Source: a virus
Virus record (IMG/VR): IMGVR_UViG_3300045412_000261
Span: 62,001-126,000 of that record
Reading direction: 5' to 3' (one strand)
Length of the DNA stretch: 64,000 nucleotides
Shown: positions 1 to 64,000 of the stretch, one piece after another
Position numbering within the stretch: position 1 is the stretch's first letter
How the letters are laid out: every line of letters begins with the position of its first letter
Notes under the pieces: generated by a model
What the model was told of the DNA's origin: nothing
Database searches by the model: none
Seen by the model: only the letters and a program-made list of their open reading frames with translations
Program-made: the position numbers and the translations under genes

Positions 1-736
1 CTACCATTTCATTTAGTTTATTTGCAGATGTCTGATTCTCTATATTAGGAATAATGTTATTAATAGATTCTTTTAATTTATTTATCTCAGATGTTATAAA
101 TGATTTAAATTCATCTGATGATGTTTCCATGTTTATATAATTTCCTAACAATGTTTTCTGTTCATTTAACAATCCATTGTATTTGTCATTATATTTTTCA
201 ACCATTATTTCAAATGCAGATAATCTAATGTCTTCTGATTCTGTTAGGTATTCAGATGATATGTTATTAGATGATTCTACATTGCATATACATTCTATTA
301 GATTTTGTTTATTTGAAACCATTACTGGAGGATTGTCAGATTGGTTGTATTCAAATAATGTATAGATGCTAGCGTAATTCTGATAATTTTCTACTTTTAT
401 GTTGAAGAAAGTATCCCCGCCGAAATATGATGTGATATCTTTATATAATTTGTATTTCTCTTTATTTAATTTTTCTAAGTCTAAAGAGTTTCTAGCTTCT
501 TTTATAGATTCAATAAATTCATTTGCCAAGATTGGGCTTTTTACTTTATCTTTTGTCAACATCTGATATAAAGATAATTCCTTCCTGATTTCTGAATTGT
601 TCGAAAAATGTTTTTTTATAATTGAGGATATTTCATTTATACCTTCTCCCTGTAATACATTGCTAGTCATTTTTTTCACTAGCATTTCAAAAATCAATCC
701 CGTGTTCCGGTGTTTTTTGTGCTTTATTTTTTTCAT
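1..736 (-). CDS. Conserved phage protein next to portal, partial
   Basis: The frame is open from an ATG at 736 to the left edge (245 residues seen, C-terminus missing). I chose 736 over internal ATGs at 685 and 670 because the stretch from 736 (MKKIKHKKHRNTGLIFEML) contains an NTG-[IL]-[LI]F-E-[ML]-L segment that I recall from unnamed proteins of marine T4-like phages. The rest is charged and predicted helical, with no signal peptide or membrane segment. It is transcribed after terminase and portal, where T4 has its prohead core and protease genes, so a head-assembly role is a reasonable inference. I see no protease motif. Function unknown. Confidence 0.8.
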   Translation of the reverse strand, partial: MKKIKHKKHRNTGLIFEMLVKKMTSNVLQGEGINEISSIIKKHFSNNSEIRKELSLYQMLTKDKVKSPILANEFIESIKEARNSLDLEKLNKEKYKLYKDITSYFGGDTFFNIKVENYQNYASIYTLFEYNQSDNPPVMVSNKQNLIECICNVESSNNISSEYLTESEDIRLSAFEIMVEKYNDKYNGLLNEQKTLLGNYINMETSSDEFKSFITSEINKLKESINNIIPNIENQTSANKLNEMV

Positions 737-803
737 TTTTTATAGTTATGAATTTCTTATTGAAAGAAATTATTTTAAATAAATATTATAATGTTTACCT
801 AAA

Positions 804-2729
804 TCACTCTAAATCTAATAAGTTATTTTCATTTAACAAATCTGAATCTATTACTTTTTCCTTTTCTTTAAATGATTTTTCTATAATCAGATTTTTATTT
901 CCTATTTTACTATCAAATTGTCTTTTCAATGAATTGACTAATTTTGATTCTAAATTGACTGGATTTTCTCTTTTTCTAGCTATTAAAGGATTTTTTTCAC
1001 CTTCTAAATTAGATTTCATGTCCCTATCTCCCATAACGTCTCTACCATTAATCTTATCATCTTTTGTACCAAATGTACCTATTCTTTTAGGTCTTCCTCT
1101 ATTATCCTCTTTATCTACAAATTCTAATTCATCTCCATCATCAAATGTCATAGGGTTTATTTCATTTCCCTTAGATGCTAACTTTAACGTCATCATATCG
1201 TGAGGAGTGCCAAAACTTTGTCCAGATAGTTTAGGATCATTACCCTCTGTTTCTATTTGAGCATGTCTAAAGGATGTCATTAAATCTTCTATAATTAAAT
1301 CTTCCTCCGTCTGTCTTTCTGATTCCGATAATTTAAATAAATTCTCATGAATATATTTTCTAGAGAATAATTTAGAATCCTGCATAGTTAAGGCTAGATT
1401 CATTTTCTCTGTTAATATTTCTATTTTCTGTCTTTCATAAACTAAAGAAGGATTATTTAAAGATAATGAAAAATCTATCAATTCTTCATTTTTATATCCC
1501 TGAGTATATAAATGAATGATTGCAATTTTATTTAATTCTGATACAATTATTTTTTGAATTCTTTCTATAGTTCTAGCGAATCGAACATCTTCCGCTGCAA
1601 TCATAGATTTTCCTTCGGTATCTTTATCGTATCCTAAGAATGGTTTTGGTATTTTTAGGGCAGCCATCATTCTATTCCTAACATACTCAATATCATCCAT
1701 AAATCCTTGATTCCCTAATCCGGGTAAAGTGGATATTTCACTACTCGCATCTTTTCCTCTAACTGGTAAATAATAATCCTCCAACATGTTTTGAAGATTA
1801 AATTTTAAATTATAATCTCCTGTTCTCTCATCAACGTAAGGTGTTTTCTTCATTGATGATATAATAGTTGCCATGTAATTATCTACGTCAGTAGGAGGAA
1901 TACTACCAACATTAATTTTAAATACTCTTCTTTCCGGGGCTCTCATTATCCTATGGATTAACATAGCATCCTCCATTAAAGTAAGCATTTTAAAAATCTT
2001 TCTTGCTGGTTCTATCTGACTTCTACCATAAGGTAAAAAATTACTATCCGATAATAGTCTAAAATGAGCTACTTCATGATAATCTAATTCTTTATTTTTT
2101 CTTTCTTCATTTCTATAAATTATAGGGCTCATCTGTGTAGTATGCAATCCTTCGTATATAAATTTAACTTCATAAGGATTATGAGGGTTTGTGCCTTCTG
2201 TTCTCCTAACCTCGTAGGCGGAAAGAGGTATAACATTTTTAATTCCTAATCCTTCTTCTATATCCAAATACAAATAAAAATCTCCATACTTACACAAAGA
2301 TCTAGTCCAGCTCCAAAGATTATACTCTATGTTTAGTATGTCATAAAATAGATTATAAAGAATTTTTTTAATATTTTCGTTTGGAGTATTTATGTTTAGT
2401 AAATCTCCTTCCACGGACATTACGGTGCTTTCGTCTGCATAAATATCTAAGGCCGACGCAATAATAGGATCTGTGTCCATCGCTTCGTAATCTGTAAATA
2501 TTTGAAGCTTAGAGGAATGGAAGTTTATAGTATTGTTATTCGGAGAGTATCCGTACTGTCTAGTAGTATGTAGACCTGAAAATCTATCTACATAAGCTGT
2601 TTTTTCCTTTGCTCCAGCTCCTTGTAATCTAGAGGTGTCTATGACTTTTATACGATCTTTTCCTATCCTTCTAACTATGACTTGTGTAGAGAATAGTCTC
2701 TTTAGTTTTGCTTGTATTGAATTGTCCAT
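804..2729 (-). CDS. Portal vertex protein (T4 gp20-like)
   Basis: 641 residues; T4 gp20 has 524. The portal forms the dodecameric ring through which the terminase pumps DNA and to which the neck attaches. Recognisable gp20-family segments are DPIIASALDIYADEST near residue 85, the MRAPERRVFKINVG block near 265-280, and the region around residues 340-390 with VRNRMMAALKIPKPFLGY followed by GKSMIAAEDVRFARTIERIQ. The extra length is a charged, low-complexity C-terminal tail of about 130 residues, probably facing the capsid interior. It starts 4 bp after the terminase stop codon and ends in TGA. Identification is by family motifs; the role of the tail is inference. Confidence 0.93.
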   Translation of the reverse strand: MDNSIQAKLKRLFSTQVIVRRIGKDRIKVIDTSRLQGAGAKEKTAYVDRFSGLHTTRQYGYSPNNNTINFHSSKLQIFTDYEAMDTDPIIASALDIYADESTVMSVEGDLLNINTPNENIKKILYNLFYDILNIEYNLWSWTRSLCKYGDFYLYLDIEEGLGIKNVIPLSAYEVRRTEGTNPHNPYEVKFIYEGLHTTQMSPIIYRNEERKNKELDYHEVAHFRLLSDSNFLPYGRSQIEPARKIFKMLTLMEDAMLIHRIMRAPERRVFKINVGSIPPTDVDNYMATIISSMKKTPYVDERTGDYNLKFNLQNMLEDYYLPVRGKDASSEISTLPGLGNQGFMDDIEYVRNRMMAALKIPKPFLGYDKDTEGKSMIAAEDVRFARTIERIQKIIVSELNKIAIIHLYTQGYKNEELIDFSLSLNNPSLVYERQKIEILTEKMNLALTMQDSKLFSRKYIHENLFKLSESERQTEEDLIIEDLMTSFRHAQIETEGNDPKLSGQSFGTPHDMMTLKLASKGNEINPMTFDDGDELEFVDKEDNRGRPKRIGTFGTKDDKINGRDVMGDRDMKSNLEGEKNPLIARKRENPVNLESKLVNSLKRQFDSKIGNKNLIIEKSFKEKEKVIDSDLLNENNLLDLE

Positions 2730-2733
2730 TTTT

Positions 2734-4314
2734 TTATTTTATAAGCCAAGTTAAACTTTCTGATTCATTACTTCTAGTTTTCATAGACCATGAATCGTGT
2801 ACTTTGTTAGAATTACTTGGAGTGTATATAGTTTTTGTTGTGTTATTTAGTAAAGTCCGAGAAAAACTTAAACCTAAAGTTTTCATTTTCAAAGAAGTAT
2901 CTCGAACCCAAAGACCGATAGCAAAAGACATAACTAAATCATCATTGTATCCATCTCTAGCTTCTGCTTTGTGGTCTTTCCAAACAAATGTAAATAATTC
3001 CTGTATTAATCTCTTACTATATACTATCGGCGATTTTTCTCTAAAATATGTCTCTAATTTAGAAATCATTACAGGCCTTGTTTTAGTAGATGTCGTAAAT
3101 CCGGGAACCATGTTATCTTTAAGTAAATAGTCTTGATTTATATTAACATGCACATCTGGGTCTACAAAAGGATCATTGCGAAAAGTATAGTATAAATTTT
3201 GGTATCCTAAGTCCAAAATAGTTTGTAACACTGCCCATCCAACATAAGCATTTTCAATAGCAAGTAAAGCACCGTTATATTCAGAGGCTATACTCATCAA
3301 CAAATGCCCAAATTCGGTGGTGCCAATCATACTCTTAAATTCTGCAACTTGTTCTAAAGTCTCTATATTTAAAACATGAAATGCAGAAAAATCAGAAGAA
3401 TCTCCCCTAGATACATCCGCACATACAACATAAGTACAATCACTCTCAGGGTACTTCCATATCCACAAATCTCCTGCTTCTCCTCTTTTTTCAATAGGAT
3501 CTTTTACACAATTATTTTCATACCAGACTAATATACTACCGTCAACTACGGTATGTCCGGATGTTAAAAAGTCTCCATCACATTCTTGAGCTGCCGCTTT
3601 TTCTCCTAATAAAATGTCTTGTTCTTTTCTCCATTTCCAATCTCTCTCCGGATGAACAGTCCACGGTAAAAATATAGAAGTAAAATCTCCCCCATTTAAT
3701 GATTCTTGCCAAATTCTATGAAATAAATTACCAACTCCATTTGGTGTAGACAGCAAAATACAACTACCTCCTGTAGCTAATGTAGATTGTGCAGCTGTCC
3801 ATATTTCTTCTGAATTAGTAATGTGTGCTGCTTCATCTATAACTAATAAAGACAATGCCTCCGATCTCGCTGAATCTGGGCTAGATGATACTGCTTTTAC
3901 ACTAGACCCATTATTTTTAAATCTGAGCATCATTTTATTATCTTCTAAGGTTTCTTGTTTTAACCATGATGGTAAAAAATCATGCATCAATCTAATTTTA
4001 AGAACTAAATTTTTTGCTATATCTTGTTTAGTTGCAATAATAAGAACTTTATATCCATTATTAAATATCATATTATGCAAAATGAATGCAGCTGATAATG
4101 TAGAAATTCCTAACTGCCTACCCTTATTTATAATAATGTACCTTTCTTTGTACATCTTTTCTAATGTAGTCTCTTGAAATGGATAAAGACCAAATAAAAT
4201 TCTACCTTTCTTTGGATGTTCTATCTTACAATATTTTTTAGTAAAATATATTGGATCTTTTGCACATTTTTTATATTCTTGAGCTATCGCTAATTTTACT
4301 TTATTCGTTGACAT
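2734..4314 (-). CDS. Terminase large subunit (T4 gp17-like)
   Basis: 526 residues with both terminase domains. The ATPase has a deviant Walker A (NKGRQLGIST, residues 63-72), Walker B with catalytic Glu (LLVIDEA, 156-162) and the coupling motif LLSTPNG (187-193). The RNase H-like nuclease has its first Asp in VVCADVSRGD (D300), a second acidic site in LAIENAY (E354) and the last in YNDDLVMSFA (D458/D459). It packages concatemeric DNA into the prohead and cuts it. Its start overlaps the end of the upstream zinc-protein gene by 14 bp, and the portal gene follows directly. No intein or truncation is seen. Confidence 0.95.
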   Translation of the reverse strand: MSTNKVKLAIAQEYKKCAKDPIYFTKKYCKIEHPKKGRILFGLYPFQETTLEKMYKERYIIINKGRQLGISTLSAAFILHNMIFNNGYKVLIIATKQDIAKNLVLKIRLMHDFLPSWLKQETLEDNKMMLRFKNNGSSVKAVSSSPDSARSEALSLLVIDEAAHITNSEEIWTAAQSTLATGGSCILLSTPNGVGNLFHRIWQESLNGGDFTSIFLPWTVHPERDWKWRKEQDILLGEKAAAQECDGDFLTSGHTVVDGSILVWYENNCVKDPIEKRGEAGDLWIWKYPESDCTYVVCADVSRGDSSDFSAFHVLNIETLEQVAEFKSMIGTTEFGHLLMSIASEYNGALLAIENAYVGWAVLQTILDLGYQNLYYTFRNDPFVDPDVHVNINQDYLLKDNMVPGFTTSTKTRPVMISKLETYFREKSPIVYSKRLIQELFTFVWKDHKAEARDGYNDDLVMSFAIGLWVRDTSLKMKTLGLSFSRTLLNNTTKTIYTPSNSNKVHDSWSMKTRSNESESLTWLIK

Positions 4315-4933
4315 CTATATTTAAATCTTTTTCATTTATATTATATGTTTCCATAATTTCATTTTTTAAATCATTAAAATCTGATTTAATCTTTTCTAAA
4401 AATGATTCTTTATTTTCGATTGACCATTTTTCAATAGATCCATCCGCATTAGAATATCCCATGTTATCAAATGATCTTAATAAAACTTCTACTTCTTTGG
4501 CTGCTTCTTTTAAAAATGAAATGGCATTCTCTTTCTTTTTATCATGAACGTAAGAATCAAATTTTCCATTTAATTTCAATTCTGCTTCGTATTTTATTGT
4601 ACATTCCAAACATCTTCCTGTTTTTTTTCCTAATTTTATATCTGCTTGACCAAATACTTTACCTTCACATGTATCTAAGCAATTTGGAAATTTCTGTATT
4701 TCATCTAATTTTTTTAAGATTTCTCTAACTCCTTTTGCTCTTTTTACTTTATATCCATCTCTTTGTTCCCATTCTGTAACATCCCCCATTGGTGATACTT
4801 CTTCCCAAATATCTCCAACTTTTCTTATTTGTGAATCTTCTACTTTTCTATATCCAATCGTCGTTCTTTTTTGAGATTTATGTTCCCCAACTAGAAGTTT
4901 TTTTACAGCTTCTATATTTTTTAATTTACTCAT
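4301..4933 (-). CDS. Conserved cysteine-motif protein upstream of terminase
   Basis: 210 residues. The N-terminal 75 residues contain KRTTIGY and VGDIWEE, which I recall from an unnamed family in marine T4-like phages. The centre has paired cysteines (CLDTC near residue 85 and CLECT near 109) that could bind zinc. The C-terminal third is acidic and helical. It sits immediately before the large terminase and overlaps it by 14 bp, the usual place of a small terminase subunit. However, T4 gp16-type proteins lack such cysteines, so the small-terminase reading is only positional inference. A short overlap (ATGA-like arrangement) links it to the fibre gene upstream. Confidence 0.75.
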
Positions 4934-7900
4934 GATTTTCTCCTTTTTCTAGTTTTGTAACTCTTTTATTTAAATCTTTTACCAAATCATATAGCTCTTG
5001 AATAGCTTTTAAATTATACACCGATAGTTTATCATAGTTAACAGCTAGTACTCCTTTTTGTCCCTCTATCTTAAACTCTTTTAATAATCCTGTTTTAAGG
5101 CCATCGGTTATATCTTGAGCTATAATACCTACTTCTTTATCGTTTACATTAGAAGGAACTCTATGAGATGTTGAATTTTTGTTAACTTCTAATATGACTC
5201 CTTTTAATTCATCCGTGTTCCAATTATAATTAACAGGTTTTATGCTATATAGTTGTTCTAGCACAGGATCTATTTCTTCTATATCCTTTTTTAGCCTTCT
5301 ATCCGAGAATGCTGCAAATGGTCCGCCTATGCCTCTCTCTCCTTTTTGTCCCTTTTGTCCTGTAGGACCGGTAGGACCGGTAGGACCCGTTGGACCGGCA
5401 GGACCCGGAGGGCCGGCAGGACCCGTAGGTCCCGGGGAGCCCGGTAGACCCGTGGGGCCGGTGTTTCCTGTTGGTCCGGTAAGTCCGGTAGGACCTGTTG
5501 GTCCGGTAGGGCCTAAATCTCCTTTAGATCCCTTAGCCCCAACTCCGGCTAATCCTGGGAATCCTATTTCACCCTTTTGTCCCTTAGGTCCGGGGCTTCC
5601 CGTATTTCCTTTAGGGCCTGGAATATTGCTAGGATTTCCGGCTGATCCCTTTGGTCCCGGCCCTCCAGGAGGACCTATTTCACCCTTTTGTCCCTTAGGT
5701 CCGGGGCTTCCCGTATTTCCTTTAGGGCCTGGAATATTGCTAGGATTTCCGGCTGATCCCTTTGGTCCCGGCCCTCCAGAAGGACCTATTTCACCCTTTT
5801 GTCCTTTAGACCCTGTATTTCCTGTGTTTCCTTTAGGGCCTGTTAGGCCAATATCTCCCTTACTTCCTTTATATCCTTTATACCCAATTTCACCTTTGCT
5901 TCCCTTGCTACCTGTAGGACCGGGAATAAAACTAGGATTTCCTTGAGGTCCTATGTCGCCTTTGTCACCCTTACTTCCGGAAAATCCGATTGAACCTATG
6001 TCTCCTTTATTGCCCTTGTCTCCTTTATATCCTTTATATCCAATTTCTCCTTTACTTCCTTTGAAATCACCTTTACTTCCTTTATCACCCTTACTTCCTT
6101 TATCACCTTTACTTCCGGATGGTCCTGGAGGACCTATTTTAGAACTTGGTATAGGAGATGGACTAGGTGACGGTGCAAAAACCCCTATACTCTCCGGAGA
6201 TGACATATTATGTACTAATATGTCTTCAACAAAAAAGTTTTGATTTTTCTCTACACTTAAATTGTATACAGTGCTTGATGTTGCGTATGAAAAAATAGTG
6301 GATATCTTTTCATAAGACAATGTTTTATAATTAAATAGTTCATCATTTATCGATAAATCCTTAGCTTTTTTCCAATATTTGTCATACCATCCTTTAACAT
6401 AAAAGGGATGCTCTTCGGTGCATTGTATGTCATTATTTATTACGTATAAATAATTTGCTTTTCCTACATGTTTGTATATTATTGTATCTTCTTGTAAGAT
6501 TTTGTTATCTATATCATAAGACATGATTGATTGTCCTATTGTAACTTCCTCTATTGTTATATAGCTATTATTTGCTGTTAATATCTTAGTAGATGGTATA
6601 AAGCAAGTAGGGCCTATAGATCCTGAAAATCCTTTGTCTCCTTTATCACCTTTACTTCCAGAAGGGCCAATAGAACCCGAAGGGCCGATAGGACCTGGAA
6701 TAAAACTAGGATTTCCTTGCGGTCCTAATTCTCCCTTTTGTCCCTTAGATCCAATATTTCCCTTAGATCCAATATTTCCCTTAGGTCCAATATTTCCCTT
6801 AGGTCCAGTATTACCTGTATTTCCCTTAGGACCGGGGATAAAACTAGGATTTCCTTGCGGTCCTGTATTGCCTTTATCACCTTTACTTCCAGAAGGGCCA
6901 ATAGAACCCGAAGGGCCGATAGGACCTGGAATAAAACTAGGATTTCCTTGCGGTCCTAATTCTCCCTTTTGTCCCTTAGATCCAATATTTCCCTTAGATC
7001 CAATATTTCCCTTAGGTCCAATATTTCCCTTAGGTCCAGTATTACCTGTATTTCCCTTAGGACCGGGGATAAAACTAGGATTTCCTTGCGGTCCTGTATT
7101 GCCTTTATCACCTTTACTTCCAGAAGGACCGGTAAATCCTAAGTTTCCTTTTTGTCCCTTAAGTCCTATAGATCCTTTATCTCCCTTACTTCCCGACGCT
7201 CCTATGGGACCTTTTTCCCCTCCACCGGCGATAGATACAAAACCTTTAAAACATTCTCCAAAAGTTATTTGAATTGTATTTTCATCTATTGCCGTGTAAT
7301 TTTCAGGTATAACTGAATTCCCGTCATATGAATATATAGTAAAAACAGGATATTCGATTCCTGTTCCGTGATTAACTGTAATAACATTACAACTATTCAG
7401 AGAACCTGTAAATACAGTGTTTCCAATTTCTCCTTTAGATCCGCTATTACCCTTTAACCCTGGATTTCCTTTAGGGCCTATATCTCCCTTATCTCCTTTT
7501 GTTGAAGAACTTGCTATTAATGCTTGAAATGCAGGACTACTGTTAAATGTATTTATTAAAAGTTGTTCATCAATAGTAACGTCAATATTAACTTTTACTC
7601 CATAAACTGTCGTGGAAAAATTAGCAGAGACTCCAATAACATTTAAATACTCTATTTCAAAAATATACTCAGTGTCTATTTTAGCTATTGGTAAATTATC
7701 TAAGGGAATATCTAAACAAAATTCATTAGGAGTTCCTCCATCAGATGCACTTGGGAAGATATCAATATCAGAGACATTCCATTGTCCTGCATTAATAATA
7801 AAGTTAGGTTTTATATTATCTTCTGAAGTAGCTTTAAATGTAAAAGTCTTTTTAATTTCAGACTTGTTATTACCTCCTATTATAGATCCTAAAAAAGTTC

Positions 7901-9536
7901 CAAATGAATTCCTTTCAGCTGTACTAGAAAGAGATGATGCATTTACTTGATTTACAGATAATGGAGATTTTTCTATATCAGGTCCTTGAATATAAATGTC
8001 AAGCTGCGGTGTCTTTCCATTAGCATCTTTTTCAGAAAATGCGGATATTTGTACGGTATATTCAGTATTAGGAACAGATTTAGATAAAAAAGAATCCTTT
8101 ATCGTTATATTTACTACCTCATTTTCTTGTTTATTGTGCTGTACGCCTAAGGCATTTACTAAATTTCCACTATTTGCGGAAGTAGTTATTCCTCCTGTTC
8201 CTATGTTCTCATATGAGGAATTCTGTTTTCTAAACTTATTTATATCAAAATAACTAGATATATCAGAATTATCTTTTATATCCCCCAATTTCTTATTTTC
8301 TATTCCTCCATTAGCAGAGAATGTATAAGAAGATGGATCAGTTAATTTACTAGTTTTTGGGATTTTAAATTCTCCTAAACTAACAGGACTTCCTACACCT
8401 CCTGCTGCTTTAGCCGAAACTTTTACTCTATCAACATCTCCCGAAATGGGTTTTGCATTTTTTACACATATTTTAGCATATCCTGTTTTCTTTTGTCCAT
8501 CGCTTGTATCCGGACTCTTGAAATAGTCTATACATATATTTGATGCTTCAAATTTAGTTATGTAAATTTCTGCGGATTCTTTTTTCTTATTTACGTATGA
8601 TTGCCTATAAAAAAATTGCTTATCTACTTTTATTTGAGTACTACTAATCACTTCTACAATAGTCGCAGTATAAGAAGGGACTGTAGGAGAATATCCAGAA
8701 GGTAAATCTCCGGGTAAATATTTAGAAATGTCAGGGGTTAAGGAAATGGTTCCTTTTTCCATTTCTTTCTTAAAGGGAGCTCCTGTATTGGCTACTATGG
8801 TGCTAAGATTATTAGCATCTGTTGTTATAGAAACGTTTCCAGAGTTAGCTAAACTTCCGGATGTATTTACCGTAGGGGTAGATTCTATAGGCACTCCCTC
8901 AAATAATTCCGGTATATTAGAGGAATAATTGGATGAATATTGAGATGGTGGAGCAGATGAAACAAAAGATAAACTAACAGCGTGGCAGCTTCCTGTAGCC
9001 CTACTTCCGGAAAAATTTTGAAAAGCTCTTGTTTCAGGAGTCAAATCAACTTTAGGAGGTATTGTATATTTAATATCCCCTATTGTTTTTTTCTTTGTAT
9101 TTACGAGTAAGCTACCAACCCATATGATATTAGGAGAAGATAAATTTGTTAATTTTTTACTTCTTAATACGTCATAATTGGCTGTACCTGCTATGTAAAT
9201 TTCACATTTTCCTATGGGTACGTTATCTCCTATATTAACAGTTACAATAGCAGAACCATTGGCATTTGCGGCATTCTTTATTTCGTGAGGGATTAAATTA
9301 CCTTCTGAATCATAAACTTCAACAAAAACTTGAGTTCCTTTTACTAAATTTTGCGTGGGGTTAATTCCAATCTCATTAGCTCCTTTTAAAAATTCACTAG
9401 GTAATGATAATCCAAAATAATTAGAACTTAAAGCATCACCATCAAACAAAGTAAACTCATTTATATAGCTCTTTATTCCAGAACTAGTCAATCTTTTATT
9501 TTCTTCAGATGATGGTGATGTTAATCCAAAAGCCAT
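4926..9536 (-). CDS. Giant collagen-like tail fibre with Hint domain and S74 chaperone
   Basis: 1536 residues. Residues 1 to about 675 are a beta-rich, Ser/Asn-rich region. Residues about 679-705 and 775-975 are collagen-like G-x-K/G-x-x triplets, separated by a beta module of about 65 residues (705-775) that recurs in the rightward fibres. Residues 978-1110 are a Hint (intein-like) domain. A Pro/Ser linker and a second collagen-like region (about 1130-1400) follow. The end (about 1404-1536) starts [14 protein letters not shown] and contains VGIIAQDI, the signature of the self-cleaving intramolecular chaperone of endosialidase (peptidase S74), which trimerises fibres and is then removed. It is probably a host-recognition fibre. 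Its place between terminase and recombination genes is unusual. Confidence 0.9.
5563..5784 (-). repeat. Tandem 111-bp repeat in collagen-coding DNA
   Basis: Two adjacent 111-bp units (5563-5673 and 5674-5784) are almost identical; the visible difference is in the PPGGPG versus PSGGPG codons. Each encodes 37 residues of collagen-like triplets including the GNPSNIPGP step. The pattern indicates copy-number change by slippage or recombination within the fibre shaft. Confidence 0.85.
6207..6605 (-). other. Hint / bacterial-intein-like domain inside the fibre
   Basis: 133 residues (978-1110 of the fibre). It begins with Cys in [13 protein letters not shown] (block A), has the block B pattern CTEEHPFYV with the conserved T..H, and ends in [10 protein letters not shown] (blocks F/G) followed by Met. 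It lacks a homing endonuclease. The residue after the terminal Asn is Met rather than Cys, Ser or Thr, so canonical protein splicing is not expected. That pattern matches bacterial intein-like (BIL) domains, which mostly cleave. It interrupts two collagen-like regions. Presence of the fold is clear from the motifs; self-cleavage is inference. Confidence 0.85.
6651..7112 (-). repeat. Exact 231-bp tandem duplication in collagen-coding DNA
   Basis: Units 6651-6881 and 6882-7112 are identical by eye over 231 bp (77 residues each), and a partial third unit begins at 7113. The lack of any synonymous difference points to a very recent duplication or ongoing homogenisation. The unit contains GNPSFIPGP breaks between G-x-K triplet runs. 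Confidence 0.9.
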
Positions 9537-9539
9537 TTA

Positions 9540-12500
9540 TTATGATATTAATTGAGAATGTCCGTTTTCCTTTACAATAAATAGTTCTTTTGATACATAA
9601 TCTTTAACTACATCTAAATGTGATATGCATAATATAAATCTAAAATATGATGTGAGCTCTTCTAAGAATAATCCTACATTAGCTATATTGTCAGAATCTA
9701 ATACACCAAATCCTTCATCTATAAAAAAGAAATCAGGTTTTGGAAGTACAGTAACATGATTTAATGCTGCTCTAATGGCTAAAGATGATATAAATTTCTC
9801 CATGCCAGAAGCTAATGAAAGAGGCCATTTAGGTCCATTTATGTAGCATATATAAACTTCTAATGTTTTATCAGATAACTCAAATTGAACATTGAATGCT
9901 GCTACATTTTTTAAAGCATCATTTACTACATTTTCTAAAACAGGTAAATAGTTTTTAATAATGAAAAGAGGAATTCCATCTCTTCTAGTCGCTTTCTCAA
10001 AAACAAAGTAATTATTATAAGTCAAAGTGTCATCTTTGAACTTTTTCATTTTTAATTTTATGTCTTTAATTTTTGATTCGTTGCTAGTTACTGTAGATTT
10101 ATGTCCACCTATAGTATAAGCTAATTGATATATAGCGTCATCTATTGATTTTTTTTCATCTAGTAACTTAGTTATTTCACTTTCTATTTCAGAGTTCTTT
10201 TGCTTTATATCTTTATATGACTCCTGTTCTTTTAATTTCTCGGAATAATCTAAAATTAAGTTTTTTGAGATTTGTATTTTCTCTTTTATAATATTTGCTT
10301 GATTTTCTATATTGTCCAAATTAGATTTTAGTTTATCTGCTTCGACTTTCTTGTCCTTGTATTTTTTATATAAGGAATCCGATATTTCTAAGTGCTCTAT
10401 ATGTTCTGCTACTTCTTTTTTATTTTGTTTTAGTTTATCTAGTTTTTCAGACAATCCAGGTAATTCTTTTTTAGCCTTTTCCCCATCTAATGCATACTTG
10501 TTGTTTTTTACACAATATACACAGTTAGGATCGTGCTCATAATCTTGTAGATGTTCAATTAATTTATTACTAGATTTTATTTCAGATTCCGTTACAGCTA
10601 TGTCTCTGTCAAGATCAGATAGTTTTTTTCTCACTTCAACTAGATTAGAAGATACATCAACTCTTTCTCCTATATCTTCTAACTCAGATAAATGAGATTT
10701 AAGGGCATTTCTAGCTTCTATAAAAGACTTTCTCTTATCGTCTAAGGATGAACTAAGCATATCTTCATTTCGCCTCTCTGCGTCTATTTTTGTGGCATAA
10801 TCTATATTTTCTTTAGGGTGATGAATTAATTCTTTTCTTTTGTCCTCAATTTTTACATATAGTGCATTAGAATTCTTTTTATTTAGTTCTAAGCTATCTT
10901 CTACTTGAGATAATTTAGTTCTAATTTCTGCTATATTATTTTCACACTCCGTTAAAGATTCATTATACTTTTGCTTTTGGTGGTTCTCAATTTCATATTT
11001 CAATTGCTTCAGATGTTCCTTAGATGTATCATTTAGCTTTTCAAATATATCTATATCAAAATACTTGTATAATAAGTCTTTTTTATCTTTTTGAGTCTTA
11101 TCAATAAAATCAGATTTATTATGTTGATCATACATCGTTATAAGCATAAAATTCTCATAACTTCCTAAATACTTTCTAATAATATCATTCGTCTCATATC
11201 TTTGCTCTCCATTTAAAGAAGTTCCGTCTTCTTTATAAAAATTAACAAGTACTTTTACCTTTCCGTCTTTTCCTTTTTTACCATGTCTTTCTATAAAGTA
11301 AGATTCTCCGGAAACAGATAATTCTAATCTACAATAAAACTCGGTAGATGATGTATTCAGTACCTCCGATCCTAGGCTTGTCTTACTACATTTATCAAAA
11401 ATACAATAAGTCATAGCATCTAGTAATGTGGATTTACCAGAGGCATTTGGTGAAAATAATCCGACAAGTCCACCTAATTCTCCTAGATTGAATACATTAC
11501 CTTCTCCGTATGAAAACATGTTAGAAAATTCAAATCGTATAGGTTTCCAAGTCACGCCTATAAATTCAGAAGGTTCGTCTAATTCTAAAGATGCTGTTTT
11601 ATGTATATCTAAAAACTTATCTGCTTGATATTCCTGTTTTAATTCATTTTGCACATAGTTTTCTAGCATCGAATGTCTCCAATCAAAATCTCTTATAATG
11701 TTTTCTTTTTCTAATGATACTTCCCCTTTGCCTGTATCAACTATGAATTTCGTTATTTTAGGCTTCTTTATTCGGATAACATTATATTTTTTCTCTAATC
11801 CTAAACAAAATGAATCTATAAATTCTTGAGTACAATTTTCGGCAGTGATTGCTACATTAAGATTATAAGGTAAATCTCCAGGTATTTTTTCTACTAATTT
11901 ATCATTCTTTAATTTAAATGTATAATAACAATGAGAAGATGGAATTTTAATAAACTCACTTTTTTTCTTATTTAAATCCCATTCTATAATTCCATGTGTT
12001 AAATCTTCTCCGAAGTTCTGTTGTATCAAACTAGATGGATAAGCTGCTGTTCTTTCTAAATTGAGATATTGATGTTTATGAATGTCCCCTAATAAAATAT
12101 AATCATAATCTGCATGTTCTAATACATCTAAATAATTTCCTTCTAATAGATATCCGTATGCTGTTGCCGAATTTTTTACCGGTCCATGATACAATAATAT
12201 TTTTGTGTCTGCATCAAAAGATTTTGCGGGGATTACATTTTCAATTTTATCTTTAACATGTAATAAACTAAATGCTATTTGTTCATATTTATATACATTT
12301 GTTTCATTCAAGAAATGTATTGTAGGTAAATCTAAACTTTTTATAATGGGAGTTAATGCATCTAATCTTGTTCTATTATTTAGATTTAAGTCATGGTTTC
12401 CTAATATTACTATTGTAGGAAGCATGTTTGCTAATGTAGATAATAATGTAGATACCACTGAGAATAATTCTGGAGACATGTTTGTTTTTGAATGTACGAT

Positions 12501-12671
12501 ATCCCCGCCCAAAAATATAATAGAATTGGGAGTCATTCTTTTCTCAATGATTTTATACAATTTCTCAAACACTTCTATGTATTCTTCATGTCTTTGATAA
12601 TTATAAACATGAATATCTGAAATGTGAAAAATTTTATCGACTTTTCTTCCCGTGTCCTTTAATAGAATCAT
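9540..12671 (-). CDS. Fused Mre11/Rad50-type recombination nuclease (gp47-gp46 fusion)
   Basis: 1043 residues. The N-terminal 340 residues are an Mre11/SbcD/gp47 metallophosphatase: HISDIHV (D19, H21), FLGGDIVHS (D57), ILGNHDL (N92, H93), YHGP (H162) and LLGDIHKHQ. From about residue 378 a Rad50/SbcC/gp46 ATPase follows: Walker A GLFSPNASGKST (404-415), long coiled-coil arms, a zinc-hook CVYC near 715, the ABC signature LASGMEKF near 950 and Walker B FFFIDEGFG near 978. In T4 these are two genes acting as a complex that resects DNA ends for recombination-dependent replication. Here one polypeptide carries both halves. Start ATG overlaps the primase stop as ATGA. Confidence 0.93.
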   Translation of the reverse strand: MILLKDTGRKVDKIFHISDIHVYNYQRHEEYIEVFEKLYKIIEKRMTPNSIIFLGGDIVHSKTNMSPELFSVVSTLLSTLANMLPTIVILGNHDLNLNNRTRLDALTPIIKSLDLPTIHFLNETNVYKYEQIAFSLLHVKDKIENVIPAKSFDADTKILLYHGPVKNSATAYGYLLEGNYLDVLEHADYDYILLGDIHKHQYLNLERTAAYPSSLIQQNFGEDLTHGIIEWDLNKKKSEFIKIPSSHCYYTFKLKNDKLVEKIPGDLPYNLNVAITAENCTQEFIDSFCLGLEKKYNVIRIKKPKITKFIVDTGKGEVSLEKENIIRDFDWRHSMLENYVQNELKQEYQADKFLDIHKTASLELDEPSEFIGVTWKPIRFEFSNMFSYGEGNVFNLGELGGLVGLFSPNASGKSTLLDAMTYCIFDKCSKTSLGSEVLNTSSTEFYCRLELSVSGESYFIERHGKKGKDGKVKVLVNFYKEDGTSLNGEQRYETNDIIRKYLGSYENFMLITMYDQHNKSDFIDKTQKDKKDLLYKYFDIDIFEKLNDTSKEHLKQLKYEIENHQKQKYNESLTECENNIAEIRTKLSQVEDSLELNKKNSNALYVKIEDKRKELIHHPKENIDYATKIDAERRNEDMLSSSLDDKRKSFIEARNALKSHLSELEDIGERVDVSSNLVEVRKKLSDLDRDIAVTESEIKSSNKLIEHLQDYEHDPNCVYCVKNNKYALDGEKAKKELPGLSEKLDKLKQNKKEVAEHIEHLEISDSLYKKYKDKKVEADKLKSNLDNIENQANIIKEKIQISKNLILDYSEKLKEQESYKDIKQKNSEIESEITKLLDEKKSIDDAIYQLAYTIGGHKSTVTSNESKIKDIKLKMKKFKDDTLTYNNYFVFEKATRRDGIPLFIIKNYLPVLENVVNDALKNVAAFNVQFELSDKTLEVYICYINGPKWPLSLASGMEKFISSLAIRAALNHVTVLPKPDFFFIDEGFGVLDSDNIANVGLFLEELTSYFRFILCISHLDVVKDYVSKELFIVKENGHSQLIS

Positions 12672-13576
12672 AGTAAATTTGTTATTGCTGAGTATTCATT
12701 AATTTCAACTGATCCGTTTATAGCGTCCCATGTTCCTACATATCCTAAATCGCTAGGGTCTTTTGTACCTAAGTCAACTAATTTAGTAGGTATTCCAATA
12801 GCTCCTAGTTCTATACAATATTTTATAGCTTGTTTCTTCTTATCCGGGTCAATAGCAATATAAACTAATGGAGTTTCTTCCATCAGTAATCTATATTTTA
12901 GTTTTTCTGATATTATACTTCCGGTCAAGTAAGTAACATTCCTTTTAACTGAAATGCTATCAAAAAAACCTTCGACAATAACAATAGGATATTTGAAATC
13001 TAAAAAGAATTCATTCACTATAATATCATTTATTTTAACAGAAGCTCCTAAATATTTGTACGGAGAAAGACCCGTAAAGTCTCTCCCCTCAAAAAAATTT
13101 AAATTTCCGTTTTTATCGTATGAAGGTAGTATAATTCTTCCTGCATATTTACCTGATAAGCAATAACCTACTTTATGTCTTATTATATCATGAGCAGTAA
13201 AAAACGGCTTATACTTTTTCAAAAAATCTAAAACAGTTTTGTTAGGTACTTTGTGCAATGACAAATATTCATCAGGCAATTTCAATAAATTAGTCGGAGT
13301 GTCTATTAGGCTATCATTTTTCATTTGATAGTATTCTAAGACATTCTTAAGTTGTTCAATCTGATTTTTTGCTGCTCCGCATTTATAGAAGAGGTTCACA
13401 ATGCTTCTTCCTTTAGTTTCGCAAATCCAACAATGATACTTTTGATTAGTTAAATTTACACTTAACTTCTTTTTATGATGGTTGCAAAAAGGACAATGGA
13501 ACACAATGTCTGATTTACCTGCTGATTCCGAAGAACCTAACACTTCTTCTAAAACTGATAATAATCTAAAACGCAT
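12668..13576 (-). CDS. DNA primase (zinc finger plus TOPRIM)
   Basis: 302 residues, similar in size to T4 gp61 (342). An N-terminal CHC2-type zinc ribbon uses C28, C31, C49 and C52 (HCPFCNHH and HCWICETKG). The TOPRIM core has the invariant Glu in IVIVEGFFD (E202), the DxD pair in AIDPDKK (D243, D245) and the conserved KDPSDLG near 272. It synthesises RNA primers for lagging-strand replication, normally with a gp41-type helicase, which is not in the window. It sits between the resolvase and the Mre11/Rad50 fusion with ATGA coupling to the latter, forming a small replication/recombination operon inside the structural genes. Confidence 0.92.
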   Translation of the reverse strand: MRFRLLSVLEEVLGSSESAGKSDIVFHCPFCNHHKKKLSVNLTNQKYHCWICETKGRSIVNLFYKCGAAKNQIEQLKNVLEYYQMKNDSLIDTPTNLLKLPDEYLSLHKVPNKTVLDFLKKYKPFFTAHDIIRHKVGYCLSGKYAGRIILPSYDKNGNLNFFEGRDFTGLSPYKYLGASVKINDIIVNEFFLDFKYPIVIVEGFFDSISVKRNVTYLTGSIISEKLKYRLLMEETPLVYIAIDPDKKKQAIKYCIELGAIGIPTKLVDLGTKDPSDLGYVGTWDAINGSVEINEYSAITNLL

Positions 13577-13582
13577 ATATAA

Positions 13583-14008
13583 TTACTTTTTTTCTTCAAA
13601 CCATTGTTTAGGTATGGAATAAGCTGCCCATTTTATATTGTGTTTATTACACCACTCTGCATATGTTGTTTTTGCTCCTTTAGAAAGTCTTACATGCGGA
13701 TCTTGAAATACAATCCTAATATCTAAATGTGGATTACATGTAAGTATATCCAACATCTTCTTACGTTCCTCTAAAGTCCATCTACCTTTAGCTTCTATAA
13801 TAATATTATTAGGTAACTCAAAATCTGCTAAATATGTTCTAGGAGTTTCTGGTTTTACATATTTTATTACTTTCTTCTCATAAAAATCTTTTGGGTTAAT
13901 TCCTAAAGAACCTGATATTTGTAATGCAATAGATTTTTCAAAATTAGACCTATATCCTTCTTTTTGAGCTAATCTAGTTTTAAAAGAATTGTTAAAAAAT
14001 CCTGCCAT
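13583..14008 (-). CDS. T7 endonuclease I-like Holliday junction resolvase
   Basis: 141 residues from the ATG at 14008, one base past the stop of the upstream gene. A longer frame to 14029 would overlap that gene, so I prefer 14008. It matches phage endonuclease I: E24, D62 in YLADFEL, E72 and K74 in IIIEAKGRW correspond to the T7 catalytic residues E20, D55, E65 and K67. Further family signatures are LDIRIVFQDP, KGAKTTYAEWC and IPKQWFEEKK at the C-terminus. It resolves branched DNA before packaging; T4 uses the unrelated gp49 for this. The next gene is the primase. Confidence 0.93.
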   Translation of the reverse strand: MAGFFNNSFKTRLAQKEGYRSNFEKSIALQISGSLGINPKDFYEKKVIKYVKPETPRTYLADFELPNNIIIEAKGRWTLEERKKMLDILTCNPHLDIRIVFQDPHVRLSKGAKTTYAEWCNKHNIKWAAYSIPKQWFEEKK

Positions 14009-14009
14009 G

Positions 14010-15665
14010 TTAATAATCAAATTTAACAATAATATTTAAATCAACGTCATCTCTTTTCTTTATTGCCTGTCCCATTTTGCCTACTGCAATTAATTCATTG
14101 TATTTGTTATATAAACCAATAGTAGTTATATAAGGAGATAAAGATCCGGTAAAATCATCTAAATACTCCGTACTCTTAACAGTTTTAGTAGAAGAAGGGT
14201 TCAATGTAAGATTAAAATCACCTTTCTTGATTCTACACAACATTTCAAATTCATACAAAGTTAAAGTATTTTTGTAATAAAGAAACCAATTATTAGATAA
14301 AATTTCATGATATTTTTTATCTATGCTAGTTATTACTAAATTGCCTGTTCTGTAAAAAATATTTCCTACTCTATTTGTCTGATAACATGATATAGATGAT
14401 GTATTATATAAGCTAGATACATTTTGAGATGTTGCTGCCTTATTATAAAATCTTAATTCATCAATAAGTCCTGTATATCCATTTCTTCCATCAAATGAAG
14501 ATGCTCCTATCATAATATCACTCACATTAACAGTTTCATCTTTAACATCTGCTCTTGATGAATTTAATGTTCCATCTACATATAATTGAATATTTGATCC
14601 TGTCTTAACTAAACATACATGATGAAAATTATTATCTAAAATGGAATTAGATGATGTTAACTGCAATGTAGAAAATCCATCAGATCTAGTAAAAGATAAT
14701 TTTCCTGGATGTGGGTGGGTGTGATTATGTACAGAAAAATCGTATGGATAATAATTTACTGGGTAATATTTAAAAGAGGATGATGAAAAAACATCTGTCA
14801 CTAATAAATTACCTTTGTTTATTCTTTTTAATCTACCAAATTCTTCTCTATATAGTATGGATTTTTTGTCAATTAGTGTGTTTTTATTGCTAGTTAATAC
14901 GCTTTGAGATACTGGTGCTTTTAGCCAAAAACTTATTGTAAAATTATCCGCTGATTCAAAACTAACGGTATCAAAATTTTTAGTATGGATATAACCGTCT
15001 CCAAAAAATTCCGCAGCTAATCCTGTTCTAGTTCCATTGATAGGAATACCACTTGAGTAAGCTACTTGATACGCTTTTGATTTTTCTTGCGGTTCTATTA
15101 CTTCACTCTCGTATCTTATATACAAAGTCTTCTTTCCTCCTCTACCGTATCTATATGCCTTATGCGCATCCTGAAATCCCCAATATCCACACAAATTATC
15201 AGGATTTAAAAAAGAACTTGTATTTATACTTCGGTCATATAAATTATTGTGTCCATCATCTACTAAATGTAGATTATTATTTAATCCTTTTAAATATAAA
15301 GTTGTTTCTTTTACTTTATCTCCAAAATTTAAAGATGGTATTGATATTAGACTAGCAGTTAAAAAAAGATTTTTTGATGTTTTATTTCTATCCCATCCCT
15401 CTAATGAATTAGTCCATGTAAATCCTTTTTTATAGTATAAATGATTGAGAGACTTATAAACAATGTATTTATAAGACCCATCCGAATTTTTAGGATATGT
15501 TATATCTTTTGAAGAACTTATATGAATAGGTCCATTATAATAAAGTCCTTGTTGTACTTTATAACCTTGTTTAGAATAACTTCCGGTAAGAATATAATAC
15601 TCTTTATTCACCTCAAAAGGCGCAATATTAAAATCCTCACCTCTTATTGGCGCAAATGTACTCAT
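14010..15665 (-). CDS. Tail structural protein with LamG-like domain
   Basis: 551 residues. Residues about 215-425 look like a LamG/concanavalin-type sandwich: FTISFWLKAP, then HHVCLVKTGSNIQLYVDG, then GYTGLIDELRFYNKA. Such domains bind carbohydrate or stabilise virion proteins. The last 55 residues (ITTIGLYNKYNELIAVGK onward) are homologous to the C-termini of the next two upstream genes, so the three form a family of tail proteins with a common end domain. It follows the 1080-residue paralogue after one base. Phage tail or baseplate decoration is likely; the exact position in the virion is unknown. Confidence 0.8.
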   Translation of the reverse strand: MSTFAPIRGEDFNIAPFEVNKEYYILTGSYSKQGYKVQQGLYYNGPIHISSSKDITYPKNSDGSYKYIVYKSLNHLYYKKGFTWTNSLEGWDRNKTSKNLFLTASLISIPSLNFGDKVKETTLYLKGLNNNLHLVDDGHNNLYDRSINTSSFLNPDNLCGYWGFQDAHKAYRYGRGGKKTLYIRYESEVIEPQEKSKAYQVAYSSGIPINGTRTGLAAEFFGDGYIHTKNFDTVSFESADNFTISFWLKAPVSQSVLTSNKNTLIDKKSILYREEFGRLKRINKGNLLVTDVFSSSSFKYYPVNYYPYDFSVHNHTHPHPGKLSFTRSDGFSTLQLTSSNSILDNNFHHVCLVKTGSNIQLYVDGTLNSSRADVKDETVNVSDIMIGASSFDGRNGYTGLIDELRFYNKAATSQNVSSLYNTSSISCYQTNRVGNIFYRTGNLVITSIDKKYHEILSNNWFLYYKNTLTLYEFEMLCRIKKGDFNLTLNPSSTKTVKSTEYLDDFTGSLSPYITTIGLYNKYNELIAVGKMGQAIKKRDDVDLNIIVKFDY

Positions 15666-15666
15666 A

Positions 15667-18600
15667 TTAATACTTGAGTTTTACAGTAAAGATAGACTCC
15701 TCTGTAAAGTTTTTTAGTATAGGTTTAGTTAATTTACCTACAGCAACAAGTTCTCTTTGAGCATTATATAGACCTACGGTAGTAATATAAACTTGAGGAT
15801 TATTTACAAAATTTTCGTATATTTCCCCGTTTGTTTCGTTAAGTCTTTTAGCAAGCTCCTGTCCTTCCGGAGAATTAGGATCCAATGGCATAGATAAATC
15901 TCCTGGATTCGTTGGATTTTCTTTCTTGTTGTAAATAAAATAGCTGCTATTATTTGTAAAATTAAATTCTCTATTATTAATTCTTATAAAATAGTAATCA
16001 TTATATTCTCTAATTATCCTTCTAGCTTTCATTCCTAAATAATCTCCACTAATATCTTGAATTAGTGCAGATCCTGAGAATGATTTATATAATTTAATAC
16101 CATTATATCCTTCTATTTCTGATGCCTTTGATGTTGCAAAAGAAGCAGATAAATCTAATTTATTACCGTCTAAAATAGCTATGCCTAAAGAAGGGATTAA
16201 TTTACCGTAATAATGAGGATTAGATTCATTATAAACTCCTGTCTCTAAAGTTCCGGATACTATGTTATATGAATACCCTACATCTGTATAATCTGGGTTT
16301 ATATTTATTTTTGAATCGTCAATCAATCTTAAAACTTTATTGTTTCCGGCTAACTTTACATTTGATCCCGTATGAGTAGATATAGTTCCTCCTCCGGCTA
16401 AGAATTGAGAGCCTGATAGATGAGCAATATTGAGTTCTAAAACTCCTGCATCTAATCTATCTTTTAATCTTTTAGACTGATAATTAATAACATAAATACT
16501 ATCCGTTTCTTTTCCGGTAAGATTAAATTTAATATCTCTTTTTCCTAATACTAGATTTCTGTATTGTGCATAGATGGCTTTTGTTGGTGTAATGTTTATT
16601 TTATTACCTTCATCTAAAGATCCCGAACCGCCACTATGTCCATAAGCTATACTAAATTGAATAGAAGCTGTTAAGGACGTTTTTGGATTTTCATCATATA
16701 CATGTGTATAATATCTGCTGTAATTTTCAGAAGTACTTCCTGTAAAGAATGTAACTAAATTTCTTACATTGTTTGAGAATAGCCCTTCTGTTATATCAAA
16801 CACATATTTTCTATTATCTATTTGATTTATTTGCTTCAACCATGAAGCTCTAGGTATAAATCTAGTAGTTGTTGGAGGTGGGGGCGGCGGAGGTGGGGGC
16901 GGGGGCGGGGATACTGGTCCTGGTCCGCTAGGTACTGGAGGTGGGGGCAGTGTTCCAGGGTCAATTGGTCCTGTAGGTCCAGTAGGTCCTGTAGGTTCGG
17001 TAGGTCCTGTAGGTCCAGTAGGGGGAGTTCCTGTAAATCTAGTATAAGTAACTCTTAAATAATTTCCGAACTCTCTCCGCCCAGGAGGTACATTATCTTC
17101 AACTCTGTTTAAAACAAAAGTAGCCTGGGGAGGTGTTTCCCACCCTGTAACAGGGCTAAAAGTTATTGTATTTACCGAAGTTGATTTACTAAAATATTGT
17201 TTATTACCTATTTCGTAAGTATAGGAAGATGCAGAAGGTCCGAGTTGAGATAAAGTAATGTCTGTAAATGAAGGGACAGATAGACGCGTTGTTTTATCAT
17301 TAGATATTGTTACAATAGGCTTCGGAAAACTAGATGCGTTTAATATACGACCATTTTCTACAAATTGAACTTGAATTCTTAAAGTACCATCTTCTGAATA
17401 AATAGAACTTCCTCCTGTTTCTGTTCCTCCCCCTGGAGTTCCACAACTAGGATCAGGTGGATTAGAATCAAATCTATAATTAAACCCAGGTAAGTTTTGA
17501 TAGTCTTTTAAAAAATCATCTAATGTTTTTTGAGTTAAAGCGGGTTGATTTCCATCATAATATAAAGCTCTTGAAACTCTTTTAACCATACCTCCTTCGC
17601 AGTATACAACGTATATTGTTTTAGTATCCGGGATACATATAGGATTTTCTGGTTCTTTATCTATGGCAAAAGTGTAATTGCCTCTAATTAAAAAATCTTT
17701 GCTGTTTAATTCTCTAGATTTAAACTCTTGTAATTTAGCATTAAAATTAGATTCGCTTCCGTCAAAAGGAATATATGATGATGCTACATCATAATTTTTT
17801 ATAATTCCGTCTTCACAATACTTAACATTTACTTTTCTAAAAACAGGAGGGGGTGGAGTCCCTGTTCCAGTTGCACAAACAGCTTTAACCGGTTTTACGT
17901 CATAACTAGTAGCGAGTCCTCTACCAAAGCCTAAATTTTTAGCTGTATTTTCATAATCTATTTTCTTTTTTTCTAATTCAGATTCATTGTTATATTGTAT
18001 TGTTACAGAACTTTCTACCGCCCCTGATTCAGTACAATATGTAACATATAAAATTTTAGATTTTGATAAACAAGAAGGTATGGAAACAGGCTGAGTATCT
18101 ACTATGGCGTTTGGATCTATTAATCTATACTCTCTTTGAATAGAAGCTATTTTATTATTTCTATCATCATTTGAACTGACAGATATTGTTCTTATTCCAA
18201 ATCTTGGTTGACCGCCTTCACAATATGCGTAATATAAATTTACATTTGAACTAGATGGAGGCGAGCTAGGAGGAGTAGATGAAGTTCCAGGTCCAGTAGG
18301 TCCTTGTGGCGGTGAAACTATAGGTACGCAAGAAGATGGAGATGCAGGAGATAAAGTTACGGATACTTCTGTGAAACCTAAATTTTCTAAAGATCTCTGT
18401 ATGCCCCGTATTTTAACGGATCTATCATTTAAATCTGTATATGTTATTGTATCTCGAGTAAATACTGGTGTTGTATTATTACAATAGGTTATGTATATTG
18501 TAGATGATGTTGAACGTGATATATCTTCTATACCACCAAGATTTCCAAAATCAGGAGTAAAACATGTTATAGGGGGAGCGGGTGAATTTATTCCTATAGT

Positions 18601-18909
18601 GTAAGGAATGTTCGCAGCTCTATAATTACTAGTAGCTTGATCAATAGCATTTTGTATAGCATTAGGATCATTTGTATTTATATTATAGGTAAAACTAATA
18701 TTATTTGAATTATTATTTATGCAATAACTTATATTAACGGTTAAACTAGTTGTGCTTGGAGTTTTGGTTATAGGATTATTTGGATCATAAAACCATTGGT
18801 CATAGTTATTTTGATAATTCTGCCTATCAAAAAAAGATAAACTATTTAAAAAAGTTTGTTGATCTTGTTCAGATAGGTAATAAAATACTGCGTAATCTAT
18901 AAAATCCAT
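15667..18909 (-). CDS. Mosaic tail protein: six two-cysteine repeats, collagen/poly-Pro linker, shared end domain
   Basis: 1080 residues. Residues about 50-490 contain six repeats of 60-70 residues, each beginning with a strand ending in Tyr-Cys (ISYC, ITYC, YAYC, VTYC, VKYC, VVYC) and closing with a second Cys (PITC, SSCVP, PSCL, AVCAT, PICIP, PSCG). A beta domain follows, then a GPTGPTGP collagen-like stretch and a run of prolines (near 660-685). The C-terminal 380 residues are homologous to nearly the whole 365-residue neighbour at 18944-20041. It looks like that neighbour with a long new head attached. I do not recognise the repeat family. Likely a tail or baseplate appendage. Confidence 0.8.
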   Translation of the reverse strand: MDFIDYAVFYYLSEQDQQTFLNSLSFFDRQNYQNNYDQWFYDPNNPITKTPSTTSLTVNISYCINNNSNNISFTYNINTNDPNAIQNAIDQATSNYRAANIPYTIGINSPAPPITCFTPDFGNLGGIEDISRSTSSTIYITYCNNTTPVFTRDTITYTDLNDRSVKIRGIQRSLENLGFTEVSVTLSPASPSSCVPIVSPPQGPTGPGTSSTPPSSPPSSSNVNLYYAYCEGGQPRFGIRTISVSSNDDRNNKIASIQREYRLIDPNAIVDTQPVSIPSCLSKSKILYVTYCTESGAVESSVTIQYNNESELEKKKIDYENTAKNLGFGRGLATSYDVKPVKAVCATGTGTPPPPVFRKVNVKYCEDGIIKNYDVASSYIPFDGSESNFNAKLQEFKSRELNSKDFLIRGNYTFAIDKEPENPICIPDTKTIYVVYCEGGMVKRVSRALYYDGNQPALTQKTLDDFLKDYQNLPGFNYRFDSNPPDPSCGTPGGGTETGGSSIYSEDGTLRIQVQFVENGRILNASSFPKPIVTISNDKTTRLSVPSFTDITLSQLGPSASSYTYEIGNKQYFSKSTSVNTITFSPVTGWETPPQATFVLNRVEDNVPPGRREFGNYLRVTYTRFTGTPPTGPTGPTEPTGPTGPTGPIDPGTLPPPPVPSGPGPVSPPPPPPPPPPPPTTTRFIPRASWLKQINQIDNRKYVFDITEGLFSNNVRNLVTFFTGSTSENYSRYYTHVYDENPKTSLTASIQFSIAYGHSGGSGSLDEGNKINITPTKAIYAQYRNLVLGKRDIKFNLTGKETDSIYVINYQSKRLKDRLDAGVLELNIAHLSGSQFLAGGGTISTHTGSNVKLAGNNKVLRLIDDSKININPDYTDVGYSYNIVSGTLETGVYNESNPHYYGKLIPSLGIAILDGNKLDLSASFATSKASEIEGYNGIKLYKSFSGSALIQDISGDYLGMKARRIIREYNDYYFIRINNREFNFTNNSSYFIYNKKENPTNPGDLSMPLDPNSPEGQELAKRLNETNGEIYENFVNNPQVYITTVGLYNAQRELVAVGKLTKPILKNFTEESIFTVKLKY

Positions 18910-18943
18910 TTCACACTATGTTTTCGCTATTAAATATTGATTC

Positions 18944-20041
18944 TTAGAAATCTAATTTCACCTTCAAAAGAGCTTCTCTAGTGAAACTTTTTTGTAGAGG
19001 CTTTGACAGTTTAGCTACTGCAAGTAATTCATAAGAATCGGAATACATACCTACTGTTGTAATATACACTTTAGGATCATTTATAAAAGTAGGTTGAGCA
19101 AAATCTCCCTCCGACCCAGTTATGAAAGTTGGATTGTTACTAAAATTATATCTATCATTTCTGACTCTAACAAAATAATGGGTAGATTTTACTTTTTCAG
19201 AACTTCTAGCTTGGAATCCTAAATAATCCCCTGATAAATCTTGAAATTTAGCAGATCCAGACATAGACCTATATAATTTAAAAGCATTATCTCCGGCAAT
19301 TTCAGAACCAGAAACGGTACCAAACGAAGCTGATTTATCTAATGCTGCTCCATCCATTACAATAATGCCTAAATTTGGATACACTAAACCAAATTTTTTA
19401 GGACTGTTAGGGTTATGTATGCCAGATTCCAAAGATCCTGATACTAAATTATAAACTTTACCAGCGGTAGTTACAGAAGCGGGGTTAGATTTTGAATCGT
19501 CTATTAATCTTAAATATTTACTATTTCCAGCTAGTTTTACGTTTGAGCCAGTATGAGTAGCATTACTTCCAGGACCAGCAATAAATTGTGAGCCTGATAG
19601 ATGTGCTAAATTAATTTCTAGAGTTCCTACATCTAAGGATTCCCTTAATCTAGCTCTATTTACGTTAATTACATAAATACTATCAGAAGTTTTTCCGTTG
19701 ATTGTAAATTTCCTTTCTCCGGGATCTAAACATAATTGTTTATATTGTCCATAAATAGCTCTAGTTGGCGTATCATTTATTTGACCACCTTCATCAGCCG
19801 ATCCGGAACCATTGTATTGACCATAAGCAATACTAAATTGGGCTTCTGAACCTAATGCGTTTGAAGAGCTATTGAATATTTCATAATAATATCTCTTTTG
19901 TGTAGCCGTTTGTCCAGAAGATGTAAAAAAGGTAGTTAGGTTACCGTCATTATTAGAAAACAAGGCTCTAGTAATTACTTCCTCTTGGTTAGGTACAATA
20001 TCGGCTGTATTGAATGTAGTAAATATATCTGTGTTTGCCAT
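18944..20041 (-). CDS. Tail/baseplate structural protein (shared end-domain family)
   Basis: 365 residues. It aligns along most of its length with the last 380 residues of the 15667-18909 product: both have SIAYG, the step from NxTPTxAIYxQY to SIYVIN, then LAHLSGSQF, THTGSNVKLAGN, LRLIDDS and the terminal YITTVG[LM]Y...ELxAV. I recall similar proteins as unnamed virion proteins of marine T4-like phages. No enzymatic motif is visible. Its position within the tail block and the lack of a signal peptide support a structural role. It lies 34 bp after the start of the following gene in the operon, with no obvious promoter between. Confidence 0.8.
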   Translation of the reverse strand: MANTDIFTTFNTADIVPNQEEVITRALFSNNDGNLTTFFTSSGQTATQKRYYYEIFNSSSNALGSEAQFSIAYGQYNGSGSADEGGQINDTPTRAIYGQYKQLCLDPGERKFTINGKTSDSIYVINVNRARLRESLDVGTLEINLAHLSGSQFIAGPGSNATHTGSNVKLAGNSKYLRLIDDSKSNPASVTTAGKVYNLVSGSLESGIHNPNSPKKFGLVYPNLGIIVMDGAALDKSASFGTVSGSEIAGDNAFKLYRSMSGSAKFQDLSGDYLGFQARSSEKVKSTHYFVRVRNDRYNFSNNPTFITGSEGDFAQPTFINDPKVYITTVGMYSDSYELLAVAKLSKPLQKSFTREALLKVKLDF

Positions 20042-20056
20042 TTTTTAATTTATTAT

Positions 20057-20740
20057 TTATTCAGTTATACCAGCTCCAGGAGTTGTTCCTGTAGTAATTC
20101 TATTCACTGTTATGCTAATTGACACTCTACCTCCTGTTTCATTTCCTACAATCGATAATGTAGCCTTCCTTTGATTTAAAGTAGAACCTTTTGCTTTTAA
20201 TGTGAAAGCAAGTCCTGTAACACTTATTGCTTGTGCTGCCTCTGTGTCTGTAATAATTCTTGGAGTAGACGGAGCTACATCCTGACCGTTATTTTGAGCA
20301 GGAGTTCTAGTAACACCAACAAAAGAAGCTACATCGCTATCAGATAAAGTTGCAGTATATCCAAAAGTAGTATTTCCGCCTTCAAAATTTATAGTTCTTG
20401 GGGAAATCGTAATTTCTTCTCCGTTAGTTAAAGTCACTGCTGTTTGACCTACGGATATAATAGGTATTCTAACTGTTCTTTTTGGTAGTGTGACTAACTT
20501 ATACTTCATCATTTGAGTTTCATCCACTACAGCTTCGGTTAGTGGCATGTTCTCTAAAGTAATGCCATAATATGCAGTACCTAATGGATGATCTGTGTTC
20601 CACAATGAATAGTCAATTTCATCATCAGCTAATGCAAAATGTGTAATTTGAAACTCATTTCTGCCTCTTGCGAGTAATTCCCGTCCTCTACGGGTTAAAA
20701 TAGCATCTACTGTTATTTGGTTATTATTTAGATATCCCAT
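20057..20740 (-). CDS. Conserved virion structural protein
   Basis: 227 residues. The N-terminus (LTRRGRELLARGRNEFQITHF followed by ALADDEIDYSLWNT within residues 15-50) is characteristic of an unnamed structural protein found in many large marine and freshwater myoviruses. The C-terminal half is a Ser/Thr-rich beta domain (SISITVNRITTGT). A TATTTATnATAAA motif lies 9 bp upstream of the ATG, suggesting that a transcript starts here and continues through the following tail genes. Precise function unknown. Confidence 0.8.
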   Translation of the reverse strand: MGYLNNNQITVDAILTRRGRELLARGRNEFQITHFALADDEIDYSLWNTDHPLGTAYYGITLENMPLTEAVVDETQMMKYKLVTLPKRTVRIPIISVGQTAVTLTNGEEITISPRTINFEGGNTTFGYTATLSDSDVASFVGVTRTPAQNNGQDVAPSTPRIITDTEAAQAISVTGLAFTLKAKGSTLNQRKATLSIVGNETGGRVSISITVNRITTGTTPGAGITE

Positions 20741-20749
20741 TTTGTTTGT

Positions 20750-20762
20750 TTTATAATAAATA
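20750..20762 (-). promoter_or_regulatory. Late-promoter-like motif TATTTATTATAAA
   Basis: Read leftwards the site is TATTTATTATAAA, ending 9 bp before the ATG at 20740. The same 13-base pattern (TATTTATnATAAA) occurs before five other genes in the window on both strands. It resembles a T4-type late -10 element, fitting the gp55-like sigma gene nearby. Promoter activity is inferred. Confidence 0.4.
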
Positions 20763-20779
20763 CTTTGAAATATAATATT

Positions 20780-23700
20780 TTAAACTATTATTTGGTTTGC
20801 GCTAACTTCTCTGTATTCTACTACAGGTCCACCATCAATTGTATCTGTTGTGTCTACATTAAAATCTAATCCGGTTAATTTACAGCCAGTAAATCTAATT
20901 CTATTAGATACGGAGTCTTCGACATATTGATAATTAGCAGGTACTAAGGAAGATGAATAGTAATTTTTAGTGTTTATCAATGTTGCTAAATTTAAATTTT
21001 TTTGATATTGTGAGGAATAATTTACGGCGGTACTAGATGAATAATGATATACTACTTTCTTATATTTTAAATTAGATTTTTCAGATTGTATAATAGATTG
21101 AGTAACATATGAACTATTCCTATAAATGTTTCCAGCATCATTTATCACATATTCATTTTTATATAAATATTCTTTTAGCTGTAATTTAGTTAATGTAGAA
21201 TTAAAATTATGGAAACTAGATGAAAGAACATAATTATATGAATTATTATCATTGTAAAAATTATCAATATTAAAATTAGTAACTTTACCCACTATGTTTT
21301 CTATCTTATAAAATGAGGAATCCAATTTAAAATCATTAGATATTACATTTGTATTTCCATCATAAAAATTAATCTTTCTTCTATTTAATACTCTATTCTT
21401 ATATGTTCCATTTCTTTTAAATCTATATGCAATGTTTTCTTCTATAGATCCACTTCCATGTAACACATTGCCTATAAACGATAAATGTCTGTTTAAAGTT
21501 GCATATGATTCAATTAATTTTCTTTCATTATCAAAATAGTATAAGGATTCCATGTTTGATGTAATATCATTTTCTTCATTTGTATTAAGTAGATGTATAT
21601 TACCTTTTATATGTTCTAATGTTCCTAAATCTGAAATAGAGTATATGTTTGACATGTCTCTATTTATTTCTGAGATGTCAATTAGATTTTCATATTTATA
21701 TAAGTACGTGTCCCCGCCAAATTCATATAAATTACCTTTTTGATTTACTTTGTGAGATTCTAAATCTGAGAATACTAAAGAATAATCTCCATAGTAATTC
21801 AATGTAGATGTTATTTTTTCATGCTTAAAATCTGGAGTTATGGATATAGGTAATTCTGATTTATACTTCCTGTACTCTAATTCTAAATCAGGAGGCATTT
21901 CTGTATTTGTACTATATTTTATTTGTTCAAAATCAGGTGCTATATCAAATTCTAAAGATGACGTATATTTTTTATGTGATATTTCGACAGGAGGGGCATA
22001 GCTTATAGAACCTGTATACAAAATATATTCTCCTACCTGACTATCGGTTTTTATAATTGTTTTCTCATATTGTGGATTAGTTAGAGATGGATTTTTTCTA
22101 GCAACTTTAGCTCTCTCCAATACATTCTCTTCTAATAATATCCCTGCTATAAGATTTGCTCTAGCTGGAACTAATTGTTTTATCTGTTCAAATATGGAAT
22201 AATCATACAATGAAAATATCTCTATGTACTTGTTGTAATTATTTCTGTTTTTATATTTTTTCCAATAATTTTCCCTGTTTAGCCTAAGATTATTATACTC
22301 GTCTCTATATAAATCGGAAGGGTCTCCAATTAAATTATCTAAATCTATTCCTCCATATTGATTTGCTATATCTCTATTTACTTGGTCTGTAGGGCTAAAT
22401 ACTACAGCTAATTTATTTGAATCTACAGGGTCTGTATCAAAAGTATTTATTTGAACTCTTTTTTCCGAGGATAGTTGGTTTGTATAAAAAGATTCTTCTA
22501 TTCGTATTTTATCACTTTTAACTATACTCGCACCAATTGAAGGAGAATAGCTGTAGTAAATTTCTGAATATGGCTTGTATTGATTTTCTTGAGAACCTGT
22601 AAAACCTATAAAACTAGCTGTTGTATATTGTGATTTTACTCTATTTGGATGACTTGATGATACAAACTTATATGCAGAATGATTATATCTGAGAGCATCT
22701 ACGCCCATTGGGTAAAATCTATTTAACGTATCAAAAGAGGAAGTGTAAGAAGAACCATGATATGCAGCAGGGTTAAGTGTGTGTTCTTCAAATATTTTTT
22801 CAGAGTATATATCACTATAATCCTTATAAGCTTGTAAAAATCCTCTATATCTACTAGAATTTACTCCTGCAAATTGACTTCCCGTAGAACCCCCTAATAT
22901 TATATTATGAGGTATCAATAAGGAACTAGTTGATCCCCATGTAAATGATATATCAGCTGACGAAGTCACAATCATAGATCCAGAAAAACTAATCCAATTC
23001 TCAAAGTCACCACTAGATTTTTTCCACTCTATGTGTATAGAACCTGTTTTTTTAGTATTCGATATATTTCTATCTGTGTATATTCGAACATTCCAAGCAT
23101 CTCCGTCAAAAAAAGGATAGTACTTAGATTGTATTGTTTTTATTGTGAAAGAAGATGTTGAATTTGAAGTACTTTGAGCGCTTTTATATCTTAAATAGCC
23201 ATAAGCATAACTACCACTCCTTGATGAAGTAGAAAATGCTCTGTAACTTACTAGCTCTAAATTATTATATACTTTGTTACTATTTTTAGAATCCTCTATA
23301 GACCATAAACTCATACTAAGGCTAGATGAATTTGTTGTCCTAAACCTAAATTCAGATACACGAGGTGCGGAAACCTGATTTTCATTTGGAGGGATTGATT
23401 GTCCCCACGGAATTTTTACAAATTGATTTCCGTCAAATTTTAGTAAATACTGATATCTGTAACTTTTATGCGTCGGGTTGTACTTAGGAGGTCTTGCTCC
23501 ACCGTATTCCTTTATGCTAATTAATGTCTGAGGTATTCCATATATAGACAATAGCGTTTTTAAACTACGTTCTGTGCCCTTTGTTTTTAAAAGAGTCGGT
23601 ATGTTATTTACTATTCTTCTCCAAATCTGATGTGTGAGATATTCATGAGCCTGAGAAGCTAAAGTACCGGTTTCTAAAAAACTTCCTGTATTATCAGTAC

Positions 23701-25237
23701 CTAGTTTATATAGCCAAAGATTACTTAATTGATATCCATTATTTACTTCCCATCCTAATGATTTCGCATAAGTTTTTAAAAGCTCATTAGGAATTCCTCT
23801 TTTAGGATGTTCATCTCTTCTATGAATAGAAGTAAGTTCTTTAGTAAAAGCATATAAATTATCAAAGTGCTGTCCTATCATATCAAGAAAAACAAAATAT
23901 TCGGAGTTGTCCGGATTGTTTACGATATGACCAGGAGTAGCTTCATATAAGGTATTATAATTTCTACTATCGAATCTACTAGCTTTTGATAAAGAAGATG
24001 AATACCAATAATTGTATGCAGAAGATGTTATATGATAGTTATAATACTTATTGTTTGATATATACTTAGGAGCCGGGGTAATGCTTCCTGTTATGTCATA
24101 AGAAAAAATACTACCAGAAGAATAGTACAAATAATTCTCAAATTCATCAAAACTATTTTTAACCTGATAAGACCTTTTTATTATTTTGTTATAATCAGCA
24201 ATACCAAACAGACTCCCCGAACCATTGCTATTTTTTATCGCATTACTTTGGCTATTATAAAATTCTATTAACTGTAATTTATAATTATAATTCTTTAATC
24301 TTTCTTGAGCAGATCCATAAAATACAAAATTAGAAAAATCAGAATAGTCTATATTTAAAGGAACAGAAGCGGAGGATGATATAACTCTGTTTATTATAGT
24401 GTTGGCTGTTTCATACTTTGAATCCAATAAAGTATCCCAATAGTGATAAATATTTTCATCTTTTGAAGGCAATAAACTATTCCATGTACTATAATTAGTA
24501 GATTCTCCGCTAGTTGTATTTATCGAATAATTTGGAGTTAAAGTTCTAGGTTCACTAACTACTTCAGGGGATGTAACAGTAAATGAATCAAAATAATCTT
24601 CTGCTACTTTATAGCATATATGAAGTAGATTTCCTGTTTTTAAATTTTCTACAGGATTAAATAATTTAACATAAATTACATATTCATCTTCACAATCTAC
24701 TTTTATATTTATAATTGAATAAATTTTATTCTCCCCTAAATTTATTACAATATTATTAATAAATCCTAATGTTCTTAAATAAGATGCTTTTTCTTTAAAT
24801 AACTCTAATTTATTTATTATATCGGGATTATTTTTTAGGTAATTAGGCCTTATTGCTAATTTTAATTCTAACTCATCCGGACTTATTTCTTGAATATAAA
24901 AATATTGATTATCTATATCACCAAAAATATTATACAAAAAATTAAAACATAATTTATAAGTTCCTTCAAATATTTCAGAATCAAAAAATAATTTACATAC
25001 ATCAAAATTTATATCATCATAAGTAGAATCAAAATCATTTCTTACATTATAAGCAGATTTAACTAAATCATAGTTTGTATTATAAATGTGAGAATCTATT
25101 GAAAATGGATTTTTTATATCATCCACTATTCCTTTTGATATATCTAAACTCATAAATGGTTCATAATCAAATGATACTCCTTCAATTAATGATGATGAAT
25201 CCTTTATTTTATCTTTATTTATGAATCTATCTATCAT
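20780..25237 (-). CDS. Very large tail structural protein
   Basis: 1485 residues, rich in Tyr, Ser and Asn, with no signal peptide or membrane segment. Residues about 440-560 hold a helical block (FLDMIGQHFDNLYAF, LLKTYAKSLGWE, RRIVNNIPTLLKTKGTERS) that I recall from long unnamed structural proteins of environmental T4-like phages. Residues about 640-800 (SSLSMSLWSIED, then GSIHIEWKKSSGDFENW) look like a concanavalin-type sandwich. The C-terminal 400 residues are low complexity. The start overlaps the stop of the collagen-like gene in the order TGA/ATG. Likely a tail-tip or baseplate component; I cannot assign a T4 equivalent. Confidence 0.75.
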   Translation of the reverse strand: MIDRFINKDKIKDSSSLIEGVSFDYEPFMSLDISKGIVDDIKNPFSIDSHIYNTNYDLVKSAYNVRNDFDSTYDDINFDVCKLFFDSEIFEGTYKLCFNFLYNIFGDIDNQYFYIQEISPDELELKLAIRPNYLKNNPDIINKLELFKEKASYLRTLGFINNIVINLGENKIYSIINIKVDCEDEYVIYVKLFNPVENLKTGNLLHICYKVAEDYFDSFTVTSPEVVSEPRTLTPNYSINTTSGESTNYSTWNSLLPSKDENIYHYWDTLLDSKYETANTIINRVISSSASVPLNIDYSDFSNFVFYGSAQERLKNYNYKLQLIEFYNSQSNAIKNSNGSGSLFGIADYNKIIKRSYQVKNSFDEFENYLYYSSGSIFSYDITGSITPAPKYISNNKYYNYHITSSAYNYWYSSSLSKASRFDSRNYNTLYEATPGHIVNNPDNSEYFVFLDMIGQHFDNLYAFTKELTSIHRRDEHPKRGIPNELLKTYAKSLGWEVNNGYQLSNLWLYKLGTDNTGSFLETGTLASQAHEYLTHQIWRRIVNNIPTLLKTKGTERSLKTLLSIYGIPQTLISIKEYGGARPPKYNPTHKSYRYQYLLKFDGNQFVKIPWGQSIPPNENQVSAPRVSEFRFRTTNSSSLSMSLWSIEDSKNSNKVYNNLELVSYRAFSTSSRSGSYAYGYLRYKSAQSTSNSTSSFTIKTIQSKYYPFFDGDAWNVRIYTDRNISNTKKTGSIHIEWKKSSGDFENWISFSGSMIVTSSADISFTWGSTSSLLIPHNIILGGSTGSQFAGVNSSRYRGFLQAYKDYSDIYSEKIFEEHTLNPAAYHGSSYTSSFDTLNRFYPMGVDALRYNHSAYKFVSSSHPNRVKSQYTTASFIGFTGSQENQYKPYSEIYYSYSPSIGASIVKSDKIRIEESFYTNQLSSEKRVQINTFDTDPVDSNKLAVVFSPTDQVNRDIANQYGGIDLDNLIGDPSDLYRDEYNNLRLNRENYWKKYKNRNNYNKYIEIFSLYDYSIFEQIKQLVPARANLIAGILLEENVLERAKVARKNPSLTNPQYEKTIIKTDSQVGEYILYTGSISYAPPVEISHKKYTSSLEFDIAPDFEQIKYSTNTEMPPDLELEYRKYKSELPISITPDFKHEKITSTLNYYGDYSLVFSDLESHKVNQKGNLYEFGGDTYLYKYENLIDISEINRDMSNIYSISDLGTLEHIKGNIHLLNTNEENDITSNMESLYYFDNERKLIESYATLNRHLSFIGNVLHGSGSIEENIAYRFKRNGTYKNRVLNRRKINFYDGNTNVISNDFKLDSSFYKIENIVGKVTNFNIDNFYNDNNSYNYVLSSSFHNFNSTLTKLQLKEYLYKNEYVINDAGNIYRNSSYVTQSIIQSEKSNLKYKKVVYHYSSSTAVNYSSQYQKNLNLATLINTKNYYSSSLVPANYQYVEDSVSNRIRFTGCKLTGLDFNVDTTDTIDGGPVVEYREVSANQIIV

Positions 25238-27378
25238 ATTTGATTATTGAATTGATTTTGATTATTTACAATATTTGAATAATCTGCAAACTCTATAGTA
25301 TTACCGGGAATCCCAGAACCGTAAACTCTATCTCCTGTTCTGTCAGACCCGCCGGTTCCTCCTGTATCTCCTCCTCCTGTACTTCCACCTGTTCCCCCAC
25401 CGGTATTACCTCCTGTTCCATTACCACCACCAGTATTACCTCCTGTTGTAGAACATTCTAAATTGCCTATTTCTATATTAACACTAGTTACTTTTCTACT
25501 TCCTAATTCTGTTTCATTGATAGTCATTGAGCCACCTCTATATTGATAAGTTTTATAGGAAGTCAGACCTGTAGTTAGTGTTGCTATTTGACCTACTATA
25601 TCTATTTTTTGATATGTGTAAATAACTTCTCCTTGTCCGTCACATGGATGTAACGCATATATAGTTACATCTTTTCCACCAGAAGGTCCGGAACCACCAC
25701 CGACTTGAAGACAACTAGTTATCCCTTCCGCTTTTCTAAGTGATGTAAATAAAGTAATTCCATTAACTGTCTTTAAAAATTCAGGATTTGATCCGTCCCA
25801 ATAATAAAAACCCTGATTAATAATATTGAAATATATTTGATTTCTTAATGGCTCAACAGAAGTATAGCCAGGACCTTTACTAGGATCACAAGAATAAACT
25901 TTCCAATATCTATTACCTGCTCCGGTACCAGTACCTGTTCCTGTGCCTACATTTATTGTAGTAGTGGTACTTGTGGTAGAAGTAGTACTTGTAGTAGAAG
26001 TAGTACTTGTAGTAGAAGTAGTACTTGTAGTATTTCCGGTACCTACATTTATTGTAGTTGTGCTTGTAGTAGATGTAGTACTTGTATTATCTTTTGGACA
26101 TTCAGGACAAATAGAATTAGTTCCGGATGCTCCAGTTGGTCCAGCAGGTCCTTGAGGGCCTAGCCCGCCAGGTTGACCATTCTGTCCGGGTTGTCCATTT
26201 TGCCCACTTGGTCCTGTTGGTCCTGTGTTACCAGGCTGTCCGATTGGTCCAATAGGTCCTGTTGGTCCAATAGGTCCAGCAGGTCCAGCAGGTCCGGGTT
26301 GCCCGTCCCTTCCATCTCTTCCATCTCTTCCAGCAGGTCCAGGTAATCCACTACCTCCACCAATTACATTCAATCCATCTTTACCATCTTTGCCAGGTCT
26401 TCCTTCAGAACCGCTAACAATTATAACAATAGGTTCCTTGTCTTCGCAGCAGTTGGACGGTATGTTGTTTATAATTGGAACAACAGGGTCAATAATGTTT
26501 CTTACTTTTTTCCTAACCGCAGGTGTCCATGATGAAGATAAATCAACACAATTTCCATTATTGTTAGTGTTTATAAAATAGTATGTATATCCTTCTAATG
26601 GTCTTGCTCCAACTTCTGCAATCTTAACAAAAGTTCCTAATGGGTAAGTAGATAATTCAGAGAAATCTACTCGTTCAATAGATATTACATCGTTATATGT
26701 TTTATTTCTCTCAAACATCATAACTTCCAATGTCTCGTTATTTGGAATAAGACATACAGAAATATCAGTCAATGCTTGTTCATTTGCTCCAATAAAATAG
26801 TTGAAATTTGCGTCGATTAATTTAGATATAACAAAGTCAGAAACAATTACTTTTTCAGGCCTAACAAAATAATACCCGGGGTCTACCGATAGACTTGTTC
26901 CTTGTAATTTATAGCTTATAGGAACGTATTTTATTCCTTTGAGATTTACTTTTAATTTTGGTTTGTTTGCTTTACTTATATCTTCGGAGGAGTATCTATT
27001 TTTATTCTGTCCTTCGATTTCAGGAATTCTTTCATTTATTGTTCCAAATATTACTTTTTCTACATTTCCCTCATATCTTCTAATAATCTTATAATTTATG
27101 TAATCATCATTTGAGTCAGATGTCAATATAACATTTTTAGGGATTGGAAGAGTTATTTCTAATTTATTATTTACATTTAATGCATCTCCAATTTTTATTA
27201 ATTCTTTAGATTCTGCCGTGGTAAATCTTCCAGACATATATTTCACAAACTCATCTACATGATATTGACCTTTATAGATGTCTCCATTTAAATAAGTAAA
27301 TTCACCATTAGATAAATTAGGACCTGTTCTTCTATTATTAGGGTCAGATACTCTATGTATGTCTTTCTTTTCCTCCAC
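25234..27378 (-). CDS. Collagen-like tail protein with Ser/Thr linkers
   Basis: 714 residues from a GTG at 27378 that overlaps the TAG stop of the preceding gene by one base. No ATG fits better: the next in-frame Met removes conserved-looking sequence. Residues 1-320 are a beta-rich head. Residues about 322-420 are classical G-x-y collagen-like triplets (GPAGPIGPTGPIG). A (S-T-T)n linker follows, and the C-terminal 230 residues contain two small domains with paired cysteines separated by glycine-rich spacers. It ends with a 4-bp overlap to the 1485-residue gene. Probably a fibre or whisker-like appendage attached to the baseplate. Confidence 0.78.
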   Translation of the reverse strand: MEEKKDIHRVSDPNNRRTGPNLSNGEFTYLNGDIYKGQYHVDEFVKYMSGRFTTAESKELIKIGDALNVNNKLEITLPIPKNVILTSDSNDDYINYKIIRRYEGNVEKVIFGTINERIPEIEGQNKNRYSSEDISKANKPKLKVNLKGIKYVPISYKLQGTSLSVDPGYYFVRPEKVIVSDFVISKLIDANFNYFIGANEQALTDISVCLIPNNETLEVMMFERNKTYNDVISIERVDFSELSTYPLGTFVKIAEVGARPLEGYTYYFINTNNNGNCVDLSSSWTPAVRKKVRNIIDPVVPIINNIPSNCCEDKEPIVIIVSGSEGRPGKDGKDGLNVIGGGSGLPGPAGRDGRDGRDGQPGPAGPAGPIGPTGPIGPIGQPGNTGPTGPSGQNGQPGQNGQPGGLGPQGPAGPTGASGTNSICPECPKDNTSTTSTTSTTTINVGTGNTTSTTSTTSTTSTTSTTSTTSTTTTINVGTGTGTGTGAGNRYWKVYSCDPSKGPGYTSVEPLRNQIYFNIINQGFYYWDGSNPEFLKTVNGITLFTSLRKAEGITSCLQVGGGSGPSGGKDVTIYALHPCDGQGEVIYTYQKIDIVGQIATLTTGLTSYKTYQYRGGSMTINETELGSRKVTSVNIEIGNLECSTTGGNTGGGNGTGGNTGGGTGGSTGGGDTGGTGGSDRTGDRVYGSGIPGNTIEFADYSNIVNNQNQFNNQI
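25950..26090 (-). repeat. Ser/Thr microsatellite (18-bp unit)
   Basis: Three exact copies of the 18-bp unit GTAGAAGTAGTACTTGTA (plus-strand reading) occupy 25976-26029, flanked by degenerate copies and by two copies of the segment coding for NVGTG. On the coding strand it encodes S-T-T triplets. It is a length-variable linker between the collagen region and the C-terminal domains. Confidence 0.8.
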
Positions 27379-28502
27379 TATTTACTGACTTTAAAATATA
27401 TAGAATCATCAATTGTTTTTTCAATGTCTCCTCCATCCATTTTCACTTTAATTAAAACTTTATAATATCGATTTGGAAGAAATGTATTAAAATTTACTTT
27501 AAAATAATTTCCTTTACTATCACAGCTTATTACATTATTATCATCAAATGGGACAACATACATAGATGTTTGTTCATCTTGTATAGCATAGTAAGAAGAT
27601 GTTGGTAATCTTTTACTTGATATATAATTAGATGATGTAGAATATGTTTTAACTGGGATTCTATCTCTTACTAAGAATCTAAATTTTGTTTTATCTGTTG
27701 GGTAGTAAGATGCTTTTTTATTTTTTAAATGTATGATGAAGTCTTCATTAGGTACTTGAGTGAATGAAGATGTTCCGGAGAAGTCTGCATCATTCCATAC
27801 GATATCTATTCTTGGTATGAATATAGTGTGAGTTTCCCTGCCGAAAAATTTGATTGAGCCCATTTCTTCTGAACTCTTTTCATCAACATCACTTCTTTTT
27901 ATTATAAGTCCATTATTTTGAATAGAACCTGAAATCCATTTGTGAACAATGTTAGTTATGTCCATTCTAATATCAGGAATTTCTTGATCAAATGACTGTG
28001 ATGCAACATAACCACTTTGGTAGTACCAATTACCACCTCCTTTTTGAGTAACATAAGAACCTGTAGTTCCAGCAACAAAAGAACCAGTAGTCCATTTTTT
28101 ACCTGTATTGTTAAAATAACCATCTCTATATGTCCACGAGACTCCTTCTTTTATATAAGGTGCAGCAATAAAATATCCTTTTCCTTGATTCCACGATTGA
28201 CTCACTGGATAAGCATATAAAGAATATGATAAAGATAAATTTTCTGCTTGAGCGGAGAATAAATTAAGGTAATATTTACTAGATTTTTTTATAGTTCCAT
28301 TTTGAATTAATTTATTTATCTCAGCAGTATCTAGTTGCAATAATATTCTAGAATTGTAGTTATAATCCCAATAGATATTATCAGAATCTATTGTTTTTGC
28401 TGTTATTTTTTCCAACTCAATTATTTGATCTAAACCTGTATTCATATCAGGTTTTCTCTCATAAATAGTTGCGTCTCTTGTTGGATATACTGAATATTGC
28501 AT
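27378..28502 (-). CDS. Structural protein with DNRLRE-type (CBM96-like) domain
   Basis: 374 residues. The opening YPTRDATIYERKPDMNTGLD followed by SRILLQLD is the pattern of DNRLRE/CBM96-like beta domains (DAtI...nxG....RxLLqFD). Later the family-typical MDITNIVHKWISG and NNGLIIKR occur near residue 180. Such domains are found in surface and virion proteins and may bind polysaccharide. The gene lies directly after the gp6-like wedge gene (one base apart), so it is probably assembled on the baseplate. It ends in TAG, overlapped by the GTG start of the next gene. Confidence 0.75.
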   Translation of the reverse strand: MQYSVYPTRDATIYERKPDMNTGLDQIIELEKITAKTIDSDNIYWDYNYNSRILLQLDTAEINKLIQNGTIKKSSKYYLNLFSAQAENLSLSYSLYAYPVSQSWNQGKGYFIAAPYIKEGVSWTYRDGYFNNTGKKWTTGSFVAGTTGSYVTQKGGGNWYYQSGYVASQSFDQEIPDIRMDITNIVHKWISGSIQNNGLIIKRSDVDEKSSEEMGSIKFFGRETHTIFIPRIDIVWNDADFSGTSSFTQVPNEDFIIHLKNKKASYYPTDKTKFRFLVRDRIPVKTYSTSSNYISSKRLPTSSYYAIQDEQTSMYVVPFDDNNVISCDSKGNYFKVNFNTFLPNRYYKVLIKVKMDGGDIEKTIDDSIYFKVSK

Positions 28503-28503
28503 T

Positions 28504-30390
28504 TTATGATAGATTTACTACTCTTCCTAATATGTCTTTATTTTTAAATTTAACTTCAAAAATAGATGGGTCTAAAGCAGGATATAAAATATTATTTCTA
28601 GTCGCTGTAGCTATATCGTAATAATTTCCTGAATATCCCTCATCTTCTTTGTATTTATTATGTATATCAAAATTCAATATATTTTTTACACCGGGTACAT
28701 CCTTAATTAAACACATAACTTCACTTATATAAATAGGTTGACCTATCTGCATTTTATCATTAGAAAAATAATCTCTAAGATTTGATAAACATTGTAAAAG
28801 AACTTCATTTGAATTATAAGTAGGGGATGTCAATATTTCAAAACTTATTGCTATATTAATAATGAAAGCATCTCTAATATTTATAGCGTCTGTCAACATC
28901 CTATATTGAAGTAAATAATTTTTAAGATTCATTTTTACTGCCATGTTTAAAGGAGTAAAATTCTTATTATTATCATATCCTAATAAATATAAATTTAAAG
29001 ATAATGGATTTGGAACAAAATCAAATGTTCCATAGGCTCTAGTTTGTGCATCTCTTTCAATATGAGATTTAGCAATAGCTCCAAATTTAGGTGGCATAGT
29101 GTAACATCTTACCATATAGTCGTCTTTTGTCACCGCCCTATTTTGTGATGCAAAGTGATTTATAGCCTCCTCTCTTAAAACTTCTATGGGCTTGTCAGAA
29201 ATACCTCCTCTTGCTGGTTCTGGGTTATTTATAGCAAGAGATCCTATAGCTGCATTATATAGAGTAGAATCTAAAGCACCTAAAGGAGTAAGTACATTTA
29301 TTGATGATATAGTAGTTATAGAATTAGCCGGAACATTATCAGGAATTCCTCCTCCTATTGTATATCGAACAGTTAAAGTAGTATTTGATGGAGCACTACC
29401 ATAAGTCTTCGTGTACAAAAAGTTTTCAGGAGATATGCTTAAATCTACAATTCTTTCAAAATAGTTTAAACCAGATCCTACATTGAAAGGATTTGGTACA
29501 ATTTCTTCGTCTACTTCACTACTAACACCTCCTCCAAATTGTATTTCAGTTCTGTCATCTAATCTAAGTCTAGTAACAAATCTTTTTTCAGTTTGTAAAT
29601 ATGTCAATAAGTATGGAGCCGAGTCTCTATATTGAGATAAATTTTGATCATTATGCGGTAAATTCTGGACTGGAATAGGTATTGTGTCTTGAGCTAAATA
29701 AGGAACTTCGTACCATTTATTTCCGTCCGAATCTGTTATGCTTAGTATTTCTAATACATTAGTTTCTGGTAAAGTTATCTTATTGTAAGGTTTAGGTGTA
29801 GCAAACGTATATTCTCTAGATATAATAGTCCCAGAAACAGCTTTTACTTTTTTTCTAAACAAGTAGTTTTCAACTTCTCCTGTATTATCAATAGAATATA
29901 CAGATATTTCAGTAGGGTCTAATGAAGAACTATATCTAAAATCAATAGAATCTATAGCCCTAAAAGTTACAGCTTCGTCACTAGAAGCTATCATATTAGC
30001 ATCTATAGCTAATGCATATTTAAAATCAGGTTTATTATTAGGTCCAGTTCCAGTAGCAGGAACTATTTGATATATATCCAAATCTACAGATGCTCCTGTT
30101 ATAAGGGCAGGTTTAAAACCTAAAGAATTAGCTATATTATATAAATTAATTTTTTCTTGTACAGTAGATAAAAGAGATTCTCTTAATTGTATATCAGTGT
30201 AAAAAGATAGAACATCTCCAACATAAGATGCTAACTCTATAAACATCATACCCGGGGAGGCTTCATTGAAATCATTATAAGTATCTGGAAAATAGTTTTT
30301 AGAAAAATCTATAAGAGATTGCCTAAATTCTCCAAAATCTTTATTTACATATTTTACATCCTTGCTAATTAAATTACTTCTTTTACTCAT
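28504..30390 (-). CDS. Baseplate wedge protein (T4 gp6-like, Baseplate_J family)
   Basis: 628 residues; T4 gp6 has 660. The N-terminus has the family signature DFNEASPGMMFIELASYVGDVLSFYTD (split here as residues about 40-66), followed by LRESLLSTVQEKINLYNIANSLGF. The middle has GGISDKPIEVLREEAINHFA and NRAVTKDDYMVRCYTMPP, the conserved J/gp6 core. gp6 forms the ring of wedge heads that joins the hexagonal baseplate and changes shape during contraction. It lies just downstream of the gp25-like gene, the usual T4-like partnership. Confidence 0.93.
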   Translation of the reverse strand: MSKRSNLISKDVKYVNKDFGEFRQSLIDFSKNYFPDTYNDFNEASPGMMFIELASYVGDVLSFYTDIQLRESLLSTVQEKINLYNIANSLGFKPALITGASVDLDIYQIVPATGTGPNNKPDFKYALAIDANMIASSDEAVTFRAIDSIDFRYSSSLDPTEISVYSIDNTGEVENYLFRKKVKAVSGTIISREYTFATPKPYNKITLPETNVLEILSITDSDGNKWYEVPYLAQDTIPIPVQNLPHNDQNLSQYRDSAPYLLTYLQTEKRFVTRLRLDDRTEIQFGGGVSSEVDEEIVPNPFNVGSGLNYFERIVDLSISPENFLYTKTYGSAPSNTTLTVRYTIGGGIPDNVPANSITTISSINVLTPLGALDSTLYNAAIGSLAINNPEPARGGISDKPIEVLREEAINHFASQNRAVTKDDYMVRCYTMPPKFGAIAKSHIERDAQTRAYGTFDFVPNPLSLNLYLLGYDNNKNFTPLNMAVKMNLKNYLLQYRMLTDAINIRDAFIINIAISFEILTSPTYNSNEVLLQCLSNLRDYFSNDKMQIGQPIYISEVMCLIKDVPGVKNILNFDIHNKYKEDEGYSGNYYDIATATRNNILYPALDPSIFEVKFKNKDILGRVVNLS

Positions 30391-30392
30391 TA

Positions 30393-30905
30393 TTATAGTA
30401 TTTGAGCTGCCAAATCATTATTGGAATTATATATTATTATGGTTCGATTAGCACCTCTTTCTGTTACGGAAAAATTTATTCTAACATTAACGGAATTTTC
30501 TGCTTCAGAATATCCGTAATTTTGATTCCCTCCAATAACAACATCTAGACTTATAAGTACTATATAAGGTAGCCAAAAACCGATATCCTCTTCTAAAGAT
30601 GTTTCTAAAAAACCTCTATTAAAAGAACTATTTTGCTCAAATACAAAATCTCTTAAGATAGTTCCAAAAGTAGGATGCATATATCTCTCTCCTTTTCTAG
30701 TCATTAGTAAATTTATTAAATTACTAATAGCTTGATCTTCTGTTGTATAAGATAATTGAAAAGCTCCAACATCTCTAGCGGGTTTTTTATTATAAGCTTC
30801 TAATGGACTTTTAACATAAGTATTTCGATTAAAAGGAAGTAGTATGCCTACTGCTTTATCTAATTTTACATCAGGTGGATATGCCTTATATATTATTCTA
30901 GCCAT
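30393..30905 (-). CDS. Baseplate wedge protein (gp25 / GPW family)
   Basis: 170 residues. The conserved gp25/GPW core is visible: TTEDQAISNLINLLMTRKGER (residues about 53-73), YMHPTFGT immediately after, and LEEDIGFWLPYI near 110. gp25 sits at the inner edge of the baseplate wedge and nucleates sheath polymerisation. Its first codon shares one base with the stop codon of the upstream 139-residue gene, and the gp6-like gene follows after 2 bp, so translation of the three is probably coupled. Confidence 0.93.
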   Translation of the reverse strand: MARIIYKAYPPDVKLDKAVGILLPFNRNTYVKSPLEAYNKKPARDVGAFQLSYTTEDQAISNLINLLMTRKGERYMHPTFGTILRDFVFEQNSSFNRGFLETSLEEDIGFWLPYIVLISLDVVIGGNQNYGYSEAENSVNVRINFSVTERGANRTIIIYNSNNDLAAQIL

Positions 30906-31324
30906 TATTTTATTTTTTCCGCTTTCTTAAGCACAGGAGTATAATTTCTAGAAAGTAGCTTATTCATTAAATTACCTCCTTCCGATGAAGGTAATACTAC
31001 TTTTCCATCCATATCAATAACAGGTTCATTTAGATAAGAATTTGATACGTTCGTATTTTCTGTGGTAACAGAAGGGCCGTAATCCATTTCAGAACTATTA
31101 AAAGGAGAAGTACCTGAAAGTAAGGAATCTAAAGACTTATAAGTTTTTGACTTATCGTTTTCATTTTTATATATAGGGGTTGTAATCTTATTTGAATTTA
31201 TAGAAGTGCTAAAATTACTATATGATAATTTATTAAATTCATCCCTAATAATAGATCTTACTTCTTTTTTTAGTTCTTGGGATATCTCTTTTATTAAAAA
31301 TTTTATAAGTGAGTTCTTATCCAT
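30905..31324 (-). CDS. Small unknown protein of the baseplate operon
   Basis: 139 residues. The first 35 residues are a charged amphipathic helix (LIKFLIKEISQELKKEVRS), and the rest is Ser/Asn/Lys-rich and probably disordered. No domain is recognised. It lies between the hub and gp25-like genes and touches the latter by one base, so it is likely a small baseplate or assembly protein. The leader is unusually short: a TATTTATnATAAA motif ends one base before the ATG. Confidence 0.7.
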   Translation of the reverse strand: MDKNSLIKFLIKEISQELKKEVRSIIRDEFNKLSYSNFSTSINSNKITTPIYKNENDKSKTYKSLDSLLSGTSPFNSSEMDYGPSVTTENTNVSNSYLNEPVIDMDGKVVLPSSEGGNLMNKLLSRNYTPVLKKAEKIK

Positions 31325-31325
31325 G

Positions 31326-31338
31326 TTTATAATAAATA
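31326..31338 (-). promoter_or_regulatory. Late-promoter-like motif abutting a start codon
   Basis: Read leftwards: TATTTATTATAAA, then C, then the ATG at 31324. If TATTTAT occupies the -10 position, transcription would begin at or next to the ATG, giving an almost leaderless mRNA. Motif is seen directly; promoter function is inferred from its recurrence. Confidence 0.4.
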
Positions 31339-31350
31339 TTTATTTTGTTA

Positions 31351-33303
31351 TCAATTTAAAAAATTAACTTGAACTATTTTACTAAGGTCAACTAATTCAT
31401 GAGATATATGAGCATAATTATCTTTATATAAATAAATTTCTAATTCTTTTCTTATGCAATCAGAATTAACTAATAATTTTTTCTCTACGAGCATAGAATC
31501 TTCTAATATAAATAAATTAGTATTAAGTAATTTGTTTATATCAGTATTGTATTTAAACTTATTCCCTACAATATACCAACCCGGCTTACAGTTTTCTCTT
31601 ATTATTAATATCAAATAAACTACATCTGAAATAATAGCTTGAGTTCTTTTACTTTTTATTATCGAGACTATTTTATAAAAATGACCATAACATCTTCCAT
31701 CAGGATATATGTAATTAATTGGTATGCTTATTAAATCTAATTCAGGATTATAGGGGATTCCAGGGTTTCCAGGTCCACCTGGTCCATTAGGCCCTCCAGG
31801 CCCTCCAGGTTGTCCTGGCGGATTACCTGCACTTGGTCCTTCCGAAGGTGAAGAATTACCTTCACCTTGTGGTGTTCCGGGTAAATTTGCAGGAGTACCA
31901 TCTGGTTCTGTAGCATTTCCACCAACTTCGGGAGTAGGATTTGTATTAGTATTACTAGCACCTCCTAGAGTTCCTGGTAGTTTTACATTAATTGAATTTA
32001 TATAAGAGTCGATAGATAAATCAGGTAAATTACTAGATGGATTACCTATTGAATTAGTTTCAGATTCAGAACCTCCGGGCATATCAGGAGAAGATGTTAT
32101 AGAGCCTCCCACTTTACCGTCCATTCCGGGTATGCTATTTGTGAAGCCCGTAGGAGCAACTCTTGATAATCCATCAGTACCTAATTTGTAATTTGCAGGT
32201 AGTGCAGGAGGTTGTGGAAATCCTTGTGGACATCCTCCTTGCCAAAAAGGACTTATCGTATATCTTTGAAGAGCTAATATGCTAGGAAGCCATTGAGAAA
32301 CTAAAGAGGGTCCAGCAGCTGTCGCTATTCCAGATATTCCGGCTACATTTTTTAATTGTTCCCATAACCCTTGAACAAAGTCAATAAGATCATCAAAATC
32401 AACATCATGTATATCTGTAGTTAATCTTATTTTAGATGCAGATAAATATAATGTTTTTTTAGCAATTAGCATCATATCATCTTTTTTTGCCTGCATAACA
32501 ATCCTATCCGCATTTGTAGCAGATTGAGCTTTACTAAAACTTGGAATACTAGATAAAGGAGCGGGACAAGCTCTTACAGAAACAAACCTAGATAATGCTT
32601 GATCAGAGGTCCAGTAAGTTGTGGAAAAATCATTTGCAGCATCCTCTATCGCATAAGATAATGAATCTTTTATTTGTCTATTTGGTATATCTTTAACTTC
32701 GTTTGGTAATGGTTTATTAGGACCTAAAGGTTTATTTGCCACTATCGTTATTGGATTCCCTGCCTTACCGGATTTCCATGTAGGTTGAACAGCATGTTGT
32801 GGATGATTTCCAGTTCCAATACCTAATCTAATTGAAGATCCTCCTCTCCCCGTAAAAGTTGTATCTCCTTCAAACGGTTGCATAAAATTAAAAGTGTAAG
32901 GCCTAGTAGGAAATGTATTACCGGGTTTTACAAATTCGGGTGCAGGTTTATTATCTTTAATTTTAGACCTATTAGTTACATGAGGGATTTGATTTATTAC
33001 CGGATCATTCGTGGTATTTATCGGGAGAGGAATATAATACATTACTTTATCCAAATTGGGAGCATCTGTACCATCATATCCAGTTAACTCAAATACAACT
33101 ACATGCTCTCCTTTTAATGGAATATTTCTAAAATTTGTAAATAAAGGTCTAGCATAATGAGCTCTAACATTACCTATTAATGATTCCGGATGCAATTTTA
33201 CTTTTACGGATCCTAGTGGAAGAATTCTACCTTTATCGTCTTTTTGATTTTTACCATACGCCTTAAAGGTCTCTATCACTTCCGCCGATACTAAATAGCC
33301 CAT
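31351..33303 (-). CDS. Baseplate hub / spike protein (gp5 OB-fold type) with collagen-like segment
   Basis: 650 residues. The N-terminal 150 residues (GSVKVKLHPESLIG, IPLKGEHVVVFEL, then MQPFEGDTTFTGRGGSSIRLG near 140-160) match the OB-fold region of gp5-like hub proteins of environmental T4-like phages. No lysozyme domain is visible. Residues about 490-525 are Pro/Gly collagen-like (GGPGGPNGPGGPGNPG), then a C-terminal beta domain of about 125 residues ends the protein. It would form the central spike below the tail tube. The collagen-like insertion is odd for a hub. Its start overlaps the preceding gene by 41 bp. Confidence 0.8.
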   Translation of the reverse strand: MGYLVSAEVIETFKAYGKNQKDDKGRILPLGSVKVKLHPESLIGNVRAHYARPLFTNFRNIPLKGEHVVVFELTGYDGTDAPNLDKVMYYIPLPINTTNDPVINQIPHVTNRSKIKDNKPAPEFVKPGNTFPTRPYTFNFMQPFEGDTTFTGRGGSSIRLGIGTGNHPQHAVQPTWKSGKAGNPITIVANKPLGPNKPLPNEVKDIPNRQIKDSLSYAIEDAANDFSTTYWTSDQALSRFVSVRACPAPLSSIPSFSKAQSATNADRIVMQAKKDDMMLIAKKTLYLSASKIRLTTDIHDVDFDDLIDFVQGLWEQLKNVAGISGIATAAGPSLVSQWLPSILALQRYTISPFWQGGCPQGFPQPPALPANYKLGTDGLSRVAPTGFTNSIPGMDGKVGGSITSSPDMPGGSESETNSIGNPSSNLPDLSIDSYINSINVKLPGTLGGASNTNTNPTPEVGGNATEPDGTPANLPGTPQGEGNSSPSEGPSAGNPPGQPGGPGGPNGPGGPGNPGIPYNPELDLISIPINYIYPDGRCYGHFYKIVSIIKSKRTQAIISDVVYLILIIRENCKPGWYIVGNKFKYNTDINKLLNTNLFILEDSMLVEKKLLVNSDCIRKELEIYLYKDNYAHISHELVDLSKIVQVNFLN

Positions 33304-33715
33304 CTTGTAATTCTTTATCTATGCCTGTAAATTCTTTTAATAAGTCATCATCCCCTTTTTGTAACATCTTTAATTCCGTCAATTCTTTTTGTGTTTCTAG
33401 AGATAATTCTTGAAGTAAATGCTCTTTTTCCTCCTCAGTTAAATTAAAATCACCATTAGATATAGACGATGCTCTACTATGCATTCTTTGTACAATAGCT
33501 GCCATTTTTATAAGTTGGTCATCATTTTTAACCATAACATCAAAAAATTCTTTAACAACAGGTAAAACAACAACAGCATCATTTATACTTTGTACAACTC
33601 CATCTAATCCTTTTAGCGTCTTATCTAATTCTTTCCCTCTTTTCTTTGAGTTACTGTAAATCTCTTTTAATAGATTTGACATGCTAAAATCATCAAATAA
33701 TTTTATATCATCCAT
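33263..33715 (-). CDS. Conserved small helical protein upstream of the hub gene
   Basis: 150 residues, almost entirely helical. Segments LFDDFSMSNLLKEIYSNSK near the N-terminus and VVVLPVVKEFFDVMVKNDDQL followed by IKMAAIVQRMHSR near the centre recall an unnamed protein family linked to the late sigma factor genes of marine T4-like phages. There is no enzymatic motif. It starts one base after the sigma gene ends and overlaps the hub gene by 41 bp, so the three are surely one transcript. Function unknown; a baseplate assembly or late-expression helper is possible. Confidence 0.75.
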   Translation of the reverse strand: MDDIKLFDDFSMSNLLKEIYSNSKKRGKELDKTLKGLDGVVQSINDAVVVLPVVKEFFDVMVKNDDQLIKMAAIVQRMHSRASSISNGDFNLTEEEKEHLLQELSLETQKELTELKMLQKGDDDLLKEFTGIDKELQDGLFSIGGSDRDL

Positions 33716-33716
33716 A

Positions 33717-34376
33717 TTATTTTTTCATGTATTTATTAAATTGTAAATCAAAATCATCTTTAAATATTTTTACTATTTTAGTGATTCTATTAGTATTAGT
33801 CATAGGGATGTTAGATCGTTCTCTTATTAATACATATAATGCTTTCTTATTAAATGCATATAAAGATTTTCGATGTTTAAAGATGTCTATAATAGAATCT
33901 GCAATAGATTTATCTAAATTGTTTTTAAATGTATGTCTAAATTTTTCATATAAATCATCTGTCCATAAATTCATAAAGTCATCTAAAGATTCTTTATAAT
34001 GTTTAATCACCACCTCATTTATTATATCTCTTTCTTCATCTATCTCCCATAACTCTGCTTCTCCTACTCTATTTTTATAACCTTTTTTATTCTCCATAAT
34101 AAGATAATTTATGGCAATACGGGTAAAAAAAGAATAGGCTTTAGCTCTTTCTTCATTATATCGATGCATTTTTATAGTCAACATGGAAACTAATTGACAA
34201 TGTAAATCTTCGTAAGGTAAATCAATGTACATGTATTTACCCATGTTTATTAAATTCTCCGCTAGTTTACAAAATGCAGGATAAATGTTAGTTTCATATA
34301 TTATATTTTTTTCTTTTTGTGAGTTTGAATTATTATAGTTTACTATAGAATTTTGTACGGTTTCATCAAAATACAT
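33717..34376 (-). CDS. Late-transcription sigma factor (T4 gp55-like)
   Basis: 219 residues; T4 gp55 has 185. It contains a minimal sigma region 2: DLPYEDLHCQLVSMLTIKMH (residues about 55-75), then RAKAYSFFTRIAINYLIME (about 80-98) with the aromatic residues that melt the -10 element, and KGYKNRVGEAE after it. gp55 directs host RNA polymerase to phage late promoters that consist only of a TATAAATA-like -10 box. It precedes the hub and baseplate genes. A terminator lies just upstream, so it must have its own promoter or be reached by readthrough. Confidence 0.88.
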   Translation of the reverse strand: MYFDETVQNSIVNYNNSNSQKEKNIIYETNIYPAFCKLAENLINMGKYMYIDLPYEDLHCQLVSMLTIKMHRYNEERAKAYSFFTRIAINYLIMENKKGYKNRVGEAELWEIDEERDIINEVVIKHYKESLDDFMNLWTDDLYEKFRHTFKNNLDKSIADSIIDIFKHRKSLYAFNKKALYVLIRERSNIPMTNTNRITKIVKIFKDDFDLQFNKYMKK

Positions 34377-34410
34377 TTTTTCTTTAATTTTATAATTTTA
34401 TATTAAATAA

Positions 34411-34436
34411 AAAAGTCACCCTAAAAGGTGACTTTT
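34411..34436 (-). terminator. Intrinsic terminator
   Basis: A perfect 10-bp inverted repeat, AAAAGTCACC and GGTGACTTTT, with a 6-base loop. Read leftwards it is followed by T-rich sequence (TTATTTAATA). It lies 9 bp after the stop codon of the 100-residue membrane protein and 35 bp before the sigma gene, so it should limit readthrough between them. The A-tract on the other side lets it also act rightwards. Confidence 0.85.
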
Positions 34437-34444
34437 CATGTTGA

Positions 34445-34747
34445 TTATTTTTTTTCCGAAGTGAAAAGTAAATCTAAATCTTCTATTGTCTTACTTAACT
34501 CTTTAAAAACTACCCCTACTTCGTCATCTGATTCAAAAGCTCCAATCCTATCTAAGGTTCTCATTGTTGCTAGTGAATCTCTTACTCTTGCTCTTATTGA
34601 TAATATTACATTAAAATAATTATCATTTTCTTTCTCTAAATCATTTAAGTACTTTTCTGTTTCTTTTAGTAATTTTTCATTTTTAGAGAAATTTATTATG
34701 GCTATATATAAAAGTATTACGTTTAATATTATTGATGCTATTAACAT
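34445..34747 (-). CDS. Small membrane-anchored protein
   Basis: 100 residues. Residues 2-20 (LIASIILNVILLYIAIINF) form a single N-terminal membrane helix, followed by a charged coiled-coil segment to the end (LLKETEKYLNDLEKENDNY onward). No family is recognised. It lies between the HD-like gene and a terminator and is the last gene of that transcript. A cytoplasmic coiled coil tethered to the inner membrane is the best description; inhibition of superinfection or lysis timing are mere possibilities. Confidence 0.7.
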   Translation of the reverse strand: MLIASIILNVILLYIAIINFSKNEKLLKETEKYLNDLEKENDNYFNVILSIRARVRDSLATMRTLDRIGAFESDDEVGVVFKELSKTIEDLDLLFTSEKK

Positions 34748-34758
34748 GTATTTATTTT

Positions 34759-35358
34759 TTATGGAGAAATCATTTGTCTTGCTGCGTCTGTGGAAGCCAT
34801 AATGATTGATCCCAATGTTACTTTTTTAGTTTCTGGGATTTGTAAATATTTGGATGCAGTGTCATCGTATAGCCCCGCCTGAATTTTTATTGATACGTAT
34901 TCATTGTAAGATAAAGTCACATATTTCTGTAAAAGATATAAAGATTTATCGGAGGCTACTAGAAATTTAGCTCCGTCATTAAATTTATATCCTCTGTTTA
35001 GATTTTTTCTATGCCAATCCGAAGTTTCTTCTACAAAGAATGGATCCTCGTCAACTCCACATAAACCAATAGAATTAAATAAAGCAGCAACTGTAAACTC
35101 CTCTAAATTAAAATCTAAAGCAATTTCTGTAGACTTATACAATTTGCATAGACCTAACCCAAAATTATAAGTGTTAATTGCAAAATGTAGTAAACCTCCT
35201 TCGTAGCAGTAATTGTTGTCCAAAAACATAGAAGCAGGCGAACTTTTTAATGTAGTTTCATAGTCGGTTAATAACTTCAAGAACTTTTCTTTTCTTTCGC
35301 CTACTACTCGCAATTCTAATAAATCCGTAAATTCTTTAAACAACTCTTGTGATTTCAT
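34759..35358 (-). CDS. Degenerate HD-domain (metal-dependent phosphohydrolase-like) protein
   Basis: 199 residues. The layout follows phage HD-domain proteins: a start region with LLTDYETTL, then YEGGLLHFAINTYNFGLGLCKLY (split, residues about 52-74), AALFNSIGLCGVDEDPF (about 90-106), TSDWHRKNL, and KIQAGLYDD near 163. Intact relatives read GGLVDHS, SLFHDIGK and HDGQY at these places. Here the HD pair is replaced by Asn-Ser and the later His by Gln, so the metal site appears lost. It may have become a binding protein. The family assignment is from pattern memory, and the fold could differ. Confidence 0.65.
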   Translation of the reverse strand: MKSQELFKEFTDLLELRVVGERKEKFLKLLTDYETTLKSSPASMFLDNNYCYEGGLLHFAINTYNFGLGLCKLYKSTEIALDFNLEEFTVAALFNSIGLCGVDEDPFFVEETSDWHRKNLNRGYKFNDGAKFLVASDKSLYLLQKYVTLSYNEYVSIKIQAGLYDDTASKYLQIPETKKVTLGSIIMASTDAARQMISP

Positions 35359-35381
35359 AAAAACTTTTTTGGTGTAACAAT

Positions 35382-35465
35382 TTATTTATTATTTTTGTTT
35401 ATTTTGTGCCATTCTTTTATTTGAGCCGGGGACATATTTCTTAACTCCGATTCAGAGAGTTTTTT
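35382..35465 (-). promoter_or_regulatory. Candidate -1 ribosomal frameshift site and downstream extension
   Basis: Near the end of the membrane-protein gene the zero-frame codons GTA AAA AAA AAC contain A_AAA_AAC (35465-35459), a textbook -1 slippery heptamer. Zero frame stops at 35441. A -1 shift would instead read on for about 24 residues (LSESELRNMSPAQIKEWHK, then INKNNK) to a TAA at 35382. The extension has sensible composition. Alternatives are a homopolymer length error or a separate tiny gene starting at the internal ATG. I did not find a clear stimulatory hairpin. Confidence 0.45.
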
Positions 35466-36952
35466 TTTACATTTGATTTTGGTTCTCTATAATTTCTACT
35501 TTTTGCTTGATTTGTAGGAGGAGGGAGTATAATTTCTTCTTCTTGCTCACCTGAAGAAATATCATAATCCTCATCTATAGGTTCAAAAGTAATATCTTCA
35601 ACCATTTCTAATTCCTCTTCATTTATACTTGAGCTATTAAAACTACTAATTACTTCCGTTTTTATTTTAGGTTCGTAAATATCAAATGAGTTAGTATCTT
35701 CATAAACTTCATTATCTATTTGTAGAGATCCTGCCATAACAGGAATATCAATAAGTTCATTTGTAGATTCTATACTATTATTTTTTACCTTATTCTTACT
35801 TCCTGTAGGTCTACCTCTTCTTTTTGGTTTTGGTAAGTCTACAAATTTAGACCATGAAAAAGGACCTTGTAAATTATGTGGATTTGTAGGTACTATTGAA
35901 CCAATTATAGGCTCTCCAAAATAACTATTATTTTCTACAAAAGAACTAGTAAATTTTACTTTTTCATCAAAGTGTTTAATATACTCTGCATCTTCTGGTG
36001 TCAAATCATCTGAATAAAATTCCGCTAAAGGGCTTCTCTTTTTTTGTTTTTCTGGGGTAGGATTTTCTTCAATAGTATTATTATCTTTCTCATTATCTTC
36101 TAATATTACTTTTTGAGTATAGTGATAAGCAGTCAAAAGAGCGATAGCTAATGGGTCTGCTAAAAATACGATAACTAATAAAAACCAAAATAGTACTTTA
36201 TCTAAACTTGTATTAGTTACTTCAGAAAGGTAAATGAGAGGACCTAATTCTACAGCTACATCATTACTTGACTTTATTTCAATAATCTTTGTCTCATAAT
36301 AAAAGATAGAATCGGAGATATTTGTAATGTCCACATATACTCCATCTCTCCTATTTTCCATTTTTCCAATGTCAGAATTAAGACCCTCAACTTGCTTTAA
36401 ATAATCTTTTCTGGTAGATGCATTTGATCTTGTTGATGTTCTTCCTCTACTATCTGTATAAACATCTTTAGAATCATTCATCATCCCGGAAGATGTCGTA
36501 TTTCTTTGTAATCTTGTTTGAGCAATGTCTGAAATTATTTGCTTGTATTCATTTTGTAAGTCATTTTTCTTATCCTCGAAGAATTTCTTTTTCTCTTCAA
36601 CCAATGCGACTTCTGATTTAGAAGCCATTAATTTATTCTTATTTTCAGTATATGCTTGAGATAGGATACCATAAACTCCAGAAGATGTTACAAAGATGAC
36701 AAGAATCAAAAAAATTAATCCTCCTACTTTATATCCGAATGTCAATTTATCCCAATATCTATGAAGGAATGATGCGATTACAAGTTTTGATACTTCTATA
36801 CCGGCTCCTAAAAGAACAATAGCTATTCCTGCTCCGGCGAAAACTTGCGCTAGTCCTTTAACTGAAAAAAAACCTACGACAGATGCAAGAAAAATAGCGC
36901 AGGTTAAAAGAAGATATGATATTCTCTTTTGTGTTTTAATGTCTTTGGTCAT
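35441..36952 (-). CDS. Four-helix membrane protein with coiled coil and basic tail
   Basis: 503 residues. Membrane helices are predicted at about 11-31, 36-60, 74-97 and 253-278. Between the third and fourth lies a long coiled coil (about 100-235, EVALVEEKKKFFEDKKNDLQ). After the fourth, a disordered cytoplasmic tail of about 220 residues contains an AT-hook-like basic motif, KRRGRPTGSKNK, near 378-390. The fourth helix has internal Asp-Pro. I recall similar unnamed membrane proteins in other T4-like phages. An AT hook could tether DNA to the membrane, but this is inference. It is the first leftward gene after the divergent region, with a host-like promoter upstream. The end has a possible frameshift site. 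Confidence 0.8.
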   Translation of the reverse strand: MTKDIKTQKRISYLLLTCAIFLASVVGFFSVKGLAQVFAGAGIAIVLLGAGIEVSKLVIASFLHRYWDKLTFGYKVGGLIFLILVIFVTSSGVYGILSQAYTENKNKLMASKSEVALVEEKKKFFEDKKNDLQNEYKQIISDIAQTRLQRNTTSSGMMNDSKDVYTDSRGRTSTRSNASTRKDYLKQVEGLNSDIGKMENRRDGVYVDITNISDSIFYYETKIIEIKSSNDVAVELGPLIYLSEVTNTSLDKVLFWFLLVIVFLADPLAIALLTAYHYTQKVILEDNEKDNNTIEENPTPEKQKKRSPLAEFYSDDLTPEDAEYIKHFDEKVKFTSSFVENNSYFGEPIIGSIVPTNPHNLQGPFSWSKFVDLPKPKRRGRPTGSKNKVKNNSIESTNELIDIPVMAGSLQIDNEVYEDTNSFDIYEPKIKTEVISSFNSSSINEEELEMVEDITFEPIDEDYDISSGEQEEEIILPPPTNQAKSRNYREPKSNVKKNSLNRS

Positions 36953-36965
36953 GTTATTTTTTTTA

Positions 36966-36995
36966 CAAAGGTAGTCAATTTTTTTATATAATCAA
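36966..36995 (-). promoter_or_regulatory. Host-type (Bacteroidetes sigma) promoter candidate
   Basis: Read leftwards: TTG (36995-36993), 19 bp, then TACCTTTG (36973-36966), which fits TAnnTTTG exactly. The -7 element is 13 bp upstream of the ATG at 36952. A similar but weaker core, AACCTTTG, lies further upstream around 37180. This would allow early transcription of the leftward genes by unmodified host polymerase. Confidence 0.5.
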
Positions 36996-37014
36996 CTTTT
37001 TGCATATTTTTTTT

Positions 37015-37336
37015 ACATGTTTTTTACATGAATGCTATGTAATATAAAGAAAACAATTATGTATATAATTATGTTAAAATTACATGTTTATTGTTTTAAC
37101 ATTTTGTTTTAAAGATATTAATGAGCATTAACATGAATATACATTTATACATGAATGTATGTCAACATATTTTTTTTGACAAAGGTTGAATATTTGAATG
37201 AAAGCATATAATTTTAACATTTTATTAACATGTATAGATTTTTGGCAGGGAAAACTTGATAAGACATCCCAGCAAAAAATAAAAAATTTAAAAAAACATG
37301 AAAAATACATGTAAAATCTATTTATAATAAACATGT
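37015..37336. repeat. ACATG / ACATGT word array
   Basis: ACATG begins at 37015, 37026, 37082, 37131, 37149, 37228, 37296, 37307 and 37331. Five of these are the palindrome ACATGT (37015, 37082, 37228, 37307, 37331), and three are in TACATGT. ACATGAAT occurs at 37026, 37131 and 37149. At this base composition far fewer than one such word would be expected. The pattern suggests repeated binding sites for a dimeric protein. Confidence 0.7.
37319..37331 (+). promoter_or_regulatory. Late-promoter-like motif TATTTATAATAAA
   Basis: Exact match to the pattern seen upstream of other genes, 54 bp before the ATG at 37386. It partly overlaps the last ACATGT word (37331-37336), so a protein bound there could block or aid transcription. 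Function inferred. Confidence 0.45.
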
Positions 37337-37385
37337 AACAAACATTTATTGATAATTGATTATAAATTAAAACACATTATACATT

Positions 37386-37745
37386 ATGACAACAATGATA
37401 AAAGCAATATCAGATTTTGAACATACCGGACATATGGTTTACTTAAAAAAAATATTTCCGGAAGCATTCTTTAAAATCAAAGCATTAACTGTACATTTTA
37501 AAGAAAAAGAAACATTAATTCCCATTGGAGGAGATGATGGGGAGATGAAAGCAGAAATTACATTATGCCCCACAATAAAATGTCAATTCTACATCTATGC
37601 AAATAAAGATGTTTTCGATAATAAAGGAAATGCTTTAGTTCCTTACATTATAGATTTAGATGTTGATGAAACCAATGATGTAGAAGATTTGTTAGATAAA
37701 TTAAAACAAATGCTACAGGATGAATTTAAAGAAAAGATTGAATGA
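37386..37745 (+). CDS. Small unknown protein, first rightward gene
   Basis: 119 residues, mixed alpha/beta, acidic in its C-terminal third (IIDLDVDETNDVEDLLDKLK). The centre reads as beta strands (EITLCPTIKCQFYIYANKD). No signal peptide, membrane segment or known motif is visible, and I do not recognise the family. It is the first gene right of the divergent region and overlaps the next by 26 bp, suggesting translational coupling. The start ATG has an A/T-rich leader and no Shine-Dalgarno sequence, as elsewhere in this genome. Confidence 0.75.
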   Translation: MTTMIKAISDFEHTGHMVYLKKIFPEAFFKIKALTVHFKEKETLIPIGGDDGEMKAEITLCPTIKCQFYIYANKDVFDNKGNALVPYIIDLDVDETNDVEDLLDKLKQMLQDEFKEKIE

Positions 37746-38301
37746 CACATTGTCTTTTATGTCAGAACATGATAGGGTGATGTTTTTGTATAATAACATC
37801 TTGCTAAAGAATCCCGATGACAATTTTGATTTAAATAAGGAAACATTTAACATGCTATTTTCTAATGATTCTACCAATTCTGACATTTTTGGTAATATGT
37901 TGCATGATTCAAGAGAAATGAATGACTTTTTTTCATTTTTAGACAATAATGAAAATTTTATAAGTCCCGAGGATGAAAACTTCGATGCTTTTTCTTATTC
38001 CGATGAAGAAATGGATAGCATGTTAGATGAATTAGGAGATGAAGAACATTTATTTAATTCGGATGATAGCTTAGAAGTAGAAGTTATTATAAATGATGAT
38101 ATCTTATTGGTGTTTTCTAATACTGAGGAGGATATACATACTTATATCTACAATTATTGTTTTTTAGATGGTTACATATATACTAAAATACCTGATCAAG
38201 AAATAGATAAGATAAAAACATTAGACATAGTAACTGGTTATAAGTTTAAGAAAGTATATAAGATTCTTGGGAAATTAGAAAATGATATTTGTTACAATTA
38301 A
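37720..38301 (+). CDS. Small acidic unknown protein
   Basis: 193 residues, strongly acidic in the middle (DNNENFISPEDENFDAFSY, then EEMDSMLDELGDEEHLF). The C-terminal 80 residues look like a compact alpha/beta unit (VEVIINDDILLVFSN ... YKFKKVYKILGKLEND). A second in-frame ATG at 37759, after the previous gene's stop, would give 180 residues and avoids the 26-bp overlap; I cannot decide between them. Function unknown. The charge would suit a DNA-mimic or a binding partner of a basic protein, but that is speculation. Confidence 0.75.
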   Translation: MNLKKRLNDTLSFMSEHDRVMFLYNNILLKNPDDNFDLNKETFNMLFSNDSTNSDIFGNMLHDSREMNDFFSFLDNNENFISPEDENFDAFSYSDEEMDSMLDELGDEEHLFNSDDSLEVEVIINDDILLVFSNTEEDIHTYIYNYCFLDGYIYTKIPDQEIDKIKTLDIVTGYKFKKVYKILGKLENDICYN

Positions 38302-38374
38302 TTTAACATAAAATGGCACATATTTTGAAGATTTGATGATATATATTATTAGTTAACTCTTTAAAATAAATAAA

Positions 38375-38755
38375 ATGGCAAATTTTGATGATTTAGGTTA
38401 CGACGAAGTGGTAGATACTATCTGCGACGTAATTGAACTAGGTAAAAATGTAAAAAACGTATTTGCTGACGGATTCCAATTAATTCCTGATCTTATTGCG
38501 TTGACACCTGAATTCTTTAAAGTTCAAGAGATTATTTCTGATGCTCCTATGGCAATCAACCAACTTAAAAACTTGAGTGTTGAAGAAGCTAAAAAAGCAC
38601 ACGCAGAAATCGCAAAGCGCACCGGCGTAGCTCAAGACAAGGTAGTTGACACGGTAACTAAGGGCTTCGGAATTATCGTAGAATTGTATGAAGTATTTGC
38701 TTGGAATCAGGCAAAATTCTTCGCAATCAAGCAAAAAGTTCAAGACCTAGTGTAA
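38375..38755 (+). CDS. Small, probably abundant phage protein
   Basis: 126 residues, all-helical by composition, ending in AIKQKVQDLV. Its codon choice differs from neighbours: more C/G-ending codons (GACGAAGTGGTA, CGCACCGGCGTA) in an otherwise very AT-rich genome, which often marks high expression. It is alone between a 73-bp leader and a strong GC-rich terminator, so it forms a single-gene transcript. No domain is recognised. It could be a small virion protein or an abundant nucleoid- or host-modifying factor. Confidence 0.8.
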   Translation: MANFDDLGYDEVVDTICDVIELGKNVKNVFADGFQLIPDLIALTPEFFKVQEIISDAPMAINQLKNLSVEEAKKAHAEIAKRTGVAQDKVVDTVTKGFGIIVELYEVFAWNQAKFFAIKQKVQDLV

Positions 38756-38776
38756 TTGTAAACTATTCGATTTTTC

Positions 38777-38806
38777 GCCCCGCTAAAAAAATTGGCGGGG
38801 CTTTTT
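38777..38806 (+). terminator. Strong intrinsic terminator
   Basis: GCCCCGC (38777-38783) pairs with GCGGGGC (38795-38801) over an A-rich loop and is followed directly by TTTTT (38802-38806). It is the most GC-rich hairpin in the window. It lies 21 bp after the stop of the 126-residue gene and separates it from the fibre block. Confidence 0.92.
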
Positions 38807-38824
38807 AATTAATACAAAATGCAA

Positions 38825-38837
38825 TATTTATAATAAA
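38825..38837 (+). promoter_or_regulatory. Late-promoter-like motif TATTTATAATAAA
   Basis: Located between the strong terminator and the first fibre gene, ending 8 bp before its ATG at 38846. Because the terminator blocks upstream transcription, a promoter is needed exactly here, which makes this the best-supported copy of the motif. The leader would be only a few bases. Confidence 0.55.
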
Positions 38838-38845
38838 GGTTAATC

Positions 38846-41800
38846 ATGCTAATTTACAGGCCTACGATTATTTCTGGATCAGGATATTACTCCGGGTCTT
38901 TCGATGGAGACGGGTCTAGGTTATATAACATAAGATCCTCCTCTTATGCTCTAACTGCATCTTACGCTCTAAATGGAGGAGGTGGTGGTGGCACAGGAGC
39001 TGGCTTTCCTTTTTCCGGAGCAGCAGTAATAACAGGATCTTTGACCGTTTCTGGTTCTTATGTTGACTTTTCCGATGTAGTTTATATAACAGGTTCTAGA
39101 TTAAGAGTTTCTAAATTAAATGTATTATCTGAATTAACTGCGAGTGGACTTAAATATCCGAAGATAGATGGTATTGCTGGTCAAATTATAGAGACAGATG
39201 GAGCTGGTAATTTGTCATTTGGTAATATTGATACTATTGTAGAGAATGTAAAAAACGTATCTGGATATACCTTGTATAAAGGAACGCCTGTACATGCAAC
39301 GGGTTCCGGAACATCTGGTAATGTTGTTGGAGTTATTGCTGCTAGTGCTTCCGTAGCTTCTACAATGCCTGCAACTTTTATATTAGCTCAAACATTAGCA
39401 GCAGGAGCTGAAGGTCTAGGTATAATATCTGGATTAATAACAGGAGTAAATACATCTGCCTTTAAAAATGGAGAAGTTATATATGTTGGAGCTAGAGGGG
39501 GATACACTAATGTTGCACCTACTGGTTCAAATCTAGTACAAAATTTAGGTATTGTAACTAAAGTACACCCTACAAATGGCGGAGGTGTTGTTCTTGGTGC
39601 GGGTAGAGCAAATGCAACTCCTAATTTATTAAACGGTCAAATTTTTTACGGAGTAGGAAATAAATCTGTAGCTAGACCTTTGAGAGATGTTATATCAGGA
39701 AGTGCTTTTGTTTTCTCCGGATCTTTTAAGGGAGATGGTAGTGGATTGACAAATGTTTCAGGAGAAAAAGGGCAGAAAGGAGAGGCGGTAGCGTATATTT
39801 ATACATCTTCTTTACAGGGAGTTGTAGTTAGTGTAAATCATAATTTAGACCTTGCTTACCCCGTTTACAATATATATGACAATTTAGGTAATGAAACAAT
39901 ACCAAAGTCTTTTTCTATAATAAATAATAACACTGTAGAAATAGATTTCGGAGTTCCTTTTACCGGCTCTCTAACCATATCTTCCGGGGATAAAGGATTA
40001 AAAGGAGACAAAGGAAATTTCAAAGGGCAAAAAGGAGAGAAAGGAGATAATAAAGGAAGTAAAGGAAATATAGGACCCAAAGGAAATATTGGACAAAAAG
40101 GAGCTACAGGAAATAAAGGACAAAAAGGAGATATAGGACAGAAAGGTTCTGTAGGTTCAACTGGATTAAAAGGTTCTATCGGTGAAAAAGGATATAAGGG
40201 AGATTTAGGATATAAAGGGGAGATAGGACTAAAAGGTCAAAAAGGAGAAATAGGAGCTTCTGGAAGTAAGGGAAATGCTAGTACAGTACAAGGACCTAAA
40301 GGTATAAAGGGAGATATAGGCCCTTCTGGTAGTAAAGGTAATGCTAGCTCTATCCCAGGACCTTTGGGACCAAAAGGACAAAAAGGTGAACTTGGTTATA
40401 AAGGAAGTAAAGGTAATGCTAGCTCAGTCCAAGGACCTTCGGGAAGTAAAGGCAATAAAGGAGATAATGGTTCTCTATTTACGAGTCCGTTATCTGGTTC
40501 TTTAGTTACTCTTAATCATGGATTAAACAATAAGTACCCAGTATTTGTAGTTTATGATATTACAGGTTCCGCAATATTCCCCAACTCTTTTGTTTCTGTA
40601 AATTCTAATACATCCCAAGTTTCTTTTGTTGATACTTTTTCCGGCTCTATCAGTATAATGTCAGGAGGACAAAAAGGAGTAAAAGGAGAAAAAGGAGAAT
40701 TTAAAGGAGAAAAAGGAACAAAAGGACAAAAAGGATTAAAAGGTGAAGGTACTTTATATACAACTTCTATTAGTGGGTCTATAGTAACTATAAATCACAA
40801 TACAGGACATTTATATCCTATATTTTCTGCTTATAATAAAAATAAAATAGCTGTTCAACCAAAAACCGTACTTGTTATTGATTCAAATACGTTACAAGTT
40901 GATTTTGGAACTTCTTTTAGCGGGTCTATTTCCGTCGGAAGCGGAGGATTAAATGGATTAAATGGATTAAAAGGAGAGAAAGGAAATTTCAAAGGAGAGA
41001 AGGGAACAAAAGGACAAAAAGGAAACAACGGTCTTTTTCCTTTTTCTGGAGCAGCTTCTATAACCGGGTCTTTAAGCGTAACTAATTCTAGTTCATTTTC
41101 TCATGTACTTCCTAAACAAAATAATTTATATGATTTAGGAAGCTCAAGTAATAGATGGAGAGATTTGTACTTAACAAGTGCCTCGATATATTTAGGCAGA
41201 ACAAAAATAACATCTGGCCCAAATGGTAAGATATCTTTTGTAGATTCTCAGAATCCAAATCAAAAAATAACAGGAAATTATACAGGATCTTTCTCCGGTA
41301 GTTTTAACATATCAGGAATAAGACAAGGATCAAATGAAAATAAAGTTTTACTTTTAGATAGCAATAATAACATTATATATAGAAATAATTTAGCTCTCAC
41401 GGGATCTAAAGGAAATAAAGGAGATATGGGCCCATCGGGTTCAAATGCAGGAATTCAAACTTATACAAATCCATCTAATAATAGAGTTATAACATCAGTT
41501 TCATCAACAGAAATAAATGCTGAATCAAATTTAACTTTTGATGGCTCTATTTTGTCTGTAAATTCTAATTCAGCAATAAAATTACCTTCTGGAACAACTA
41601 ATCAAAGACCTGTAAGCTCATCAGCTGGTATGATTAGACTAAATTCCACAAACAGTAGTGTGGAATCCTATATCAGTGGATCTTGGCACTCGGTACCATC
41701 TTTTCCGGGGCTTAATTCTCAAGTTACTATTATAGGTGGTGGAAGTAGGGGTGGTGTCGGAATTGGTTACTTCTCTATAGGTTCTGGAGGAGGAGGAGGA

Positions 41801-42409
41801 GGAGGAGGAGAGGTAATAAATTTAGATTATTTGTTGTATCCGGGTAGTTATACAGTTATAGTTGCAGCAGGAGGTGGAAATTCTTCTTTCGGAAATATAA
41901 TAGCCACCTCAGGAAGTGTTGGAGGAAATGCATCAGTGTATATTGGCGGATCTGGTGGAGCGGGTAGCTTAACAAAATCAACAGGTGGACCCGGAGGTAG
42001 CACAAGTGGAGATTTTTATCCATACGATATTTCATTTCCCGGAGTTGGATGCACTGGGCTCTTCTCTGTTTGCACTGGGGATACGAGAGCTGGAGGAGGA
42101 GGAGGAGGAGGAGCTAGCACTGCTAATCAACTCAATGGAAACACGATATACTCTGGACCGGGAGCAATAGGTTCTTCTGGCGGTGGTGCGGGAGGAGATG
42201 CTTATGTAAATGGAGGCAATGGAGTTGGTAATACAGGAGGAGGAGGAGGAGGAGGAGGTAGTCAAGGAGCTATAGGAGGTAACGGAGGTAGTGGTATAGT
42301 TGTTATAAAATACGTGGGAAATCCTAAAGCAACCGGAGGTACTATAAGTACTTCAAACGGTTATACAAAACACACATTTACTATGACGGGAACATTAGTA
42401 GTTTATTAA
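38846..42409 (+). CDS. Collagen-like tail fibre with glycine-rich tip
   Basis: 1187 residues. The N-terminus has the attachment-type module shared by most fibres here (PTIISGSGYYSGSFDGDGSRL). Beta regions alternate with three collagen-like G-x-K runs (about 382-540, 608-633, 705-730), which are separated by beta modules of about 65 residues with SVNHNL/TLNHGL/TINHNT. The last 220 residues are polyglycine-rich (GGGGGGGG, GGAGS), like glycine-rich adhesin tips that form polyglycine II helices. There is no S74 chaperone. It is the first gene of a rightward fibre operon behind a strong terminator. Host-receptor binding is the likely role. Confidence 0.88.
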   Translation: MLIYRPTIISGSGYYSGSFDGDGSRLYNIRSSSYALTASYALNGGGGGGTGAGFPFSGAAVITGSLTVSGSYVDFSDVVYITGSRLRVSKLNVLSELTASGLKYPKIDGIAGQIIETDGAGNLSFGNIDTIVENVKNVSGYTLYKGTPVHATGSGTSGNVVGVIAASASVASTMPATFILAQTLAAGAEGLGIISGLITGVNTSAFKNGEVIYVGARGGYTNVAPTGSNLVQNLGIVTKVHPTNGGGVVLGAGRANATPNLLNGQIFYGVGNKSVARPLRDVISGSAFVFSGSFKGDGSGLTNVSGEKGQKGEAVAYIYTSSLQGVVVSVNHNLDLAYPVYNIYDNLGNETIPKSFSIINNNTVEIDFGVPFTGSLTISSGDKGLKGDKGNFKGQKGEKGDNKGSKGNIGPKGNIGQKGATGNKGQKGDIGQKGSVGSTGLKGSIGEKGYKGDLGYKGEIGLKGQKGEIGASGSKGNASTVQGPKGIKGDIGPSGSKGNASSIPGPLGPKGQKGELGYKGSKGNASSVQGPSGSKGNKGDNGSLFTSPLSGSLVTLNHGLNNKYPVFVVYDITGSAIFPNSFVSVNSNTSQVSFVDTFSGSISIMSGGQKGVKGEKGEFKGEKGTKGQKGLKGEGTLYTTSISGSIVTINHNTGHLYPIFSAYNKNKIAVQPKTVLVIDSNTLQVDFGTSFSGSISVGSGGLNGLNGLKGEKGNFKGEKGTKGQKGNNGLFPFSGAASITGSLSVTNSSSFSHVLPKQNNLYDLGSSSNRWRDLYLTSASIYLGRTKITSGPNGKISFVDSQNPNQKITGNYTGSFSGSFNISGIRQGSNENKVLLLDSNNNIIYRNNLALTGSKGNKGDMGPSGSNAGIQTYTNPSNNRVITSVSSTEINAESNLTFDGSILSVNSNSAIKLPSGTTNQRPVSSSAGMIRLNSTNSSVESYISGSWHSVPSFPGLNSQVTIIGGGSRGGVGIGYFSIGSGGGGGGGGEVINLDYLLYPGSYTVIVAAGGGNSSFGNIIATSGSVGGNASVYIGGSGGAGSLTKSTGGPGGSTSGDFYPYDISFPGVGCTGLFSVCTGDTRAGGGGGGGASTANQLNGNTIYSGPGAIGSSGGGAGGDAYVNGGNGVGNTGGGGGGGGSQGAIGGNGGSGIVVIKYVGNPKATGGTISTSNGYTKHTFTMTGTLVVY

Positions 42410-42420
42410 AAAATTATTTT

Positions 42421-42846
42421 ATGGCACATTTCGCACAAATAAATGAAAATAATAAAGTTATAAATATTGTTGTCGTTTCTGATATTGACTTACAAAGTGG
42501 TCTTCATTTAGATATAGAAGAATTAGGAGTTCAATACCTTAAGTCTCTTGTAGGAAACGATACAAATTGGGTAAAAACATCCTATAACACTAAAGGCGGC
42601 ATACATTATAACCCGATAACAAATAAACCAAACGAAAATCAATCAAAAGCGTTTAGAAAAAATTATGCTCAGTACGGATATACTTACGACAATCAAAGAG
42701 ATGCTTTTATTCCTCCAAAACCATACCCATCTTGGATACTAAATGAATTCTCTTGTTTATGGGAACCTCCTATACCCTATCCTAATGATGGTAATCTGTA
42801 TGAATGGAATGAAGACACTAAATCATGGGATTTATACACGCCTTAA
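42421..42846 (+). CDS. Conserved small fibre-linked protein (MAHFA family), copy 1
   Basis: 141 residues. It starts MAHFAQINENNKV and has AFRKNYAQYGYTYDNQRDAFI, then PPKPYPSWILNE and WEPPIPYPNDG near the C-terminus. I know this arrangement from many marine phages, where it lies beside fibre genes and has no assigned function. It follows the first giant fibre after 11 bp. A second copy at 50593-50955 follows another giant fibre. A fibre-assembly or capping role is inferred from this pairing. Confidence 0.85.
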   Translation: MAHFAQINENNKVINIVVVSDIDLQSGLHLDIEELGVQYLKSLVGNDTNWVKTSYNTKGGIHYNPITNKPNENQSKAFRKNYAQYGYTYDNQRDAFIPPKPYPSWILNEFSCLWEPPIPYPNDGNLYEWNEDTKSWDLYTP

Positions 42847-42858
42847 ACATAAAGTAAA

Positions 42859-43314
42859 ATGGATTTATATTTTCCTAACATAATTACAGGTTCCGGGTAT
42901 TTCTCTGGTTCTTTTATTGGGGATGGCTCTCAATTATCCGGGGTTACGTCATACACGAATACAGATACATTAAACTATATAAATTCTATAGGTGTATTAT
43001 CCGGTTCTTTACCAGCAAATATAATATCAGGCAGTGGGACTAATTCTTACATTCCAAAATACATAGGATCTAAATACATAGGAAATAGTACAATTCAACA
43101 AGTAGGAAATAATGTAAGAGTTACAGGAAGTCTACAGATAACAGGTTCTGTTTTAGCAGAAACCTATTTAGCAAGTAAAATATTCTACAGGAATGCAGTA
43201 ACAATTAGTTTTAATTACACTATACCATCATCAGAAAATGCTATGAGTGCAGGTGATATTTATATAAAGAGTGGATCTACTGTGACGGAAAATGGTAATT
43301 GGTCAATCGTATAA
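42859..43314 (+). CDS. Short fibre protein
   Basis: 151 residues. It has the shared head module (FPNIITGSGYFSGSFIGDGSQ), a short middle with NIISGSGTNSYIPKYIG, and a C-terminal strand set ending VTENGNWSIV that matches the common end of short fibres (SGxTVTxxGxWxIV). It is the shortest member of the family in this cluster, essentially a head and a tip with no repeated shaft. Gap to the next gene is 9 bp. Likely a minor or short tail fibre; it could also be a remnant of a longer one. Confidence 0.78.
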   Translation: MDLYFPNIITGSGYFSGSFIGDGSQLSGVTSYTNTDTLNYINSIGVLSGSLPANIISGSGTNSYIPKYIGSKYIGNSTIQQVGNNVRVTGSLQITGSVLAETYLASKIFYRNAVTISFNYTIPSSENAMSAGDIYIKSGSTVTENGNWSIV

Positions 43315-43323
43315 TACAAATAG

Positions 43324-43923
43324 ATGAGTTCAAAATTAAAAGTAGATACAATAACAAACCAAAGTGAGAGTCAAACATTGATGTCTAATGGTGTAATAAC
43401 AGTAGGAAATAATGTATTAGAGGATTTTACATTACTTTGCGATGGAGGTTCTTACGTTGGAAAAAATGGAACATTCACATCTCAAAATGTTACTTCTCAA
43501 TATTCTATTACATCAACTTATACTGATTTAAATGGTTCTTCCATATCATATTTACCTCCCATCGGCACTACATGTGTCGTGTATTCTTTTCACTATACTC
43601 TATATTGGCAAGGTACTAATGCTCATTCTATATCTCACGCTAAATTTTTTATAGATGGAGTTGAAGTAGTGTTCTCAAGATTTTCCCACTCTGCACAATA
43701 CTTAGAATCTTTGCTTACTTTCACCTGGCCTATTTTTATTGGGGGGATAACAAACAATAATACAGGAAGACAATCTACATGGACAACCCAGAAAACATTA
43801 AAATTGCAAATGAGAGAATATGGAGCATCTAATAACATGGATGCACACGGAACTGTCTATTGGGATGGAGGAGGAGGAAATCAATTTCACATGCCATCTA
43901 TAAGCATAAAAGCAATAAAATGA
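43324..43923 (+). CDS. Fibre-tip / receptor-binding-type protein
   Basis: 199 residues. The start KLKVDTITNQSESQTLMSNG resembles the connector of many environmental phage fibres. The remaining 150 residues are one beta-rich domain (SFHYTLYWQGTNAHSISHAK, then KLQMREYGASNNMDAHGTVY), probably a jelly-roll-like receptor-binding head. Its stop overlaps the next ATG (ATGA), so the two are translated together. It is the first of four small consecutive genes with the same organisation. Function inferred from arrangement. Confidence 0.78.
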   Translation: MSSKLKVDTITNQSESQTLMSNGVITVGNNVLEDFTLLCDGGSYVGKNGTFTSQNVTSQYSITSTYTDLNGSSISYLPPIGTTCVVYSFHYTLYWQGTNAHSISHAKFFIDGVEVVFSRFSHSAQYLESLLTFTWPIFIGGITNNNTGRQSTWTTQKTLKLQMREYGASNNMDAHGTVYWDGGGGNQFHMPSISIKAIK

Positions 43924-44477
43924 GTACATTAATTGTAGATAAAATAACATCATTAAATAATAACATAACAATAGATGGAAATCTAAATGTTAGTGGATCA
44001 ATTAATGTAAATGGAACAAACATCATTACTCCATTAGCTAACGAGATAGTTCAACAAGTATATGTTCAAACTTATAATCCAAATCACATAACTGTTACAT
44101 CTACATCTGAAGTAGCATTATCCACAACTATTTCAATTACTCCAAAATATTCAAATAGCATTATAAGAGTTGAATTTTATTCTACCATGATGTACGGAGC
44201 AGCTAACGCAATAGTAGCAGCATTATACAGGAAAATAGGAGCAGGATCATTTACATCTATAATTGCCATAACTCAAACAAATCCTTTAACTTATTATGGC
44301 TGGTTTTATCATACTAGTAGTTGGGGCCCTTATAAAGCTATATATTTTGATTCACCTGCAACAACGCAACAAGTTACTTACGAATTAAGATACCGAAACA
44401 TATCAACTACAGCAACAAATTATTTAGTTCATGCTACACAATATTATGGTTGGATATTAACAGAAATAAAAGTATAA
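43920..44477 (+). CDS. Fibre-tip paralogue A
   Basis: 185 residues from the ATG at 43920, which overlaps the preceding TGA; a longer frame from 43860 would sit inside the preceding gene and is unlikely. It starts STLIVDKITSLNNNITIDGN and is closely related along its C-terminal domain to the next gene (SITPKYSNSIIRVEF versus SITPKYKDSTIKVEF; both end YYGWILTEIK). A beta domain of this type, with central GWFY, is common at fibre tips. Likely one of a set of interchangeable receptor-binding proteins. Confidence 0.8.
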   Translation: MSTLIVDKITSLNNNITIDGNLNVSGSINVNGTNIITPLANEIVQQVYVQTYNPNHITVTSTSEVALSTTISITPKYSNSIIRVEFYSTMMYGAANAIVAALYRKIGAGSFTSIIAITQTNPLTYYGWFYHTSSWGPYKAIYFDSPATTQQVTYELRYRNISTTATNYLVHATQYYGWILTEIKV

Positions 44478-44478
44478 T

Positions 44479-45042
44479 ATGGGAAATACAAGTTTAAATA
44501 AAATAGACCCATTATATAATAACACCTTAAATATAAAATCAAATATTAATTTATCTGGTTCGGTATCTTTAAATTCATATAGCTTAAATAAATCATCTCC
44601 CGGAGAAATAGTACAAGTAAGATATGTTCAATCTACAAGTCCCACTCATATAGAGACAACAACTACTAATGAAGCCATTCTTGATTTAACCGTTTCTATA
44701 ACACCAAAATATAAAGACAGTACTATAAAAGTAGAGTTTAATTCCTCGATGATGCACGGAGGAAATTCCGAAGCCATAGTTGTAGCCTTATATAGAAAAA
44801 TAGGAAAAGATGTCTTTTTTCCTATATTACCTATAAATGGTTCTGGCCCCTTAACTATTTATGGCTGGTTTTATGATTCTAACACATGGAGAAATATGGA
44901 AATACCTTATTTTGATATGCCTAATACTACAGAGCAAGTTACTTATCAAATAAGATATAGAAAATGGGGTGGAACAATCGTAAATTATCTAGTACATCAA
45001 ACAATGTATTATGGGTGGATATTAACTGAAATAAAATCATAG
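44479..45042 (+). CDS. Fibre-tip paralogue B
   Basis: 187 residues, one base after paralogue A and clearly homologous to it in the last 130 residues (VALYRKIGKD, IYGWFYDSNTW, VTYQIRYRKWGG, TMYYGWILTEIKS). The N-terminal connector differs (GNTSLNKIDPLYNNTLNIK). The pair looks like a tandem duplication followed by divergence, as expected for host-range variation. It ends with TAG two bases before the next start codon. Confidence 0.8.
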   Translation: MGNTSLNKIDPLYNNTLNIKSNINLSGSVSLNSYSLNKSSPGEIVQVRYVQSTSPTHIETTTTNEAILDLTVSITPKYKDSTIKVEFNSSMMHGGNSEAIVVALYRKIGKDVFFPILPINGSGPLTIYGWFYDSNTWRNMEIPYFDMPNTTEQVTYQIRYRKWGGTIVNYLVHQTMYYGWILTEIKS

Positions 45043-45044
45043 AA

Positions 45045-45605
45045 ATGGGAACACTTAGCGTAAACAAATTACAAGCTCAAGTAGGTAGCAATATAGAATT
45101 AACAGGTAACATGGTAGCATCCGGGGCGATAACTGACAGCCATGCTAAAGTTGTTCAATATCTATATGCTATTAGCGGTCCCGCACGTCAAACAATAAGT
45201 AGCCTAACCCCTGTTACTATAAGCGGATTATCATTAACGATTACTCCAAAATATTCAAACAGTTTAATTGTTATAGAAGGCGTAATTCTTAGCTCTAATA
45301 CTCACGTATCTTCGTATGGGGTTTTCAAGGATGGTGTCGCTACTGTGTCTACTACTGGACAGACAAATTCTAACGAGCCCAATATGCAAGTAACTAATTA
45401 TATAGGAAGTGCTACTACTGATGAACTATGGACAATTCCTATTAGACATCATGAAATATCTTCTACTTTACTTGCTAGAACCTATGATATTAGAGCTACG
45501 GCAGGATGGTCCGGAACTGCTTATGCTCTATACATAAATAACAGGTCATCTAATGATATGGCAGGATTTAGTTATATGATTGTAAAAGAGATAAAAATAA
45601 GCTAA
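45045..45605 (+). CDS. Fibre-tip protein C
   Basis: 186 residues. It begins GTLSVNKLQAQVGSNIELTG, the same connector style as its neighbours. The core has LTITPKYSNSLIVIEGVI, recalling the SITPKY segment of paralogues A and B, but the rest differs (TYDIRATAGWSGTAYALYIN). It ends FSYMIVKEIKIS, a common end for this fold. It is probably a more distant paralogue of the same receptor-binding family. One base separates it from the tail-fibre chaperone gene. Confidence 0.78.
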   Translation: MGTLSVNKLQAQVGSNIELTGNMVASGAITDSHAKVVQYLYAISGPARQTISSLTPVTISGLSLTITPKYSNSLIVIEGVILSSNTHVSSYGVFKDGVATVSTTGQTNSNEPNMQVTNYIGSATTDELWTIPIRHHEISSTLLARTYDIRATAGWSGTAYALYINNRSSNDMAGFSYMIVKEIKIS

Positions 45606-45606
45606 C

Positions 45607-45978
45607 ATGAAATATCAAATAGAACATGCTTTAAAAATATTATCTCCGAATGCTCAATATAGTATAATAGGAGACGATTATGAAAATATATATTGGATTG
45701 ATGAAAATGAATATAAGCCCTCTATAAATGAAATACAAAATAAAATAGAGGAATTACATGTAGAAGAACCTATGAGATTACTTCGCATTGAAAGGAATAA
45801 ATTATTGGCAGATGTAGATTGGGAAGTTATAAAATCAATTTCGAGAGGTGAGCAAATAAGCATAGAATTATCCACTTACATGCAGGAGTTAAGAGATTTA
45901 CCCAATAACTCAAATCCAACATTAGACAATACTTATAATTTAGACATGTCATCTGTAAATTGGCCAATAAAACCTTAA
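45607..45978 (+). CDS. Tail-fibre assembly chaperone (Phage_tail_APC-like)
   Basis: 123 residues. The second half carries the family signature: LLRIERNKLLADVDWEVIK (residues about 58-76), then TYMQELRDLP and WPIKP at the C-terminus, as in the assembly-chaperone family with R..RN.LL...DW and YR..LRDiP. Such proteins help distal fibre domains fold or trimerise and are usually encoded right after the fibre they serve. Here it follows three receptor-binding-type genes and precedes another fibre. Confidence 0.82.
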   Translation: MKYQIEHALKILSPNAQYSIIGDDYENIYWIDENEYKPSINEIQNKIEELHVEEPMRLLRIERNKLLADVDWEVIKSISRGEQISIELSTYMQELRDLPNNSNPTLDNTYNLDMSSVNWPIKP

Positions 45979-45981
45979 TAA

Positions 45982-46701
45982 ATGAAATTTTTATATCCTA
46001 CTATAATATCGGGTTCTGGTAATTTTAAAGGACATTTTACAGGTTCTTTTTCTGGTGACGGATCTAATTTATTGAATGTCATATCATATACTAATTCCGA
46101 TACTTTAAGTTATATAAATTCTAGAAATGTTGTATCTGGATCATCTCAAATATCATATCCATCAATATCTAATAGACCTCCATTCATAATATCTGGAAGT
46201 GGCATGTATTTTAATGGAAACAATATTGGGATAGGTGTAAAAAATCCATCATCTAAATTTCAAATATCTGGATCTTCGTCATCTTTAGTCAATGTAACAA
46301 GAGGTGGTAATTCATATTTTTACATTAGCGGTAGCGGAAATATTGGAGTATCTACAACATCTCCTACTCATAAATTTACTATAAGCGGTTCTTTAAAAAC
46401 TACAACTATAGCGGATTCATCTAACTCTATAGGTTCTTTAAATCAAGTTCTAACATCTACCGGAAATTCATTATCCTGGATTAATCCACTAATAAAACAA
46501 ATTCAAATAGGTTCCACCTTAATAGGAACTACTTCTAGCGATATTAATTTTTCTACACCTTTTACTAATACTCCGGTAGTTGTATTGTCATCTGCCGTAG
46601 GAGCAGCTATTTCTATAACATCAATAACAACTACTTTTTTTAGGGTAACTAATCCGACATCGGCTCATACAATATACTGGATAGCTGTTACATTAAACTA
46701 A
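45982..46701 (+). CDS. Medium-length fibre protein
   Basis: 239 residues. It has the shared head module (LYPTIISGSGNFKGHFTGSF, then SGDGSNLLNVISYTNSDTL) and a middle with GIGVKNPSSKFQISGSSSS and IGVSTTSPTHKFTISGSLK, repeats of the kind found in trimeric fibres (G-[IV]-x-x-x-x-P-x-x-K-[LF]-x-[IV]-x-G). The last 60 residues form a small beta tip (NTPVVVLSSAVGAAISIT). It has no chaperone domain. It lies between the assembly chaperone and the giant repeat fibre. Confidence 0.8.
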   Translation: MKFLYPTIISGSGNFKGHFTGSFSGDGSNLLNVISYTNSDTLSYINSRNVVSGSSQISYPSISNRPPFIISGSGMYFNGNNIGIGVKNPSSKFQISGSSSSLVNVTRGGNSYFYISGSGNIGVSTTSPTHKFTISGSLKTTTIADSSNSIGSLNQVLTSTGNSLSWINPLIKQIQIGSTLIGTTSSDINFSTPFTNTPVVVLSSAVGAAISITSITTTFFRVTNPTSAHTIYWIAVTLN

Positions 46702-46721
46702 GTAAATATAAAATTTAAAAA

Positions 46722-49700
46722 ATGAGAATACTTTTTCCTACTATTTTTTCTGGTTCAGGCTACTTCTCTGGTTCTTTAGAGGGAGACGGGTCTAGGTTAT
46801 ATAATATTGTATCCTCATCTTATGCACTAACCGCATCATACGCTTTAAATAATAACGGAGTTGGATTTCCTTTCATAGGTAATGCTAAAATAACAGGTTC
46901 TTTGAGTATTTCCGGTTCTAATGTAGATTTTACCAATGTGAGAGCTATATCCGGTTCTATATTTTCCGGGTCATTTGTAGGAGATGGTAGTGGATTAACA
47001 GGTATTACAGTATCTCAAGTCGCAACAGCTAAGTCTAATTTTCATGCAGTATATAGCGCATCTGTATACCATAATTTTAATTCTAGGAATGTAAATGTAT
47101 CAGTTTACGATAATAACAATAGATTATTTTTCCCTGATTCTATAGTTTTATCTACGCCAAATAGAGTTGACATAACTTTTTCTGGTCCTTCTACTGGATA
47201 TGCAGTAGTATCTAAAGGCGGACATATAATAGAGCCTGCATCTGGTAGTGGTATAGGCTTCCCCTTTTCTGGGAGTGCTGTTATAACGGGTTCTTTTCTT
47301 GTATCCGGCTCTAAAGTAGATTTTACAAAAGTACAAGTAATATCCGGTTCCATATTCTCCGGTTCTTTCGTAGGAGATGGAAGTGGTTTGACAGGACTAA
47401 CAGTATCTCAAGTAGCCACAGTTCAACATAGTTTTGTATCTACTTATAGTGCTTCTATAAATCACAACTTTAATTCTAGGAATGTAAATGTAGCAGTTTA
47501 CGATAATAATAATAAACTATTCTTTCCTGATTCGATAACTCTAGCCACTCCGGACAGAGTAGATTTAAGATTTTCGGGTATATCTTCTGGATATGCTGTT
47601 GTATCTAAAGGAGGACATTTAGTGACAGGAGTATATCCTATTTCAGGTAGCGGAATCGGTTTCCCCTTCTCTGGTAGTGCAGTTATAACAGGATCTTTAT
47701 TAGTATCAGGTTCACACGTAGATTTCACTAATGTAAAAGCTATATCAGGTTCTATATTCTCCGGTTCTTTTGTAGGAGATGGAAGTAACCTAACTGGACT
47801 AACAATATCTCAAATAGCTACAGTACAACATACTTTTACTTCTGTTTTAAGTGCTTCTATAAATCATAACTTTAATTCTAGGAATGTAAATGTAGCAGTT
47901 TACGATACTAATAATAAACTATTCTTTCCCGATTCAATAAGATTAACCACACCAAATATAGTTGATGTAACTTTTTCCGGTTTATCTTCCGGATATGTTG
48001 TTATTTCAAAAGGTGGTCATTTAGTAACAGGAGTAGCTATACCTTCCGGTAGTGGGGTAGGATTTCCATTTTCCGGTAGTGCGGTTATAACAGGTTCATT
48101 ATTTGTATCAGGTTCACACGTAGATTTAACTAATGTAAAAGCTATATCAGGTTCTATCTTCTCGGGATCTTTTGTAGGAGATGGAAGTGGTTTAACGGGT
48201 TTAACAATATCTCAAGTAGCTACAGTACAAAGTAATTTTACTTCTGTATTTAGCGCTTCGGTAAATCACAACTTTAATTCTAGGAATGTAAACGTATCAG
48301 TTTATGATACTAACAATAAATTGTTTTTCCCGGACTCAATAACTTTAACTACGCCTAATAGAGTAGATATAATATTCTCCGGATTATCTTCTGGGTATGT
48401 AGTGGTATCTAAAGGAGGTCACCTCATAGCTCCATCCTCAGGTAGCGGAATCGGTTTCCCCTTCTCTGGTAGTGCGGTTATAACAGGATCTTTACTAGTA
48501 TCAGGTTCACACGTAGATTTCACTAATGTAAAAGCTATATCAGGTTCTATATTCTCCGGTTCTTTCGTAGGAGACGGAAGTAACCTAACTGGAATTACTG
48601 TATCCCAAGCTACTACAGTACAAAGTAATTTTACTTCTGTATATAGTGCCTCTGTAAATCATAACTTTAATTCTAGGAATGTAAACGTAGCAGTTTATGA
48701 TACGAATAACAAGTTATTTTTCCCTGACTCAATAACCCTATCTACACTTAATAGAGCTGATATTATATTTTCAGGTCTGTCTTCCGGATATGTGGTGGTT
48801 TCTAAGGGAGGACATATACTAAGCGGGTCTTTACAAAACGCAGTAACTTTAGATAACCAACTACCTTCTTATTATTTAGACTATAATAATCTTACTAATG
48901 TTCCCCCAACAAGTAGTGGTGATGGTTTTCCTTTTGCCGGAGACGCGGTTATAACAGGTTCATTATTAGTATCAGGATCTAAGGTAGATTTTTCAAAAGC
49001 TAAAGTAATATCAGGTTCTTTATTTTCCGGCTCATTTGTTGGAGACGGAAGCGGGTTAACAGGAATAACGGTATCTGAAATAGCAACCATACAATCTACT
49101 TTTAATTCTGTATATAGCGCTTCTATAAATCATAACTTTAATTCCAAAAATATAAACGTAGCTGTATATGATAATAATGATAAGTTATTTTTTCCTGATT
49201 CGATAACTTTAGCTACTCCCAATAGAGTTGACATAATATTCTCAGGATTATCCTCCGGATATGTCGTAGTCTCTAAAGGAGGCCATATTGTTACAGGAAC
49301 ATATCCAATTTCAGGGAGTGGTATTGGATTTCCATTCTCAGGTAAAGCAGTTATAACTGGATCTTTGTTTGTATCTGGGTCAAAAGTAGATTTCACTAAT
49401 GTAAAAGCTATATCAGGTTCTATATTCTCCGGTTCTTTCGTAGGAGACGGAAGTAACCTAACTGGAATTACTGTATCCCAAGCTACTACAGTACAAAGTA
49501 ATTTTACTTCTGTATATAGTGCCTCTGTAAATCATAACTTTAATTCTAGGAATGTAAACGTAGCAGTTTATGATACGAATAACAAGTTATTTTTCCCTGA
49601 CTCAATAACCCTATCTACACTTAATAGAGCTGATATTATATTTTCAGGTCTGTCTTCCGGATATGTGGTGGTTTCTAAGGGAGGACATATACTAAGCGGG

Positions 49701-50480
49701 TCTTTACAAAACGCAGTAACTTTAGATAACCAACTACCTTCTTATTATTTAGACTATAATAATCTTACTAATGTTCCCCCAACAAGTAGTGGTGATGGTT
49801 TTCCTTTTGCCGGAGACGCGGTTATAACAGGTTCATTATTAGTATCAGGATCTAAGGTAGATTTTTCAAAAGCTAAAGTAATATCAGGTTCTTTATTTTC
49901 CGGTTCATTTGTTGGAGACGGAAGCGGGTTAACAGGAATAACGGTATCGGAAGTTGCTACAATTCAAGCAACTTTTGTATCTATATATAGCGCTTCTATA
50001 AATCATAACTTTAATTCTAGAAATGTAAACGTAGCAGTTTATGATAGTAGCAATAGACTATTTTTCCCTGATTCAATAACTCTTCCAACATTAAATAGAG
50101 TTGATATAACTTTTTCTGGTCCTACTTCCGGATATGCAGTAATATCTAAAGGAGGACATATTGTTTCTGCTATATCATCCATATCAGGTAGTGGAACCGA
50201 CGGTAGATTAGCAAAGTTCAAAGGTTCTAACTATGTAACAGGTAGTTTAATACAAGAAAGTACAGCTGGTATAAAATTAGTTGGTAATATGCAATTAACA
50301 GGATCTTTTGCTGTTTCCGGTAGTAGAACTTCGGGCGGGGCTAGATTTTTAGCATCAATGACTATCCCAGTGGGAACAACAGCACAAAGACCCATAAGTC
50401 CACTAGCAGGATCCATTAGATTTAACACAAGTACAAATTTATTGGAGATATATACAGGTACTACATGGAGAACTATTTAA
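46722..50480 (+). CDS. Giant repeat fibre (eight modules)
   Basis: 1252 residues. After the shared head (FPTIFSGSGYFSGSLEGDGS) come eight modules of about 134-150 residues, each with ISGS[IL]FSGSFVGDGS, a Ser/Asn-rich strand with SVNHNF/SINHNF, VNVAVYDxxNKLFFPDSI and SSGYVVVSKGGH. Modules 5-6 and 7-8 are nearly identical pairs. The C-terminus ends TAQRPISPLAGSIRFNTSTN and YTGTTWRTI, a typical fibre end. The shaft resembles a long string of equal beta units. It is likely a long host-recognition or adhesion fibre whose length changes by module gain and loss. Confidence 0.88.
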   Translation: MRILFPTIFSGSGYFSGSLEGDGSRLYNIVSSSYALTASYALNNNGVGFPFIGNAKITGSLSISGSNVDFTNVRAISGSIFSGSFVGDGSGLTGITVSQVATAKSNFHAVYSASVYHNFNSRNVNVSVYDNNNRLFFPDSIVLSTPNRVDITFSGPSTGYAVVSKGGHIIEPASGSGIGFPFSGSAVITGSFLVSGSKVDFTKVQVISGSIFSGSFVGDGSGLTGLTVSQVATVQHSFVSTYSASINHNFNSRNVNVAVYDNNNKLFFPDSITLATPDRVDLRFSGISSGYAVVSKGGHLVTGVYPISGSGIGFPFSGSAVITGSLLVSGSHVDFTNVKAISGSIFSGSFVGDGSNLTGLTISQIATVQHTFTSVLSASINHNFNSRNVNVAVYDTNNKLFFPDSIRLTTPNIVDVTFSGLSSGYVVISKGGHLVTGVAIPSGSGVGFPFSGSAVITGSLFVSGSHVDLTNVKAISGSIFSGSFVGDGSGLTGLTISQVATVQSNFTSVFSASVNHNFNSRNVNVSVYDTNNKLFFPDSITLTTPNRVDIIFSGLSSGYVVVSKGGHLIAPSSGSGIGFPFSGSAVITGSLLVSGSHVDFTNVKAISGSIFSGSFVGDGSNLTGITVSQATTVQSNFTSVYSASVNHNFNSRNVNVAVYDTNNKLFFPDSITLSTLNRADIIFSGLSSGYVVVSKGGHILSGSLQNAVTLDNQLPSYYLDYNNLTNVPPTSSGDGFPFAGDAVITGSLLVSGSKVDFSKAKVISGSLFSGSFVGDGSGLTGITVSEIATIQSTFNSVYSASINHNFNSKNINVAVYDNNDKLFFPDSITLATPNRVDIIFSGLSSGYVVVSKGGHIVTGTYPISGSGIGFPFSGKAVITGSLFVSGSKVDFTNVKAISGSIFSGSFVGDGSNLTGITVSQATTVQSNFTSVYSASVNHNFNSRNVNVAVYDTNNKLFFPDSITLSTLNRADIIFSGLSSGYVVVSKGGHILSGSLQNAVTLDNQLPSYYLDYNNLTNVPPTSSGDGFPFAGDAVITGSLLVSGSKVDFSKAKVISGSLFSGSFVGDGSGLTGITVSEVATIQATFVSIYSASINHNFNSRNVNVAVYDSSNRLFFPDSITLPTLNRVDITFSGPTSGYAVISKGGHIVSAISSISGSGTDGRLAKFKGSNYVTGSLIQESTAGIKLVGNMQLTGSFAVSGSRTSGGARFLASMTIPVGTTAQRPISPLAGSIRFNTSTNLLEIYTGTTWRTI
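48513..49948 (+). repeat. Near-perfect 563-bp direct repeat, period 873 bp
   Basis: 48513-49075 and 49386-49948 are identical by eye except for one base (C at 49031 versus T at 49904). The first 518 bp match without a difference. Other modules of the same gene differ at many synonymous sites, so this pair is much younger than the rest and reflects a recent duplication of two modules or gene conversion between them. A misassembly is the alternative. Confidence 0.88.
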
Positions 50481-50526
50481 TTTGTTTAAAACATGGAAAT
50501 AAATATCATAAACAACAAAAAAAAAC

Positions 50527-50539
50527 TATTTATGATAAA
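50527..50539 (+). promoter_or_regulatory. Late-promoter-like motif TATTTATGATAAA
   Basis: One-base variant of the recurring motif, in the 112-bp gap after the giant repeat fibre, 53 bp before the ATG at 50593. The rest of that gap is A-rich with no gene or terminator. A promoter here would boost the second half of the fibre block and the lysin gene. Function inferred. Confidence 0.45.
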
Positions 50540-50592
50540 TAACATTATTTGATTTTTAACATCAATAATTATATATAGTAAAAAGAATAAAC

Positions 50593-50955
50593 ATGGCACA
50601 TTTTGCAAGATTAGGATTAGATAATATAGTTGAAGAAGTTGTAGTAGTTAATAATGTGGATATAATGACACCTCAAGGTGTTGAAACCGAGTCAATAGGA
50701 ATAGAATACTTAAAAAAATTATTTGGACAGGGTACTATATGGGTTCAAACATCATATAATGGATCCTTTAGAAAAAATTTTGCGGGGAAAGGATATGTAT
50801 ATAATTCAACATTAGACGCTTTCATTCCTCCAAAAAATAATAGTACATGGATATTAGATGAAAGTACATGTCAATGGATTCCTCCAATTCCTTATCCTAA
50901 TGATGGAAATACATATAATTGGAGTGAAGAAAATCAAGAATGGTATTTAGTTTAA
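50593..50955 (+). CDS. Conserved small fibre-linked protein (MAHFA family), copy 2
   Basis: 120 residues, paralogue of 42421-42846: both begin MAHFA, both carry FRKNFAGKGYVYNSTLDAFI-type (here) or FRKNYAQYGYTYD-type segments, then IPPK, W-x-[LI]-x-E-x-x-C-x-W and PPIPYPNDG. This copy lacks about 20 residues in the middle. It is again downstream of a giant fibre. Both copies being placed after different giant fibres argues that each serves its own fibre. Confidence 0.85.
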   Translation: MAHFARLGLDNIVEEVVVVNNVDIMTPQGVETESIGIEYLKKLFGQGTIWVQTSYNGSFRKNFAGKGYVYNSTLDAFIPPKNNSTWILDESTCQWIPPIPYPNDGNTYNWSEENQEWYLV

Positions 50956-50997
50956 ATATTAGTTTCAAAATGATAACTAATGAAATAATACATAAAA

Positions 50998-53900
50998 ATG
51001 AGAATAGACAAATTAACAGTATCTAGTTCAATACAAATAATAGATAGTAATAAGAATCCATTACAAATAAATGATAATGTTCTATTTGTTTCTAGTAGTG
51101 GAAATGTAGGTATAGGAACATTAAATCCAAAACATAAATTACAAGTACATGGAGTGGTATCTGCTTCTGTATTTTTAGGAGATGGAAGTGGACTAACTGG
51201 AATATCAAATATAACTTTTGCTAGTTTAACGGGAAAACCAACAGGACTTGTTAGTAGTTCAGCCCAATTAGCTAACACTACAATTCCGGGTAATTTAACT
51301 ATATCTGGTAAATTAACTGCTGAGGAATATTTTACTGAATTTGTTAGCGCATCTATTATATACAAATCAGGTTCTTCTAAGTTTGGTAATAGTCTTAATG
51401 ATAAGCATCAATTTACTGGATCTATGTATGTTACAGGTTCAGTTAGAGCCACTAGTTTTATAGGTGACGGAAGCGGATTAACAGGAGTTTTACTAGAGGG
51501 AGATTTTACACATACTGCATCTTTTACTAATACTACTAACGCAACAGTAGTACATAACCTAAATACTAAAAATGTTGTAGTATCTGTTTATGATACTACT
51601 AACAAATTAATTATTCCTGATGAGATTATATTAACAAACGATAATACGGTTAATGTATTATTTGTTAATCCTCGTTCTGGATTTGCAGTAGTTAATACCG
51701 GAGGTCATATTGTATCCGGAACTTCATATAATATAACTGAGTATAATAATATTTTAAATAAGCCAGTAGGTATAGTATCAGGTTCGTCTCAAATACTATA
51801 TTCCGGCATATCTAATAAACCTACAAATTTAATATCAGGATCTTCTCAAGTATCTTATTCCGGAATAATAAACAAACCAACAGGGATTATTAGTAGCTCC
51901 GCTCAATTAGCAAATGCTACCATTCCTGGAAATTTGACAGTTTCAGGAAAAATAACAGCAGAAGAGTTTCACACAGAATTTGTAAGCGCGTCAATAGTTT
52001 ATAAATCGGGGTCATCTAAATTTGGAAACAGTTTAGATGATAGGCACCAGTTTACCGGTTCTGTAAGTATCACAGGTTCTTTAAGAGCTTCTTCCTTTAT
52101 AGGTGATGGTAGTGGTTTAATAAATGTCCCTAATGCAAATATAGGTTCTAACTTTGGAAGATTGAACAGTTATGCAATATATAATACCACATCCTCATTA
52201 ACTAGAGCTAGATTATACGATGCTCCGATAACTTGGGAAATGAGAGATGATTTTGGAATTGTAGTATCAGAAAATGTTAGAAAGGCAGGACCTTCTACAT
52301 ACTTAAAAATTGCTCCTACTACATCATCTTATAATGCCACATTACATTCTATACAAGCGTATGGTACATCATCTTATGTTTCAGCTAAAGCAACTAGTGT
52401 ATCATCAATAGCTGCTTTTGGATTGAATAATGACCCAAGAGCTAATACTCTTTTTACTAGTATAGATTACGCATGGTTATTAGCTACAGGATCTTCTAGA
52501 ATCTACGAAGGAACTACTTTTGTCGGTACCTTTGGAACTCACACAACAGATACAGAACACAGTATTGAGTTTGCGGGCTCTAATGTAATTTATAAAAAAG
52601 CAGGAGTAGTTCAAAGATCTGTATTTAGAAATACTAGACATGCCCTAGCCTTAGACACAGCTTTTACTAATAACAATGAACAAGGATTAAAGAATCTTAT
52701 ATTTTCGGCATCTGGTAGTATAGAAGATAATAATTGGACATCTGTAACATGGTCTCCACAATTAGAAAGATATGTTGCAGTAGCAGAGTCCGGATTATAC
52801 CCTATAGCATATTCTACAGATGCTACCAACTGGATTCCGGCAAGTTTAGACGAGCCTATAACTTGGACTAGAAATTTTTTAGGCACAGGAGTAGTTGAGT
52901 CTGGAAGTAATCATTTTAGAAAAACTTCGGGTACAACTGCCTTTAATGCCTCTGTTTATTCTTCGGAGAGATACCCTAGATTGGTATACACTCAAGCAAG
53001 ATATAGTGCACAATCAACCGTAGGATCTCTGATGTTTGGATTAAATACTGATCCGGCGGTATCTGCAAATTATGAGTCTATAGATTACGCTTTTTATGTT
53101 ATTGATGGGACACTCCAAATATATGAGAGTAGTGTGGTGAGTAATCTTTCTGCTTCATTTAATACTTATACATCAACTACAGTACTTAGAATAGAATATG
53201 ATGGAACATACGTGAGTTATTTAAGAGATGGAGTTACAGTAAGAAGAGTACAAAGAAATCTATCCGGATCTTTAGGATTTGACACGTCTTTTAATTCCGT
53301 TACTCCTACTGGCGGGATAAGAGATGTGGAATTTGGACTCAGATATACTCCAAACCATCAATGGTCTTCAGTTACTTGGTCTCCGCAACTAGGTCTATTT
53401 GTTGCAGTATCAAAAACAGGTACTAGAAGAATTAGAACTTCATCAAACGGTATAAATTGGAATAGAATACAAGAACCTGAATCAAACGCATGGGAATCTG
53501 TTATATGGTCGCCTGAATTAGCTTTGTTTGTAGCCGTTTCGAGTACAGGAACAAGTAGAGTAATGACCTCTTCTGATGGAGTAACATGGACATCTAGAAC
53601 CGCCGCCGAGCAAAACAGCTGGGTTTCTGTAGCATGGTCTCCTTCTTTGTCTTTATTTGTTGCAGTGTCTAGTGACGGTACAAATAGAGTAATGACTTCT
53701 TCTAATGGAATAACATGGGCTACTAGATCAGCAGCTCAACAAAATAGTTGGGATTCAATCGCATGGTCTCCTGAATTAGGTTTATTTGCAGCGGTTTCCA
53801 CAGATGGTGTAAATAGAGTTATGACCTCAACTAATGGTATAAATTGGATTGCTAGATTAGCAGCAGAGCAAAATAGCTGGAAATCTATTACATGGTCTCC

Positions 53901-54450
53901 GGACATACTAATGTTTATGGCTGTAGCTAGTAGTGGGACTAATAGGAGCATGTATTCCCGAGATGGGATTACCTGGGTATCTTTAGCAACTCCTAGACAA
54001 AACGAATGGACATCCGTCGTATGGTCTCCTAGAAATAGTTCTTTTGTAGCCGTTGCTAGAACAGGTATTCAAAGAGTTATGGAGTCTGTTCAAAAAACGT
54101 CTTTAAATTCATTAAATCCGACAACAGGCTTTGTTGTATCAGCGACTGACGCAATACAATTACCTGCTGGTACGGAAGGACAAAGACCGGAGCTTGCAGG
54201 TAGGGGCATGATTAGATATAATACGAGTAGAGATAGAATGGAGTACTATGGTAGTAGATGGACAGGTTTATCTGACGATAATAACTCTGGAATCCTCCCA
54301 ATAGGATCTACCGCTCAAAGAGTTGCTTTACCACAAACAGGATCTATAAGATTTAATACTCAAACTAGAAGAGTAGAAGTATTTACAGGATTTGGAGGAT
54401 TTGATGGTAGAGGATGGAATACTTTAGTTTTCTCAGGTAGTGCTGTATAA
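50998..54450 (+). CDS. Large fibre with sandwich domains and seven-unit WSP repeat
   Basis: 1150 residues. The N-terminal part carries two copies of a trunk segment (GKLTAEEYFTEFVSAS and GKITAEEFHTEFVSAS, both followed by YKSGSSKFGNS) and one SGFAVVNTGGH module. Residues about 405-570 and 620-780 are two related beta-sandwich domains (FGLNNDP versus FGLNTDP). The motif W-x-S-[VI]-x-W-S-P-x-[LX]-x-x-[FY]-V-A-V occurs seven times: once between the sandwiches (near 580) and six in tandem (about 785-1030, unit about 43 residues). Such repeats with TSSDGxTW suggest a seven-bladed propeller. The C-terminus ends with common fibre-tail segments (TAQRVALPQTGSIRFNTQT). A receptor- or glycan-binding fibre is likely. 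Confidence 0.85.
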   Translation: MRIDKLTVSSSIQIIDSNKNPLQINDNVLFVSSSGNVGIGTLNPKHKLQVHGVVSASVFLGDGSGLTGISNITFASLTGKPTGLVSSSAQLANTTIPGNLTISGKLTAEEYFTEFVSASIIYKSGSSKFGNSLNDKHQFTGSMYVTGSVRATSFIGDGSGLTGVLLEGDFTHTASFTNTTNATVVHNLNTKNVVVSVYDTTNKLIIPDEIILTNDNTVNVLFVNPRSGFAVVNTGGHIVSGTSYNITEYNNILNKPVGIVSGSSQILYSGISNKPTNLISGSSQVSYSGIINKPTGIISSSAQLANATIPGNLTVSGKITAEEFHTEFVSASIVYKSGSSKFGNSLDDRHQFTGSVSITGSLRASSFIGDGSGLINVPNANIGSNFGRLNSYAIYNTTSSLTRARLYDAPITWEMRDDFGIVVSENVRKAGPSTYLKIAPTTSSYNATLHSIQAYGTSSYVSAKATSVSSIAAFGLNNDPRANTLFTSIDYAWLLATGSSRIYEGTTFVGTFGTHTTDTEHSIEFAGSNVIYKKAGVVQRSVFRNTRHALALDTAFTNNNEQGLKNLIFSASGSIEDNNWTSVTWSPQLERYVAVAESGLYPIAYSTDATNWIPASLDEPITWTRNFLGTGVVESGSNHFRKTSGTTAFNASVYSSERYPRLVYTQARYSAQSTVGSLMFGLNTDPAVSANYESIDYAFYVIDGTLQIYESSVVSNLSASFNTYTSTTVLRIEYDGTYVSYLRDGVTVRRVQRNLSGSLGFDTSFNSVTPTGGIRDVEFGLRYTPNHQWSSVTWSPQLGLFVAVSKTGTRRIRTSSNGINWNRIQEPESNAWESVIWSPELALFVAVSSTGTSRVMTSSDGVTWTSRTAAEQNSWVSVAWSPSLSLFVAVSSDGTNRVMTSSNGITWATRSAAQQNSWDSIAWSPELGLFAAVSTDGVNRVMTSTNGINWIARLAAEQNSWKSITWSPDILMFMAVASSGTNRSMYSRDGITWVSLATPRQNEWTSVVWSPRNSSFVAVARTGIQRVMESVQKTSLNSLNPTTGFVVSATDAIQLPAGTEGQRPELAGRGMIRYNTSRDRMEYYGSRWTGLSDDNNSGILPIGSTAQRVALPQTGSIRFNTQTRRVEVFTGFGGFDGRGWNTLVFSGSAV

Positions 54451-54467
54451 AAATAAAAAATTAAAAA

Positions 54468-55721
54468 ATGAAAGTAGAAAAATTAACTGGGATATTTACA
54501 GGTTCTTTTATTGGAGATGGCTCTCAATTGTCCGGAGTTGTATCCTATACTAATACAGATACTCTAAATTATATAAATTCTAGAAATGTTATTTCCGGAT
54601 CTACCCAAGTTTCTTTTACAGGACTTAGAAATAGACCTACTTTAGTTTCCGGTTCATCTCAAATATCTTTCGCAGGTATAACAAATAAACCGTCTATTAT
54701 ATCTGGAAGTGGTGTTAATGCATACATACCAGTATATCAAGGTAAGAATTTTATAGCTTCTAGTTCTTTATTTCAGACAGGAAGTAATATTAGAATCCAA
54801 TCAACAGGTTATTTACAAATACCTGTAGGAACAACTGGACAAAGAATATTTTCCCCTCCCGGTTCAATAAGATATAATACAACATTAGGAGTAGCCGAAA
54901 TATACAGCGGAACTAGCTGGGTTTCGTTTGCGGAGGGGTCTTATACAATAGAATATATAGTAGTTGCCGGGGGAGGTAGTGGTGGTCAAGGTGGAGGAGG
55001 AGGAGGAGGTGCCGGCGGATTTCTCTCAGGATCCTTGGTTGTGCAAAAAAATAGAACTTATCCAATAACGATAGGTGCAGGAGCAGCAGCAACACCAAAC
55101 TCAGCAGGTCCTGGTGATGTAAATGGTTTAAGTGGAAATAACTCTAGTATATCAGATATAATAGTATGTATAGGCGGTGGAGGAGGTGGAGCTTTCGTTA
55201 CTAATAACTCAGGTCTTTCAGGAGGTTCCGGTGGCGGTGGAGGAGCTACAGTAGGATCCACAGGAGGAGCCGGTAATAGTCCACAAGGGAAAAGAGGTGG
55301 AGACACTGTTTCAAGCAATCTTGGAGCAGGCGGAGGCGGTGGCGCTATGGTTAACGGAGGCGCAGGGCAGCCAACCGCGGGTACAGGAGGCGCAGGAGCT
55401 ACAACTAGATTCACAGGACCTATAACCTCATACGCAGGAGGAGGTGGAGGTGGAGAGTATGGAGGCACGGCTGCCGCAGGTGGTGTTGGAGGAGGTGGTA
55501 CAGGGAATAGTAACTCAAATGGAACCGCTGGTACAGTAAATACAGGTGGAGGCGGTGGTGGTGGTTCTTTCAACACTACTTTCTTTGGAGGGGGTGCCGG
55601 AGGTTCGGGTATAGTAATCTTAAAGTATTACGGAGGACCAAAAGGAATAGGAGGCATAGCTACAACATGGTCCGGTTCTACTATTCATACTTTTACAGGA
55701 GCAGGTTCCTTTACAGCATAA
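54468..55721 (+). CDS. Glycine-rich adhesin fibre
   Basis: 417 residues. The head has GIFTGSFIGDGSQLSGVVSY and NVISGSTQVSFTGL repeats, then VPVGTTGQR-like end strands (PVGTTGQRIFSPPGSIRYN). From about residue 155 the protein is a glycine-rich domain beginning EYIVVAGGGSGGQGGGGGG and ending GGGAGGSGIVILKYYG, as also seen at the end of the first fibre (SGIVVIKYVG). Polyglycine-rich tips are known in distal adhesins of T4-like phages such as S16 gp38. It closes the fibre series before the lysis region. Confidence 0.85.
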   Translation: MKVEKLTGIFTGSFIGDGSQLSGVVSYTNTDTLNYINSRNVISGSTQVSFTGLRNRPTLVSGSSQISFAGITNKPSIISGSGVNAYIPVYQGKNFIASSSLFQTGSNIRIQSTGYLQIPVGTTGQRIFSPPGSIRYNTTLGVAEIYSGTSWVSFAEGSYTIEYIVVAGGGSGGQGGGGGGGAGGFLSGSLVVQKNRTYPITIGAGAAATPNSAGPGDVNGLSGNNSSISDIIVCIGGGGGGAFVTNNSGLSGGSGGGGGATVGSTGGAGNSPQGKRGGDTVSSNLGAGGGGGAMVNGGAGQPTAGTGGAGATTRFTGPITSYAGGGGGGEYGGTAAAGGVGGGGTGNSNSNGTAGTVNTGGGGGGGSFNTTFFGGGAGGSGIVILKYYGGPKGIGGIATTWSGSTIHTFTGAGSFTA

Positions 55722-55747
55722 TTTATATAACATAATAAAAAAACAAA

Positions 55748-56281
55748 ATGCCAGCAAAATCAGAAAAACAACAAAAATTCTTTCAGTTAGTAAAAGCATA
55801 TAAAGATAAAAAAATGTCGGCAGCGGATGTAGGAAAGAATGTAGAAGATGTAGCTAAAAATATGTCAGATAAAGAAATTGAGAAATTTACGAAATTGACA
55901 AAAGAAGATATCCAAGAACTAAAAGAATTATTAAACATAAAAAAAGAAAATGCAATGTCGGATGTAAAACCTAATGATGTGGAGAATGCGGAAGAAGGTA
56001 AGATGGCAAAATATCAAGCTAAAGACATTATGAAATATGCTTTAGAGATTCATAAGATGATAAATGAAAGAGATGATTTACCAGAATGGGTAGAATCTAA
56101 AATAACAAAAGCTCATGATTACATGTCAACTTTATGTCAGTATATGTCAAATGAATTAGAGAATGATCCTAATGCATTTAAGAAAACAGATGAAGGGTAT
56201 TATAGTAGAAAACCTAAGTCAGGAAAAGTAGGAGGCATTGGAAGATTGGTTGGTGCTGCAATGTCAATAGGAAAGAGGTAA
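55748..56281 (+). CDS. Two-module small phage protein
   Basis: 177 residues. The first 60 residues (MPAKSEKQQKFFQLVKAYKD) match a short module common in large phages that begins PAKSxKQQ[KR]FF. The second part (DIMKYALEIHKMINERDDLP, then EWVESKITKAHDYMST) matches another widespread module, with D-[DE]-L-P-[ED]-W-V-x-[SA]-K-I-T-x-A-x-D-Y. The C-terminus is glycine- and basic-rich. Both modules occur in structural gene clusters, but neither has an assigned function to my knowledge. A virion-associated protein is likely. Confidence 0.8.
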   Translation: MPAKSEKQQKFFQLVKAYKDKKMSAADVGKNVEDVAKNMSDKEIEKFTKLTKEDIQELKELLNIKKENAMSDVKPNDVENAEEGKMAKYQAKDIMKYALEIHKMINERDDLPEWVESKITKAHDYMSTLCQYMSNELENDPNAFKKTDEGYYSRKPKSGKVGGIGRLVGAAMSIGKR

Positions 56282-56322
56282 ATGTTTTATATATTTTTTC
56301 GATTTTAAAATAATGTAATAAA

Positions 56323-57207
56323 ATGCAAGACATGGAATTAATAAAAAAAATTCAAGAGTTTTTTGGATTTACTAAGACTGGAGAATATGATTCATTAACT
56401 GAAGCAGCAGTAAAGAATGTGCAAAGAAGTAATGAAGTTTATCCCGACGGAAAATTAGATGATTATACGGTTAACCTTATTTTCGAAGGAGAACTCACAA
56501 CTGATTTTCTAAGTAGAGTAGAAGTGTCCGGCGATTTAGTTATTGATAGAAGACATATGCCCGAAAAGGAATATATAAAAACAGAAACAAAAAAAGAGTA
56601 TATTTTCCTACATCATACAGCCGGATGGGATAATCCATATAATGTTATAAATGGATGGGCTACAGATACTAGGGGTAGAGTAGGAACTCAATATGTTATA
56701 GGTGGACAAAATATTACAAATGTTTCCCATAAATACGATGGTATTATTGTTGAAGCATTTCCAAAAGAGTATTATGCTTATCATTTAGGCATTGGAGCTA
56801 CTTACATGCATTCAAGATCAGTAGGGATTGAATTATGTAATTTCGGATACCTAACAAAAGAGGGTACTAAATTTTACACCTATACAAGAAGGGAAGTGCA
56901 CCCAAGTCAAGTAGTAACATTGAAGAAAGATTTTAGAGGATTTAGATATTTCCATAAATATTCTGACAATCAAATATCTGCATTGAAAAAATTACTTATA
57001 AAAATATCTAACGATCATTCTATTGATTTAAAAAGCGGGCTACACACATATTTCAATTCACAAGATCCATTTATAGCTTTAGATTATAAAGATGACGTAA
57101 AGAAAGGTCTTGTGAAAGGTGTATTCTCTCATACTAATGTTATCATGTCCGGCAAATGGGATATTTTCCCGCAGGATGAAATAGTAGATATGATGAGAAG
57201 TATTTAA
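56323..57207 (+). CDS. Endolysin: N-acetylmuramoyl-L-alanine amidase
   Basis: 294 residues. Residues 4-54 are a peptidoglycan-binding-1-like helical domain (LIKKIQEFFGFTKTGEYDS, then PDGKLDDYTVNLIF). An Amidase_2/PGRP-type domain follows: YIFLHHTAG (zinc His near 97), YVIGG, SRSVGIELCNFG (126-170 region), and near the end FSHTNVIMSGKWDIFP with the second zinc His (about 270) and the Lys/Asp pair. It cleaves the amide bond between muramic acid and peptide to lyse the host. No signal peptide is seen, so a holin is required but not identified here. It overlaps the next convergent gene by 4 bp. Confidence 0.92.
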   Translation: MQDMELIKKIQEFFGFTKTGEYDSLTEAAVKNVQRSNEVYPDGKLDDYTVNLIFEGELTTDFLSRVEVSGDLVIDRRHMPEKEYIKTETKKEYIFLHHTAGWDNPYNVINGWATDTRGRVGTQYVIGGQNITNVSHKYDGIIVEAFPKEYYAYHLGIGATYMHSRSVGIELCNFGYLTKEGTKFYTYTRREVHPSQVVTLKKDFRGFRYFHKYSDNQISALKKLLIKISNDHSIDLKSGLHTYFNSQDPFIALDYKDDVKKGLVKGVFSHTNVIMSGKWDIFPQDEIVDMMRSI

Positions 57208-57782
57208 ACAACAGGATCATAAGTCTCTGTTTCTTTAGGATTTCTTATTTTTTTGGAAAGAGGTATAAAGAATTTGTCTTCCTTACCATCTATATCTTTT
57301 GACAGGTCATAAATATTTCCCATGACTTCAAAAGGGCATATTAAATCAGTTAAATCTTCATTAGAGAAATTATGTCCTATTATTTTTTGTATCTCCTTTA
57401 GTTTATCTTTTGTTATGTTACTAATGATATTTAATCTTTTGAGTTCTTGGTATCTATATAATGGATAGTCCCCGCAGAAAAATTGTAAAGTGATTGGATT
57501 CCATCTTACCCTTTCTAGCTTTATATATAGCTTGTAATCATCACCAATAAATCTACTAAGTATGTTATCATTTTCGTAGATTCTATTCCCTAAAGAGTCC
57601 CTAAAGCCAGTCCATGCATCACAGGATTCGAGAGAAAATCCTCTATGTGTTCCTGTATAAACATATCCTAAATCCTTATTGTCATTATCAAATATGTTCT
57701 CAAATACCTCAATGATTTCTCCTTTTTTTAATTCAGCAAAACTTTTTTCCGCTCTAAATCTCAGTCTAAAAATAGTCTCCAT
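57204..57782 (-). CDS. YopX-like phage protein
   Basis: 192 residues from the ATG at 57782. An upstream in-frame start at 57839 would add a Tyr-rich, unlikely leader, so I reject it. The centre and end fit the YopX family: GFRDSLGNRIYENDNILSRF near residue 62 (family L-x-D-x-x-G-x-x-I-Y-E-x-D) and CPFEVMGNIYDL near 152 (family EVIGNI[YH]). YopX proteins are widespread in phages of Firmicutes and Bacteroidetes, and their function is not known. It converges on the lysin gene with a 4-bp overlap. Confidence 0.8.
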   Translation of the reverse strand: METIFRLRFRAEKSFAELKKGEIIEVFENIFDNDNKDLGYVYTGTHRGFSLESCDAWTGFRDSLGNRIYENDNILSRFIGDDYKLYIKLERVRWNPITLQFFCGDYPLYRYQELKRLNIISNITKDKLKEIQKIIGHNFSNEDLTDLICPFEVMGNIYDLSKDIDGKEDKFFIPLSKKIRNPKETETYDPVV

Positions 57783-57816
57783 AGTGTGTTCGTGTTTTAA
57801 ATAGTAATAATAAGCG

Positions 57817-57847
57817 CAAATATAATAAAAACAATCCACTTACGCAA
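57817..57847 (-). promoter_or_regulatory. Host-type promoter candidate for the YopX-like gene
   Basis: Read leftwards: TTG (57847-57845), 20 bp, then TATATTTG (57824-57817), an exact TAnnTTTG. The -7 element is 34 bp before the ATG at 57782. The spacing is one base longer than usual. No comparable site was found for the divergent sulfotransferase gene. Confidence 0.4.
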
Positions 57848-57896
57848 CTATTTTTTTAATTTTTACGTTAAATAATTGTTTATAACATTGTATATC

Positions 57897-58574
57897 ATGA
57901 TTATATCTCACAAATATAAATGTATCTTCATAAGAATTCCAAAGACCGGTTCAACTAGTGTAGAGACATATTTAAAAGAAGTTGACCCGGATTGTATTTC
58001 ATCAGGGGATAAACCTCCGTATGGGCACGACACATGTTCTCAATTACTAGAACAGCATGGTCATACAATATGGAACTCTTATTATAAATTTACTTTCATT
58101 CGAGAGCCTTATCAGTGGTACAAATCCTACTACTCGGATCTTTTGAATTATTCATGGGATAAAGATAGTGAACTAGCAAAAAAAAGTTTAGGTTTAATAT
58201 TGACAGATGATAATACTTTACCCGAACCTGTTAATTACACATTATATGAAAAGCACATAATTATAATTCAATTACTCAATGATTTTTGGTTTTATCCTAC
58301 TATAAATGAAAATATAATGGATAGTCATGTAACTCAAGTATCTTGGATAGATAAACCCATTAATTTTATTGGAAGAACAGAATTTTTAGATGAAGATTTT
58401 AGGGATATATGTAATAAATTAAGTATTCCATTTACAGAATTAAAAAGATTGAATACATCAGATTCACATAAATTAAGTCATAGTGAAGGATCTAAAAGAC
58501 TGATAAAATGTTTAGCGGAAAAAGATTTAGAATTATACTACAATCTAAAACCTTTAACAAATAATCGTTATTAA
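57897..58574 (+). CDS. Sulfotransferase family protein
   Basis: 225 residues from the ATG at 57897; a TTG seven codons earlier is less likely. The N-terminus IISHKYKCIFIRIPKTGSTS holds the 5'-phosphosulfate-binding loop PKTGSTS (residues 15-21), and FTFIREPYQWYKSYY (66-79) is the 3'-phosphate-binding motif with R69. FIGRTEFLDEDF near 163 is typical of the Sulfotransfer_2 type. Such enzymes move sulfate from PAPS to sugars or other acceptors. A catalytic His is not obvious. In a phage it could modify host surface glycans or phage components. It stands alone between divergent neighbours. Confidence 0.82.
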   Translation: MIISHKYKCIFIRIPKTGSTSVETYLKEVDPDCISSGDKPPYGHDTCSQLLEQHGHTIWNSYYKFTFIREPYQWYKSYYSDLLNYSWDKDSELAKKSLGLILTDDNTLPEPVNYTLYEKHIIIIQLLNDFWFYPTINENIMDSHVTQVSWIDKPINFIGRTEFLDEDFRDICNKLSIPFTELKRLNTSDSHKLSHSEGSKRLIKCLAEKDLELYYNLKPLTNNRY

Positions 58575-58616
58575 TGTGTAATTATACAAAAGAGTAAGTT
58601 TATAGCAAAATAACAC

Positions 58617-58629
58617 TATTTATAATAAA
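58617..58629 (+). promoter_or_regulatory. Late-promoter-like motif TATTTATAATAAA
   Basis: Exact match to the recurring pattern, ending 10 bp before the ATG at 58640, in a 65-bp gap after the sulfotransferase gene. It would start a transcript covering 58640 onward, including the ParB-like genes. Function inferred. Confidence 0.45.
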
Positions 58630-58639
58630 AGCAAATATT

Positions 58640-58918
58640 ATGGGAAGACCTAAAAAAACAGAAGTAGATTCTAAAATAGAGAATCCGGAAACAAAAAAAC
58701 CGAGAAAAGCATCTACTAAATCTAAAGAATTTATGGATGCCTCAGGTTTTAGAACTACAATACCTCCAGGGGATGCTTATAAATTAAAAATGACTACTTC
58801 AGAAGGTGAAAAAATTATTATTAGCGAAAATTTGTCACAGATAGTGGATGCGATAAAAAAATTAAAACAAGATTTTAAAAAGGTTAAAATAGATTTTAGT
58901 AAAGTTATTAAGACTTAG
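58640..58918 (+). CDS. Small basic protein with AT-hook-like start
   Basis: 92 residues. The N-terminal 30 residues are basic and begin MGRPKKTEVDSK, with a GRPKK AT-hook-like core and KKPRKAS after it. The C-terminal half is a compact alpha/beta unit (FRTTIPPGDAYKLKMTTSEG, then KIIISENLSQIVDAIKKLK). It may bind DNA in the minor groove. No family is recognised. It ends with TAG, showing that TAG works as a normal stop in this phage. Confidence 0.72.
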   Translation: MGRPKKTEVDSKIENPETKKPRKASTKSKEFMDASGFRTTIPPGDAYKLKMTTSEGEKIIISENLSQIVDAIKKLKQDFKKVKIDFSKVIKT

Positions 58919-58924
58919 CCTAGA

Positions 58925-59017
58925 ATGATTAATGAGAATCTCGGTAAATCTATATTATATAAATTAAAAGATGCTACACTAAATTTTTTAGATGTTTTAA
59001 AAAATAGTTTTACATGA
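58925..59017 (+). CDS. Possible 30-residue protein coupled to the next gene
   Basis: ATG at 58925 opens 30 codons (MINENLGKSILYKLKDATL, then NFLDVLKNSFT) and stops at TGA 59015-59017, which overlaps the next ATG as ATGA. It fills the 95-bp gap between two genes completely, and ATGA junctions are frequent in this genome. It could be a real small protein or a leader that couples translation. Too short for a function. Confidence 0.4.
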   Translation: MINENLGKSILYKLKDATLNFLDVLKNSFT

Positions 59018-59523
59018 GTGGTATTATTATTACTGATTATTTGAGGAGGTATTTACGAAAAGATTTAGATAATTTTCATAAGTATTTACAGATTATAGCG
59101 GAAGAAGGTGCTGATTATAGTGATAGATTAATTCGCCGCAGGGATAAACTACATTTAGATGCAATTAAAGGATTGTTTGCATTTGTTGTAGATTCCAAAA
59201 CATTTAATGATATTTCTTCCGCAGATAGAATATATTTTTTAATTGATGCCATGTATTATTATTTTCCATTCGGAAGACATGAAAAAATGAGAAAAGATGA
59301 AGCATTCATTTATGATGTGTTTATAAAAGAATGTAGAAAAGAAGATGTATTAAGAAGACAAGAATATGAGAAATGGTTAGTTAAAAAAAAGGGCGGGGAT
59401 TATTGGAAATGGATGCACCAGATATTAGGAGCTGATTGGGAAGAATCCAAAAAAGAATCAATGAAAATGAAAAAAGCATATAAAGAAAGAGTTAAAAGAA
59501 AAGAATTAAGAAATGAATCTTAA
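59014..59523 (+). CDS. Unknown helical protein
   Basis: 169 residues, highly charged and helical. The middle reads SADRIYFLIDAMYYYFPFGR and the C-terminal third is very basic (KKKGGDYWKWMHQILGADWE, then KKAYKERVKRKELRN), so nucleic-acid binding is possible. No motif is recognised. It comes between the 30-residue frame and the terminase-small-subunit-like gene, in a packed rightward run. Function unknown. Confidence 0.72.
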   Translation: MSGIIITDYLRRYLRKDLDNFHKYLQIIAEEGADYSDRLIRRRDKLHLDAIKGLFAFVVDSKTFNDISSADRIYFLIDAMYYYFPFGRHEKMRKDEAFIYDVFIKECRKEDVLRRQEYEKWLVKKKGGDYWKWMHQILGADWEESKKESMKMKKAYKERVKRKELRNES

Positions 59524-59538
59524 AAATAAATAAACAAC

Positions 59539-59856
59539 ATGAATTATAATGATGAAGATTTTTTAAGAAGAATAGTAGGAGTAGGAACATTAGGATACTC
59601 ATTAGAAAAAATAATAAATGTATTAGACATTCCTACATCTGAAATAACAACATTTAGCAACGAATTTTATAATAAAAATAGTGAAGTATATAGAGCATAC
59701 AAAAAAGGAATAGATAAAGCAGACTACGTCATAGACATGAAACTATTTGAAGAAGCTAAAAGTGGAAACATAAGAGCTTTAAAAAAATATGAAGAAAGAA
59801 AAGATAAAGAAATATATAGACAAAGAAGAGCACAAACATTAAAAGATGAAGAATAA
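59539..59856 (+). CDS. Small HTH-type protein resembling terminase small subunits
   Basis: 105 residues. The first half can fold as a helix-turn-helix (FLRRIVGVGTLGYSLEKIIN, then LDIPTSEITTFSNEF). The second half (YRAYKKGIDKADYVIDMKLF, then EEAKSGNIRALKKYEERKDK) has the Y-x-x-G-...-A-x-x-G-N-x-x-A-L-x-x-x-x-E-x-[RK] pattern of small terminase and related DNA-binding phage proteins. It overlaps the first ParB-like gene by 11 bp. It is far from the large terminase (over 55 kb), so it may be a site-specific DNA-binding partner of the ParB proteins instead. Confidence 0.72.
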   Translation: MNYNDEDFLRRIVGVGTLGYSLEKIINVLDIPTSEITTFSNEFYNKNSEVYRAYKKGIDKADYVIDMKLFEEAKSGNIRALKKYEERKDKEIYRQRRAQTLKDEE

Positions 59857-60460
59857 TATTGAATATATAGATGTAAATAGATTATCGGAGAATCCAAGAA
59901 ATAGTAAAATACATCCGGATGAGCAGATAGGTAAATTAATGAAGAGCATTACAGAGTTTGGGTTTAACATTCCCATTCTCATTGATAAAAAAAACATGAT
60001 TATTGCTGGACATGCTAGATTTACAGCAGCTAAGGCATTACATATAGAATCAATCCCATGTATCCGCATTGAGAATTTAACAGATGATCAAATAAGAGCT
60101 TATTCCATAGCAGATAATAAATTAACAGAATTAGGGGAATGGGACTACACAAAACTAAGCGATGAATTAGAATATCTCAATTCTATTGACATAGATGCAA
60201 TGGCCATGGGATTTGATTATGAAGATTTTGAAATGCTTAATGAATCTTTTCAAAATGATACTGACATCTTATCCACAAATAAATCTGAATCTTCTCCTGC
60301 ATCTAAAAATAAAAAAAGCATTGTCTTCTCATATAACATAGAAGATTATACAAACATGATGAAGAAATTCAAGACAGTAATGAATGAGAACGACCTAAAA
60401 GCTAATTCTGAAGTTATAAGATTATTGATTGAACATTACAATGAAAGACATCATGAGTAA
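59846..60460 (+). CDS. ParB/sulfiredoxin-like nuclease-domain protein 1
   Basis: 204 residues. The ParB-N fold is clear in residues 5-95: VNRLSENPRNSKIHPDEQIG, then LMKSITEFGFNIPILID, box II IIAGHARFTAA (52-62), PCIRIENLTDDQIRAYSIAD and NKLTELGEWD. There is no HTH or dimerisation domain of chromosomal ParB. Phage proteins of this type are usually next to DNA methyltransferases or base-modification genes; some ParB-like domains bind or hydrolyse nucleotides. The C-terminal 80 residues are family-specific. A paralogue follows with an 8-bp overlap. Confidence 0.88.
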   Translation: MKNNIEYIDVNRLSENPRNSKIHPDEQIGKLMKSITEFGFNIPILIDKKNMIIAGHARFTAAKALHIESIPCIRIENLTDDQIRAYSIADNKLTELGEWDYTKLSDELEYLNSIDIDAMAMGFDYEDFEMLNESFQNDTDILSTNKSESSPASKNKKSIVFSYNIEDYTNMMKKFKTVMNENDLKANSEVIRLLIEHYNERHHE

Positions 60461-61031
60461 ATTAAATATAGAAATTGTCAAAATAGATGAAATAAAAGAA
60501 TCAAATTATAATTCGAGAATACACAGCGAAGTTCAAATAGAGAAGATTGCCAACAGTATTAATGAATTTGGTTTTGTTAATCCCATTATTGTAGATGAAA
60601 ACAATGAAATAATAGCTGGACATGGTAGATATAGAGCAGCACTATTTAATAAATTAAAAGAAGTTCCTATTATACGTCTAATCCATCTCACCGAAGATAA
60701 TAAGAGAGCATTTATCATAGCGGATAATAAAATAGCGCTTTCCGGAGAATGGGATTATGATATGTTGAAAGATGAATTTGATATTATACTTAAGAGTGAA
60801 ATGGATATTGACTTGTTAGGATTCAATAAAAAGTTTATAGATTCAATGTTTAAAGAAAAAAATCCGGATGCTTTAGTTGTACATAAGTTAAAGACATTGA
60901 AAATAAATTTCGATGCTGACGATTATGATACTACAATTGATTCAATAAATGATATTATGGATAAAGAGGGTTGCGTAGATCATGAAGAAGTCTTAGTTAG
61001 ATTACTTGATTTTTATTTAGCAAAAGCATAG
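60453..61031 (+). CDS. ParB/sulfiredoxin-like nuclease-domain protein 2
   Basis: 192 residues from the ATG at 60453, overlapping the previous stop by 8 bp; earlier in-frame starts (60429 TTG, 60441 ATG) lie deeper in the preceding gene. It is a paralogue of the first: VKIDEIKESNYNSRIHSEVQ, ANSINEFGFVNPIIVDENNE, IIAGHGRYRAA (53-63), LTEDNKRAFIIADNKIALSG and EWDYDMLKDEF. It stops at TAG. The reading frame beyond the TAG runs into the truncated third ParB-like sequence, so the present end could itself be the result of rearrangement. Confidence 0.87.
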   Translation: MSKLNIEIVKIDEIKESNYNSRIHSEVQIEKIANSINEFGFVNPIIVDENNEIIAGHGRYRAALFNKLKEVPIIRLIHLTEDNKRAFIIADNKIALSGEWDYDMLKDEFDIILKSEMDIDLLGFNKKFIDSMFKEKNPDALVVHKLKTLKINFDADDYDTTIDSINDIMDKEGCVDHEEVLVRLLDFYLAKA

Positions 61032-61037
61032 TACAAT

Positions 61038-61160
61038 ATGAAATTATCCGATATAAAACCAAATCCTAAGAATCCGCACACAATATCAGAGGAAAAATTA
61101 GAAAAATTAAAAAATAGTATTGTAGAAATGCCCAAGGGTCTTTCTATAAAGCCAAAGTAA
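61038..61160 (+). pseudogene. Truncated third ParB-like gene
   Basis: 40 codons starting ATG at 61038: MKLSDIKPNPKNPHTISEEK, then LEKLKNSIVEMPKGLSIKPK and TAA. This is the first segment of a ParB-N domain (the place where relatives read LxxRPIVVD), and box II with GHxRxxA is missing. It is in frame with ParB 2 across its TAG stop, 2 codons apart. Sequence past 61118 continues in another frame as the ADDT-like remnant, so a deletion probably joined the two. Confidence 0.75.
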
Positions 61161-61753
61161 TTTATATAAAAAATAGAAGAAAAGTTTTTTTGGACTTTTA
61201 CGAATTTCACTTAAAAAACAAGGCTCACGCAGGAGCCATATATTATGCATTTCCATATATTTTTGAATCATTAAATATGAGTATGAATCAAAAACTTTGG
61301 TTCTCCTTTATAAATGGATGCACTTAGAATGTAGTAAGTACTTATTTAATATATAAAGAATTCCTAGACTTAGATAATATAGATGTATTTAAATTATATG
61401 ATTTTTTTAGAAAAAATTATACTAAATTTGGCTAGGATATAGATAGAAGATATGCAAAAAATAAATTTGAAGATTGTATAAAAAATTATATAAAAAAACA
61501 GAATAAAATAGCAATTTTTGAAGGTGATAGATTTTCTAATTCAAAATTTATAAATAAATCTAACCCGTGTATCCTTAAGATACTAGGAGATGGAGAAAAA
61601 GGAAGAATTATAAGAAAAAGTAATCAATCCCTTAGACATATAAAAAGTATATCTACTAGGGTGAACAATATAAAAGCACATAAAAACTTTAGTAATTCAT
61701 CAGATTTTTAATTCTATATACAAAATTTAATTTCAGAAATAGAAAATAAATAA
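61118..61753 (+). pseudogene. Wrecked ADDT / aGPT-PPlase-like thymine-modification gene
   Basis: A coherent coding frame without a start and with three internal stops: TAG at 61325, TAG at 61433 and TAA at 61709. It reads VFLDFYEFHLKNKAHAGAIY (from 61184), YAFPYIFESLNMSMNQKLWF, SFINGCT*NVVSTYLIYKEF, then KFG*DIDRRYAKNKFEDCI. I recall this arrangement (FH...KAHAG, EQ-LWF, NG-x-TQN, W-D-x-DRRY) from the alpha-glutamyl/putrescinyl thymine pyrophosphorylase / ADDT family of phages with hypermodified thymine. The stops fall at the usual Gln and Trp. The last 90 codons (ILGDGEKGRIIRKSNQ) are not recognised and may come from another gene. It fills the 61161-61771 gap. Confidence 0.6.
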
Positions 61754-61771
61754 TACTTATATAAAAAAACT

Positions 61772-62137
61772 ATGATAAACGAATATATTGGATTTTTACT
61801 ACATTCTAGTACCCAAACAAGAATTTATCATTTACAAACATCATCTTACGCAAAACATAAAGCCTTAAATAAATATTATGATACTATTTTAGACCTCGTA
61901 GATTCTTTGGCAGAAGCATATCAAGGTAAATATGGTATTATAAAAGATATTAAAGTGCCTGGAAGTATCAAAAATATAGAAACAGATGATGATATTGTAA
62001 AATATTTTGGAACTCTATCCAATTATGTAGATAATAAAGTTAAAGACTTACCCGAAGACACATATCTTAGAAATATCTGTGACGAAATAGCAAGTTTAAT
62101 ATACCAAACGACTTACTTACTTAAGAATCTTGATTAA
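61772..62137 (+). CDS. DUF5856-like phage protein
   Basis: 121 residues, all helical. IGFLLHSSTQTRIYHLQTSS (residues 6-25), YAKHKALNKYYDTILDLVDS and LAEAYQGKYGIIKD match an unnamed phage family that I associate with DUF5856, present in many phages of Bacteroidetes. The spaced His and Glu residues resemble a ferritin-like or Dps-like four-helix bundle, which is inference. It is convergent with the next gene, overlapping by 17 bp. Confidence 0.75.
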   Translation: MINEYIGFLLHSSTQTRIYHLQTSSYAKHKALNKYYDTILDLVDSLAEAYQGKYGIIKDIKVPGSIKNIETDDDIVKYFGTLSNYVDNKVKDLPEDTYLRNICDEIASLIYQTTYLLKNLD

Positions 62138-62372
62138 ATAGGGATTCATAGTAGTGGCTACCTCTACCATCCCCTGTTTTACCATTTTCATAAGCATTTT
62201 CAATCATTTCTTTTTCTTCTGGTAGTTTTTTATAAATCAAAGCTATTAACTCTAATAGTACATCTAATCTACCTAAATAAAAAGAAGGATTATTAGACAC
62301 TTCCGATAATGTATTATATTGGTCTTTCTTTTTTTCCGCCCAATATAAAATATGTTCTAAAGGTGTTTCCAT
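62121..62372 (-). CDS. Small unknown phage protein
   Basis: 83 residues, helical. It ends ENAYENGKTGDGRGSHYYES followed by LFNQDS, a type of ending (A-x-x-x-G-...-YY-x-x-x-[FY]) common in small accessory proteins of Bacteroidetes phages. The rest reads PLEHILYWAEKKKDQYNTLS. No function is known. It overlaps the convergent upstream gene by 17 bp and starts 15 bp beyond the terminator of the next leftward transcript. Confidence 0.72.
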   Translation of the reverse strand: METPLEHILYWAEKKKDQYNTLSEVSNNPSFYLGRLDVLLELIALIYKKLPEEKEMIENAYENGKTGDGRGSHYYESLFNQDS

Positions 62373-62386
62373 AAAAAAATAAATGT

Positions 62387-62413
62387 AAAAGGCCCGCTAA
62401 AAGCAGGCCTTTT
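62387..62413 (-). terminator. Intrinsic terminator
   Basis: Arms AAAAGGCCCGC (62387-62397) and GCAGGCCTTTT (62403-62413) with a 5-base loop. In the leftward RNA the one imperfect position is a G-U wobble, but in the rightward RNA it is a C-A mismatch, so leftward use is favoured. It lies 3 bp after the stop of the exported-protein gene, ending that four-gene transcript. Confidence 0.85.
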
Positions 62414-62416
62414 TTG

Positions 62417-62851
62417 TTATTTAAATTTAAATTTGCTAGCATAACCACCTTGTTCCAGGAAAAATGAGAACCCACTAATTTCTATTGGAGGAGATGTGAT
62501 AAAAGCATCACAGAAACCAACTCTCTTTAATTTTTCTAAATCGATAGCAGCTTTGCCATAAGAATTATACATACGAGCATAGTAGTAATAATTCTGAATC
62601 CCTAATTTTATTTTAATTATTTCTGGACCTGACTTTATGGATCTGTCATATAGTCCAACTCTAATCATGTAAATAGGAACTTCGTATGTGTCCATTTCTA
62701 TACTGCAAGGAGCTGGAGCTCTTTTTTTGTATTCTATGGTTATACAAATAATACTGTCAATTGATTTTCTAACAGGGTTGTTGAAATTGTAATACTGGGA
62801 AAAACCCTTTAAACTCAACAACAAAAACATAAAAACAAATACTTTTTTCAT
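62417..62851 (-). CDS. Exported protein with flavobacterial-type signal peptide
   Basis: 144 residues. Residues 1-19 (MKKVFVFMFLLLSLKGFSQ) are a Sec signal peptide with the FSQ end seen in many Bacteroidetes secreted proteins; cleavage is expected near Ser18/Gln19. The mature part has three or four cysteines (IICITIEY, APCSIEMD, GFCDAF) and a beta-rich composition. No lipobox is seen. I do not recognise the family. A phage-encoded periplasmic or surface protein could act in superinfection exclusion or surface change. It is the last gene before a terminator. Confidence 0.8.
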   Translation of the reverse strand: MKKVFVFMFLLLSLKGFSQYYNFNNPVRKSIDSIICITIEYKKRAPAPCSIEMDTYEVPIYMIRVGLYDRSIKSGPEIIKIKLGIQNYYYYARMYNSYGKAAIDLEKLKRVGFCDAFITSPPIEISGFSFFLEQGGYASKFKFK

Positions 62852-62852
62852 T

Positions 62853-63146
62853 TTAGTTATTTTTTAACATATATAAATAAGCGTCATAAAAATTCGGCAC
62901 TTTTTTTTCTATACAAACGTAAGAACCAGACGAATAAGAATTAATAACATCTTCTTTTGATTCCCAATTTTTATCTCCCCATCTTTTTGCTAATCCGGTT
63001 AATTCTTCAATCCCTCCCCATCTTGTTGTTTTAGGATGGCCTTTTGCGTTCTCTGCTTCAAATATAAATGTTTCTTCTGCTAAATAAGACGTAGAGACAA
63101 TGATAAATTTAGGTAAATCCCTTTTTAAATTTGGTGATTGTAACAT
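62853..63146 (-). CDS. Small unknown protein
   Basis: 97 residues with a likely alpha/beta fold: KFIIVSTSYLAEETFIFEAE, then NAKGHPKTTRWGGIEEL and SGSYVCIEKKVPNFYDAYLY. No known motif. It overlaps the preceding gene by 22 bp and is followed by the exported-protein gene after one base, so it is part of one transcript of four genes. Function unknown. Confidence 0.7.
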   Translation of the reverse strand: MLQSPNLKRDLPKFIIVSTSYLAEETFIFEAENAKGHPKTTRWGGIEELTGLAKRWGDKNWESKEDVINSYSSGSYVCIEKKVPNFYDAYLYMLKNN

Positions 63147-63628
63147 AATAAATTTAAGTTTGTGAATTTATAACGGTCTTTTACTTTTAGAGAACTGTCT
63201 ATAAATAGACGAAGATACTTTGAATCAAAGAATAGTAAATCGTCTATATCGTTTGGATTCTCTGAATCTAAATACTTGAAATCAAAAATGACTTGTTCAA
63301 CTTCTCCATGCTCATCTAAATGTATTTCGCTATCATACCAGCCTGTAGGAGGATATAGAAAATATACATTCTCTATTTTATCCGAAACAAGTCCAATTTT
63401 TTTAATTCCTTTCTTGTCAAACTCATTTTGCTGAATTATCTTAGCATCTTTTCCCGGGTAAACTAAAGATTCTATTCTTATTTCTCCATCTATTTTATGC
63501 ATGATTTCATCAAAAATTATAGTCTTATCATAATTTTCCTTACCATACAGATTTTTTCTGAATACAGAAGCATACTCTTTGCTTCCTATAACTCCTTCAA
63601 TGTAAAAAATACCTTTAGATCTTTTCAT
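63125..63628 (-). CDS. Unknown protein
   Basis: 167 residues. It has a beta-rich, acidic composition (YIEGVIGSKEYASVFRKNLY, IEHLDEHGEVEQVIFDFKYL-like centre with Glu/Asp clusters) and no signal peptide. I do not recognise a domain. It overlaps the upstream gene by 14 bp and the downstream gene by 22 bp, which shows tight coupling within this four-gene leftward run. Confidence 0.7.
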   Translation of the reverse strand: MKRSKGIFYIEGVIGSKEYASVFRKNLYGKENYDKTIIFDEIMHKIDGEIRIESLVYPGKDAKIIQQNEFDKKGIKKIGLVSDKIENVYFLYPPTGWYDSEIHLDEHGEVEQVIFDFKYLDSENPNDIDDLLFFDSKYLRLFIDSSLKVKDRYKFTNLNLLCYNHQI

Positions 63629-63956
63629 AACTTCCGTCTAATCCTATTTTTGTGATAAATAATGTTTTAAAATTGTTCTGCAAAGATAAAGAAGTTTTAT
63701 CAAAAATCCAACCTTTATTCGAGAAATGTTTTTTTAATTTTCGTAGACTAGTAAATACAGATATAATATCTCCGTTATTATTTGTCACAATAAACGCTTC
63801 TTCTTTTCTTTCCAAGAGTTCTAAAGATTTCTTAAAAGGATTACCTGGCATGTTTTTTACTTGTTCCAACATATCTGCAACTAAATCTCTAGTTTCTTTT
63901 TGAACATCTTTCTTAATTCTCAATTTAACTAAGTGTATAAAAGCTAAAAAACTCAT
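63615..63956 (-). CDS. Small membrane-anchored unknown protein near the right edge
   Basis: 113 residues from the ATG at 63956. The frame stays open to the right edge (a TTG at 63980 is also possible), so an earlier start beyond the window cannot be excluded. The N-terminus MSFLAFIHLVKLRIKK is a weak hydrophobic segment. The rest is helical, then a small unit FIVTNNNGDIISVFTSLRKL and KKHFSNKGWIFDKTSLSLQN with the N-G-[DE]-x-x-x-x-F-x-S-x-x-x-A/L pattern of small NUMOD/HTH-like phage modules. No function assigned. Confidence 0.6.
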   Translation of the reverse strand: MSFLAFIHLVKLRIKKDVQKETRDLVADMLEQVKNMPGNPFKKSLELLERKEEAFIVTNNNGDIISVFTSLRKLKKHFSNKGWIFDKTSLSLQNNFKTLFITKIGLDGSYEKI

Positions 63957-64000
63957 AGTCCAAATAAAGGTGGTCTCCAAAGATAGAGGAAGTATCGACC

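Follow-up and report, generated by a model that had tools for sequence, protein, structure and literature searches.

The DNA analysed here (the window) comprises 64,000 nucleotides, bases 62,001–126,000 of a 142,581-base virus record. T4-like structural genes are present in the window, and the large terminase is 50–53% identical to those of its closest isolates, Microcystis phage Mel-JY01 and Flavobacterium phage immuto. The virus is an uncultured, T4-type virus that infects bacteria. The window contains a collagen-like tail fibre gene (Table 1) positioned between a gp46/SbcC-like gene (9540–12671) and, on the other side, a 210-aa gene and then the gene for the large terminase (2734–4314). A promoter and terminator scan of the fibre gene gave matches that were not above chance.

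Table 1. Features of the collagen-like fibre gene, in window positions.
Feature	Position	Strand	Basis
Collagen-like tail fibre gene, 1,536 aa, single ORF	9536..4926	minus	ORF and translation; Pfam Collagen and Peptidase_S74; PHROG tail fibre families; synteny in relatives
N-terminal non-collagen region, residues 1–670	7527..9536	minus	alignment, tblastn
Non-collagen segment, ~residues 706–771, between first short collagen stretch and main shaft (approximate boundaries)	7224..7421	minus	sequence
Collagen-like shaft before Hint, residues 774–977, last triplet Gly-Pro-Thr complete	6606..7217	minus	Pfam, sequence
Hint domain, BIL type A-like, residues 978–1110, Cys1 to terminal Asn	6207..6605	minus	translation, profiles, AlphaFold, Foldseek
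Block B motif Thr-Glu-Glu-His (T-x-x-H), residues 1040–1043	6408..6419	minus	sequence
Terminal His-Asn of Hint, residues 1109–1110, then Met1111	6207..6212	minus	sequence
Pro/Ser-rich non-collagen linker after Hint, residues 1111–1134, first residue Met+1	6135..6206	minus	sequence; found in 8/8 relatives
Collagen-like shaft after Hint, residues ~1135–1404, Lys-rich beside linker	5325..6134	minus	Pfam, sequence
C-terminal S74 intramolecular chaperone, residues 1411–1536, Ser1411 and Lys1416	4929..5306	minus	PF13884; dyad numbering from PMC8326128

Collagen-like sequence flanks the Hint domain on both sides (PF01391, 1.2e-56). At the N-side junction the collagen stops at a full triplet (GPT/C), and at the C-side junction a 24-residue Pro/Ser-rich linker precedes the collagen. 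The collagen upstream of the Hint is itself broken by the non-collagen segment (~706–773), which is kept in two fibres that have no Hint (L085 and L086), and the N-terminal region is ~91% identical in Hint-bearing relatives with full-length fibres (alignment, tblastn). Within the shaft adjoining the Hint lies a 231-nt tandem duplication with 98% identity (6630–7091); collagen repeats of this type probably drive shaft-length variation and the exchange of modules between relatives. The fibre is capped by an S74 domain, matched by Peptidase_S74 at residues 1411–1476 with 38.7 bits against a cut-off of 22 (PF13884). In S74 domains trimer folding starts at the C-terminus and cleavage takes place only in the trimeric state, and the spacing of S1411 and K1416 is that of the Ser-Lys autocleavage dyad, as in S911 and K916 of endoNF (PMC8326128). 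Trimer-dependent autocleavage is predicted for the fibre by analogy with the family. With the Hint and the S74 domain, one chain has two potential autoproteolytic modules, in line with an earlier suggestion made in a preliminary description of this DNA.

Translation of 6605..6207 yields exactly 133 residues ending in ILVHN, with junctions at Thr977/Cys978 and Asn1110/Met1111. The preliminary description had placed, without naming the strand, a 133-aa Hint domain with Cys1, a T..H motif and a terminal His-Asn between collagen-like regions, and every coordinate was found to be correct, with translation and profiles in agreement. The isolated domain scored 42.5 bits against Pfam Intein_splicing (curated cut-off 35.8) and matched TIGR01445 and TIGR01443, the N- and C-terminal intein regions, above their curated cut-offs. 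It also scored 29.6 bits against PT-HINT (PF07591; cut-off 27.7), a family for which the whole fibre, at 24 bits, falls below the cut-off. Because the isolated domain exceeds curated Pfam and TIGR cut-offs, the match is not due to chance. A Hint fold was predicted with high confidence by AlphaFold (AF2, 17-sequence alignment), with a block pLDDT of ~91–96 over most of the domain and a single dip to 79. The best Foldseek matches in the PDB were BIL2 of Tetrahymena BUBL1 (6y75, 7.6e-12) and CthBIL4 (2lwy, 5e-10), both with a probability of 1.00, followed by mini-inteins and, at 1.6e-5, Hedgehog. The same two BIL domains were the top two matches in a sequence search. The block F residue is Asn (VYNL), where many class 1 inteins have Asp, and activity may consequently be slow.

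By sequence and fold criteria the domain is a type A BIL domain, with activity predicted. Shared with CthBIL4 and BUBL1 BIL2 (6y75/6tmm) are the Hint fold, Cys1, T-x-x-H and terminal His-Asn, the absence of both a +1 nucleophile and an endonuclease, and a site in a variable part of an extracellular-type protein. In the fibre this variability is seen in the collagen shaft, which differs in repeat content, and in the Hint, which is present or absent among orthologues. What sets the window domain apart is its site in the fibre of a phage virion, where it has collagen on either side and the S74 chaperone downstream. Among type A BIL domains a non-nucleophilic +1 residue is the rule, and they mostly cleave but can splice (PMC4031507). 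Their route consists of an N-terminal thioester, cyclisation of the C-terminal Asn and, where ligation occurs, attack of the freed amine on the thioester, with cleavage dominant (PMC4031507, PMC7664689, PMC7765530); all residues named for this route are present in the window domain. Splicing through a branched intermediate is impossible because the +1 residue is Met. The preliminary description had argued from this Met that classical splicing was unlikely; this stands, canonical class 1 splicing being excluded, but is incomplete given that splicing by type A BIL domains is possible even with no nucleophile at +1 (PMC4031507).

Three other Hint classes were considered and rejected. Class 1 inteins, such as the Ssp DnaB mini-intein (1mi8), share the fold and the N- and C-terminal motifs, but the window Hint has neither Cys/Ser/Thr at +1 nor an endonuclease and lies in a variable shaft rather than at a conserved enzyme site. 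Met1111, the insertion into a repetitive shaft and the lack of the Hint in orthologues rule this class out. The pretoxin HINT of polymorphic toxins is suggested by the PF07591 match of the isolated domain and by weak Hint homologues in bacterial PT-HINT proteins; it is ruled out by context, as linker, collagen and S74 follow the Hint and no toxin domain does. The Hedgehog Hog domain (1at0) shares the Hint fold and, in principle, the thioester chemistry, but the window Hint has no sterol-recognition region after it and ends in His-Asn. A search of the open-access literature gave no account of a Hint in collagen-like phage fibres among papers containing all terms, a weak absence; inteins described in papers that were read lay in other genes. 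A phage fibre with a collagen-like shaft and an S74 cap is a new setting for this known domain type.

Eight IMG/VR contigs carry the Hint in the same fibre at 77–89% identity, all with GPT/C before the domain, HN/MS after it and the same Pro/Ser linker. No variation was seen at Cys1, T-x-x-H or His-Asn across the window and its fibre relatives, and Met occupies the +1 position in all eight as well as in the window. The identity of this residue in nine fibres could mean either that it matters or that the sample is merely close-knit. Between the window and one relative (L003) the Hint has a dN/dS of 0.067 at a dS of 0.84, compared with a dN/dS of 0.052 for the N-terminus and 0.077 for S74; against a second relative (L008) the Hint dN/dS is 0.12. 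The Hint is constrained as strongly as the remainder of the fibre. Its dS to L003 equals that of the terminase (~0.82), which marks the Hint as an old resident. A more distant Hint, 37–39% identical to that of the window, lies near the N-terminus of a Thr-Pro-repeat-rich protein (L043:3920-4306) and carries Lys where block B should have His (GETQK); judging from its sequence, this copy is possibly decayed.

The collagen bordering the Hint is rich in Lys. In fibres of the L003 type, Lys was counted before the Hint at 4 in 33 adjoining the domain and 0 in 113 further off, and after it at 14 in 72 adjoining and 3 in 258 further off. Lys-rich collagen also flanks other globular parts of these fibres and is otherwise missing from the QGN-type shafts. 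That it occurs beside the Hint as beside other globular parts is as expected if the Hint is folded during shaft assembly.

The preliminary description had pointed to related fibres without the domain as a useful comparison, and presence and absence of the Hint were found among orthologous fibres. In one (L033) the N-terminal part is 88% identical, the neighbours are the same and the collagen runs to S74 without a Hint, with frameshifts elsewhere in the gene. Two similar cases were found (L081 and L083), and in a further two (L085 and L086) one open frame spans the stretch between the non-collagen segment and S74, and no Hint lies in it. In these Hint-less orthologues, located beside the same terminase, the shaft is uninterrupted. 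Contigs broken inside the collagen (e.g. L022-L025, L030, L031, L091, L093) were left out of the Hint-less count. On this sequence comparison, the fibre does not require the Hint.

The distribution of the Hint does not track the phage tree, since by terminase dS the Hint-less phages (0.37–0.42) are nearer to a Hint-bearing group (L088-L106) than is the Hint-bearing window (~0.82). The simplest account is either that the L033 lineage lost a Hint that its ancestor had, or that exchange took place. In L008 the terminase is separated from that of L088 by a dS of 0.01 and the S74 from that of L003 by 0.13, whereas the Hint is at a dS of ~1.1 from that of L003. Despite its L088-like terminase and close S74 this Hint is far from that of L003, indicating that the Hint part of the fibre has been exchanged; these values rule out purely vertical inheritance without exchange.

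The occurrence of Hint domains in phage fibres is broader than the preliminary description suggested. A megablast of the window fibre against isolate phages gave no match. In Erwinia jumbo phages that have been cultured, among them Y3 (gp110), Alexandra (gp112) and Yoloswag (gp102), a virion protein with collagen-like sequence ends in a Hint and ~10 further residues, and proteins of this type number ~50–60 records. Y3 gp110 (PHROG 38766) is annotated as 'putative phage tail protein, contains intein domain'. As in the window, the protein is a collagen-like phage structural protein, the Hint has Cys1, T-x-x-H and His-Asn, and it is optional: the homologue in Dickeya phages JA29 and JA11 ends in ...TARNPK, 6–7 residues short of the Cys1 position, and has no Hint. 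The part before the Hint can thus be a complete virion protein. The Erwinia proteins differ in the C-terminal placement of the Hint, in a +1 residue that is mostly Thr and in an extra domain between collagen and Hint, Ig-like in appearance (by eye, no family match). They belong to an unrelated phage lineage, S74 was not detected in them, and their Hint sequences lie apart in the tree.

Further examples were found in uncultured phages. In long fibre-like proteins from IMG/VR (L146, and L189 with DUF4815) the Hint is terminal and followed by 1–11 residues. In another fibre (L134:3406-6645) the Hint is followed by two residues and an S74-like motif (VHN/KV/SDIRLKEN), recognised by eye with no Pfam match in a region covered by PHROG 6121 'virion structural protein'; from this layout the mature fibre would end in the Hint after S74 cleavage. 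An internal Hint with Lys at +1 is found in a 2,638-aa virion protein of ~164-kb phages (L118:1-7914, also L119-L125 and L133). This protein is distantly related to a Hint-less window ORF (20780-25237; 30% over 308 aa), and its joined flanks (L048) had no isolate homologue. In BFVD, the phage protein A0A6J5QMR4, which bears the name 'Collagen triple helix repeat', also matches the Hint fold. A 484-kb phage (LR756508.1; L012:4176-5474) encodes a fibre-like protein with a C-terminal Hint (FHN/KH, end) in a gene directly after an SbcC/gp46-like gene, as in the window. Across 33 viral Hints, a sample neither random nor de-replicated, the +1 residue was K in 20, R in 4, M in 3, T in 2, A in 2, Q in 1 and L in 1, and never Cys or Ser. 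In a rough tree the fibre Hints occupied several separate places, which suggests repeated acquisition.

We give somewhat better than an even chance to the reading that this type A BIL-like Hint is a functional, conserved self-processing domain, carried optionally within a collagen-like fibre shaft that ends in S74 and acting once the fibre has folded, with cleavage likelier than splicing. We infer the following order of events. Trimer folding would start at the S74 end, and the Hint would form a globular domain that interrupts the shaft. Cys978 would then take over the acyl group of Thr977 to form a thioester, and Asn1110 would cyclise and break the bond to Met1111. The chain would be cut at one junction or at both, and some of it would be ligated through attack of the freed Met1111 amine on the thioester. 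Processing probably comes late or in response to a trigger, since a prompt cut would part the anchored N-terminal shaft from the S74 trimeriser; this and the Lys-rich collagen bordering the Hint point to late or triggered processing, or to ligation. The benefit may be a self-removing or breakaway fibre end. Downstream of the Hint the reading frame continues through collagen and S74, and purifying selection acts on S74; splicing or retention would account for this just as well as cleavage at a late stage.

The foremost alternative, which we regard as unlikely, is BIL-style splicing, in which the Hint is excised and Thr977 ligated to Met1111, leaving a continuous mature fibre with a Pro/Ser hinge at the scar. 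Besides the capacity of type A BIL domains to splice, the unbroken shaft of the Hint-less orthologues indicates a functional continuity that splicing would bring back; the 2,638-aa virion protein, with its internal Hint, is also compatible with such a role. However, cleavage dominates in the type A BIL domains studied (PMC4031507, PMC7664689), and the spliced product would keep a 22–24-residue break in the Gly-X-Y repeat. Many phages moreover carry the Hint at the extreme C-terminus with only 1–11 residues to ligate (L126, L146, L189, L012, Y3 gp110), so splicing cannot be the shared purpose. Together with the Dickeya homologue that stops before the Hint, these fibre-end positions favour a removable module over splicing as the purpose that the proteins would have in common. 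The C-terminal Hints indicate that the part before the Hint can stand alone, and cleavage itself is not implied by them.

Somewhat less probable again is retention of the Hint fold as a structural knob or receptor-contact domain with little or no reactivity. The collagen caps point to stable folding of the domain within the shaft, and the Lys of L043 at the block B His position indicates that catalytic decay occurs in the group. In the fibre family, however, all core catalytic residues are kept across a dS of ~0.84–1.1, and structure alone would not preserve Cys1, the block B Thr and His, and His-Asn together.

It is improbable that the Hint effects a Hedgehog-like transfer, in which an amine or hydroxyl of a neighbouring chain or of the host surface attacks the thioester at residue 977 and the fibre becomes covalently joined; reaction with a host-surface nucleophile had been raised in the preliminary description. 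Such chemistry is possible for a Hint thioester, which in Hedgehog leads to joining with cholesterol (PMC5874633), and both the Lys-rich collagen adjoining the Hint and the common fibre-end position of phage Hints would suit it. Unlike in Hedgehog, only linker, collagen and S74 follow the Hint, with no acceptor-recognition region; free-Hint thioesters hydrolyse, and the Lys-rich caps need no chemical reason, being found also beside other globular fibre parts. A decaying intein or functionless selfish remnant in the course of being lost, to which presence and absence among orthologues and the lack of a homing endonuclease might point, is highly improbable given the age of the Hint as judged by dS and purifying selection equal to that on the rest of the fibre, the dN/dS ruling out decay.

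Intein reviews describe the chemistry of BIL domains and give only a general role in protein variability (PMC4031507, PMC7664689, PMC7765530). In this phage fibre, strong purifying selection acts on a BIL-type domain that shares its chain with a second, potentially autoproteolytic module and that close relatives may have or lack. If the domain is active, the fibre would set its own length or state chemically once assembled, and full-length predictions would give a wrong picture of the mature structure. A wider proposal, which we consider a long shot, is that widespread optional Hint modules in phage virions leave an activated thioester at a fibre end or break point for chemistry at the host surface, by which the fibre would attach covalently or its distal part be released on a trigger; tail fibres with a Hint would then be reactive and not passive adhesins. 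With a Hint-bearing collagen-like virion protein in cultured Erwinia jumbo phages and a Hint-less homologue in Dickeya phages, the role of the module in the virion is open to proteomics on existing isolates.

A separate family of ~600–900-aa phage proteins from IMG/VR ends in at least two tandem Hint or Hint-like domains (L126/L044, L127-L132, L136/L045, L140, L142, L145, L154-L157). Its members, for example L127:976-3189 and L140:3691-6405, start with MKGTLFSxDF...LLEINTDT and have no Pfam match outside the Hints. The spacers are short peptides, such as YKA, PFGGARMEAPAY and the Cys-rich VCTGCTWAACGNYWCDSFCRQCSGGPVI, and the last Hint ends in VHNK(K). Such a layout could allow the release, or even the cyclisation, of the short spacer peptides.
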